32,194 nucleotides of DNA from positions 1 through 32,194 of IMG/VR virus record IMGVR_UViG_3300025828_000094; one strand, given 5' to 3'. The notes below the pieces were generated by a model. The model saw nothing but the letters and a program-made list of their open reading frames with translations. It had not been told where the DNA came from and ran no database searches. The stretch comes from a virus. Below, one piece after another: positions 1 through 32,194 of this stretch (its first letter is position 1; each line of letters opens with the position of its first letter). The position numbers were made by a program, and so were the translations under genes.

Positions 1-1613
1 ATATCACTGAACTGTACACCCAGCACTCTAATCCTACTATTAGAATCATTTGTCAAGTGCAACTCAGGCCCACGTTCTTCAGTTGGCATCTTATGATGGC
101 GGATATACTTACCACATAAATCAAAGCGAGAGTCTCCGGTACCACCAATGTTTACTCCTGTAGTTACATCTGTGTAAGTAGCATTCCAGATTTCAGGTTG
201 TGTTGCAGGATACTTCTCTGTAGACTGCCAGTAACTCATCTCACCCTTGGCAATAACCAAACCTCCATCCCCTGTAGGATTATTTAATCCTGTCGCCTGA
301 ATGGTAGATGTATCGTATACCTGAAAGTTCTTTTCTCTAGAGCTTAAAACATTGAGACCTCCGCCACCTGCTAGACCATCTTCACTACTATTGATCTGCT
401 CATTAAACTGATTTCTAAAAGAACTCTTTGGCGGTCTGCCTGGAATATGATAAGACTTAGATCTTTCACCAGTATTATAAATCCATCTGATAAAGAAAGC
501 ATACTGCTCATCACGCATAAAGCCGGTGCTGTTACCTCCCTTACGATAATACTCAGCAGGATATTCAGCAACTACCCATTCAGTCTTAATCTGATTAGCT
601 CTGGGTTGATAGTTAAAATCAAATTGTTCTGTAGGACCTTTACGTATAAGCCAATCATTAACAACAAACATTGCATCTGACTTCTCATACGCAGGGCTTC
701 TAGCTGGCAATAATTCTAATGGGATACTGACTAATGACTGATCTATATAGTCAACAGAAATAGAACTAGTCTCAGTGCTATACAACCCAATCTTCTTGGC
801 TGCATAATTATTTGCGTTGTTGCTAAGAATAACTAATTCAAAAAACTCAAAGTCTTTATCCAGATTAGACACCTTAATATCCAGAGACCCTGCAGTGCCG
901 TCATGATCAAAAAGACTCTGCAGATTAGATACACCAATATAGTCTGTTACTCTCTGCTCATTTACAGTATAAGCTATATAAGCTTGATACATACCATTCC
1001 TTAAAGATCCTCCATCGGGAGCTTTGGAAAGTTTGACAATAGGAGTGTCAAGAAGAGGTGCCAATCTGAGTTTCTCACAATCTAGTATGGTCGTATCTTC
1101 ATAGATAACACAATCATCACCAGGTGTAGAGGTAACAGTTTGCTGGTAAGGAATATTGTCTAGATTAAGAGTACGAGACGGGTTTCTCCCATCATCCCAG
1201 TATACTTGCCAACTGCAGTCAAAGTTCTCTTTTGCGGCACCTTGAATTAAATTCTCTTTGTTGAAGTTAAGACACTTGGAATTGACCAAAGTCTTATACT
1301 CGCATTTACTATCATCAAAGAGACCTATCTCAGAGTTAGTATTATCAGTGGTATACAGCACCCACTCATCTGCATATAAATGCACTGTTCCAATAACTGT
1401 ATATGGAACTACACCACAGGCTAAGTTAGCTGGTTCGTTACCCAGTACTCCTACATCACCGTCTGTAGAATTGTTTGCAGCGTTTCTTGCGTGAGTCCAA
1501 GATTGTTTGGGTTCGTAACTAGGATTGATATCCTTGTTCATACCCTTCACAAAAACATTAGTCTCTACAGAGTCAGCACCTTTGTTCTGAATATTTTGTT
1601 TCTTCTTAGCCAT
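1..1613 (-). CDS. Tail muzzle / tail-stabilisation protein of crAss-like phages, N-terminal 537 residues (partial)
   Basis: The frame is open from an ATG at 1613 to the left edge with no stop, so about 537 residues of a longer protein are visible. It begins MAKKKQNIQNK, followed by ETNVFVKGMNKDINPSYEP, then WTHARNAANNS and VLGNEPAN. This arrangement (Gly-Met-Asn-Lys-Asp, Ala-Arg-Asn, Asn-Glu-x-x-Asn) is typical of the very long protein that closes the tail tip in crAss-like phages, often annotated tail stabilisation or muzzle protein. Later parts are beta-rich, with short Gly/Asn turns and a Gly-rich stretch. It starts 11 nt after the stop of the upstream 292-aa tail gene, consistent with one tail operon. 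Family assignment comes from remembered sequence patterns; the C-terminus is not visible. Confidence 0.75.
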   Translation of the reverse strand, partial: MAKKKQNIQNKGADSVETNVFVKGMNKDINPSYEPKQSWTHARNAANNSTDGDVGVLGNEPANLACGVVPYTVIGTVHLYADEWVLYTTDNTNSEIGLFDDSKCEYKTLVNSKCLNFNKENLIQGAAKENFDCSWQVYWDDGRNPSRTLNLDNIPYQQTVTSTPGDDCVIYEDTTILDCEKLRLAPLLDTPIVKLSKAPDGGSLRNGMYQAYIAYTVNEQRVTDYIGVSNLQSLFDHDGTAGSLDIKVSNLDKDFEFFELVILSNNANNYAAKKIGLYSTETSSISVDYIDQSLVSIPLELLPARSPAYEKSDAMFVVNDWLIRKGPTEQFDFNYQPRANQIKTEWVVAEYPAEYYRKGGNSTGFMRDEQYAFFIRWIYNTGERSKSYHIPGRPPKSSFRNQFNEQINSSEDGLAGGGGLNVLSSREKNFQVYDTSTIQATGLNNPTGDGGLVIAKGEMSYWQSTEKYPATQPEIWNATYTDVTTGVNIGGTGDSRFDLCGKYIRHHKMPTEERGPELHLTNDSNSRIRVLGVQFSD

Positions 1614-1624
1614 AGTTCACCTTG

Positions 1625-2503
1625 TTACACAGGATAACTCTTGAACATATTATAGTAATTGTGATACTGCGCTCTTCTGTTTAACCACCAGATCTTCTGC
1701 ATCTCTTTAAAGTCTGGAGTATTTACAAATCCAAGTGCGTTATTTCTTGCAGCTCTCAGGCGTCCCTCTATTAGACCTAATTGATTAGCCACATTCTCTC
1801 CGGCAAAAACCATGTTCTCAAGAATCCTCTGCTTCAAGGCATACTCGTAGTATTCATTGCAATAAGGATGGTCCAGTACAAGCAATCTTCCTTGAGAGTC
1901 TTCCATGGCTCCTTGGAAACTAATATATACTTTACCTGTTGTAAAGTTTGTAAGAAGATAACCGTCTTTTATTTCAGCAATATCTGATGCTTGCTCTCCG
2001 ACATTTGGACAATCACAAGTAGCATCATTTACATTCTGTATCCTCAGAGGATAGAATGCAGTGTAAGTTCTATACTCTCCGCCACCAATCTTCTGAACTA
2101 ACTGATACTGATTCTTGTCTTCACAGGTCTTAATAACACATACTTCTTTACATTCCGGATCATCACATGGTCCGGACTCATCTGGAGCTGGTACATAAGG
2201 CACAGGGTTATCTGTCTCTACATGTGTACCAGAGGGCATCTGAGTAGAGATGCTATAGTCACCACACATAAAAGCATAATTCAAAGAGAAAAAGTCACTT
2301 GGAAGCTTGGTCTTGCCATGCTCTACATCCAGCACCACTTCTTTGGTTCTATTGATTCTTAAACCAAGATCATAATTTACTCTCGTTGCAACTTTAATTA
2401 ACTGCTGAGGTTCAATCATCCCCTCCATTGCATATGTAGAAAAATCTACTGTTACATCTTCAAGTAACTGATCAAAAGTTCTATACTTATGTGATACGCT
2501 CAT
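1625..2503 (-). CDS. Tail hub / ring-type structural protein (292 aa)
   Basis: A soluble 292-residue protein between the basic-protein cluster and the muzzle gene. The N-terminus (YRTFDQLLEDVTVDFSTYAM, then PQQLIKVATRVNYDLGLRIN) is a helical segment of the kind found at the start of ring, collar and hub proteins in crAss-like phages. The middle has a Cys-containing loop (CDDPECKEVCVIKTCEDK, about residues 112-130) and a second CDC pair. The C-terminal third is helical and aromatic (WWLNRRAQYHNYYNMF). No signal peptide or membrane segment is seen. Its start is 3 nt after the stop of the upstream basic gene, so translation is probably coupled. Position and helical ends favour a tail/collar component; which ring or hub protein it is cannot be decided by eye. 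Confidence 0.55.
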   Translation of the reverse strand: MSVSHKYRTFDQLLEDVTVDFSTYAMEGMIEPQQLIKVATRVNYDLGLRINRTKEVVLDVEHGKTKLPSDFFSLNYAFMCGDYSISTQMPSGTHVETDNPVPYVPAPDESGPCDDPECKEVCVIKTCEDKNQYQLVQKIGGGEYRTYTAFYPLRIQNVNDATCDCPNVGEQASDIAEIKDGYLLTNFTTGKVYISFQGAMEDSQGRLLVLDHPYCNEYYEYALKQRILENMVFAGENVANQLGLIEGRLRAARNNALGFVNTPDFKEMQKIWWLNRRAQYHNYYNMFKSYPV

Positions 2504-2506
2504 GAT

Positions 2507-2794
2507 TTACCATTTTACTTTATGAGACCAGTAACGTGCTGAAAAAATATCCGGCTTAGAATCCTGGGCATTATGTCTAGCGTAGTAACTCTTCTTTCGT
2601 GCTTTATCTTTCGCACTCTTAGGATTCTTACCTGCACCCTTTACACCTTGTTGACCAAAGCGGATAAGCTTTGTCTTATCACCTTTCTTAGCTACAACAA
2701 CATGTGACTTCGTAGGATGACTTGGTGTCCTCTTAGGTTTATTATAACCTGATACACCAGCTCTAGTCAACTTTGGATCCTTCTTAGCTGCCAT
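2507..2794 (-). CDS. Small very basic phage protein, ARHN...ARYWSHKVKW type (95 aa)
   Basis: 95 residues, very rich in Lys and Arg, with almost no acidic residues. It reads LTRAGVSGYNKPKRTPSHPT, then KLIRFGQQGVKGAGKNPKS, and ends ARYWSHKVKW. This pattern, with a run of basic residues before a terminal YW-x-x-K-x-x-W, is one I recognise from small uncharacterised basic proteins in many environmental phages. The charge suggests binding to DNA or RNA, possibly as a packaged or nucleoid-type protein, but there is no direct evidence. It begins 2 nt after the stop of the 176-aa gene and ends 3 nt before the next start. It is one of four such basic genes within 1.6 kb. Confidence 0.7.
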   Translation of the reverse strand: MAAKKDPKLTRAGVSGYNKPKRTPSHPTKSHVVVAKKGDKTKLIRFGQQGVKGAGKNPKSAKDKARKKSYYARHNAQDSKPDIFSARYWSHKVKW

Positions 2795-2796
2795 GA

Positions 2797-3327
2797 TTAG
2801 TGTGCTTTAGCTTGAATAACAATCCATCTTGTTCCATCGGACCAAAGAGTAATACCTTCAAAATGTTGATTAATCTGATAGTTGGAGCTGCTTTCATCTA
2901 TAAACTGACCATTAAAGGTTACAAGCTCAGCATGATTGCTTCCCTGCATAGAGGCATCGGATATAAAACGAATAACTCTATACTTGTAAGCTACTGATGT
3001 TGCATCTGGTAATAGCACTTGATAGGTAGCATTTCCAACTTGTGTGTGCTTTAGATAAATCATCCAGTCATCAGAAGCTGTAAGATCAAATACATCTCCA
3101 CCACTACCTTCAATCAATCTAGGTATAATAAACTTTGTATCCTGGATTACATAGGATTTTAAATCCTTTGCCTTTATCAAATTAGAATCAGCCTCAGGTT
3201 CTGGTTTTAATTCTTTCTTTACAGTTTTAGTTCTTTTACTAATAAAAAAGAAATCTTCATCACTAGGAATAGATATAAACAACCTACGTTTAATCATTCC
3301 CATTATGTCTTGTAAAATATTACTCAT
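2797..3327 (-). CDS. Virion surface or tail protein with shared N-terminal anchor (176 aa)
   Basis: The first residues, MSNILQDIMGMIKRRLF, closely match the start of the 222-aa gene at 4046-4714 (MNNILTDILGMLKRREI). Both then have a basic linker and a short (I-x-KA-[ED]-DL-x-x-YV) element. After that the two diverge: here the remainder is beta-rich and ends in FEGITLWSDGTRWIVIQAKA, typical of the last strands of a receptor-facing or capping domain. The layout suggests a common docking tag with a different distal domain, as in tail-fibre or spike accessory proteins. The ATG overlaps the stop of the upstream basic gene by 4 nt (3324-3327). The role is inferred from architecture and from its position in the tail operon. 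Confidence 0.6.
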   Translation of the reverse strand: MSNILQDIMGMIKRRLFISIPSDEDFFFISKRTKTVKKELKPEPEADSNLIKAKDLKSYVIQDTKFIIPRLIEGSGGDVFDLTASDDWMIYLKHTQVGNATYQVLLPDATSVAYKYRVIRFISDASMQGSNHAELVTFNGQFIDESSSNYQINQHFEGITLWSDGTRWIVIQAKAH

Positions 3328-3566
3328 CTCTTCTTGCCTTTATGTAGTCCATGTTTTGCATGCTGCTTACCTTTTTTAGTAGCAGCACGTTTCTTTTTAT
3401 TAGCAGCAGCTAACTTCTTTCTACCAGCTGCAGTACTCTTAAGCTTTCTGATAGTAGCAGACGGCGCATACACTTCTCCTGTCTCAGAAGATTTCTTACC
3501 AGAAGGTGTTCTCCACTTCTGCTTAGTCCATCTATCTAAACTCTTTTGCCTTGCCGTCTTTGCCAT
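3324..3566 (-). CDS. Small basic protein matching the C-terminal half of the DUF5872-type family (80 aa)
   Basis: 80 residues, highly basic. It contains TARQKSLDRWTKQKWRTPSG, then GEVYAPSATIRKLKSTAAG and a Lys/Ala-rich tail with KKGKQHAKHG. I recognise W-T-x-x-K-W-R-T-x-SGK...GE-x-Y-x-P followed by RA-x-KKGKQ as the second half of a small basic family common in phages and giant viruses (DUF5872-like). The first half of that family appears as a separate gene two positions upstream (3832-4041). The start overlaps the upstream stop by 1 nt (TAATG). Function is unknown; strong positive charge suggests nucleic-acid binding. The family assignment is from memory and should be checked with a profile search. 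Confidence 0.7.
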   Translation of the reverse strand: MAKTARQKSLDRWTKQKWRTPSGKKSSETGEVYAPSATIRKLKSTAAGRKKLAAANKKKRAATKKGKQHAKHGLHKGKKR

Positions 3567-3832
3567 TACTTGCTATGTTTCTTTTGGATCTTAAATTTAG
3601 CTGTTAATGACGCACCAGGATGCTTTACAAATTTGCCAGAGTGTTTCATCAACTTATATCCAGATCCGTCCTTCATCCAATGAAAACCCTCAGGAGCTTT
3701 TACAGACTTCATGCTAGTAGATCCACCTTTCTTATAAACACTCTTAGCCATAGGTTTTGCACCCTTAGGTTTCTTACCCTTCTGCTTCATATTCACTGCT
3801 ATTGCAGCTTGTTGTTTTCTAGAACTAGCCAT
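3566..3832 (-). CDS. Small basic phage protein with GFHWMKDGSGYKLMKH motif (88 aa)
   Basis: 88 residues, rich in Lys, Gly and Ser. The core reads APEGFHWMKDGSGYKLMKH followed by GKFVKHPGASLTAKFKIQKK, a pattern seen in small uncharacterised phage proteins. The N-terminal 45 residues look disordered and basic. The gene lies between two ORFs that look like the two halves of one known family, and it shares 1-nt TAATG junctions with both, so the three are translated as a chain. No catalytic motif is visible. A DNA-binding or virion-packaged role is plausible from charge and company, but not shown. Confidence 0.7.
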   Translation of the reverse strand: MASSRKQQAAIAVNMKQKGKKPKGAKPMAKSVYKKGGSTSMKSVKAPEGFHWMKDGSGYKLMKHSGKFVKHPGASLTAKFKIQKKHSK

Positions 3833-4041
3833 TACTTCTTAGTTTTATAACCGCCACCAGCAGCCTTATATCGCTTGGCTAACATCTGTGCTTTACGTGC
3901 AGACCATTGACCAGGACGTCCACCTTTACTTCCGGCTTTAATCTGATTAAATAGTTTCTTACGCATACCAGGCTTCGTATAGTTACCAGAAGCATTAACT
4001 GTGCTTTTCTTTTTTGCAGGTGCTTTTTTTCTTGGAGGCAT
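3832..4041 (-). CDS. Small basic protein matching the N-terminal half of the DUF5872-type family (69 aa)
   Basis: The product starts MPPRKKAPAKKK and has a core KAGSKGGRPGQWSARKAQML followed by KRYKAAGGGYK. The GGRPGQWSARKAQ...YK-x-xGGGYK block is the recognisable first half of the small basic DUF5872-like family; in the usual single-chain form the W-T-x-x-K-W-R-T half follows directly. Here the second half is a separate gene at 3324-3566. I use the ATG at 4041, 4 nt after the upstream stop; a longer version would need a TTG at 4059 inside the previous gene. The 3' end overlaps the next start by 1 nt. Function unknown; it is likely to bind nucleic acid given its charge. Confidence 0.7.
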   Translation of the reverse strand: MPPRKKAPAKKKSTVNASGNYTKPGMRKKLFNQIKAGSKGGRPGQWSARKAQMLAKRYKAAGGGYKTKK

Positions 4042-4045
4042 AACC

Positions 4046-4714
4046 TTATGGTAATTCAACTAAAAATGAAACTTCAACTTCATTTACATTAGCACTGACG
4101 CTTCCAGCATTAATTGTTGCTGCCAATGAAAACATTGTGCCTGCTGGTATTTCTAGAGGAGCGCTAAGATTTTCAACAAAACCAGGATTACCATTATCAG
4201 CAACAGTCCAACGTTTAGCTAATGAACCAGCATATGTCCAAATACCTGAATCATTCGGCCTACCATTTGCTAGTTGATCCGATGTCCAAATTTTAAATTC
4301 AAAATCAGCATCAGCAGAAAAAGTTACAGCATTTCCAGTCATCTTTGCTGTAGCAGCAATAATCTTTAAATTCCTTGGTGCTACAAGTACAGATGTGTGT
4401 GCATTCACTGCACCACCTCGCACAGTCCATTCTGCAGGTTCTCCACCAAAAGGTGAGTTGGGAGTATCTCCACTTCCAAAGTCTTCAATAACTCCAGTAT
4501 AAACTAAATAGCCTTTTGGAATAGAGTCCTCAACATACTTTACTAAGTCCTCTGCTTTAGTAATTCTTGTAATAACCTTAGGTTCTTCAAGTACACCTTT
4601 ATTCCTGCGTAGATTCTTTCTATATCTAGCAAATGGGATAAAATCTCCATTCTCAACTTTAGAGATCTCCCTTCTCTTCAACATCCCAAGTATGTCTGTG
4701 AGTATATTATTCAT
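4046..4714 (-). CDS. Virion surface or tail protein with shared N-terminal anchor and beta-sandwich-like C-terminus (222 aa)
   Basis: The N-terminus MNNILTDILGMLKRREISKV pairs with that of the 176-aa protein at 2797-3327. A basic linker (about residues 28-45) and an ITKAEDLVKYV segment follow. From about residue 70 the protein is Gly-, Ala- and beta-rich (WTVRGGAVNAHTSVLVAPRN ... ADFEFKIWTSDQ ... FSLAATINAG) and ends EVEVSFLVELP, consistent with a jelly-roll or sandwich domain on a tail or head appendage. It follows the 231-aa structural gene after a short gap and precedes the basic-protein chain by 4 nt. Receptor-binding or fibre-tip function is plausible; the exact structural slot is not known. 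Confidence 0.6.
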   Translation of the reverse strand: MNNILTDILGMLKRREISKVENGDFIPFARYRKNLRRNKGVLEEPKVITRITKAEDLVKYVEDSIPKGYLVYTGVIEDFGSGDTPNSPFGGEPAEWTVRGGAVNAHTSVLVAPRNLKIIAATAKMTGNAVTFSADADFEFKIWTSDQLANGRPNDSGIWTYAGSLAKRWTVADNGNPGFVENLSAPLEIPAGTMFSLAATINAGSVSANVNEVEVSFLVELP

Positions 4715-4733
4715 TGTATTCTACTTTAAATTA

Positions 4734-5429
4734 TTATCTATGAACACTCTGTTTGTTATCTGCATCTTCTGCAGGCACTTTTACTGTATTAAATATTACC
4801 GCAAGTACCTGCTGTTCAATCTCAGCAAATAAAAACTCCGGTACAAAAAACTGTTGTAAGTATCTAGGTACACAGTTATCATCTTCATCACATGTCCATC
4901 TAGATATGTCACCTTCAAATACCCCCTCCAACTTAATAGCATCCCATTCAATATTAGGCATATATAGATAGCCATTTAAGTACCAGTAATACTTTGTTGT
5001 ATTGTACTTAAAAGAGGTTGTTTTAGACATTGAGGTATAAGTACCTGGATTTGTAGGCTGTAACTCTATAGATCCATCTAAAGAACTAACAGTTCTAATC
5101 AGAGGACCCCAGTATCCTTCCATAAATGTTGGAAGCTTTTCCTTAGTTCTCTTGATTGTACAACCACTTGCTATACCAGAACAGCTAGCTTCAACTCTAT
5201 CTACCTCAATCAAGTTTAAAAATGGAAGCGTCTGCCATACACTATTAAACTTCATCAGTTTATTAGCACTATCCTGCCTACGCATAAGCAGCTGAGCAAA
5301 CTTTAAAATAAGGCTATATATGTAGCGGTCAGTAACAAAAGCATCTTGCACCTCTGCTTTTACCTGTCCTCTGACTCTTGATACTACATCTCCTATTGTT
5401 GTCATTCTCTTAGCTTTCAAATTCATCAT
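4734..5429 (-). CDS. Ring/collar or head-tail connector protein (231 aa)
   Basis: The N-terminal region TTIGDVVSRVRGQVKAEVQD, then VTDRYIYSLILKFAQLLMRR, is a helical pattern I associate with ring/collar proteins of crAss-like phages, which stack below the portal. The middle is beta-rich, with a Cys pair (SCSGIASGC) and YYWYLNGYLYMPN. The C-terminus is helical and acidic. The longest reading starts at 5429 and overlaps the upstream gene by 20 nt. An internal ATG at 5405, 4 nt after the upstream stop and directly before TTIGDVV, is an equally good or better start and would give 223 aa. Operon context is tail/collar. Ring identity is inferred. Confidence 0.6.
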   Translation of the reverse strand: MMNLKAKRMTTIGDVVSRVRGQVKAEVQDAFVTDRYIYSLILKFAQLLMRRQDSANKLMKFNSVWQTLPFLNLIEVDRVEASCSGIASGCTIKRTKEKLPTFMEGYWGPLIRTVSSLDGSIELQPTNPGTYTSMSKTTSFKYNTTKYYWYLNGYLYMPNIEWDAIKLEGVFEGDISRWTCDEDDNCVPRYLQQFFVPEFLFAEIEQQVLAVIFNTVKVPAEDADNKQSVHR

Positions 5430-5970
5430 ATCCCTTCAGATCACTCTCTGGAGGGGTAAAGTTGAAAAGATGTGCTATCCTATACTTGTTCTTCATAATC
5501 CTATACTTATTCCAGTTCTCTGGATAAGTCTTGGCTACAGATCTCTTAAACTTCCTACACGCTGTGAATCTCCAAAACTCTCTGTTGCGAAATCTATATT
5601 TAGTAGACCAGTTTGTATAAAATATCTTTCCTATGTTTCCGTCAGTTTCCCAATTCTTGTTTTGCAAAACCTTGCCATATTCCTTTGATAGTGAGTAGTT
5701 TGTATTCACTGATTTAGCCGGAGCACAAGTACCTATAAAAAGATACCCTAATGAATCAGGTAATTCAACACCATCTCTATTATCAATCACTCCATTCCAC
5801 AACTTATTATTATATATCCTAATTATGTCCTTCAACTTGTTGTTATCAATATTCTCATAATGAGGATACTTACTCTTAAACTTATTAATCACCTCAGCAT
5901 TTAGAAGCCCAAGCCTTTTCTCTCTGTATCTCGGAGCATTTAGGTCGGGCTCTTTGAAATTATTAATCAT
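5410..5970 (-). CDS. Conserved crAss-like phage protein, probably structural (186 aa)
   Basis: A basic, aromatic-rich soluble protein. Its central part, with IYNNKLWNGVIDNRDGVELP, GYLFIGTC, EYGKVLQNKNWETDG, KIFYTNWSTKYRFRN and WRFTACRKFKR, resembles a family I recall as widely conserved in Bacteroidota phages. No enzyme motif is visible. It is the first gene after the metallophosphoesterase, and its C-terminus overlaps the start of the ring-type gene. A role in tail or connector assembly is the simplest reading. An ATAATTTACAAA element on the plus strand at 5982-5993 (one mismatch to the late-promoter-like motif) lies just upstream. Function remains unassigned. Confidence 0.65.
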   Translation of the reverse strand: MINNFKEPDLNAPRYREKRLGLLNAEVINKFKSKYPHYENIDNNKLKDIIRIYNNKLWNGVIDNRDGVELPDSLGYLFIGTCAPAKSVNTNYSLSKEYGKVLQNKNWETDGNIGKIFYTNWSTKYRFRNREFWRFTACRKFKRSVAKTYPENWNKYRIMKNKYRIAHLFNFTPPESDLKGYDEFES

Positions 5971-6014
5971 AGTTTATAGTTATAATTTACAAAAAAAAGA
6001 GCAGTTATAAAAGT

Positions 6015-7226
6015 TTAAAGTGCCTGATAAGTGAGCTCGCAGATGTTACCCATCTCAGGGTGTTGTAACTCAATCTTACCTGCTCTCTGGTTACCTACGT
6101 ACTTATTGTGGTAATGATAGTAATCAGTCTTACATAGACTAGGAAGAGTCTTATGTATAAAGCCAGTGTTCTCGGAGGTAGTTACATACTCCACCTTTCT
6201 GTTCTGGTGATAGTGCCCTGCAAATAAAGTCCTATTCTTAGTAGATCCCCACTCTTTAGCATACTCTGTTGCATATACTAACGGTGTGTTTTTAGCTGGT
6301 ACATCACCATGTTCAAATGCGTTAAAGTTATCATGCCACACGTGTACCTTTCTTTCTGCATATTCAATGTCCCAAATAATATTAGGATCTGATATAGCTT
6401 TAGAAAGAGCATGAGCTAGGTGAAAGGATGATAACCTATCATGGTTACCCGGTATGTAAACTACAACGAGCTCATCACAAAAAGCCTTTGCATAGTTTAA
6501 GCCCCAGTGCATAGCATCAAATGCTTGGATATATGCATCGGTTGCCATGCTACAATTATCTAATGGTGTACCGCTAGTAGTAGTCCCAGAAAAAGAATCC
6601 ATGTTGATCATGTCACCGCCTACTACAAAGAATAACTTCTCTATGTGGTGTGCTGCACTGCTCCTAAGTAAAAGATCCTTAAGTGTGTCCTCAAAGTCTT
6701 TGTCAATGGTTTCATTCCCCTGCTTGCCAAAATGGATATCCTGTAAAGAAATAATGCCACAAACTTTCGTGGCATTCTTATTCAAAAAGTGATCTGGTTT
6801 TGTAATATTGTAGTCTCTTGGCTGCCAGTTCTTAATTACATCTTCTATGTAATTCTTATCCTCTTGCTTGACTCTGGTTATAAAAGCGGATACTCTCCAA
6901 TGATCTCCCATCTGCTTATTCCAGTATGAGGCTAAACGCCATTGCGTTGTATCAATCTTTAATAGCTTAACTATCTCTTCTGGAGATTTAGGCTCATGAT
7001 CAAATGTACCTGCTATTTTACCCTCTCCTTTTTCTAGATTAATCTCCTCAGTAAATTGCTCATTCTTTGCAGATCCGCTAAAAAACTTTTTCTTCTTTTT
7101 TCTTTCTGAAAAAATCTCACGTTTAATCTTAGAATATGTTTTCTCAGAGATATCTAGACGTGCTGCACAATACGGAACACTCTTTTTCCATTTAAGAGAT
7201 TCTTCTACTTTTCCTTTTAGGCTCAT
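6015..7226 (-). CDS. Calcineurin-like metallophosphoesterase with basic helical N-terminus (403 aa)
   Basis: All hallmark motifs of the binuclear metallophosphoesterase fold are present: D-x-H (D163, H165), GGD (D205), GNHD (N261-D263), a histidine in EHGD (H306) and GHYH (H338, H340). The metal site should therefore be complete and hydrolyse a phosphoester, most likely nucleic acid or a nucleotide. The first 50 residues resemble a helix-turn-helix (KSVPYCAARLDISEKTYSKI) followed by a Lys-rich patch (about residues 42-47), which may tether it to DNA. It sits inside the tail operon just after a strong terminator (7265-7293). It could be a packaged or injected nuclease, or a DNA-processing enzyme carried with the late genes; substrate cannot be read from sequence. 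Confidence 0.85.
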   Translation of the reverse strand: MSLKGKVEESLKWKKSVPYCAARLDISEKTYSKIKREIFSERKKKKKFFSGSAKNEQFTEEINLEKGEGKIAGTFDHEPKSPEEIVKLLKIDTTQWRLASYWNKQMGDHWRVSAFITRVKQEDKNYIEDVIKNWQPRDYNITKPDHFLNKNATKVCGIISLQDIHFGKQGNETIDKDFEDTLKDLLLRSSAAHHIEKLFFVVGGDMINMDSFSGTTTSGTPLDNCSMATDAYIQAFDAMHWGLNYAKAFCDELVVVYIPGNHDRLSSFHLAHALSKAISDPNIIWDIEYAERKVHVWHDNFNAFEHGDVPAKNTPLVYATEYAKEWGSTKNRTLFAGHYHQNRKVEYVTTSENTGFIHKTLPSLCKTDYYHYHNKYVGNQRAGKIELQHPEMGNICELTYQAL

Positions 7227-7264
7227 ACTTAGAAGTTTATCAAATTTAAAGAAATTAAATTAAC

Positions 7265-7293
7265 AAAAAAGAAGGCCCCCGCAGGGACCTTCT
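7265..7293 (-). terminator. Intrinsic terminator after the Fn3-protein gene
   Basis: On the minus strand, AGAAGGTCCC pairs with GGGGCCTTCT (7270-7293; one U-G pair, valid only in this orientation), then TTTTTT. It separates the two fibre-like genes from the metallophosphoesterase and tail genes. Confidence 0.85.
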
Positions 7294-7334
7294 CCAACAT
7301 CTGTGATAGAAAACCAACAAACTACCACTTCCGT

Positions 7335-7892
7335 TTACGCCGTCAACGTTGTAGCAAATACAATAACCGATTCAGGTTGTGTAGCACCATTATCAGCTAT
7401 GATTCTAAACTTGTATTTTGTTTCAGCAACTAGACTGCTAATAGTTGCTTTAAACACACCAGCAGTCAAAGTTGCTGCTGTAGTCCAAGAAGATCCAACT
7501 GCGGTATCATATTGAACTTGCAAGCTGGTAGTTCCAGTAGCCTCTCCAGACCACAACAACTCAATAGATGAACTTGTAATAGTACCAATATATAAGTTCA
7601 AAGGAGCATGGAATGAATTGCTTGCGTTGCCTGCAACAAGACCGTCTGCTAGTACAAGCATCATCCTTTGTAGGATCTGCTCTAATCTCTCACCCGGTTG
7701 AATAACAAAGGTGTCTCCTTCAGCATCCTCAACTAAAGTCTCAGGACCCGTCCAAGTCACACAAGCAGGAGATACTGATTCATCACATCTCTCAGCTGTA
7801 GAAGGGCATTCTGTATATGAACATGGATTAGTCAATGCGCTGTCTTTACAGCTACACTTGTTAGGACTACATTTGGTACAGTTACAACTCAT
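7335..7892 (-). CDS. Fibre/adhesin-like protein with Cys-rich N-terminus and one fibronectin type III domain (185 aa)
   Basis: The N-terminus is strikingly Cys-rich (MSCNCTKCSPNKCSC). It is followed by SPACVTWTGPETLVED, GDTFVIQPGERLEQILQRMM and LVLADGL, a short segment also present in variant form at the start of the 1122-aa protein. Residues of about 93-185 form a classic fibronectin type III unit: APLNLYIGTITSSSIELLWS ... LQVQYD ... TISSLVAETKYKFRIIAD. Fn3 domains are common on phage surfaces, where they help with weak glycan or surface attachment. The gene lies 14 nt after the 1122-aa gene and ends before an intrinsic terminator, so both are probably co-transcribed and may share a docking site. 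Confidence 0.7.
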   Translation of the reverse strand: MSCNCTKCSPNKCSCKDSALTNPCSYTECPSTAERCDESVSPACVTWTGPETLVEDAEGDTFVIQPGERLEQILQRMMLVLADGLVAGNASNSFHAPLNLYIGTITSSSIELLWSGEATGTTSLQVQYDTAVGSSWTTAATLTAGVFKATISSLVAETKYKFRIIADNGATQPESVIVFATTLTA

Positions 7893-7906
7893 ATCTTAAT
7901 TATTTA

Positions 7907-10900
7907 TTATGATGGCCAGGCTGGACTTGCAGGAGAAGTACTGTCCGGGCATAAATCATCATGTCCAACAAACATAATTTTCATCTTCTCTTGGAAGTCT
8001 CCGTCATCAGTACCATTATAAATCGCAGTTAAATACTCTGCAACAGTAAGAGATCCAACAGGTTGATTCAAGAACATAAGAACACTCTTCTTATAAAGTC
8101 CTTCTAGTGTAATAGCTCCAGTGCTAGCCCCTTCATATGGGTTAGTGGCAGATGGTGTTACACCCTGCATCAAGTATCCTGTAACATCAACAGCCGTTCT
8201 AACACCATACTCGCTCGGAGGAGTCATTTTAGCTGTATAAGATGCCAGACCTTGTAAGATTGCAGAAGCTGATTGACCTGCAGTATCTGCAGTAATCGGA
8301 TAATATACCACCTGCATTCCTGCTGTAAATGGGGATGTGCCTCCAAAAGCCTTTGCTACTCCATAAGCGCTATTAGCTGAACCGGTTAAAATATCAGTAT
8401 GAATCTCATAGTCCTCAAGATAATTAGCTGTAGGTTGTGTAGGTGAACCAAAACCACTGCTTAAAGTAGCGCCATGATACTCAGGATTTGTATTATTAGA
8501 AAATACAAGAATATTAGCTCTAGTCGTAGGAGCTGCTAAAGGAGCGCTTCCCCAACCGGTAGGTAAGTCTTGAATAGCAACCCACTCTGATGCACCATCA
8601 AGCGGAGCTCCAACAGCACCTGTAGCGCTTTGCCCATTTTCAACAACAGCAGTTGAATACTGTAACCATCTTCGACTAGTGGTTGGAATTAAAAAAATCT
8701 CACCACTCCAAGCTGTACAAACTAATGCAAGCCAAGCCTCCAGCCTAGCCTTAAGAGATTCAAACGTAACTGCATCTGTTACACTAAAGCTATTTGTATC
8801 AACAAACATATAAAAATCATCCTCTGTCTCTGAAACCTGAGCACCTAAAATCTCAGGCTGAATAATCTGAACTTGAACAATTGCAGTGACAGAAGAACAA
8901 TCTCCTGCTGTGTCTGAAGTCAATCTAACCTCAAATGTATCTCCATATGAAGAAGCTCCGTTATGGGTATAAGTAAAGGTATTAGCATCGGTTGGGCTCT
9001 GAGTTACAGTTCCGTACTGAGGATTAGCTACAATACTTAAGGCTGGTTCACCGTCACCAATGACATATGGAATTTCAATAGTAGTGCTTGATCCACTGTT
9101 ACAGAAGTACCCAGATGTAGTGCTTGTTAGTAAGAAAGCGGGGCATTCGCAACATGCCACAACTTTTGTAACTGTTTCTGTAGCATCACTCCAGCCAGCA
9201 TAGATATATTGAGTAACGCTGTTAACTTCAATCTTTCCAACATAGTACCAAACACTCTCTGATAGATTTCCACCAGGAATAGTCTCGGTAAGTGTGCCAC
9301 ATGTAAGTGTACCGTATGATACAAAGAAACCAGAAGGTTGGCTTGTTAAGAAACTTGGAGTATCATTCGCAGGATCCTGGATAGTTGTAGTCTGATCTGT
9401 GTTAAAATCATAACGTACAATAGTGTATTCGCTATAATTAGAACCACCATCATTCTGACGAGCTCTAACATAAATGGACTTAGTTGTAATTCCAGTTGCA
9501 ATAACTATCCCATTATCAGGATTAGTGGTAGTAGATCCTCCATTTGTCCACGTAATCATATCTGCACTATAGTCATATATGATAGTAGTAGGTGTCCCTG
9601 TGCCTCCGGTATTACGTTCTACATTAATAGTTACATTACCACCAGCAGTCACACTAACAACAGTTAGATCAGGATTAAATAATGACACCTCACCAACCTG
9701 TCTAATAATGCTATTTCCGGGTCTATAATAAAATCTTTTAGTATTTTCGACAGTTCCTGTCTGACCAATGTAATAGTCACCAGCAACAGCGGCTTCGTCT
9801 AAAGCATCTGTGATTGCAAGAGAAGTACAACTAACACCAAGTGTAGTTGTCGCACCTAAAGTGCAGGCCCTCTGCTGTTGTGTGCTTAAATCTGTAATAT
9901 TAATCTGGATAGTATAGAGTGTTGCCGAAGATAATCCTGTGAATGTGTAAGAAATGTTAGCACCAGGATTTGCAATAGTTGTTGCAGCAACAACATTTGG
10001 TCCTTGATTACAAGTGATTCTATAAGTATAATTTGAACCAGTTAAGCTGTTAGGAAAAGCAACTACAATCGAGTCTGTACTAGGTGTTAAAGTAGAACTA
10101 GTAGGACATGGAATGCCAAGTGGTATAGTAATATTCTTGATCTCTTGACATACATTATTATTATCCGTAGCACAAAGCTGTGCAACAACAGATAACGAAT
10201 ATGTCAGTATAAGATTAGAGTTGGTTAGATCAATGTTTACACCTACTGAACTAGATGCTAAGTTTGCAGCATTGATAGATTGTGAAATCTTAGCTCCACT
10301 AGCATCAGTGATCTCAATAAATGAATTACCGCAATCTGTAAAGCCACTTGGAACAGTTGAACCATTCAAGTTAAAATTGATAGTTGTAGGTAATCCGCTT
10401 ACAGGATCTGTGACTACATTATATGTCATAGCCCATGAAACAGCACTGCAATCCGATACACAACAGTTCTGTTGAATATTAGCAACAGCATCATAGATGT
10501 CGCAAATAGCCACCCACTGGTTAGCATTAATATCTGCTAATGTATTTGGATTCTGAATCCACCCTGACTGACTACCATAAGTGCCACCCTGACTTAACAT
10601 GTTAGATGTTCCAGATAAACAACTTGCGTTAATGGCAAAGTTGATAGCTTGAGCATCACCAACTGCCGTTCTCAGATTACAAAACTCTGTTTCAAGAGCT
10701 AATAATAATGTAGATACGGGAACAGTCTGGCCTTGTAAAATACAAGAAGATATTACTTCTGACGTTGGAGAAGCAATTGGAAAATAACTTTCTACAATAG
10801 AGAGACGACTAGCAATATCAAAAATTTGATTATTAATAATATTGATAGCGCTCTTTATAGTACAAATCTCATTTGCTAAGTATTTTGCATACTCATCAAT

Positions 10901-11275
10901 AGGTAAAGATGTAACAGGATTGCCTTGAGAATTTGTATAATGCAAGCAATCTGGCAACTCTACATTAATTGTGGTTGCATTAGATGTAGGCAATGTGCAG
11001 ACATAATCTACAATAGCCTGCATATATTGGGTAAGATTAGGATCTTGCTGAGGAGGAGCAGGAATACAATCTAAAGTAAGACCTGATAAATCTGGATTAC
11101 ACTGACATGTCTGTGTTACCAAATCACACAGTTGTGTAGCCATCTTACTGACCACATCACTTATGGTATCCCCATTACATAAGTTAATACAAGAAATATC
11201 AGGACCTTGCCATACCACACAATTTGATGATAAAGGATCACAAGGGGATGTACTGCCGTTATTCGTAGGAATCAT
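7907..11275 (-). CDS. Large multidomain fibre/adhesin-like virion protein (1122 aa)
   Basis: The N-terminus (SNCVVWQGPDIS ... LCNGDTISDVVSKMATQLCD) resembles that of the neighbouring Fn3 protein and is probably an attachment tag. A helical region follows (about residues 120-270, with many Cys). Next come beta-rich segments: an Fn3-like unit around residues 390-480 (NYTYRITCNQG ... YTFTGLSSATLYTIQINIT), and a bacterial-Ig or cadherin-like unit near 730-830 (IVANPQYGTVT ... TFTYTHNGASSYGDTFEVRL). A roughly 290-residue C-terminal domain starts FYMFVDTNSFSVTDAVTF. No signal peptide or membrane segment is seen. The size and domains fit a tail or head fibre contacting the host. It is preceded by a terminator-less gap carrying the late-promoter-like motif at 11318-11329. 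Confidence 0.65.
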   Translation of the reverse strand: MIPTNNGSTSPCDPLSSNCVVWQGPDISCINLCNGDTISDVVSKMATQLCDLVTQTCQCNPDLSGLTLDCIPAPPQQDPNLTQYMQAIVDYVCTLPTSNATTINVELPDCLHYTNSQGNPVTSLPIDEYAKYLANEICTIKSAINIINNQIFDIASRLSIVESYFPIASPTSEVISSCILQGQTVPVSTLLLALETEFCNLRTAVGDAQAINFAINASCLSGTSNMLSQGGTYGSQSGWIQNPNTLADINANQWVAICDIYDAVANIQQNCCVSDCSAVSWAMTYNVVTDPVSGLPTTINFNLNGSTVPSGFTDCGNSFIEITDASGAKISQSINAANLASSSVGVNIDLTNSNLILTYSLSVVAQLCATDNNNVCQEIKNITIPLGIPCPTSSTLTPSTDSIVVAFPNSLTGSNYTYRITCNQGPNVVAATTIANPGANISYTFTGLSSATLYTIQINITDLSTQQQRACTLGATTTLGVSCTSLAITDALDEAAVAGDYYIGQTGTVENTKRFYYRPGNSIIRQVGEVSLFNPDLTVVSVTAGGNVTINVERNTGGTGTPTTIIYDYSADMITWTNGGSTTTNPDNGIVIATGITTKSIYVRARQNDGGSNYSEYTIVRYDFNTDQTTTIQDPANDTPSFLTSQPSGFFVSYGTLTCGTLTETIPGGNLSESVWYYVGKIEVNSVTQYIYAGWSDATETVTKVVACCECPAFLLTSTTSGYFCNSGSSTTIEIPYVIGDGEPALSIVANPQYGTVTQSPTDANTFTYTHNGASSYGDTFEVRLTSDTAGDCSSVTAIVQVQIIQPEILGAQVSETEDDFYMFVDTNSFSVTDAVTFESLKARLEAWLALVCTAWSGEIFLIPTTSRRWLQYSTAVVENGQSATGAVGAPLDGASEWVAIQDLPTGWGSAPLAAPTTRANILVFSNNTNPEYHGATLSSGFGSPTQPTANYLEDYEIHTDILTGSANSAYGVAKAFGGTSPFTAGMQVVYYPITADTAGQSASAILQGLASYTAKMTPPSEYGVRTAVDVTGYLMQGVTPSATNPYEGASTGAITLEGLYKKSVLMFLNQPVGSLTVAEYLTAIYNGTDDGDFQEKMKIMFVGHDDLCPDSTSPASPAWPS

Positions 11276-11317
11276 AAATATTTTTTTTGCAGCTGTTCAA
11301 ACAAGTATGGTATATCT

Positions 11318-11329
11318 ATAATATACAAA
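11318..11329 (-). promoter_or_regulatory. Late-promoter-like motif before the 1122-aa gene
   Basis: The minus strand reads TTTGTATATTAT in the context ACTTTTGTATATTATAG, 42 nt upstream of the ATG at 11275. The gap carries no terminator, so this may boost the fibre genes above read-through. Confidence 0.55.
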
Positions 11330-11377
11330 AGTTTTGAGGAACAACCAAGATTATAACCAACCTGCCCTTCTCATTAT

Positions 11378-11566
11378 CTAATCACAGTTTACTGTTTCTG
11401 GCTCCTCTATCTTAAGGTTCTGCCAGTCGCATAAGTACTTCTTAATCTTAGCTGATTCAACGTCTGTATAGCAACATGGTGTGATGCCAAATCTGTGTGA
11501 AATAAATTCTTGATACACAGTATTGGCAAACTTCCGCTGAGCTTCAACTATCTTAATCTCGTCCAT
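11378..11566 (-). CDS. Small hypothetical protein (62 aa)
   Basis: A 62-residue protein with a helical N-terminus (IKIVEAQRKFANTVYQEF) and a central pair of Cys (TPCCYTD) plus two further Cys (YLCDW and the penultimate residue). I do not recognise the family. It starts through a 1-nt overlap (TAATG) with the stop of the 61-aa Cys-motif protein upstream, so the two are very likely translated together. It is the last gene before a 102-nt gap carrying a promoter-like motif, and so probably ends its transcription unit. Good coupling and coding in a dense operon support it being real; the role is unknown. Confidence 0.6.
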   Translation of the reverse strand: MDEIKIVEAQRKFANTVYQEFISHRFGITPCCYTDVESAKIKKYLCDWQNLKIEEPETVNCD

Positions 11567-11751
11567 TATGTACGTAAATTCTGTTTAGCTCTATATACTT
11601 GCTGAGTGATTCCATCTGCAGGCATAGCTGGTGCTACTCCTGTAGCTTTTCCATAATCAGCTAGACAACTCTTGTGTACTGTTTGACCATTGGCCGCTAC
11701 AGTTTTTTGGCACCCGCAAGTAAAAGCTTTATTACAATGTGCACAGTTCAT
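11566..11751 (-). CDS. Small Cys-motif (possible zinc-binding) protein (61 aa)
   Basis: It begins MNCAHCNKAFTCGCQK, giving C3-x2-C6 and C12-x-C14, a compact set of four cysteines that could bind zinc. A fifth Cys follows in HKSCLADYG. I place the start at 11751 because this ATG follows an AAAACCAAAAACC leader resembling those of other genes here. The longer reading would start at a TTG at 11790, inside the previous gene. The C-terminus (VAPAMPADGITQQVYRAKQN) is unrelated to known zinc fingers. It follows the 183-aa gene after an 17-nt gap and overlaps the next start by 1 nt. It may be a virion minor protein or assembly helper; family not recognised. Confidence 0.65.
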   Translation of the reverse strand: MNCAHCNKAFTCGCQKTVAANGQTVHKSCLADYGKATGVAPAMPADGITQQVYRAKQNLRT

Positions 11752-11768
11752 ATTATTGGTTTTTGGTT

Positions 11769-12320
11769 TTAACAACAGACAGCTGAACAATCTATCTTAT
11801 CCAGCCTCTTTTTAGCATAGTTATATAACTCCATCCCCTTATTAGGGCTTTGGCAGTATTCTACTTTAGCTACAGCGGCGTCAATTAAAGTTCTGATATA
11901 ACCTAATTCACTAATAATCTCAGATCTTTCGCTGCTGGGTTCACAGGGTTGCATATCAAGATCACAAAGCACCTTATAATACTTTGTCATCAATGAGGTA
12001 ACTCGTAAGTGGTTGTACTCTACATAGACCTTATCTGTGGGTGCTACACTATATCTGATAATATAAATACCATCAGCAATAACCGTAGTCTTATCACCAC
12101 AATTCTCTGTCTGGACACCAATAGTGCAATTGGTTAATGACAGATCAAAACCGTTGGTAACGTTAATTAGATAAGGCTTATTGAAACCGGGAACTGTTAT
12201 CAAGAGTTCTTCGCAATCAATCTGTAAATCAGTAGTATACTGACTAGTATCCTTGATATTAAGTATATCACAATTGGCAACTGGAGAAACCTCTAGACTT
12301 AGTATATGCTTATTTGCCAT
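11769..12320 (-). CDS. Conserved phage protein, probable virion component (183 aa)
   Basis: The first two thirds are beta-rich (LQIDCEELLITVPGFNKPYL ... DGIYIIRYSVAPTDKVYVEY). The last third is helical (LGYIRTLIDAAVAKVEYCQ ... LYNYAKKRLDKI) and ends in CSAVCC. Eight or more cysteines are scattered through it, a trait shared with the other small genes in this stretch. No enzyme motif or membrane segment is visible. It opens a transcription unit: terminator at 12381-12418, TTTGTATATTAT element at 12361-12372, then the ATG at 12320. A beta domain plus a helical C-terminus fits a connector or appendage-base protein, but I cannot name the family. Confidence 0.55.
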   Translation of the reverse strand: MANKHILSLEVSPVANCDILNIKDTSQYTTDLQIDCEELLITVPGFNKPYLINVTNGFDLSLTNCTIGVQTENCGDKTTVIADGIYIIRYSVAPTDKVYVEYNHLRVTSLMTKYYKVLCDLDMQPCEPSSERSEIISELGYIRTLIDAAVAKVEYCQSPNKGMELYNYAKKRLDKIDCSAVCC

Positions 12321-12360
12321 TAAGGAATTATTTAGAAATAAAAACTACTGTAGTACAGTA

Positions 12361-12372
12361 ATAATATACAAA
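12361..12372 (-). promoter_or_regulatory. Late-promoter-like motif before the 183-aa gene
   Basis: The minus strand reads TTTGTATATTAT immediately after the terminator at 12381-12418 and about 40 nt upstream of the ATG at 12320. A terminator followed by this motif is what a new transcription start would look like. Confidence 0.6.
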
Positions 12373-12380
12373 AAATAAAA

Positions 12381-12418
12381 TAGATTAAAAAGAAAAGGCC
12401 GGGTATAACCCAGCCTTT
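12381..12418 (-). terminator. Intrinsic terminator after the 497-aa gene
   Basis: On the minus strand, AAAGGCTGGGT pairs with ACCCGGCCTTT (12394-12418, one G-U pair), followed by TTCTTTTT. It ends the single-gene 497-aa unit and lies just upstream of the promoter-like motif at 12361-12372. Confidence 0.85.
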
Positions 12419-12439
12419 CTTTCATAACTACCTTAACTA

Positions 12440-13933
12440 TTAGGGTGTCTCAATACCACTAACAAAGGCAACGTTACCACCGCTGGCATTACACCATGTA
12501 GCAATTTCACCCATCAAGGTATCCATATCTGCAATCAGTGCTGCATCTGTGCTCTTAACATAGATCTTGTAACAGTACTGGTCGTTATCAAATGTGGAAG
12601 TTGGATTGTTGAATCTAGGCACACTGTGCTGGATAACATACACCTTGTAAAGTGCAGTTCTATCAACACTTCCTACGATATCATCAGATCCCTCAATCTC
12701 ACGGATACGAGCAGAATCAGGATTACCCTGGTTGTATGGAGACTGCATGTAGTTCTCAGTCATCAAAATATCTCTCAGAACTGTCTCACCAACTGTAGAA
12801 GCCATAACTCCGGGAGTGTTAACAGTAACACCGCAGTCGTTACAAGGATCACCAGTCTCATCCAAGATAGCCAGGTTCAACTGCACAGGCTCCTTACCGT
12901 AGAAGTCGCGAGTGTCAAATGAACAAGCACCAAACTTAGTCTCTGCATAAGCACCTTCAATGTGGAAAGCAGCAGAAACACCATCGGTAACAGGATCAGT
13001 AGATGCAGTATAAGTTGCATCAATAATTTGAGCCATTGAGAATGAAGCAGCATCTGCATCTTGAACAACAGTTACAGTAAAGCCAGTAGCTGCAGCATTA
13101 GCAACAACAACATTTGTAGTAGCCTTAGATCCTGCAGTATAACCAGAACCAGCAGCTAAAACTGTAAATGCTGTAACAGCACCAGCAGTTGCGGTTACTT
13201 GTAAAACTGCAAGGCTAGAACCAGTGTCAACAGATACAATATCACCAGTAGTATAGTTAGAACCGCCAGCATTAACTGTAGATGTAGAATCTACACCGTT
13301 CAAACCACCACCAGTCTTAGTTACAACAATACCAGCAACAACTGCACTAGCACCTGTTCCCCATTGACGCTCTCTTACGAAAGGACTAACAATTGGATCA
13401 GCTACCAGACGAGTACCAGCTTGAGCAAGAGCAAGAGCAGGATCAACATAAGTTTGTCCAGGCTCGCTGCAGCAAGCGCCATCAGAATCAGCAACAGCAT
13501 AAGCGTTGTGATTCAAGAAACGCAGAGCAGGAGAACCCTTAACATCTAATCTCAGATACAAAGGATCATCACAAGGAGCGCAAGTAGAAGCAACCGAGAT
13601 AACACTTGTAGACTGAGAAGCCTCAACAACGTCAGTAGAATATAATCTGCTAACGTATCTTGGGTTGATACCCTTAGACTTTACAGACTCGGTATATCCA
13701 CCATGTCCAGGATTGTTTCCAATGCTGTCTTGAGTGTGATATGAACCTTGAACAATGTACCCAAGATTACCTGCTGCAGGAAGGGGCGCATTAGTAGGAG
13801 AAACAGATTGCCAAGTAGAACCATCTACAAATACAATCTGTCCAGCTGTAAGAGCTGATGTTGCAGTTCCATCTGCAGGCATTGCTCCGGCTGGGTTGAA
13901 GCATTTTACAAATGCATGATTAAAATAAGCCAT
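12440..13933 (-). CDS. Large beta-rich virion protein with two GxxYTxG repeats (497 aa)
   Basis: A 497-residue soluble protein with high Ala, Gly, Ser, Thr and Val. The N-terminus (MAYFNHAFVKCFNPAGAMPA) leads into a beta domain. Around residues 215-290 are two similar units (NAGGSNYTTGDIVSVDTG and LAAGSGYTAGSKATTNVV), separated by a TATAGAVTAFTV strand; such G-x-x-Y-T-x-G turns are common in phage fibre and decoration proteins. The C-terminal part is a mixed domain (YKVYVIQHSVPRFNN ... MDTLMGEIATWCN). It has its own upstream promoter-like motif (13994-14005) and a strong terminator directly downstream, so it forms a single-gene unit, suggesting high expression. A major head or tail decoration or tube component is likely; identity unknown. 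Confidence 0.6.
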   Translation of the reverse strand: MAYFNHAFVKCFNPAGAMPADGTATSALTAGQIVFVDGSTWQSVSPTNAPLPAAGNLGYIVQGSYHTQDSIGNNPGHGGYTESVKSKGINPRYVSRLYSTDVVEASQSTSVISVASTCAPCDDPLYLRLDVKGSPALRFLNHNAYAVADSDGACCSEPGQTYVDPALALAQAGTRLVADPIVSPFVRERQWGTGASAVVAGIVVTKTGGGLNGVDSTSTVNAGGSNYTTGDIVSVDTGSSLAVLQVTATAGAVTAFTVLAAGSGYTAGSKATTNVVVANAAATGFTVTVVQDADAASFSMAQIIDATYTASTDPVTDGVSAAFHIEGAYAETKFGACSFDTRDFYGKEPVQLNLAILDETGDPCNDCGVTVNTPGVMASTVGETVLRDILMTENYMQSPYNQGNPDSARIREIEGSDDIVGSVDRTALYKVYVIQHSVPRFNNPTSTFDNDQYCYKIYVKSTDAALIADMDTLMGEIATWCNASGGNVAFVSGIETP

Positions 13934-13993
13934 TTTCTTAAATTTAAAAAGTTACAAAAAAATAAATCTGTACCTACTCAGGTAGATACATTA

Positions 13994-14005
13994 ATAATAT
14001 ACAAA
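13994..14005 (-). promoter_or_regulatory. Late-promoter-like motif before the 497-aa gene
   Basis: The minus strand reads TTTGTATATTAT after a T-run, about 60 nt upstream of the ATG at 13933. A strong terminator follows the gene, so this element and the terminator would frame a single-gene transcript. Confidence 0.55.
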
Positions 14006-14027
14006 AAAAGTTTTAGTATACAAAGGT

Positions 14028-14744
14028 TTAATTATTTCTTTCCGCCATCTGCTGTTCTCTTTGCATCTGAGCAAAGTTGGCAATATCACCAGCAATAATG
14101 GCAGCAGTCTCATCAATAAATAATTCCACAAGATCATCCTTAAACTCTGGTTCTACATCTACAGAAGATATAGTTCCAGTATATGGATTTAGAACACCAG
14201 CAATTTCAATATACTTAGGCACCCTATAAAATGTAAGAACAGGGTTAACTATCTCAAAATCAGCGTTTTTGTAGATCCTGACCTGCCCATCAATCAAAGT
14301 GCAAAATGTTTCACCCCAATCAAAATCTGGTCTCTTCAGTGGATCTCTCAGAATTAAATCTCTGTTAGCCTCTTCAGCTAAGTAAACTGTCATAGATCGA
14401 GGATCTGTGCAACACTCGCTTGTAGCATCTGCACTTACCCTCTTATACTCTAGGTAAACATCAATATCAGGAAAATTATCAGACTCAAAGTATTCATCTG
14501 TACTATTAGCTCCCTTAGTAAGAGGGAGTTCCATCAACAAGATCTGTAGATCGTCCACCCTCTTCTTAGAGACTTCATCCCCTTCTTTGTAAAGATTGTT
14601 GCCGTGTAGGTTTCTTCTACACCATTCCAATTGCGCTTTATTAAAAGCTTCAATAATCTGCCAGTCTTCTATATTGTCATAGTCTTGGCTATCTAGCTTA
14701 TTGAGACGCTGTTTAAGCTTTAATTGTAATGTTGCAATATCCAT
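14028..14744 (-). CDS. Ring protein of the crAss-like portal-tail complex (238 aa)
   Basis: The N-terminus DIATLQLKLKQRLNKLDSQD, then IEDWQIIEAFNKAQLEWCRR and KKRVDDLQILLMELPL, matches a pattern I associate with the first ring protein that sits under the portal in crAss-like phages. The middle is beta-rich (DIDVYLEYKRVS ... VRIYKNADFEIVNPVLTFYR) and the C-terminus is an acidic helix ending in a Gln-rich tail. The gene lies 10 nt after the conserved 338-aa gene. A TTAAACTTTAA leader precedes the start, resembling that of the 81-aa gene at 24434. The role in connecting portal and tail is family knowledge; the specific ring number is an inference. Confidence 0.65.
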   Translation of the reverse strand: MDIATLQLKLKQRLNKLDSQDYDNIEDWQIIEAFNKAQLEWCRRNLHGNNLYKEGDEVSKKRVDDLQILLMELPLTKGANSTDEYFESDNFPDIDVYLEYKRVSADATSECCTDPRSMTVYLAEEANRDLILRDPLKRPDFDWGETFCTLIDGQVRIYKNADFEIVNPVLTFYRVPKYIEIAGVLNPYTGTISSVDVEPEFKDDLVELFIDETAAIIAGDIANFAQMQREQQMAERNN

Positions 14745-14754
14745 GAGTTAAAGT

Positions 14755-15771
14755 TTAAGAATTCCAGTAAGGTTCTACCTTAGCTAATAAACTTGAAAGA
14801 ACTTCTTCTTGATCTGGTTTCTTCAAAAAATCTACAACTTCCTCTTGTCTCTTACCAAGCTTTACCCCACTATCTAGAGTCTCAATCCACCCTCCGGCTT
14901 TCTTGGTAATAAACCTGTAATACATGCAGTCTTTCACTAGAGCTGTAATCTTAAGATCCTGCATTGAGTACTTAGAAACTTTAATAAAGATTTCCGCAGC
15001 TCTCTTCTTACTACTCTCAATACCCTCACCATTGATGTAAGCATCCATGTTTTCATAGATGATATCTACGGGAGTATTCTTAGTATACTGTACACTATCA
15101 ATATCTACAGCCTTTGCCACATACATAAGCTTGGCATTGTTCTTTCCATACATGCCTTCCAATGCAACAAGCGCTTTGTTTCTAAGCTTACTGTACTCTG
15201 TTCTTGTGGTTACAGTCTCCTCAATTGTATCTAAGTAAAACTTTGGTGTAGGATTCATCATCTTAGCATCCTTCAAAGATTTAGCTACAATAGAAAAACC
15301 GCCAGCCTTGATAGCATGGATCTTAATAAGATCATAAGGATCTGAATCTGGATCTAAAAATACAGGATCATTACCGCATCTCAGACTAATCTTAGACCAA
15401 AACTTATCATTATCTGGCTTAAGCAGATTAAGTTTATTCCAGAACTCTTTGTCTTCAGGGTCAACAACATTTGCTGCTAAATCCTTTTCTAACTGAGAAA
15501 CTGTCTCTCTGATCTCTTTTACCTTGAGCTCTCTCTCACCGGGAGCTAAGTTTTTAACCTCTGGGGCAAACTCATTCAAGCCTGTGACATATCTCTTAAC
15601 ACCATTAATCTCTAGACAAGCTAAAGTTTCTTCATGATACACTCCATCATGAAGTGACATTCCGTAATTCTCTAAACCCATATTGGCTTTAGCACCATTA
15701 AAGAATGGTCTAATGGCAATAGCAGCACTTTTTCGCTGTTGATACTTCTCTACAATTGTGTAATCTTCCAT
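14755..15771 (-). CDS. Conserved protein of the capsid module (338 aa)
   Basis: A 338-residue soluble, mainly helical protein with balanced charge. Recognisable stretches include AAIAIRPFFNGAKANMGLEN near the N-terminus, RELKVKEIRETVSQLEKDL, a DPVFLDPDSDPYDLIKIHAI segment and a C-terminal LKKPDQEEVLSSLLAKVEPY. Its position between the capsid genes and a ring protein matches a conserved uncharacterised gene in crAss-like phages. No catalytic motif or membrane segment is visible. It follows a UACG-capped hairpin (15834-15851) and a promoter-like motif (15803-15814), so it probably begins a new transcript, with an AAAACCAAACAAAC leader just before the ATG. The role could be head completion or assembly; unproven. 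Confidence 0.6.
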   Translation of the reverse strand: MEDYTIVEKYQQRKSAAIAIRPFFNGAKANMGLENYGMSLHDGVYHEETLACLEINGVKRYVTGLNEFAPEVKNLAPGERELKVKEIRETVSQLEKDLAANVVDPEDKEFWNKLNLLKPDNDKFWSKISLRCGNDPVFLDPDSDPYDLIKIHAIKAGGFSIVAKSLKDAKMMNPTPKFYLDTIEETVTTRTEYSKLRNKALVALEGMYGKNNAKLMYVAKAVDIDSVQYTKNTPVDIIYENMDAYINGEGIESSKKRAAEIFIKVSKYSMQDLKITALVKDCMYYRFITKKAGGWIETLDSGVKLGKRQEEVVDFLKKPDQEEVLSSLLAKVEPYWNS

Positions 15772-15802
15772 GTTTGTTTGGTTTTAATTAAAGTTCTGAA
15801 CT

Positions 15803-15814
15803 CAATAATACAAA
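15803..15814 (-). promoter_or_regulatory. Late-promoter-like motif before the 338-aa gene
   Basis: The minus strand reads TTTGTATTATTG, preceded by TACA (TACATTTG fits TAnnTTTG). It lies about 32 nt upstream of the ATG at 15771 and follows a UACG-capped hairpin. It is shorter by two bases than the other copies. Confidence 0.5.
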
Positions 15815-15833
15815 TGTATATATACAGTTCTAA

Positions 15834-15851
15834 TGCCAGCCGTAGCTGGCA
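15834..15851 (-). terminator. UACG-capped hairpin between capsid-module genes
   Basis: A perfect 7-bp stem, TGCCAGC/GCTGGCA, with a C(UACG)G tetraloop on the minus strand, one of the most stable RNA caps. It lacks a strong U-run (TTAGAAC follows), so it may be a weak terminator or an mRNA-protecting structure rather than a full terminator. A promoter-like motif follows 20 nt downstream. Confidence 0.55.
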
Positions 15852-15862
15852 AAAGTTTTGAG

Positions 15863-16069
15863 TTACGCGGTAACTACTTTTAATGCACCAGTAGATGAGG
15901 TGTGATATAAATCACCAGCTTTTAATCCGGCTGCTACAGCAGCATTATTATCAGCATAATCTCTAGCTAAGATGTCTTTACCTACAGCGCCAGAAGCCAA
16001 AATTTTAGAAACACTTGAGTTTGTAAACTCAGTTGTCTTATTTGCCTTTTTGATTCTAAGTCCTAACAT
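15863..16069 (-). CDS. Small capsid-module protein (68 aa)
   Basis: The product reads MLGLRIKKANKTTEF at the start and ends AAVAAGLKAGDLYHTSSTGALKVV plus two residues. The GLKAGD-x-Y-x-x-x-x-TGALKVV tail is a pattern I have seen at the ends of small phage head proteins, possibly decoration or head-fibre related. I use the ATG at 16069; a longer version would need a TTG at 16075. The gene stands alone between the strong terminator after the major capsid gene (16082-16113) and a UACG-capped hairpin (15834-15851). It may be expressed by read-through at a level below the capsid protein. The specific role is not established. Confidence 0.6.
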   Translation of the reverse strand: MLGLRIKKANKTTEFTNSSVSKILASGAVGKDILARDYADNNAAVAAGLKAGDLYHTSSTGALKVVTA

Positions 16070-16081
16070 GATCAATAATTT

Positions 16082-16113
16082 AAAAAGAAAAGGGGAGGAG
16101 TGACCCTCCCCTT
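16082..16113 (-). terminator. Intrinsic terminator after the major capsid gene
   Basis: On the minus strand, AAGGGGAGG pairs with CCTCCCCTT (16090-16113) around a 6-nt loop, followed by TTTCTTTTT. It begins 22 nt after the capsid stop and precedes the 68-aa gene, so it should cap or attenuate the capsid transcript. Confidence 0.85.
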
Positions 16114-16134
16114 CTCAGGTTAATAAATAAACTA

Positions 16135-17754
16135 TTAGAATGATCCGCCTGTAACAGGGTTTCTCATAACGATCTTGAGAACCTTGGTTGGATCCTTCAC
16201 CCAGATAGCTGGCATGGTTTGAGTCATCATAACTCTGTAACCATTAAAGTTACCGGTAGAAGCAAATCCTTGGCTGCGACCCATGTAGTCCATAGTACCA
16301 TTCTGGTAGAACCACTTCAGTTGATTATCCCAAGAAAGCTTCAAGAGATAGATGTTGTCATTTCCTTCCTCAGTTACATCAAAGATGATGAAGCTGTAAG
16401 AGCTCAATGGACGTCCATCAATCAAAGGATTCTCAACGTCATTAGTGTGCAGGTTGTCAAACGCTGGGTTCAAGACAAACTTAACGTTAGCCAAGAATGG
16501 AATGGTGAAGCTTGTGTAAGCAAAACCAAAGTCAAGATCCATTCCAGAACCTGAAACAGCACCAATGTCAGAAGCATTCTGTACGAGACCAGAACCATAA
16601 ACCTCATCAGCGATAGCTTTGTTGATCAACTGCATACCACCGATACCTGTTTGAACAACAAGCTTTCTCTGGGGGTCTGGACCCTTGAATTCAACTTTAC
16701 CCTGGTAGAAGTTGTAAAGCTCAGACTTGAACATATCCAATGTGAACTGAGACTTGTTATAAACTCTCTTGAAAGAGTTGTCTAACTGAGACCAAAGACC
16801 AACAGACAGTCTGATATCATCTGGACCATCTTGCTTGATTCTACCGCCTTTACCCCACATCAGGTAAGTTTCGATGTCATTAGCAATCTTAGATAAGTGA
16901 GCCGCTTCGAGATTAGTGATAAAGGTTCTTGTCAAAGTACCATTATCAAAGGCGTCTCTAGCACCTGCCTTACCCATGTTTGCAACCAACTGCTCAATGC
17001 TTGAAACAGAAGGATTGTTAGGATCCTGGTTAAAGTTTCTCCAGATCTCGGTTACAGGTACAGTACCGTCAGCATTCAAACCACCCTTGATCATAAGATC
17101 AGCACGGCTAGAAATAGAATAGTGTACGTGTGCCTCAGCGCCTCCTACAAAGTTGTAGAACTCTCTGAATCCAGAACCGGTCTCAATGTCTGAGAACCTC
17201 TCACCATACTCACCACGTGCAGAACCTTTTCTGAAATACTTTGTGCCAGATACCAAGTACTTGCTAGCATCCAAAGTAGCAGAATTATCATTGTTCACAA
17301 GCTGAACGGTATAGATAAACCCGTCACCAGCTGGAAGAATGTCATCCGCAGTGATGTAAAGTTCAAGACCATTGTACTTGTCATAAGTGATGATATCACC
17401 ATGACCAAATGATCTCTTAGATAATTTGATCTTGAAAGTTGTACCGTCTCCACCGAGGTTGGTGCCACTTTCGATGTTTCCTACAGAGAAAGGAAGATCC
17501 TGTGCTACAGGAGTCTGCCACTTATACTCACCGCGAGCATTGTCTACAAGAATTGTATTCTTCCCACCGAAAGAAGCCATCTGATACAAAGGCATTTCTA
17601 CCTTCTGGGTCATAGCCCAAAGATCAACTGGTCCCATATCCATAGGCTCAGCAGAACCGAGCATCTGGGTAAGGTGATAAGAATCAACATGAGAACTAGC
17701 CTTATAGCTTGTATCTCTGAGGAAGATTCCGTTGTTTAAAACTGGAGTTGCCAT
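16135..17754 (-). CDS. Major capsid protein, HK97 fold (539 aa)
   Basis: A 539-residue protein in the canonical place: portal, scaffold, then this gene. It contains PMDMGPVDLWAMTQKVEMPL and QMASFGGKNTILVDNARGEY near the N-terminus, a long helix-rich middle (HLSKIANDIETYLMWGKGGR), and C-terminal beta strands (FIIFDVTEEGNDNIYLLKLS) with MGRSQGFASTGNFNGYRVMM. This resembles the crAss-like major capsid family and has about the right length. A strong terminator follows directly (16082-16113), suited to a highly expressed message. The leader holds an (AATC)4 run on the coding strand. The fold is family knowledge, not shown by sequence alone. Confidence 0.85.
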   Translation of the reverse strand: MATPVLNNGIFLRDTSYKASSHVDSYHLTQMLGSAEPMDMGPVDLWAMTQKVEMPLYQMASFGGKNTILVDNARGEYKWQTPVAQDLPFSVGNIESGTNLGGDGTTFKIKLSKRSFGHGDIITYDKYNGLELYITADDILPAGDGFIYTVQLVNNDNSATLDASKYLVSGTKYFRKGSARGEYGERFSDIETGSGFREFYNFVGGAEAHVHYSISSRADLMIKGGLNADGTVPVTEIWRNFNQDPNNPSVSSIEQLVANMGKAGARDAFDNGTLTRTFITNLEAAHLSKIANDIETYLMWGKGGRIKQDGPDDIRLSVGLWSQLDNSFKRVYNKSQFTLDMFKSELYNFYQGKVEFKGPDPQRKLVVQTGIGGMQLINKAIADEVYGSGLVQNASDIGAVSGSGMDLDFGFAYTSFTIPFLANVKFVLNPAFDNLHTNDVENPLIDGRPLSSYSFIIFDVTEEGNDNIYLLKLSWDNQLKWFYQNGTMDYMGRSQGFASTGNFNGYRVMMTQTMPAIWVKDPTKVLKIVMRNPVTGGSF

Positions 17755-17805
17755 AGTTTAATTAAAATTTAAGTTAACTGATTGATTGATTGATTAAATA
17801 AATTC

Positions 17806-19101
17806 TTACGCTCTTCTAAAAATGTTGTTAGGTCTCTTGATCTTTCTCTTAGATGTTCTTGCCCCTTCTTTGTCTCTCTGCTCTACACCTAAAGAACTAC
17901 CCCCGCTATTACTCTGCTCAGTCTTAAGTTTCCTTACGGTCTTTTCAACTGCAATCTGAGATCCCTTTTCCATAATCTTGCCTTTGTATCCATCTGGATC
18001 TGCCAATAACCACAGTGCTTCCGCAATTAACTCATGGTTAGGCTCAACAAATTGATACTTCTCAAGTAAGTGCCCAAGTAAGTTGGTATTTTTACCACTT
18101 ACAGATGGATAGTTAGGTTGTACTAAACCATTATATAACATAGCCTGCACTTTCCTATCCATCTTAATATCGTTAATGGTACCCTCTTTAAGAGTATTGT
18201 ACACATTTTCCATATACTGTTGAGATGCCTGCTCTTGTTGCTTTCTCTTAAGCTCCTGTTGCTGAAGCTTTTGTGCAACTACTTTCTCTTGCATCTTATC
18301 CAACTTAGGCTTAAACTTCATAGCCTGTTGCTCAAGCTTACCCAAGTCTTTCCAAACTTCAATCTCCTCTGCAATCTCTTCGGATGTACCGTAACCAGTT
18401 GCACTGAGATAGTCTACAATGATTCTTTCTTGATCTCTCTCATTCTTGACATCAAGAGATTTAGCTTCTTCTGTAGAAGCAAGAGTCTGGAATAAACCTT
18501 TAAGATCATTACCACCCTCAGCCACATATCTTGCAGCAATCTGTAATTCCTCAGGGAGACTTGCAAAAAACTGTTTAGGAGTCTCTTGTCTAACTTGATT
18601 AGCCCTTTCTTCAAGGTTTGCCTCAATAAGCTCTTCCCAGTCTTTGGCTGAATACTCATCCAAAGGCTTGTCATCATCAAAAGGAACAATCTTATCATCT
18701 TTGATAAGCTTGTTAAATACATCACTAATCCCCTCAATTTTCTTTCTACCTCTAGTTTGCTTAGTTTCTTCAACCTCCGTCTCCTCCTCATTATTATCCT
18801 CTTCAACTAAAGTATCAAGAAGTTCACCACCGTCTTCTTTCTTTTCAGCCTCAGGCTCTTTGGTTTCTTCAACCTCAGAAGTTTCTTCTACTTCTTCGTT
18901 TAGGTCAGTTGTATCATCAGCAGGTTCTGCAAATGACATATCTACCTTAGGACCTCCAGCTGTAAAAATATTAGGAGTAGACTTAGAACCTTCATTAGGT
19001 ACAGTCACACCCTCTGCGGTAGCTGCACCATCAAAGATCTCGTCTAAATCTATATTTACTGTTTCTACTGTACTGTCCATTGTCTTATTTGACTCACTCA
19101 T
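17806..19101 (-). CDS. Scaffold-like assembly protein, acidic with coiled coil (431 aa)
   Basis: Residues of about 40-140 are extremely acidic (runs such as DLNEEVEETSEVEETKEPEA and EEDNNEEETEVEETKQTRGR). A long coiled coil near 255-310 follows (MKFKPKLDKMQEKVVAQKLQ then QQQELKRKQQEQASQQYMEN), and the C-terminus is basic (RTSKRKIKRPNNIFRRA). This charge layout, with the place between portal and major capsid genes, is typical of phage scaffolding proteins, whose basic tail binds capsid protein. A TTTGTATATTAT element (19139-19150) and an AAAACCAACAAAA leader precede the ATG, so the scaffold-capsid pair probably has its own promoter. No protease motif is seen here. Confidence 0.75.
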   Translation of the reverse strand: MSESNKTMDSTVETVNIDLDEIFDGAATAEGVTVPNEGSKSTPNIFTAGGPKVDMSFAEPADDTTDLNEEVEETSEVEETKEPEAEKKEDGGELLDTLVEEDNNEEETEVEETKQTRGRKKIEGISDVFNKLIKDDKIVPFDDDKPLDEYSAKDWEELIEANLEERANQVRQETPKQFFASLPEELQIAARYVAEGGNDLKGLFQTLASTEEAKSLDVKNERDQERIIVDYLSATGYGTSEEIAEEIEVWKDLGKLEQQAMKFKPKLDKMQEKVVAQKLQQQELKRKQQEQASQQYMENVYNTLKEGTINDIKMDRKVQAMLYNGLVQPNYPSVSGKNTNLLGHLLEKYQFVEPNHELIAEALWLLADPDGYKGKIMEKGSQIAVEKTVRKLKTEQSNSGGSSLGVEQRDKEGARTSKRKIKRPNNIFRRA

Positions 19102-19138
19102 TTTTGTTGGTTTTATAGTTAATTACTTATCTATATAT

Positions 19139-19150
19139 ATAATATACAAA
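19139..19150 (-). promoter_or_regulatory. Late-promoter-like motif before the scaffold gene
   Basis: The minus strand reads TTTGTATATTAT, preceded by TATA so that TATATTTG matches the Bacteroidota -7 form TAnnTTTG. It is 38 nt from the scaffold ATG at 19101. It is one of six near-identical copies in minus-strand intergenic gaps. Confidence 0.55.
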
Positions 19151-19235
19151 TATATGTAGGAATAAACTTTAAATATTTTACGGCTGTTGCTAATTTCTTG
19201 CAGTATATAGCTAACGCTAAGAACAATTTTTCCTA

Positions 19236-21998
19236 TTAGTCCTTTTGTCTCTTATCTCTGTCAGACTGGACATCATATTTATTCTTATTCTCTCTGGCTA
19301 TCTGTAGATTTTTATCAGCAATATCTCTCTGCGTTGCCAGCTTCTCGCGCTCAATATTCATCTTCTCAGAATTCTGAGAGTTTCTGATTGCTGATTCTTG
19401 TCTCTTAAAGTCCATCTGCTCCCTATACTCAGCTCTCTGCCTCATGTTTTCCATCTGATCTTGGAAGTCAGATTGTAAATTCTGATTAATATCTTGACTA
19501 GCTCCGTAACCAGCAGATCTGATTTCAGCTACTGTAATATCTTTCTGCCTTTCCTTCTCATTTTCAGAAGCTTCAAACTGCAACTTCATCTGCTCTTCTT
19601 GCTGCCTAGCTGCAATCTGCTCTTGTTGCATCTGCTGTTGCTGCTGCATTTCCTGCTGCTTCATTGCAAGCTGCTTAGCCTCTGCATCCTTAAGAATATC
19701 AGAAACTTCTGCAATACTATCTGCTTTGATAATATTTCCAAGATCATAAATACTAGCTCCACTAGTATTGTTTGTAACAGCTAACTGCTTTAGCTGCTCT
19801 AAGATTGCTCTATGATTAGTCTTGGTAGTACAGAAAATATTAAAATCCCTGAGCAATAGATCTGTACCGTTAATAACAAAGTTTACCTTCTCTGCCTCAG
19901 AGGAGATGTAAGATAATCTTAAACTAGGATTTGAGCTATGATAAAACTGCGCAAGATCGGTGCGCATCTGGTGCACTCTTGGCATTAAATTATCAGAATG
20001 CTGTGTAAAATACGTTTCAGTTTGAGCATAAGATTGATTCAATGCTTGTACCACACCGGTAGCAGTTTCCTGTCCCATTGGCGCACCCAACCGCTGCGGA
20101 TTAATACCAATAGCATCAAAACATTGCTGTTTAAAATAGTTAGCCAACTGAATCCTAGACATCAATCTACCACTCTGCTCCATATTTAGAGTCTGGTAGT
20201 GATTAAAGTTTGTAGCATTCTCTGTGTTAGTAATAGATGTATCAAGAGGTAACATCTGAAAATCCTTCATTGCTACATATGCCTTAGCATAGTTGCCCTT
20301 ACCCCAGTCTTCACCCATTGAGTGTCTTGGTAAAGCATTCTGGTCAAACATAATAACAGTGCCAAGCTCATCTACTAAGATGTCAGCAATCTGATTATTG
20401 ACCATATTGTATCCAACCTGATATGCTTTCATCAGATCTACTAAAGAAGTGGATCTAGTGTTACGATCAGAGAATACTCTACCCTCTACAGGTAATTTAC
20501 AACCATACAAAGTCTCATTGCCTTTAAACTGGAATGGTATTCTTCCGGGCTTACTTCTATTAATCCCTAAATAAATAGGATTAATATTATCAGCTGTCAT
20601 GCTAGATCTCCAGAATGCAGGCAAGTTTGGACCAAGTTTAACACCACCCCAAACTTCATTGATCCAAAACCAATCTATATGCTCCCCTTCAAGTAGGTTC
20701 TCCTTAGTCTTATTCTTAAACAGAGTTGTATCATACACACCCTTCTCTGTGATCTTGAAGGTCTCATCAACAATCTCTTGGGTGATCTGCCCGTCTGACT
20801 CAATCTTAGTAAGATGCCCCACCTTTCTTTGGGTCTTCCAATAACATGTAGTCACACGCATAAGCTCACCTTCACCCCAAGCATTTACATCATCACCTTC
20901 GTTCAAAATGGCTGTAACAACATCTCCGCCTGAGGCCGGATCATTATACCAGTTACTTACAAACTGACGATATGCAAGACCTGGCATATTAGTATTCCAA
21001 GCATGCGATTTAGATGGATCATAATAAGAACCGTCGTTCTGATAACCATTGACTTGATACAACTCTGATTTAGCTGGATAGATCCTCTGTAAGGACTCCA
21101 ATTGATCTTTGGTCATCAGATATCCATACCTGTCAATAACGTCAGCAGGCGTCATTAAATCAATCTTACCAACAAAGTTTGAGTCAGAAATATATCTAAC
21201 ATCTGGAGACTTCTGATAGAAGGTCAGAACAGGATTCCATAACTCTACATCATAGTCATCCTCTAACATTCTAAAATGCCAGAACTCTCTATCGGTAATA
21301 AGCATATCTCTAAATGCTCTCTCCTCTAGCTCTTGCATTTTAAATCTCTCCTCATCTACGTTAGTCTGATGAGAAGCCCACTCTTCAACTAAAGATCTAT
21401 AATCCTTAGAAAAGAAATCTTCAATCTCTGGTAATGACTTAATATTTTCAGGAGACATCATTTGCTGTGCCTCTTCAGACTGTGGATTTAAACCCATCTC
21501 TAGCATTCTCCCAAGAAGCTTTGCCTCTGCATCTGCAAGCAAGTTCTCTTCTACTTGAGCTCTCTTTGCTTCCAGCATTTCATTATAAGACAAATCATCT
21601 ACGGCCCTAAATTGGACCTTAGAGTATCTTTTAGAAAACTCACCAGATAGTACATTGATTACGTTTGGAATGATTGGATAAAACTTGAGCTCCAATGCTG
21701 ATTCATCCTCCTTGGTAAGGACATCCATTAAGTCCTTATGTTCATTGTCTTCTTCTACAATGTAGTCGGTTTTATCAATAATACCCTTGGCAAGTTTGTA
21801 ATTCTTAAGTAACCGGCGAGCGTTTAATCTTAAAAATTCAAGACCTTGGAGTTCCAGCCAGTCCATATTCCAAGCTCTCCAATCATCATCTTTCTTTTTA
21901 GATGGCAAGAACTGAACCGGTTGAGTAAGACTAGAGGAGGTTGAGTAAGACTCACCTTTTGCTCCACTCTTAAGCTGCATTGCATTTAATACTCTCAT
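19236..21998 (-). CDS. Portal protein (920 aa)
   Basis: A 920-residue protein directly after TerL. The N-terminal part contains WRAWNMDWLELQGLEFLRLN then ARRLLKNYKLAKGIIDKTDY, and PIIPNVINVLSGEFSKRYSK. The middle is the portal wing/stem region (NTRSTSLVDLMKAYQVGYNM, DILVDELGTVIMFD, and QRLGAPMGQETATGVVQALN). The last 170 residues are a Gln/Met/Glu-rich coiled coil (KDAEAKQLAMKQQEMQQQQQ ...), as in crAss-like portals, where a long C-terminal barrel extends into the capsid. The portal dodecamer forms the DNA channel and docks TerL. Its start is 7 nt after the TerL stop. No frameshift is seen. Confidence 0.85.
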   Translation of the reverse strand: MRVLNAMQLKSGAKGESYSTSSSLTQPVQFLPSKKKDDDWRAWNMDWLELQGLEFLRLNARRLLKNYKLAKGIIDKTDYIVEEDNEHKDLMDVLTKEDESALELKFYPIIPNVINVLSGEFSKRYSKVQFRAVDDLSYNEMLEAKRAQVEENLLADAEAKLLGRMLEMGLNPQSEEAQQMMSPENIKSLPEIEDFFSKDYRSLVEEWASHQTNVDEERFKMQELEERAFRDMLITDREFWHFRMLEDDYDVELWNPVLTFYQKSPDVRYISDSNFVGKIDLMTPADVIDRYGYLMTKDQLESLQRIYPAKSELYQVNGYQNDGSYYDPSKSHAWNTNMPGLAYRQFVSNWYNDPASGGDVVTAILNEGDDVNAWGEGELMRVTTCYWKTQRKVGHLTKIESDGQITQEIVDETFKITEKGVYDTTLFKNKTKENLLEGEHIDWFWINEVWGGVKLGPNLPAFWRSSMTADNINPIYLGINRSKPGRIPFQFKGNETLYGCKLPVEGRVFSDRNTRSTSLVDLMKAYQVGYNMVNNQIADILVDELGTVIMFDQNALPRHSMGEDWGKGNYAKAYVAMKDFQMLPLDTSITNTENATNFNHYQTLNMEQSGRLMSRIQLANYFKQQCFDAIGINPQRLGAPMGQETATGVVQALNQSYAQTETYFTQHSDNLMPRVHQMRTDLAQFYHSSNPSLRLSYISSEAEKVNFVINGTDLLLRDFNIFCTTKTNHRAILEQLKQLAVTNNTSGASIYDLGNIIKADSIAEVSDILKDAEAKQLAMKQQEMQQQQQMQQEQIAARQQEEQMKLQFEASENEKERQKDITVAEIRSAGYGASQDINQNLQSDFQDQMENMRQRAEYREQMDFKRQESAIRNSQNSEKMNIEREKLATQRDIADKNLQIARENKNKYDVQSDRDKRQKD

Positions 21999-22005
21999 AT
22001 GGCTA

Positions 22006-24192
22006 TTAGCTCAAATTTTTAAAACCGGATCTCTTTCTGGTTGACCCCATCATGCCTTTCTTACGCCCAATATTACTAAAAGGGCTATACCTTAATTTAA
22101 ACAAATTCTGTGAATTATCCAAAGATGAGTTACCGTCTGACTCCCTTCTTTTATTATATCCTCTGTTAGATTGTTGCACTTTTGCAAACGCTATTAAAGC
22201 ACCAAAAGAAACCAATCTATCTACGTTAAGACCAGGGTAATAGGCAAGCATTTCTTTGATCAACATTGGGTCAGGTATTCTCTCAACACCTAACGTCTGA
22301 GATATCATCTCCCCATTCTCATCAAGCTCCTCATCAATCTGTTCTCTGAGGTACTCAATTGCATAAGATATCAGATGGTTCTTAAATAATGTGCCAGTAT
22401 TCTTCCAGCCGTATTCTTGGTAAACAGTTCTATTAGAACCGAGATCTTTAAGAAACAAAATCTGTTGTTTAGGAACTAAGTATTTCTGTTTCTTTTTGGC
22501 TATCATATGCTGGATAAATAGAGATATATTATTTTCCACCACAGTCCAGGCATTATACCACTCAATTATTTTCTCTAACTGCTCGTGTGTTTTATTAATA
22601 TCATCATATCTACCACACCAAGCTGCAACAATCTTATCTCTTTCAATAAAGTGTTCTAGTCCATCTGCTGTTTCACGGGTAACCTCTACAGGATTCTTGT
22701 ATACAAATATGCTACACAATGAATCTGATGTAGTTGTTTTACCTTCTGACACAGGGTCAATAGATGCATAGTATGCACCGAACTCTGGATTCTTAACAGG
22801 TCTTTCCCAGACAACTAAGACTCCTGACTTATCCGCCTGCTTCTTATCTACAGGAAACTGAGTAATAGGTAGCTTAGAAGATCTTTTTGCAGCTATACCT
22901 TTCTCATCTCTCTCCAATTCAATGTGCTCAAAAGAATATTCTTTCTCTTCTATTCTTTTAAGCTGTTTAGATAATATACCCTGAGGAAAGATAGACTCCT
23001 TCCTATAGGCAAATCCCTCTGCAATGTTAGTAGGCTTCTGAGAAATACGTAACTGATATTGCTCTGGATTTAGTTCTGCCTTCCACTTTTCCCTTTCACG
23101 ATGTATGGCTTCTAAAGCTTCTTCTATCTTAGAGTTACCATATTCATCAATATATGGTGGCATAGACCATTGCTCTGGAATAAATAAACCAGACAAACCA
23201 ATAGTTCCATCTTTATCTAAAAGGTTACTCTCAACTGCATAGATGTCATTAATTGTAGGATTCATGATCATCTCTTTTAAAGGCTCACACTGATCCAAGT
23301 CACCCACAGATCCTGCAGCTATAAACATACCTGTAGTCAGCATACCTGAAGACATCGCAGGTCTTAGATATTCATAGGTATCCATCATCTTGGGTGCAAT
23401 ACCAGCTTCTTCATGGAAAAAGTAAGTAGTAGGTCCACCTACACCTGTTGTTGCATTCTTTTCAAAAGATGCACCCTGGATCTTAGACTTTAAACCTTTT
23501 GTAGTCTTTCTATTACCTACTCTAACCTCAATCTGCTGCTGCCATAGTAACACCTTCTCAGGGTTGCTAGGTCTATACCAAGCGGTATGCTCGTTTAGAA
23601 AGTCTTTGTATTCATCTAAAAACTTCCATGAACCCTTGTCATTAATGTAATCCTTTAGACTAGCACCAATTTTACAAACCGTTCCTTCTTCAAACCAGTA
23701 GGTATTAATAATCTTACCCATATGAAAGTAAGAAGATGCAATCTGACGTTTCTTAAATATCGCTGAGTGCTTATTATTTAGTTCTGCCAAGAGTTCATAC
23801 AAAGCCATATGATACTGAGCATCCCGCACTTTAGCAAATCCATACTTCTTTTCCTCTTTATCAAAGATTGGTAAGAAGTTAAGCCACATGTAATAGTCCC
23901 TAGTAAGATACCAAGTCTTGGTACCTGACTTATATATCACACCAGAACGACACTTATTCTTTTGGTCATTCCAGTAGTGTATAAAATCTTTAGACCTTAA
24001 AGGTTTGTCGCAGTAGAATCCTTTTTCATTAAAGATCCTGGCCTGCTCATTAAATAAAAAAGATGTTTCATCAAACTCATACAACCCAGGCTCTTTGAAT
24101 ATCCCTTTTATAAAATCAGCAAAGTCCTCATCAGTTACAAACGAGGACTCTGACCATACACCATTTTCATATGTAGGGACTAATCTGCTCAT
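22006..24192 (-). CDS. terL: Terminase large subunit (728 aa)
   Basis: An ATPase-nuclease motor that packages DNA. The N-terminal ATPase part has KKRQIASSYFHMGKI (R149 to K160) at the Walker A position, without the classical GKT/S ending, and a Walker B-like TTYFFHEEAG (E261, E262). The C-terminal nuclease part has YYASIDPVSEGK (D479), WTVVENN (E553) and LNVDRLVSFGALIAFA (D658), the three acidic metal ligands of the RNase H-like fold. The C-terminal tail is basic (KKGMMGSTRKRSGF). The ATG overlaps the stop of the upstream 81-aa gene by 4 nt, and the portal follows after 7 nt. Length and context match crAss-like large terminases. Confidence 0.9.
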   Translation of the reverse strand: MSRLVPTYENGVWSESSFVTDEDFADFIKGIFKEPGLYEFDETSFLFNEQARIFNEKGFYCDKPLRSKDFIHYWNDQKNKCRSGVIYKSGTKTWYLTRDYYMWLNFLPIFDKEEKKYGFAKVRDAQYHMALYELLAELNNKHSAIFKKRQIASSYFHMGKIINTYWFEEGTVCKIGASLKDYINDKGSWKFLDEYKDFLNEHTAWYRPSNPEKVLLWQQQIEVRVGNRKTTKGLKSKIQGASFEKNATTGVGGPTTYFFHEEAGIAPKMMDTYEYLRPAMSSGMLTTGMFIAAGSVGDLDQCEPLKEMIMNPTINDIYAVESNLLDKDGTIGLSGLFIPEQWSMPPYIDEYGNSKIEEALEAIHREREKWKAELNPEQYQLRISQKPTNIAEGFAYRKESIFPQGILSKQLKRIEEKEYSFEHIELERDEKGIAAKRSSKLPITQFPVDKKQADKSGVLVVWERPVKNPEFGAYYASIDPVSEGKTTTSDSLCSIFVYKNPVEVTRETADGLEHFIERDKIVAAWCGRYDDINKTHEQLEKIIEWYNAWTVVENNISLFIQHMIAKKKQKYLVPKQQILFLKDLGSNRTVYQEYGWKNTGTLFKNHLISYAIEYLREQIDEELDENGEMISQTLGVERIPDPMLIKEMLAYYPGLNVDRLVSFGALIAFAKVQQSNRGYNKRRESDGNSSLDNSQNLFKLRYSPFSNIGRKKGMMGSTRKRSGFKNLS

Positions 24193-24434
24193 TCAAATGG
24201 AGGACCTTCAATTTCTTCTTGAAAATCAAAGTAATTGTCAATTGTTATCAGCCTTTCATTTGCTGAAATAAAAAGGTCTAGAGCTTTCTCTGCATCTTCA
24301 AAAAAATCATCTGCTGTATGATCTCCAATTCCAACAGCTTTATTCTCTAAGAGATCTAAAGCCATTAAAGCTTTTTCTTTATCTGCAAGAGCCTTAGCAT
24401 ATAAGGCATTCATTACACGTGATTTACCATTCAT
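24189..24434 (-). CDS. Small helical protein upstream of terL (81 aa)
   Basis: An 81-residue helical, acidic protein (KALADKEKALMALDLLENKA, then FFEDAEKALDLFISANERLI). It is translationally coupled to terL by a 4-nt ATGA overlap and preceded by a TTAAACTTTAA leader. Small helical proteins immediately upstream of TerL are sometimes small terminase subunits or packaging helpers. This one lacks an obvious DNA-binding helix-turn-helix, so that role is speculative, and the 172-aa protein upstream is an alternative candidate. Family not recognised. Confidence 0.6.
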   Translation of the reverse strand: MNGKSRVMNALYAKALADKEKALMALDLLENKAVGIGDHTADDFFEDAEKALDLFISANERLITIDNYFDFQEEIEGPPFE

Positions 24435-24450
24435 GATTTAAAGTTTAAAA

Positions 24451-24969
24451 TTACATTTGGTCATACGCTAGTCCCTGACCTCCTCTTACAGAAGTCTGTT
24501 GTTCATCCTGTAAATCTTTATACGCACCCTTAAATGATTGACGAATAGAATCAAAATCCTTAGCAACCGCCCGGATTTGTCCAATATTACCGTCTCTCCC
24601 GTCCGTTATTGGAGTATTGGCCATGTATGTAGCCATGTTGTCTAAAGCCTTCTTGATACCCAGGTATGCTCTGTGTGTAGGGGTTTGATACATTTCCTCA
24701 CAGCGCTTTAAAGCTGCTCTAATCTTCTCGTCTTCTACGGATTCTTCTAGCCCCACCTCTTCAATTATGATTTCTTCTTTATCCTCCTCCGGTAAATGGA
24801 AGAATGGATTATAATCTGGGTTTGGGCAGGTCATGTAAAACAAATACTTGTATATCTGCATGTATGATTCTGGATAAGCGGACATAAGCACCTTTAGAAA
24901 CTCCAAAGCATAACAATGCTCCGATGGAATTATCTCATTATTCTGTATGTCAAAGAGTTTAATGATCAT
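24451..24969 (-). CDS. Conserved packaging-module protein (172 aa)
   Basis: The sequence has the pattern MIIKLFDIQNNEIIPSEHCY, YLFYMTCPNPDYNPFFHLPE, then an acidic stretch, a helix RAALKRCEEMYQTPTHRAY and the ending ITDGRDGNIGQIRAVAKDFD, IRQSFKGAYKDLQDEQ, RGGQGLAYDQM. I recall this family as strongly conserved next to terminase genes in Bacteroidota and some marine phages. Its place between a nuclease and terL makes it a candidate small terminase or packaging regulator, but no wHTH is obvious. Its start overlaps the end of the nuclease gene by 11 nt. Confidence 0.65.
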   Translation of the reverse strand: MIIKLFDIQNNEIIPSEHCYALEFLKVLMSAYPESYMQIYKYLFYMTCPNPDYNPFFHLPEEDKEEIIIEEVGLEESVEDEKIRAALKRCEEMYQTPTHRAYLGIKKALDNMATYMANTPITDGRDGNIGQIRAVAKDFDSIRQSFKGAYKDLQDEQQTSVRGGQGLAYDQM

Positions 24970-25777
24970 TTTTCTGCTCCCACCATTTAATTAAGGACTT
25001 AACTTCGCTCTTTAAGTAAGGTACATCGTACATAATCACTTCTTCTAACACAGGCTCCCCATTAATATGCTCATTGATAGGATATCCATTCTTATCTGTA
25101 CCTAACTGCTTAAACTTTACATGTTGTAAGGTTAACTTCCCAGGTTTAAGTTTAGGATTATGCTTCAATATAATATACATATAAATGGACATCTGTAAAG
25201 AATAGTGATTGAAATTACAATCATCCAAATGATTTACAGGATTGTACATTTTTGCAGAGATTCCTTCCCAATTTTTAAATCCTTCTTTCTTGATCTCCTT
25301 ATTAGTCTTGTAATCTGTAATATTTACCCTACCATTTACAACTTCTACAAGATCCGCTTGCCCACAAAGACTTGAAGACTTCAGATAAACAAAATGTTCT
25401 GGATAAACCCCAGCGTCAATCTTTTGAACTGGTGCAATCTTTGCACCACTTGCCTCATCAAACAATGGTCTAACAATAGGAACCTCAACACCTTCTCTCT
25501 GAATGGTTTCAAAGTTTAGTAAGTCGCTCTCTCTTTGATTATGATAGAAGTTACCAAGAGTTATAGCTCTTTTGGACTCATTATCCCAGGCCGTTAAGAT
25601 TTCTTTCTCAGTCATCCCGTACCACTTGGACTTTTTATTCTTTGCTGATTTTTTAGCTTGGGCTTTTGCGTCAAACTTTGGTTTGAACATTCCAATAAAT
25701 GAAGTGACGCTAGTCCACTTGATATCCTCTTCTATGCTTTCGTAAAGGTGCCCCTCTTCTTTAAAAATTAAACTCAT
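24959..25777 (-). CDS. PD-(D/E)XK family nuclease (272 aa)
   Basis: Motifs of the RecB/Cas4-like PD-(D/E)XK fold appear in order: LGNFYHNQRESD (H79) in the N-terminal half, then SSSLCGQADLVEV (D142) and VNITDYKTNKEI (D155-x-K157). The D...D-x-K-T core is the metal-dependent catalytic centre, so it should cut DNA. Such nucleases are a conserved neighbour of the terminase block in crAss-like phages and may process packaging intermediates, recombination ends or host DNA. The N-terminal LYESIEEDIKWTSVTSFI segment matches the family's usual entry. It starts 2 nt after the small 52-aa gene and overlaps the next gene by 11 nt. Cas4-type iron-sulphur Cys residues are not evident. Confidence 0.8.
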   Translation of the reverse strand: MSLIFKEEGHLYESIEEDIKWTSVTSFIGMFKPKFDAKAQAKKSAKNKKSKWYGMTEKEILTAWDNESKRAITLGNFYHNQRESDLLNFETIQREGVEVPIVRPLFDEASGAKIAPVQKIDAGVYPEHFVYLKSSSLCGQADLVEVVNGRVNITDYKTNKEIKKEGFKNWEGISAKMYNPVNHLDDCNFNHYSLQMSIYMYIILKHNPKLKPGKLTLQHVKFKQLGTDKNGYPINEHINGEPVLEEVIMYDVPYLKSEVKSLIKWWEQKNDH

Positions 25778-25779
25778 GT

Positions 25780-25938
25780 CTATAAATTTTTAACACCTGG
25801 AAAGCTACCTGTCTGCTTTTCAGACAAAAGGGCTCTAACTTTTTTACCTAACTGCTGATCATTAGGTGTATCTTTTACTAACTTCAGAAGCTCCGGATAG
25901 GTGTAGTTCTCAAATCGTATGTAATCCATCTTACTCAT
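25780..25938 (-). CDS. Small hypothetical protein (52 aa)
   Basis: A short ORF filling the gap between the Cys-rich gene and the nuclease. It reads MSKMDYIRFENYTYPELLKL, then VKDTPNDQQLGKKVRALLSE, ending GSFPGVKNL before a TAG stop. The ATG at 25938 overlaps the upstream stop by 8 nt; a second in-frame ATG at 25929 would give 49 aa. Helix propensity and charge balance look coding, and without it there would be a rare 150-nt gap in a tightly packed operon. No family recognised. Confidence 0.6.
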   Translation of the reverse strand: MSKMDYIRFENYTYPELLKLVKDTPNDQQLGKKVRALLSEKQTGSFPGVKNL

Positions 25939-26251
25939 TGTCTTTTAATTTATCATTTAACATATCTTCTTGCTCTTCGGTCATCAATGCTTGCCACTTA
26001 CCCTTAGGACACTCGGATGATAAAGATCTAGTTTTAAATGCAAGACTGCATCCACAGTCTGAGCAACAAGGTTGCGTACCTGGTGCCGCACAATTCTTGC
26101 CAACTGTATCTAAAAACTCACACTGCTTGCATATAGCCCACCTTAAAGCGGCTTCAGCTTCAACATGCTCCTTCTTGAAGATGCTATTCTTAATTCCTTC
26201 TGCAATCTGACTAGTGTTCTTAAAAGCTCCTAAGAATTTTCTAAGATCCAT
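25931..26251 (-). CDS. Cys-rich zinc-binding-type protein (106 aa)
   Basis: Read from the ATG at 26251 (MDLRKFLGAF), the protein has IC-x2-C (C41, C44), C54, CC-x2-C-x-C (C62, C63, C66, C68) and C81. The core is RWAICKQCEFLD, then GTQPCCSDCGCSLAFKTRS and ECPKGKW. This spacing strongly suggests a zinc-binding fold and is a pattern I recall from conserved Bacteroidota phage genes. A longer reading from 26293 adds 14 basic residues but overlaps the upstream gene by 53 nt, so I prefer the short start (11-nt overlap). It lies between the HU/IHF-like gene and a 52-aa gene. The function could be nucleic-acid or protein binding. Confidence 0.7.
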   Translation of the reverse strand: MDLRKFLGAFKNTSQIAEGIKNSIFKKEHVEAEAALRWAICKQCEFLDTVGKNCAAPGTQPCCSDCGCSLAFKTRSLSSECPKGKWQALMTEEQEDMLNDKLKDNE

Positions 26252-26606
26252 TTTTCTTTTCTTTAAATTTCTTTTTTTCCTCCATTGTCTCATTCAACAT
26301 CCTAAGCGCCTCTTGCTGTTTCTCTAGTCTGTCATTCACAGCATGAGTCTTTTCCATCCCCTTGTACTCTGTCTTCTTCAGATTCCCTAGAATGCTTTTA
26401 TTTTTCTTAATCGCCTTTTCCAATTTATTCTTTTTCAAAGAAAATGTGCCAAGGTTCTCAACATAAACATTCACATGCACCAGATTAGACAGAGCTTTTC
26501 TTACCTGCGCATAGTAATATGATATAAAGTCATCAACTACGTCAGGGTGCACTCCCACTTGTTCTGCTATTCCATCTTTAAACTGTTTGTGCTTCTTCGG
26601 ATTCAC
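26241..26606 (-). CDS. HU/IHF-like DNA-binding protein (121 aa)
   Basis: Its layout is that of a phage-encoded HU/IHF relative: an N-terminal helical pair (KDGIAEQVGVHPDVVDDFIS, YYYAQVRKALSN), then a short beta region VHVNVYVENLGTFSLKKNKL in place of the usual R-x-GRNP-type arm, and a basic coiled C-terminus (LEKQQEALRMLNETMEEKKK). IHF subunit-like genes in this position are a known feature of crAss-like phages. It would bend or compact DNA, perhaps for packaging or transcription. The start is a GTG at 26606, because a TAG lies two codons upstream and no nearby ATG is in frame. It overlaps the upstream wHTH gene by 29 nt and ends with a TAG stop. Confidence 0.75.
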   Translation of the reverse strand: MNPKKHKQFKDGIAEQVGVHPDVVDDFISYYYAQVRKALSNLVHVNVYVENLGTFSLKKNKLEKAIKKNKSILGNLKKTEYKGMEKTHAVNDRLEKQQEALRMLNETMEEKKKFKEKKNGS

Positions 26607-26958
26607 TACCTAATACTTTTATATCTAACAACACAAGCCCCTTAGTCTGCACATTTATCTCTTTTAAGATGCTCACAGTCTTCTTATTCTTGCCTTTTTT
26701 AATCAATAAGCCCTTTTTGTTGACCTTATTGATAGCATTCCTTGCTGACTGCTCACTACCAAAGATACCCAGAGTAGTGATATCCTTACAAAACTGTGTA
26801 AGCTCAATACCTGGGTTCTTTGCTAGTTCACATAGCATGTTAAGATCAGTGTGACCTATGAGGATGTCTTTAAAGAAACAATAGGTGAGTATCTGATACT
26901 TGATAGTATCATCAATATTCACCTTTAACCTCTGGTCTACTTTGTTAACAATTGCCAT
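26578..26958 (-). CDS. Winged-helix-type conserved phage protein (126 aa)
   Basis: The N-terminal half is helical (IKYQILTYCFFKDILIGHTD, then LNMLCELAKNPGIELTQFCK). The middle has GSEQSARNAINKVNKKGLLI followed by KKGKNKKTVSI, a recognition helix plus basic wing of the winged-helix type. The last strands (QTKGLVLLDIKVLGSE) look like a small beta add-on. I recall this family as conserved in Bacteroidota phages with the HTDLN and IELT signatures. It probably binds DNA, as a late regulator or packaging-site protein. The gene starts 1 nt after the amidase stop and overlaps the HU/IHF-like gene. Confidence 0.65.
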   Translation of the reverse strand: MAIVNKVDQRLKVNIDDTIKYQILTYCFFKDILIGHTDLNMLCELAKNPGIELTQFCKDITTLGIFGSEQSARNAINKVNKKGLLIKKGKNKKTVSILKEINVQTKGLVLLDIKVLGSESEEAQTV

Positions 26959-26959
26959 T

Positions 26960-27892
26960 CTACAAACTCATTATCATATCTATAAGCCGTGGGTCTGGGT
27001 AGACATCCATTTTGTCTTTCCTCACATTAGTATGTGATAACAGCCCTCTCACCTTACCATAGTAAGCATCTTCTTGAAAATGAAAAGCTTTCTCCTTACC
27101 CTGCTTATGGATAAACTTCTGCAAGCCCTCTTTGACATCAATGTTATCACGCTGGGCTACATATTGAATAAGCTTCTCTGTTTCTTCAATCTGCTTATCA
27201 GAATATTTATGCCAGTATATCCGACGCTTAAATCCATTATCAAGCTGAATCACCTGTGATGGATGCGCCTTCTTACCAACATAACTGTTGAACTGATTAT
27301 CTAGATATCCAATAGAGCATATCTCTAGACCTACAGAGTATTTGTTCATATACCCAGATCCAGTCTTACCTAAATGATAAGCATATCCAGTTTCAGGAAA
27401 AGCTTGCACCAGAACCCCGTCATACTCATCATCACCAGTTCTATAGTTTTGTCCCCCCAGGACAAACTCTGTAGCAATACGCCCCCGGCTATCCCTGTTC
27501 CATTGATCAATAGTTCTGTAAGGATTGGGACCACCGGCAGTGTGGTGTAAAAAGAAATAATCATTATCTCTCTTTGCATTGGTTTCAATATACTCACCCC
27601 TGCCAAGGAAATATTTGTTTATCCTCTGGTTCCAATCCGTTACAAAGAACTGCTGTTCAAGATCTGTGTCTTCATCTATATCTGGAACGATGTTCTTGTT
27701 ATCAGTGATCAGTGCAGTCCACGTCTCACCGGCAACAATACCATCTGTCCTTAGATTCTTAGATAGCTGAAACTTGATAACCGCTGCCTGTGTACCGGCC
27801 CCAAAGATTCCATCAGACTTTATCTTCAGGATAGACTGTAGCTTAGCCACCTCTGGGCCTACGCTACCTTTCTTTAGTAGCTTATTGATCAC
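26960..27892 (-). CDS. N-acetylmuramoyl-L-alanine amidase with peptidoglycan-binding domain (310 aa)
   Basis: An endolysin-type protein. Residues 5-62 form a PG_binding_1 domain (KKGSVGPEVAKLQSILKIKS, DGIFGAGTQAAVIKFQ). Residues of about 85-300 form an Amidase_2 domain: FFLHHTAGG (H116/H117), AYHLG, SVGLEICSIG (E190), LLSHTNV (H287) and YPDPR (D300), giving the zinc site and general acid. It should cut the amide between MurNAc and the stem peptide for host lysis or for entry through the cell wall. No signal peptide or membrane anchor is visible. The start is GTG at 27892, overlapping the upstream gene by 11 nt. The wHTH gene follows after 1 nt. Confidence 0.85.
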   Translation of the reverse strand: MINKLLKKGSVGPEVAKLQSILKIKSDGIFGAGTQAAVIKFQLSKNLRTDGIVAGETWTALITDNKNIVPDIDEDTDLEQQFFVTDWNQRINKYFLGRGEYIETNAKRDNDYFFLHHTAGGPNPYRTIDQWNRDSRGRIATEFVLGGQNYRTGDDEYDGVLVQAFPETGYAYHLGKTGSGYMNKYSVGLEICSIGYLDNQFNSYVGKKAHPSQVIQLDNGFKRRIYWHKYSDKQIEETEKLIQYVAQRDNIDVKEGLQKFIHKQGKEKAFHFQEDAYYGKVRGLLSHTNVRKDKMDVYPDPRLIDMIMSL

Positions 27893-28175
27893 GCTTCAGA
27901 GTCCTTTGGGCTTTCGCCATTTCCTGTTCAAACTCCATACGAGCCTCGTCATTTGCTCCCTCCTCTTTTTCTTGAGCAGCATATGCCTGTGCCTGGAACA
28001 TCTGAGCTTGGAGTCTTTCAGCTCTAGCCTTCTCGATCTTGGTAAGAAGCTCTTCGTATTCTAACTGCACCTTAGCGTGTTTAGCGCTTTCCTTGTACCA
28101 CGCAGTAAGTTCTTCTCTACGCTTTTTCAGTTCTTCAGGAGACAGTTCCTTTTCGTTTTCAACGTCCTGTGACAT
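27882..28175 (-). CDS. Charged coiled-coil protein (97 aa)
   Basis: Almost entirely one charged helix: LSPEELKKRREELTAWYKES, EYEELLTKIEKARAERLQAQ, then MFQAQAYAAQEKEEG and FEQEMAKAQRTLKRDQ. Heptad-like spacing supports a coiled coil that may oligomerise. There is no signal peptide, membrane segment or catalytic motif. It overlaps the amidase start by 11 nt and follows a TTAAAACCAAAACAA leader. It may be a spanin-like or holin-regulating helper, but nothing in the sequence shows that; it could equally be a virion or DNA-binding accessory protein. Confidence 0.65.
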   Translation of the reverse strand: MSQDVENEKELSPEELKKRREELTAWYKESAKHAKVQLEYEELLTKIEKARAERLQAQMFQAQAYAAQEKEEGANDEARMEFEQEMAKAQRTLKRDQ

Positions 28176-28231
28176 TTGTTTTGGTTTTAAAGTTCACAAA
28201 CAAATATACACATTTCAGGTTTACCAACGTC

Positions 28232-28339
28232 TCATTTCAAAGGTCTCTTTGTTATACAGTAGATACAAGTTCTCAACAGCGATAATCCCAATGGTAATGG
28301 CTTACCACAATTATTACATGTGGGTTTGAATTCTTTCAT
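28232..28339 (-). CDS. Mini zinc-ribbon protein (35 aa)
   Basis: A 35-residue ORF starting MKEFKPTCNNCGKPLPLG and ending TCIYCITKRPLK, with C8-x2-C11 and C25-x2-C28. Two CxxC knuckles 14 residues apart are a textbook zinc-ribbon arrangement, unlikely to arise by chance in so short an ORF. It fills the gap between the coiled-coil gene and the 108-aa acidic gene, on the same strand. Many phages carry such minimal zinc ribbons as transcription or translation modulators, but the role here is unknown. The stop is TGA. Confidence 0.6.
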   Translation of the reverse strand: MKEFKPTCNNCGKPLPLGLSLLRTCIYCITKRPLK

Positions 28340-28369
28340 AAACCAAAGATAGAACTTCTAGGTAAAGGA

Positions 28370-28696
28370 TTATATTTCTATACCAATAGTCTCAGGGTAC
28401 ACCTCATGTAGCACCTTACGGAGCTCGATACATTTATCATAATCCTCCCGAGGCTCCTCACTATAATACTTAATCACCGCGATGATCACATCCTTATTAA
28501 ATCCTTCATTAGGATCATGCGCCAATACGATAGGAGAGCTCTTCCCGTCTATATCCTTCAGCAAATCCTCAAAATCCAAATCCTGGGTTATAAAGAGATA
28601 AGAAGTATAAAAAGCCTCATCAATGATCTCATCCTCTATAAGAGACTTATCCCCCTCAGGCAAGTTATCAAAATCATCCAACCAATCATCTCCCAT
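28370..28696 (-). CDS. Acidic hypothetical protein (108 aa)
   Basis: From the ATG at 28696 it reads MGDDWLDDFDNLPEGDKSLI, then EDEIIDEAFYTSYLF. It is strongly acidic in the first half and ends PETIGIEI. No known family is recognised. The longer reading to 28711 would use a TTG and would run into the promoter-like motif at 28701-28712, so the ATG is preferred. It is the first gene of the minus-strand block after the divergent gap. If the motif is a promoter its transcript would be leaderless or nearly so. Strong acidity suggests a DNA mimic or an inhibitor of a DNA-binding protein, but this is only a possibility. Confidence 0.65.
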   Translation of the reverse strand: MGDDWLDDFDNLPEGDKSLIEDEIIDEAFYTSYLFITQDLDFEDLLKDIDGKSSPIVLAHDPNEGFNKDVIIAVIKYYSEEPREDYDKCIELRKVLHEVYPETIGIEI

Positions 28697-28700
28697 ACAT

Positions 28701-28712
28701 ACAATATACAAA
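28701..28712 (-). promoter_or_regulatory. Promoter-like motif at the start of the minus-strand block
   Basis: The minus strand reads TTTGTATATTGT, one base off the other copies, with its end only 4 nt from the ATG at 28696. If it acts as a promoter the mRNA would be leaderless or nearly so. It is in the divergent gap between the two gene blocks. Confidence 0.45.
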
Positions 28713-28812
28713 GACTCCCGCTTAATTTAGTTTGTGCAGATAATAAAAAAAATTTTTGCCCAAAAAATTACTTGTGTGTTTGGCGTTGTGTGAGGGTCCT
28801 ACTATTCTGCTC

Positions 28813-28840
28813 CCCGGCTATTTTCCGGGCCTTGTGGCCC
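28813..28840 (+). promoter_or_regulatory. Two overlapping GC hairpins in the plus-strand leader
   Basis: CCCGG/CCGGG (28813-28829, 7-nt loop) and GGGCC/GGCCC (28827-28840, TTGT loop) share bases 28827-28829, so only one can form. They lie about 40-65 nt upstream of the ATG at 28878. They could be an attenuator or switch in the leader of the first plus-strand gene. No clear promoter is seen. Confidence 0.4.
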
Positions 28841-28877
28841 CCGTAGGCAAATGTTTAACTAAACCCAAATTAACTCC

Positions 28878-29222
28878 ATGTCAAAGCCTGTCGTTTATTT
28901 CCGTAAAGTCCGCATCAATGAATCAGCTGGCACAGCCACCATCATTGTTGCCGACCAGCCTAGCAGTCTCACCAAGCAAAAGCTTGCTGGACTTGCTGTG
29001 GCCACCCAAGACAACGCTGGTGCAACCATCGGTGTCTTGTCATTACGCGACCCTGAAACGGGTGGCGTAATGCGGGCTGACCACCAGGTCATTCAGCAGC
29101 TAAAAGCTAAGCTGAAGCCTGGCGACCCAATGCCCGGGTTTCGCATCACCGATAATCCTATCACAGATAGGGATACCGGTGAGGAAACCGGCCTGTTCTG
29201 GGTGGAAGCTGTAGCTTCCTAA
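28878..29222 (+). CDS. Hypothetical protein, first gene of the divergent plus-strand block (114 aa)
   Basis: It reads MSKPVVYFRKVRINESAGTA, then TIIVADQPSSLTKQKLAGLA and ends GEETGLFWVEAVAS. Compact beta-rich composition with a repeated V/I pattern suggests a small folded domain. It has more Ala, Gly and Pro than the minus-strand genes and uses more G/C-ending codons. The ATG follows a TTTAACTAAACCCAAATTAA leader that resembles leaders of later plus-strand genes. Downstream is a strong extended hairpin (29241-29292). No recognised family. Its place opposite the virion genes suggests an early or middle gene, which is an inference. Confidence 0.65.
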   Translation: MSKPVVYFRKVRINESAGTATIIVADQPSSLTKQKLAGLAVATQDNAGATIGVLSLRDPETGGVMRADHQVIQQLKAKLKPGDPMPGFRITDNPITDRDTGEETGLFWVEAVAS

Positions 29223-29366
29223 CCCAGACAGGGTCTACCGCTACCGTGTGCACCGCTCTCAAGGTGATAGTTGAGGAGCCGTGCACGGGTAGTCCGGTTT
29301 TTGTGAGCCAAACCAAGTATGGTTACGGCTTTGTAAAGAGTTTAACTTACCCCATATACATACCTC
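29223..29366 (+). other. Noncoding spacer with an extended 19-bp hairpin
   Basis: CTACC (29241-29245) pairs with GGTAG (29288-29292), GTGCAC (29248-29253) with GTGCAC (29281-29286), GCTC (29255-29258) with GAGC (29276-29279), and TCAA (29259-29262) with TTGA (29271-29274), about 19 bp in one interrupted stem. A second hairpin GGTTT/AAACC follows (29296-29314). A run of five T's after the first stem could make it a weak terminator for the 114-aa gene; otherwise it is a leader structure for the 45-aa gene. Confidence 0.45.
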
Positions 29367-29504
29367 ATGGCTCAAGACCAATTTATTTCCCAGACTTCTG
29401 CAGACAAACAAGGTTTCTATACCGTGACAATGCAGAAACCAGACGGTACAAGACATACCGTTAGAATGAATGTCTTTGGTGCAAACTGGAAACTGTTTGT
29501 GTAA
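29367..29504 (+). CDS. Small hypothetical protein (45 aa)
   Basis: It reads MAQDQFISQTSADKQGFYTV, then TMQKPDGTRHTVRMNVFGAN and ends WKLFV before a TAA. The alternation of hydrophobic and polar residues suggests a small beta sheet. The ATG follows a leader ending CATATACATACCTC, and the ORF lies between two hairpin-rich spacers like the other plus-strand genes. Another frame (29246-29464) is longer but reads like noise (many Cys, Pro and Arg, no leader). No family recognised; real but minor gene likely. Confidence 0.5.
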   Translation: MAQDQFISQTSADKQGFYTVTMQKPDGTRHTVRMNVFGANWKLFV

Positions 29505-29762
29505 ATTGACATAACCCCTAAGAAGCGTTGACCACACCTAAGAGAGCTTGGCATGTGCACCTTGTTGCCAAGCTTGCTCAGAAACGTAGTGTGTAGTGGA
29601 GGGGTTTCTTAAGCCTAACCACATATTGCTACGTCTTTGTAAGAAAACTATGCAATTTGTGTACGTAAGTGCTTGATTGTCAAGGTGTGACCAACACTAC
29701 CCACATTCACCCACTTTTTACCACTGTAAATACTAACCCAAGCGTAAACAATATATATCGCT
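29505..29762 (+). other. Noncoding spacer with strong hairpin
   Basis: 258 nt between two small ORFs. A 9-bp stem, AGCTTGGCA/TGCCAAGCT (29545-29553 with 29566-29574, 12-nt loop), stands out. It is flanked by AACCCC (upstream) and GGGGTT (downstream) that could close a larger domain. The distal part is C/A-rich and ends in the ACTAACCCAAG leader of the next gene. It may be a 5' UTR element or a small RNA. No clear promoter was found. Confidence 0.4.
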
Positions 29763-30008
29763 ATGCCTGTACTAACCCCAGAGAAAAACCTTCTGATGCA
29801 TAAGCATTCTTTTGTTAACTGTCATCAGCTTGACAGGAGACACTCTCTAGCTCAGAGGATTAGTAGTATGTCTATTGCTATTGTGTTCTGTGATGGTTCC
29901 CGTGAACCGCAAGAGTATGTTGAAGCATGTAAGAAGTACAACATTCCCTGTTGGACTGGATTCTATCAGGAGATGCATGATGCTTTTAATGCTATGGAGG
30001 AGATTTAA
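29763..30008 (+). CDS. Small hypothetical protein ending inside a terminator loop (81 aa)
   Basis: It starts MPVLTPEKNLLMHKHSFVNC, continues MSIAIVFCDGSREPQEYVEA and ends YQEMHDAFNAMEEI. The second half looks like a small alpha/beta unit (SIAIVFCDGS, then YVEACKKYNIPCWTGF). The start sits after an ACTAACCCAAG leader also found, as ACTAACCAAG, before the next gene. An internal Met before SIAIVF could also be used. The last codons form the left arm of a strong intrinsic terminator (29996-30028) with the TAA stop in its loop, so expression is a discrete single-gene message. No family recognised. Confidence 0.6.
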   Translation: MPVLTPEKNLLMHKHSFVNCHQLDRRHSLAQRISSMSIAIVFCDGSREPQEYVEACKKYNIPCWTGFYQEMHDAFNAMEEI

Positions 30009-30028
30009 TGTCTCCTCCAGTTTTTTTT
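29996..30028 (+). terminator. Intrinsic terminator overlapping the 81-aa gene's stop
   Basis: GGAGGAGA (29996-30003) pairs perfectly with TCTCCTCC (30011-30018), followed after AG by eight T's (30021-30028). The TAA stop of the upstream ORF (30006-30008) is in the 7-nt loop. It is a classical rho-independent terminator on the plus strand. Confidence 0.85.
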
Positions 30029-30066
30029 CTGTAGTTAGAACTAACCAAGTATAAATACCAAGCCCT

Positions 30067-30375
30067 ATGCCTGAGACTACCTCTTACATTGCTGATTACT
30101 TTGTCCATGACAATGGTCTTATCTCTTATATCTCTGTTATGGAGGAAGGAGACAATACAATTGATTGCCGGATGGAGTGCGTTGAAGGTTCTGCTATTAT
30201 GTTGGATCAGATCCAGGAGTGTATGAAGGCTGATGTTCCTGAAGCTGAGCCTTCCAAAACTTTCAGAGGTCTTGTTCATACTTACAAATGCTATAACCGT
30301 TTGTTTGTTGATCCCAGAGTGTGTCCTCTTTGTAATGAAGAGCTTCAAGATACGTGTAGCCTGATTAGCTACTAG
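30067..30375 (+). CDS. Hypothetical protein with C-terminal CxxC motif (102 aa)
   Basis: It reads MPETTSYIADYFVHDNGLIS, then a beta-rich middle (CRMECVEGSAIMLDQIQECM) and a C-terminal CPLC-type knuckle within KCYNRLFVDPRVCPLCNEEL. CPLC plus nearby Cys residues could bind zinc. The ATG is preceded by ACTAACCAAGTATAAATA, about 38 nt after the T-run of the previous terminator, so a separate promoter is probable. The following 164 nt are a hairpin-rich spacer. No known family is recognised. Confidence 0.6.
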   Translation: MPETTSYIADYFVHDNGLISYISVMEEGDNTIDCRMECVEGSAIMLDQIQECMKADVPEAEPSKTFRGLVHTYKCYNRLFVDPRVCPLCNEELQDTCSLISY

Positions 30376-30539
30376 TCCGTGGCCCACGTGGATGAAGGGA
30401 ATGAGTGGTGATTCACTCTAACGGGGAAAAGCGTGGGAGAGAGACCCACGTGTAACTACTGACGGGTAGTTATCTATTAAGTTAGCTTTCAATCAAACTC
30501 CAGCCGTGCGGCTAGTCTTATAATCGTGGACGCACGGTT
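30376..30539 (+). promoter_or_regulatory. Hairpin-rich leader before the 43-aa gene, with alternative stems
   Basis: 164 nt without an ORF. Stems: GAGTG/CACTG-type arm (GAGTG 30403-30407 with CACTC 30414-30418), CGTGGG/CCCACG (30432-30450) and TAACTAC/GTAGTTA (30453-30472). Then comes AGCC-GUGC-GGCU (30502-30513), which competes with a 7-bp stem CCGTGCG/CGCACGG (30504-30510 with 30531-30537). The competing stem ends 2 nt before the ATG, so switching between the two could control translation. Confidence 0.5.
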
Positions 30540-30671
30540 ATGAGCATCTCTACCGCTATGAAAAAGATTCGTGACACCCAGAAGCAACGTGCAGAGATGC
30601 AACAGCTTCGCAGACTGACACGCACTCGTGTCAAGCCTAACAAGAAGAAGGATTGGGCACCTTCAGAGTAA
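30540..30671 (+). CDS. Small basic hypothetical protein (43 aa)
   Basis: The product is MSISTAMKKIRDTQKQRAEM followed by QQLRRLTRTRVKPNKKKDWA and PSE. It is highly basic and helical, and could bind nucleic acid. Its ATG starts only 2 nt after a 7-bp stem arm (CGCACGG), so the leader RNA probably controls access. Another reading frame overlaps this region but uses a weak context. The ORF ends 22 nt before the ATG of the 91-aa gene. No family recognised. Confidence 0.5.
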   Translation: MSISTAMKKIRDTQKQRAEMQQLRRLTRTRVKPNKKKDWAPSE

Positions 30672-30693
30672 TAACCTAAAGCTGGCGAGCAAG

Positions 30694-30969
30694 ATGTACG
30701 CAATGGAAATGACAGTAGAGTTTATTAAGACTGTTGACATGCACAGCAAAGCTAACCAGGCTTTGTACAAAACTGATGATAAGGACTATCCTTTCATTGT
30801 TGTTAGTGGTATTAACAACCAACACGCTCATGAGGTAATGGCATTTCCTGCTGATGCAGAAGGTGAGGTTACAAGTTGGGGTGAGATTGCTTGTGTCAGA
30901 TACACTACAAGTCATGAGGACTTCTTTGGTGAGCTTGGTTGGCAACAAACTAAAACCGAAGACCAATGA
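30694..30969 (+). CDS. Hypothetical protein (91 aa)
   Basis: I use the ATG at 30694 (MYAMEMTVEFIKTVDMHSKA). A longer frame upstream to 30628 would overlap the basic ORF and adds a composition unlike the rest. The product continues NQALYKTDDKDYPFIVVSGI, NNQHAHEVMAFPADAEGEVT and ends with WGEIACVRYTTSHEDFFGEL followed by GWQQTKTEDQ, a compact alpha/beta composition. Its TGA overlaps the ATG of the membrane protein (ATGA, 30966-30969), so the two are translationally coupled. No family recognised. Confidence 0.65.
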   Translation: MYAMEMTVEFIKTVDMHSKANQALYKTDDKDYPFIVVSGINNQHAHEVMAFPADAEGEVTSWGEIACVRYTTSHEDFFGELGWQQTKTEDQ

Positions 30970-31190
30970 GAAATCCTGTGACCAAAAGAATCATGCGTGG
31001 TATACTGACGTGGTTTGCTGTAACAACGCTACCACTAATAACCATCAGCATGGTATGGTGTGCCACTCTTGGTGCATTTGACTTCTTTGCCTGTATGCAT
31101 TCCGGTGCTGTAATGTTCTTTACTGCAATGTTCTCTGTTGCCGGAATACTTGTTGCAATAGGTATTGATGAAGAACTCAATCCTTTTTGA
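30966..31190 (+). CDS. Small two-pass membrane protein (74 aa)
   Basis: Two hydrophobic segments are visible: ILTWFAVTTLPLITISMVWC (about residues 13-32) and MFFTAMFSVAGILVAIGI (about 50-67), joined by a loop with Cys and His. The N-terminus is basic (MRNPVTKRIMRG) and the C-terminus acidic (DEELNPF), so an N-in, C-in hairpin is likely. Small two-helix proteins in phages can be holins, superinfection-exclusion factors or membrane anchors; none can be chosen here. Lysis would be unusual this far from the amidase gene and on the other strand. It is coupled to the upstream 91-aa gene. Confidence 0.6.
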   Translation: MRNPVTKRIMRGILTWFAVTTLPLITISMVWCATLGAFDFFACMHSGAVMFFTAMFSVAGILVAIGIDEELNPF

Positions 31191-32150
31191 ACTGACATGT
31201 GTTATCATGTCTATAGGTTGTGTAACCCGCAGGGATCAAGCGGGTATGCAACCTGAAGCATACGTTATTGTTACCCTCAGAGTTTAGATACTCATGGTGT
31301 ATGCGTTAAGCCTGCTTGACAGGTTACTGAAACAATAGGTCAGCCTTCGTGACCATAGGATAATCCAGTGATGGAATAAAGTATATCCCTTAAGAAAGGA
31401 TATGCCATGCATTAGCATGCCACTGAAAGGTAGTTACATATCTATATCTTGGAATGGCCCTACAGGGTATAAGAGATATAGACACCATTAGGAAGTGGTG
31501 TTGAGTGAGAAATCACAATAAGAATGTAGCTAGGTAATGGTAGTACCAGTCGCCAACTGGGGATCCATTATCAATGTTTATGTTTGATGTTGCAAGAAAT
31601 TGCATGTCATGATTAAACATAGTGATTAGACTTGGCAGTCGAAAGCAGGGTGGAGTTGATAGCTAAACTACTCAAAAGGTAGCATGCTATACAATCAACA
31701 ACCGCTTCACTCACTATTCCTTTTCTTATCTAAATAGCCTACGGGCGGCAACTAGACAAAGAGCAAAAGTGTTGTTGAGTATTGAGTTTACAATGTTCTT
31801 ATTGTGCTGTAATATGCACAGACTCTAAGGCCGCAAGCCACAGAGTAAGCGGAACGAAGTATCATTGCATTTGGTGTGAGGCATCACACTTATCCCGGCA
31901 GGGAGGTCAGTGAGAAAAGGGAAGTTATATAACTCAATACAGGGATGGCGGACATCTAAATCCGTGAACATCGTATCTACCTTCAGTAATGGAGGTGTGT
32001 GTATGTGGGGAAACCTGCTAAAATGATATGCGACATGGGCCAACACTCAGCCCACTGGTGTCATGCAAAAGAAAAGCCTTCACGTGGCGCATGATGTAAG
32101 TAAGCTTATGCTGAAACTAATTTTCTTACTCACCATTTAAACCTAAACCT
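31191..32150 (+). ncRNA. Candidate large structured noncoding RNA region (about 960 nt)
   Basis: No credible ORF lies here; the only long frame is a 73-codon minus-strand one. Nested stems abound. Examples: GACATG/CATGTC (31194-31211); GGTTG+ACCCGC stacked hairpin (31216-31253); GCATAC/GTATGC (31258-31304); CAGTG/CACTG enclosing two hairpins (31366-31425); GTGA-GAAA-TCAC (31505-31516); an 8-bp outer plus 5-bp inner stem (31533-31572); ATGTTTA/TAAACAT enclosing a TGCAA-GAAA-TTGCA hairpin (31574-31620); a three-part stem (31655-31699); GCC-UACG-GGC (31737-31746); ACTCT/AGAGT over GGC/GCC (31822-31846); GTGTGA/TCACAC (31874-31889); TGGGC/GCCCA (32036-32054); and TCATGC/GCATGA (32061-32094). GNRA and UNCG caps support folded RNA. 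It may be one RNA or several, reminiscent in size of GOLLD or ROOL RNAs, but no homology is claimed. Confidence 0.6.
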
Positions 32151-32194
32151 ATGCCTAGAAGAGAATTCCATCCAATCAACGGTATATACCTTAC
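32151..32194 (+). CDS. Start of an unknown gene cut by the right edge (partial)
   Basis: ATG at 32151 opens a frame reading MPRREFHPINGIYL with no stop before the edge. It follows a TTTAAACCTAAACCT leader resembling those of the other plus-strand genes, and its second codon is Pro, as in the genes at 29763 and 30067. Only 14 codons are visible, so the function cannot be judged. Confidence 0.5.
   Translation, partial: MPRREFHPINGIYL

Follow-up and report, generated by a model that had tools for sequence, protein, structure and literature searches.

We analysed a window of 32,194 nt (positions 1 to 32,194 of the IMG/VR virus record IMGVR_UViG_3300025828_000094); "the window" below always means this whole stretch. 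Three papers, PMC12286853, PMC10879173 and PMC7567579, are cited on the basis of parts of their text.

A noncoding gap in a phage genome

The window carries genes for a terminase, a portal protein, a major head protein and an endolysin on its minus strand, each recognised by PHROGs matches. The 80 closest terminase relatives that we kept from viral contigs were 79-100% identical to it, and some of these contigs measure 116-118 kb. Among named phages, 65 records matched the terminase at E<=1e-20; the 20 best of these, mostly crAss-like phages, share ~24-26% identity.

The interval 31191-32151 (961 nt) is the largest of 40 gaps in our own gene list, which have a median of 15 nt; nine of them are longer than 100 nt, and the four above 153 nt measure 165, 298, 341 and 961 nt. 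It follows a plus-strand ORF of 74 aa (30966-31190), whose stop codon ends at 31190 and which would be expected to share a transcript with the gap, and it precedes a plus-strand ORF that begins with the ATG at 32152. This downstream ORF (32152-32194) is truncated by the window end. It is whole, at 102 aa, in the one record that we found to share the region, IMGVR_UViG_3300029568_000024 (G001; 73,486 bases), where it occupies positions 529-834 of locus L004. G001 is 93.5% identical to the window over 30065-32194. The upstream protein had no match in PHROGs or among named phages, and the complete downstream protein, also without a homologue among named phages, was found among viral contigs in G001 only. 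A search for RNA ligase (PF09414) in 6 records found none.

Although the rest of the window is densely coding, it is scarcely credible that 31191-32151 is an unrecognised protein-coding region, and we ruled out a hidden gene: in 31191-32150 all six frames carry 15-25 stops, no plus-strand ORF inside the gap is longer than 43 aa (the longest ORF fully within it, 73 aa from a GTG start, is on the minus strand at 31825-32046), and the changes between the window and G001 track base pairs rather than codons. The original prediction of an ORF-free gap of nearly 1 kb was therefore borne out.

The 960 nt from 31191 fold with a minimum free energy (MFE) of -292.1 kcal/mol, compared with -257.3 (sd 9.2) for 20 dinucleotide shuffles (z -3.8). 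The two domains described below gave z-scores of -5.34 (31191-31647) and -2.42 (31648-32059). Ten 420-nt coding controls ranged from +1.54 to -4.04, so the value for the 3' domain is by itself unremarkable. Six nested stems had been proposed for the region; the MFE structure closes five of them exactly (31216-31253, 31533-31572, 31574-31620, 31655-31699 and 31822-31846), and the sixth, 31366-31425, folds instead as a few separate stems. With a simple scan we located one terminator-like site within the 5' domain (31244-31263) and another upstream (31057-31078); the same scan gave none on the plus strand past 31263, including the interval up to the next ORF.

Other noncoding intervals were also observed in the window. 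The 298-nt gap at 29465-29762 folds with z -2.4, and the 341-nt gap at 28176-28516 lies at the divergence of minus-strand and plus-strand gene blocks and may hold promoters. At 30376-30540 (plus strand), a noncoding sequence that folds stably (z -2.6 and -2.2) is nearly identical in G001. A hairpin within it (about 30502-30513) has one pair, 30503/30512, in which G-C and C-G are exchanged between the window and G001 (by eye), and one lost pair. This sequence, which had no Rfam match at E<=5, may be another small RNA or a leader.

A diverged GOLLD RNA

A covariance search with the GOLLD model (RF02032), a check that the original prediction had proposed, matched 31648-32053 on the plus strand across the entire 416-position model; the match scored 83.8 bits (E=1.5e-21, or 5.6e-22 when a shorter stretch was searched). 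The score is below the Rfam gathering cut-off of 150 bits, which is a database inclusion cut-off and no biological feature, and we file the RNA as a diverged member. With the curated Rfam cut-offs nothing was reported for the region; diverged members thus escape the default cut-offs, as this one was missed at the gathering threshold. The authors of the GOLLD cryo-EM study gathered their sequences at E<=1e-5 (PMC12286853).

For comparison we used 11 other viral GOLLDs that score 180-300 bits, ten of them found by pattern and one by chance; they share the search motifs and are a biased sample. The GOLLD model covers the 3' domain (31648-32053, model positions 1-416), where the alignment places 92 model pairs. 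Both partners are present in 83, and 72 of these 83 are standard pairs. The long-range helix that joins 31780-31788 to 31931-31939 retains 9 of 10 model pairs as standard, and the terminal hairpin (GGGC/GCCC; 32037-32053) retains 3 of 3. The weak helices are two inner ones with mostly gapped partners (1/5 and 2/4) and another with 9/14. A variable segment at 31714-31760, unpaired in the model, corresponds to the GOLLD cage-interior linker, and its position fits that of 497-538 in the env-38 GOLLD. In the cryo-EM study the 833-nt env-38 RNA has a 5' region (1-420), a 3' region (421-833) and a disordered linker (497-538), and it assembles into a 14-mer cage (PMC12286853).

GOLLDs carry a large and structured 5' domain of lower conservation, and many of them exceed 800 nt overall. 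Upstream of the model match lies a 5' domain of 457 nt (31191-31647), for which no Rfam model exists and whose start we set, by assumption, at the upstream stop codon. It contains a motif at 31500-31525, composed of GUUGAG, a GAAA-capped hairpin (31505-31516) and AAUAAGAAU, that is common to other GOLLD 5' domains. The sequence AATAAGAA occurs upstream of 7 of the 11 other viral GOLLDs, against ~0.6 expected over all; the motif was picked after blast matches had pointed to it. In 7 of the 11, AAUAAGAA follows a GGAA-capped hairpin (by eye) 193-211 nt before the 3' domain; the corresponding distance in the window is 131 nt.

We compared the base pairs of the window with those of G001, whose own GOLLD scores 72.6 bits. 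Fourteen substitutions in the 5' domain touch seven pairs: two pairs carry compensatory changes, four have one-sided changes and still pair, and one is broken. When the substitutions were placed at random, a mean of 4.9 pairs broke; P was 0.0006 for the double changes and 0.0048 for the breaks. This test draws on two sequences and on the MFE structure predicted for the window. The 3' domain MFE structure gave 0 double changes, 7 pairs kept and 9 broken. Seven of the broken pairs involve the linker, which is unpaired in the GOLLD model, and the other two stem from an alignment gap at 32053-32054; the linker also holds 17 of the 30 differences between the two 3' domains. These counts leave out two MAFFT alignments (A2 and A3) that were too loose.

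The covariance match of the 3' domain, the shared motif in the 5' domain and the compensatory changes together fit a reading of 31191-32059 as one diverged GOLLD RNA of 869 nt. The original prediction was right to see a giant noncoding phage RNA here. It had found no direct match and had suggested that the RNA might belong to a new class or be a tandem of several RNAs; the E-value covariance search supplied the match, and one 869-nt GOLLD fits better than either suggestion. A new giant RNA class unrelated to GOLLD, or a row of small RNAs, would agree with a score under the gathering threshold and with the named phages, in which DNA similarity was found only to the ribozyme core described below (in cr272_1 and cr273_1). 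We nevertheless judge it very improbable in view of the full-length model match, the 5'-domain motif and the matching domain sizes; we rejected a new class on the covariance match.

GOLLD is not a constant trait of this phage group, as among 50 records searched, which comprised G001 and 49 loci from the set of 80 terminase relatives and included many fragments, only G001 had a convincing match; one other record matched at E 0.83. A search of 48 bacterial genomes (50 of 59 pattern-picked stretches) returned 0 GOLLDs and is uninformative, because no control was detected either. G001 also has a second weak match to the GOLLD model on its minus strand (C1:12150-12317; 20 bits, E=1.1e-4, 168 nt over the whole model), which is probably due to chance since it is absent from the Rfam scan of that locus (L169) at E<=0.5.

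A predicted ribozyme next to the GOLLD 3' end

Directly behind the GOLLD, at 32060-32127 on the plus strand, lies a predicted HDV-like ribozyme of the theta type, recognised from a match to the CPEB3 model, a structural descriptor and a comparison of 13 sequences. The giant RNA had been anticipated by the original prediction; this separate element had not been named. The predicted self-cleavage site, U|G at 32059-32060, is 6 nt past the end of the GOLLD model match (4 nt in G001). Helices P1 (32060-66/32089-95, GUCAUGC/GCAUGAU, with a G.U pair at the cut), P2 (32069-75/32121-127, AAGAAAA/UUUUCUU), P3 (32076-78/32086-88, GCC/GGC, closed by L3 UUCACGU at 32079-85) and P4 (32103-105/32110-112, AGC-UUAU-GCU, flanked by GUAAGUA and GAAAC) come in double-pseudoknot order, and all pairs of P1 to P3 form. 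J4/2 (CUAA) starts with C32117, the catalytic C as predicted by layout. Read by position, P1.1 consists of a C-G and a U.U, and hence of a single Watson-Crick pair.

The CPEB3 ribozyme model (RF00622) scored 19.0 bits in the window (E=0.038) and 20.6 bits in G001, both under its gathering cut-off of 35. The two ribozymes agree at 67 of 68 bases, and the sole change is unpaired, in J1/2; they thus offer no covariation of their own. In the MFE structure of the window the 5' strand of P1 pairs elsewhere, an alternative pairing that is lost in G001.

The descriptor was built on general rules for HDV-like ribozymes and was written after we had seen the elements of the window and cr272_1. It requires a 7-bp P1, a 3-bp P3, the L3 pattern, C-N-R-A in J4/2 and a P2 of at least 5 bp. 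In 229 records (2.24 Mb, both strands) it found only the window locus and its G001 copy, and 48 Mb of random sequence, both strands, gave 0 matches. A targeted scan of 74 stretches with P2 of at least 4 bp yielded 16 loci with descriptor matches (15 new ones and L004 of G001). Together with two phage matches, 17 further descriptor-positive loci were available.

Theta ribozymes, a group of HDV-like ribozymes known from gut phages, have been described with their cut placed at tRNA 3' ends, and 526 theta matches not beside tRNAs were left with no assigned role (PMC10879173). Three distinct ribozymes at six of our loci (L262; L265, L274, L279 and L300, which are identical; and L293) have the predicted cut 0, 2 and 1 nt, respectively, from a tRNA 3' end called by ARAGORN. 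This is the published theta arrangement, and it supports our rule for placing the cut. At L254 the ribozyme follows a sequence that resembles a tRNA arm (by eye), and for 11 of the 17 loci ARAGORN called no tRNA at the cut; these distances leave out cr272_1 and cr273_1. Membership of the tRNA-associated theta subgroup requires that the cut lie no more than 5 nt from the 3' end of a tRNA; the window has no tRNA and is outside it.

In the comparison of 13 sequences, the agreement in P1-P3 pairing and in L3 is circular, because all but cr272_1 had passed a descriptor that demands P1-P3, and ten of the 13 were chosen for sharing GCCTTCACGTGGC (nine by pattern, cr114_1 by similarity). Features free of this circularity are tRNA adjacency, P4 and the GUAAGUA/GAAAC flanks, as well as the G.U at the cut. 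The G.U, which the descriptor does not require, is present in 12 of 13; cr272_1 lacks it and fails the descriptor. The flanks recur in six sequences (once as AUAAGUA), and there P4 varies in sequence yet pairs (AGC/GCU, CC/GG, AUAGGU/ACCUAU, AUUUGCA/UGCAAAU). P1 was taken one base early in six sequences, so that the G.U is their second pair and P1.1 is off by one; by our own reading P1.1 is C-G in 12 sequences and U-A in cr272_1. A second match in L293 (at 3487, probably due to chance), L320 and copies were left out of the 13. Three descriptor-positive loci (L279, L311 and L321) have no HDV-family match at E<=1.

Several of the compared phages carry other RNA elements nearby. Positions 1186-2074 of the cr114_1 locus (L321; NC_055897.1), a single noncoding stretch of a gut crAss-like phage, contain RAGATH-6 (below cut-off), RAGATH-7 and a hatchet ribozyme, then the HDV-like ribozyme. 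A RAGATH-1 hammerhead (73.2 bits) lies upstream of the HDV-like element in cr272_1 (L002, 2770-3062), as does a weak twister-P1 match in cr273_1 (L003, 2473-3062); both HDV-like elements have the same P4 as the window. Record G125 has a GOLLD (L323, 218 bits) and, ~1.75 kb upstream, a theta-type ribozyme (L262) exactly at the end of a tRNA-Ser.

We then considered what stands behind GOLLD elsewhere. Nine of the 11 compared GOLLDs have a tRNA or tRNA-like element that begins 6-27 nt past the end of the model match: 8 nt in L239, 6 in L240, 10 in L241, 12 in L242, 6 in L243, 7 in L244, 27 in L245, 15 in L246 and 12 in L164. The elements of L241 and L243, called by ARAGORN only, with the anticodon undetermined, and not reported by Rfam, may be degenerate tRNAs retained just for processing; the element of L242 is a low-scoring tRNA match in Rfam (32 bits). 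Of the remaining two, L165 has no tRNA and no descriptor-positive ribozyme in its 3.4-kb locus, and L323, which the descriptor scan left out, has no tRNA for ~490 nt downstream and a tRNA match inside its linker. In G001 the nearest tRNAs found, tRNA-Arg and tRNA-Leu, are ~6 kb downstream. GOLLD has been noted to lie often, not always, near tRNA genes (PMC12286853).

In the window, the ribozyme occupies the slot that a tRNA or tRNA-like element fills behind nine of these 11 GOLLDs. Further scans for a second pair of GOLLD and ribozyme gave G001 only, and at 93.5% identity the two records represent one lineage.

A possible route to the GOLLD 3' end

We consider it likely that this locus of a crAss-like phage encodes a diverged GOLLD of ~869 nt followed by a ribozyme (32060-32127) that cuts and so sets the GOLLD 3' end. 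The GOLLD would be transcribed within a longer plus-strand message, and cleavage between U32059 and G32060 would leave its 3' end 6 nt beyond the terminal hairpin. The known HDV mechanism yields a 2',3'-cyclic phosphate, which would then be the 3' terminus of the GOLLD, and the ribozyme would stay attached to the mRNA of the next gene as its 5' leader. RNase P cuts at tRNA 5' ends and could form the same GOLLD end at the adjoining tRNA in the majority of the compared viral GOLLDs; in this lineage the ribozyme would stand in for the tRNA 5' end and RNase P. Such a replacement is the simplest reading of a ribozyme at the tRNA position in a locus without a tRNA. The trimmed RNA may assemble into a multimeric cage, as is known for env-38.

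The ribozyme could instead serve the downstream gene, with the GOLLD upstream by happenstance; cleavage would give that mRNA a structured 5'-OH leader, protecting it or tuning its translation. Only 24 nt separate the end of the ribozyme from the ATG of that gene, and the HDV-like elements of cr272_1, cr273_1, cr114_1 and cr125_1 lie in noncoding DNA and have neither a GOLLD match nor a tRNA at the cut. We regard this as unlikely, given a cut 6 nt (4 nt in G001) past the GOLLD hairpin, just where tRNAs stand behind 9 of the 11 compared GOLLDs, though both roles may hold because a single cut makes both ends. It is also improbable that the ribozyme is dead or decaying, the remnant of a tRNA-ribozyme cassette, with host nucleases making the GOLLD 3' end. 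Its activity is a prediction from two close relatives, and two of the 11 other GOLLDs exist without a tRNA close by; however, the helices, the G.U, L3 and the catalytic C are all intact, and the ribozyme has kept all but one base in G001 while the flanking noncoding sequence changed.

Maturation of the GOLLD by the ribozyme thus remains our preferred reading, and the placement suggests a rule in which GOLLD 3' ends are made by the next element, usually a tRNA 5' end and here a ribozyme. Such maturation would also offer a natural protein-free route to precise GOLLD RNA for the assembly of cages, and it would assign one function to those theta ribozymes that lack a neighbouring tRNA, a question left open by PMC10879173. 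As a tentative possibility rather than an expectation, phages may more generally employ self-cleaving ribozymes to form the 3' ends of large structural RNAs, with the ribozyme here having taken over from the tRNA and RNase P at the end of GOLLD. A giant cage-forming RNA would then mature from an mRNA without a protein enzyme, and cage assembly might depend on, or be timed by, the ribozyme cut.

GOLLD and theta ribozymes are each already known. We know of no function for GOLLD. Within the literature covered on GOLLD, HDV-like ribozymes and phage RNAs, cited in part, we found no description of a ribozyme at a GOLLD end; the parts of PMC12286853 drawn on here hold no discussion of GOLLD 3'-end maturation, and the word GOLLD is absent from the main text of PMC10879173. 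The ribozyme of the window may stand unnamed in the supplementary list of that paper, as IMG/VR is among its data.

The RNA resembles GOLLD (RF02032) in that the complete model of the 3' domain matches, in its long-range helix and terminal hairpin, in the variable linker and the 5' motif, and in its phage setting and total length of more than 800 nt. It measures 869 nt against 833 nt in env-38, with a 5' region of 457 against 420 nt and a 3' region of 412 nt. It differs in scoring 83.8 bits rather than 180-300 bits and in having an HDV-like ribozyme, and no adjoining tRNA, at its 3' end. A likeness of description, not of sequence, exists to the abundant ~800-nt noncoding RNA of phage ICP1, which its authors compare with GOLLD and ROOL and which likewise fills a ~1-kb ORF-less gap not beside tRNAs; for that RNA the parts of PMC7567579 cited here report no family match and no 3'-end ribozyme. 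The ribozyme shares with CPEB3 (RF00622) an identical L3 and, as aligned, the arrangement of P1, P3 and P4, whereas CPEB3 is a mammalian family whose P1, P2 and P4 sequences are unrelated to those of the window. With the theta ribozymes of PMC10879173 it shares the HDV-like layout, on which, rather than on those authors' motif, we base the class assignment, as well as the C at the start of J4/2, the phage setting and a predicted cut at the 3' end of a structured RNA, which is a tRNA there and a GOLLD here.
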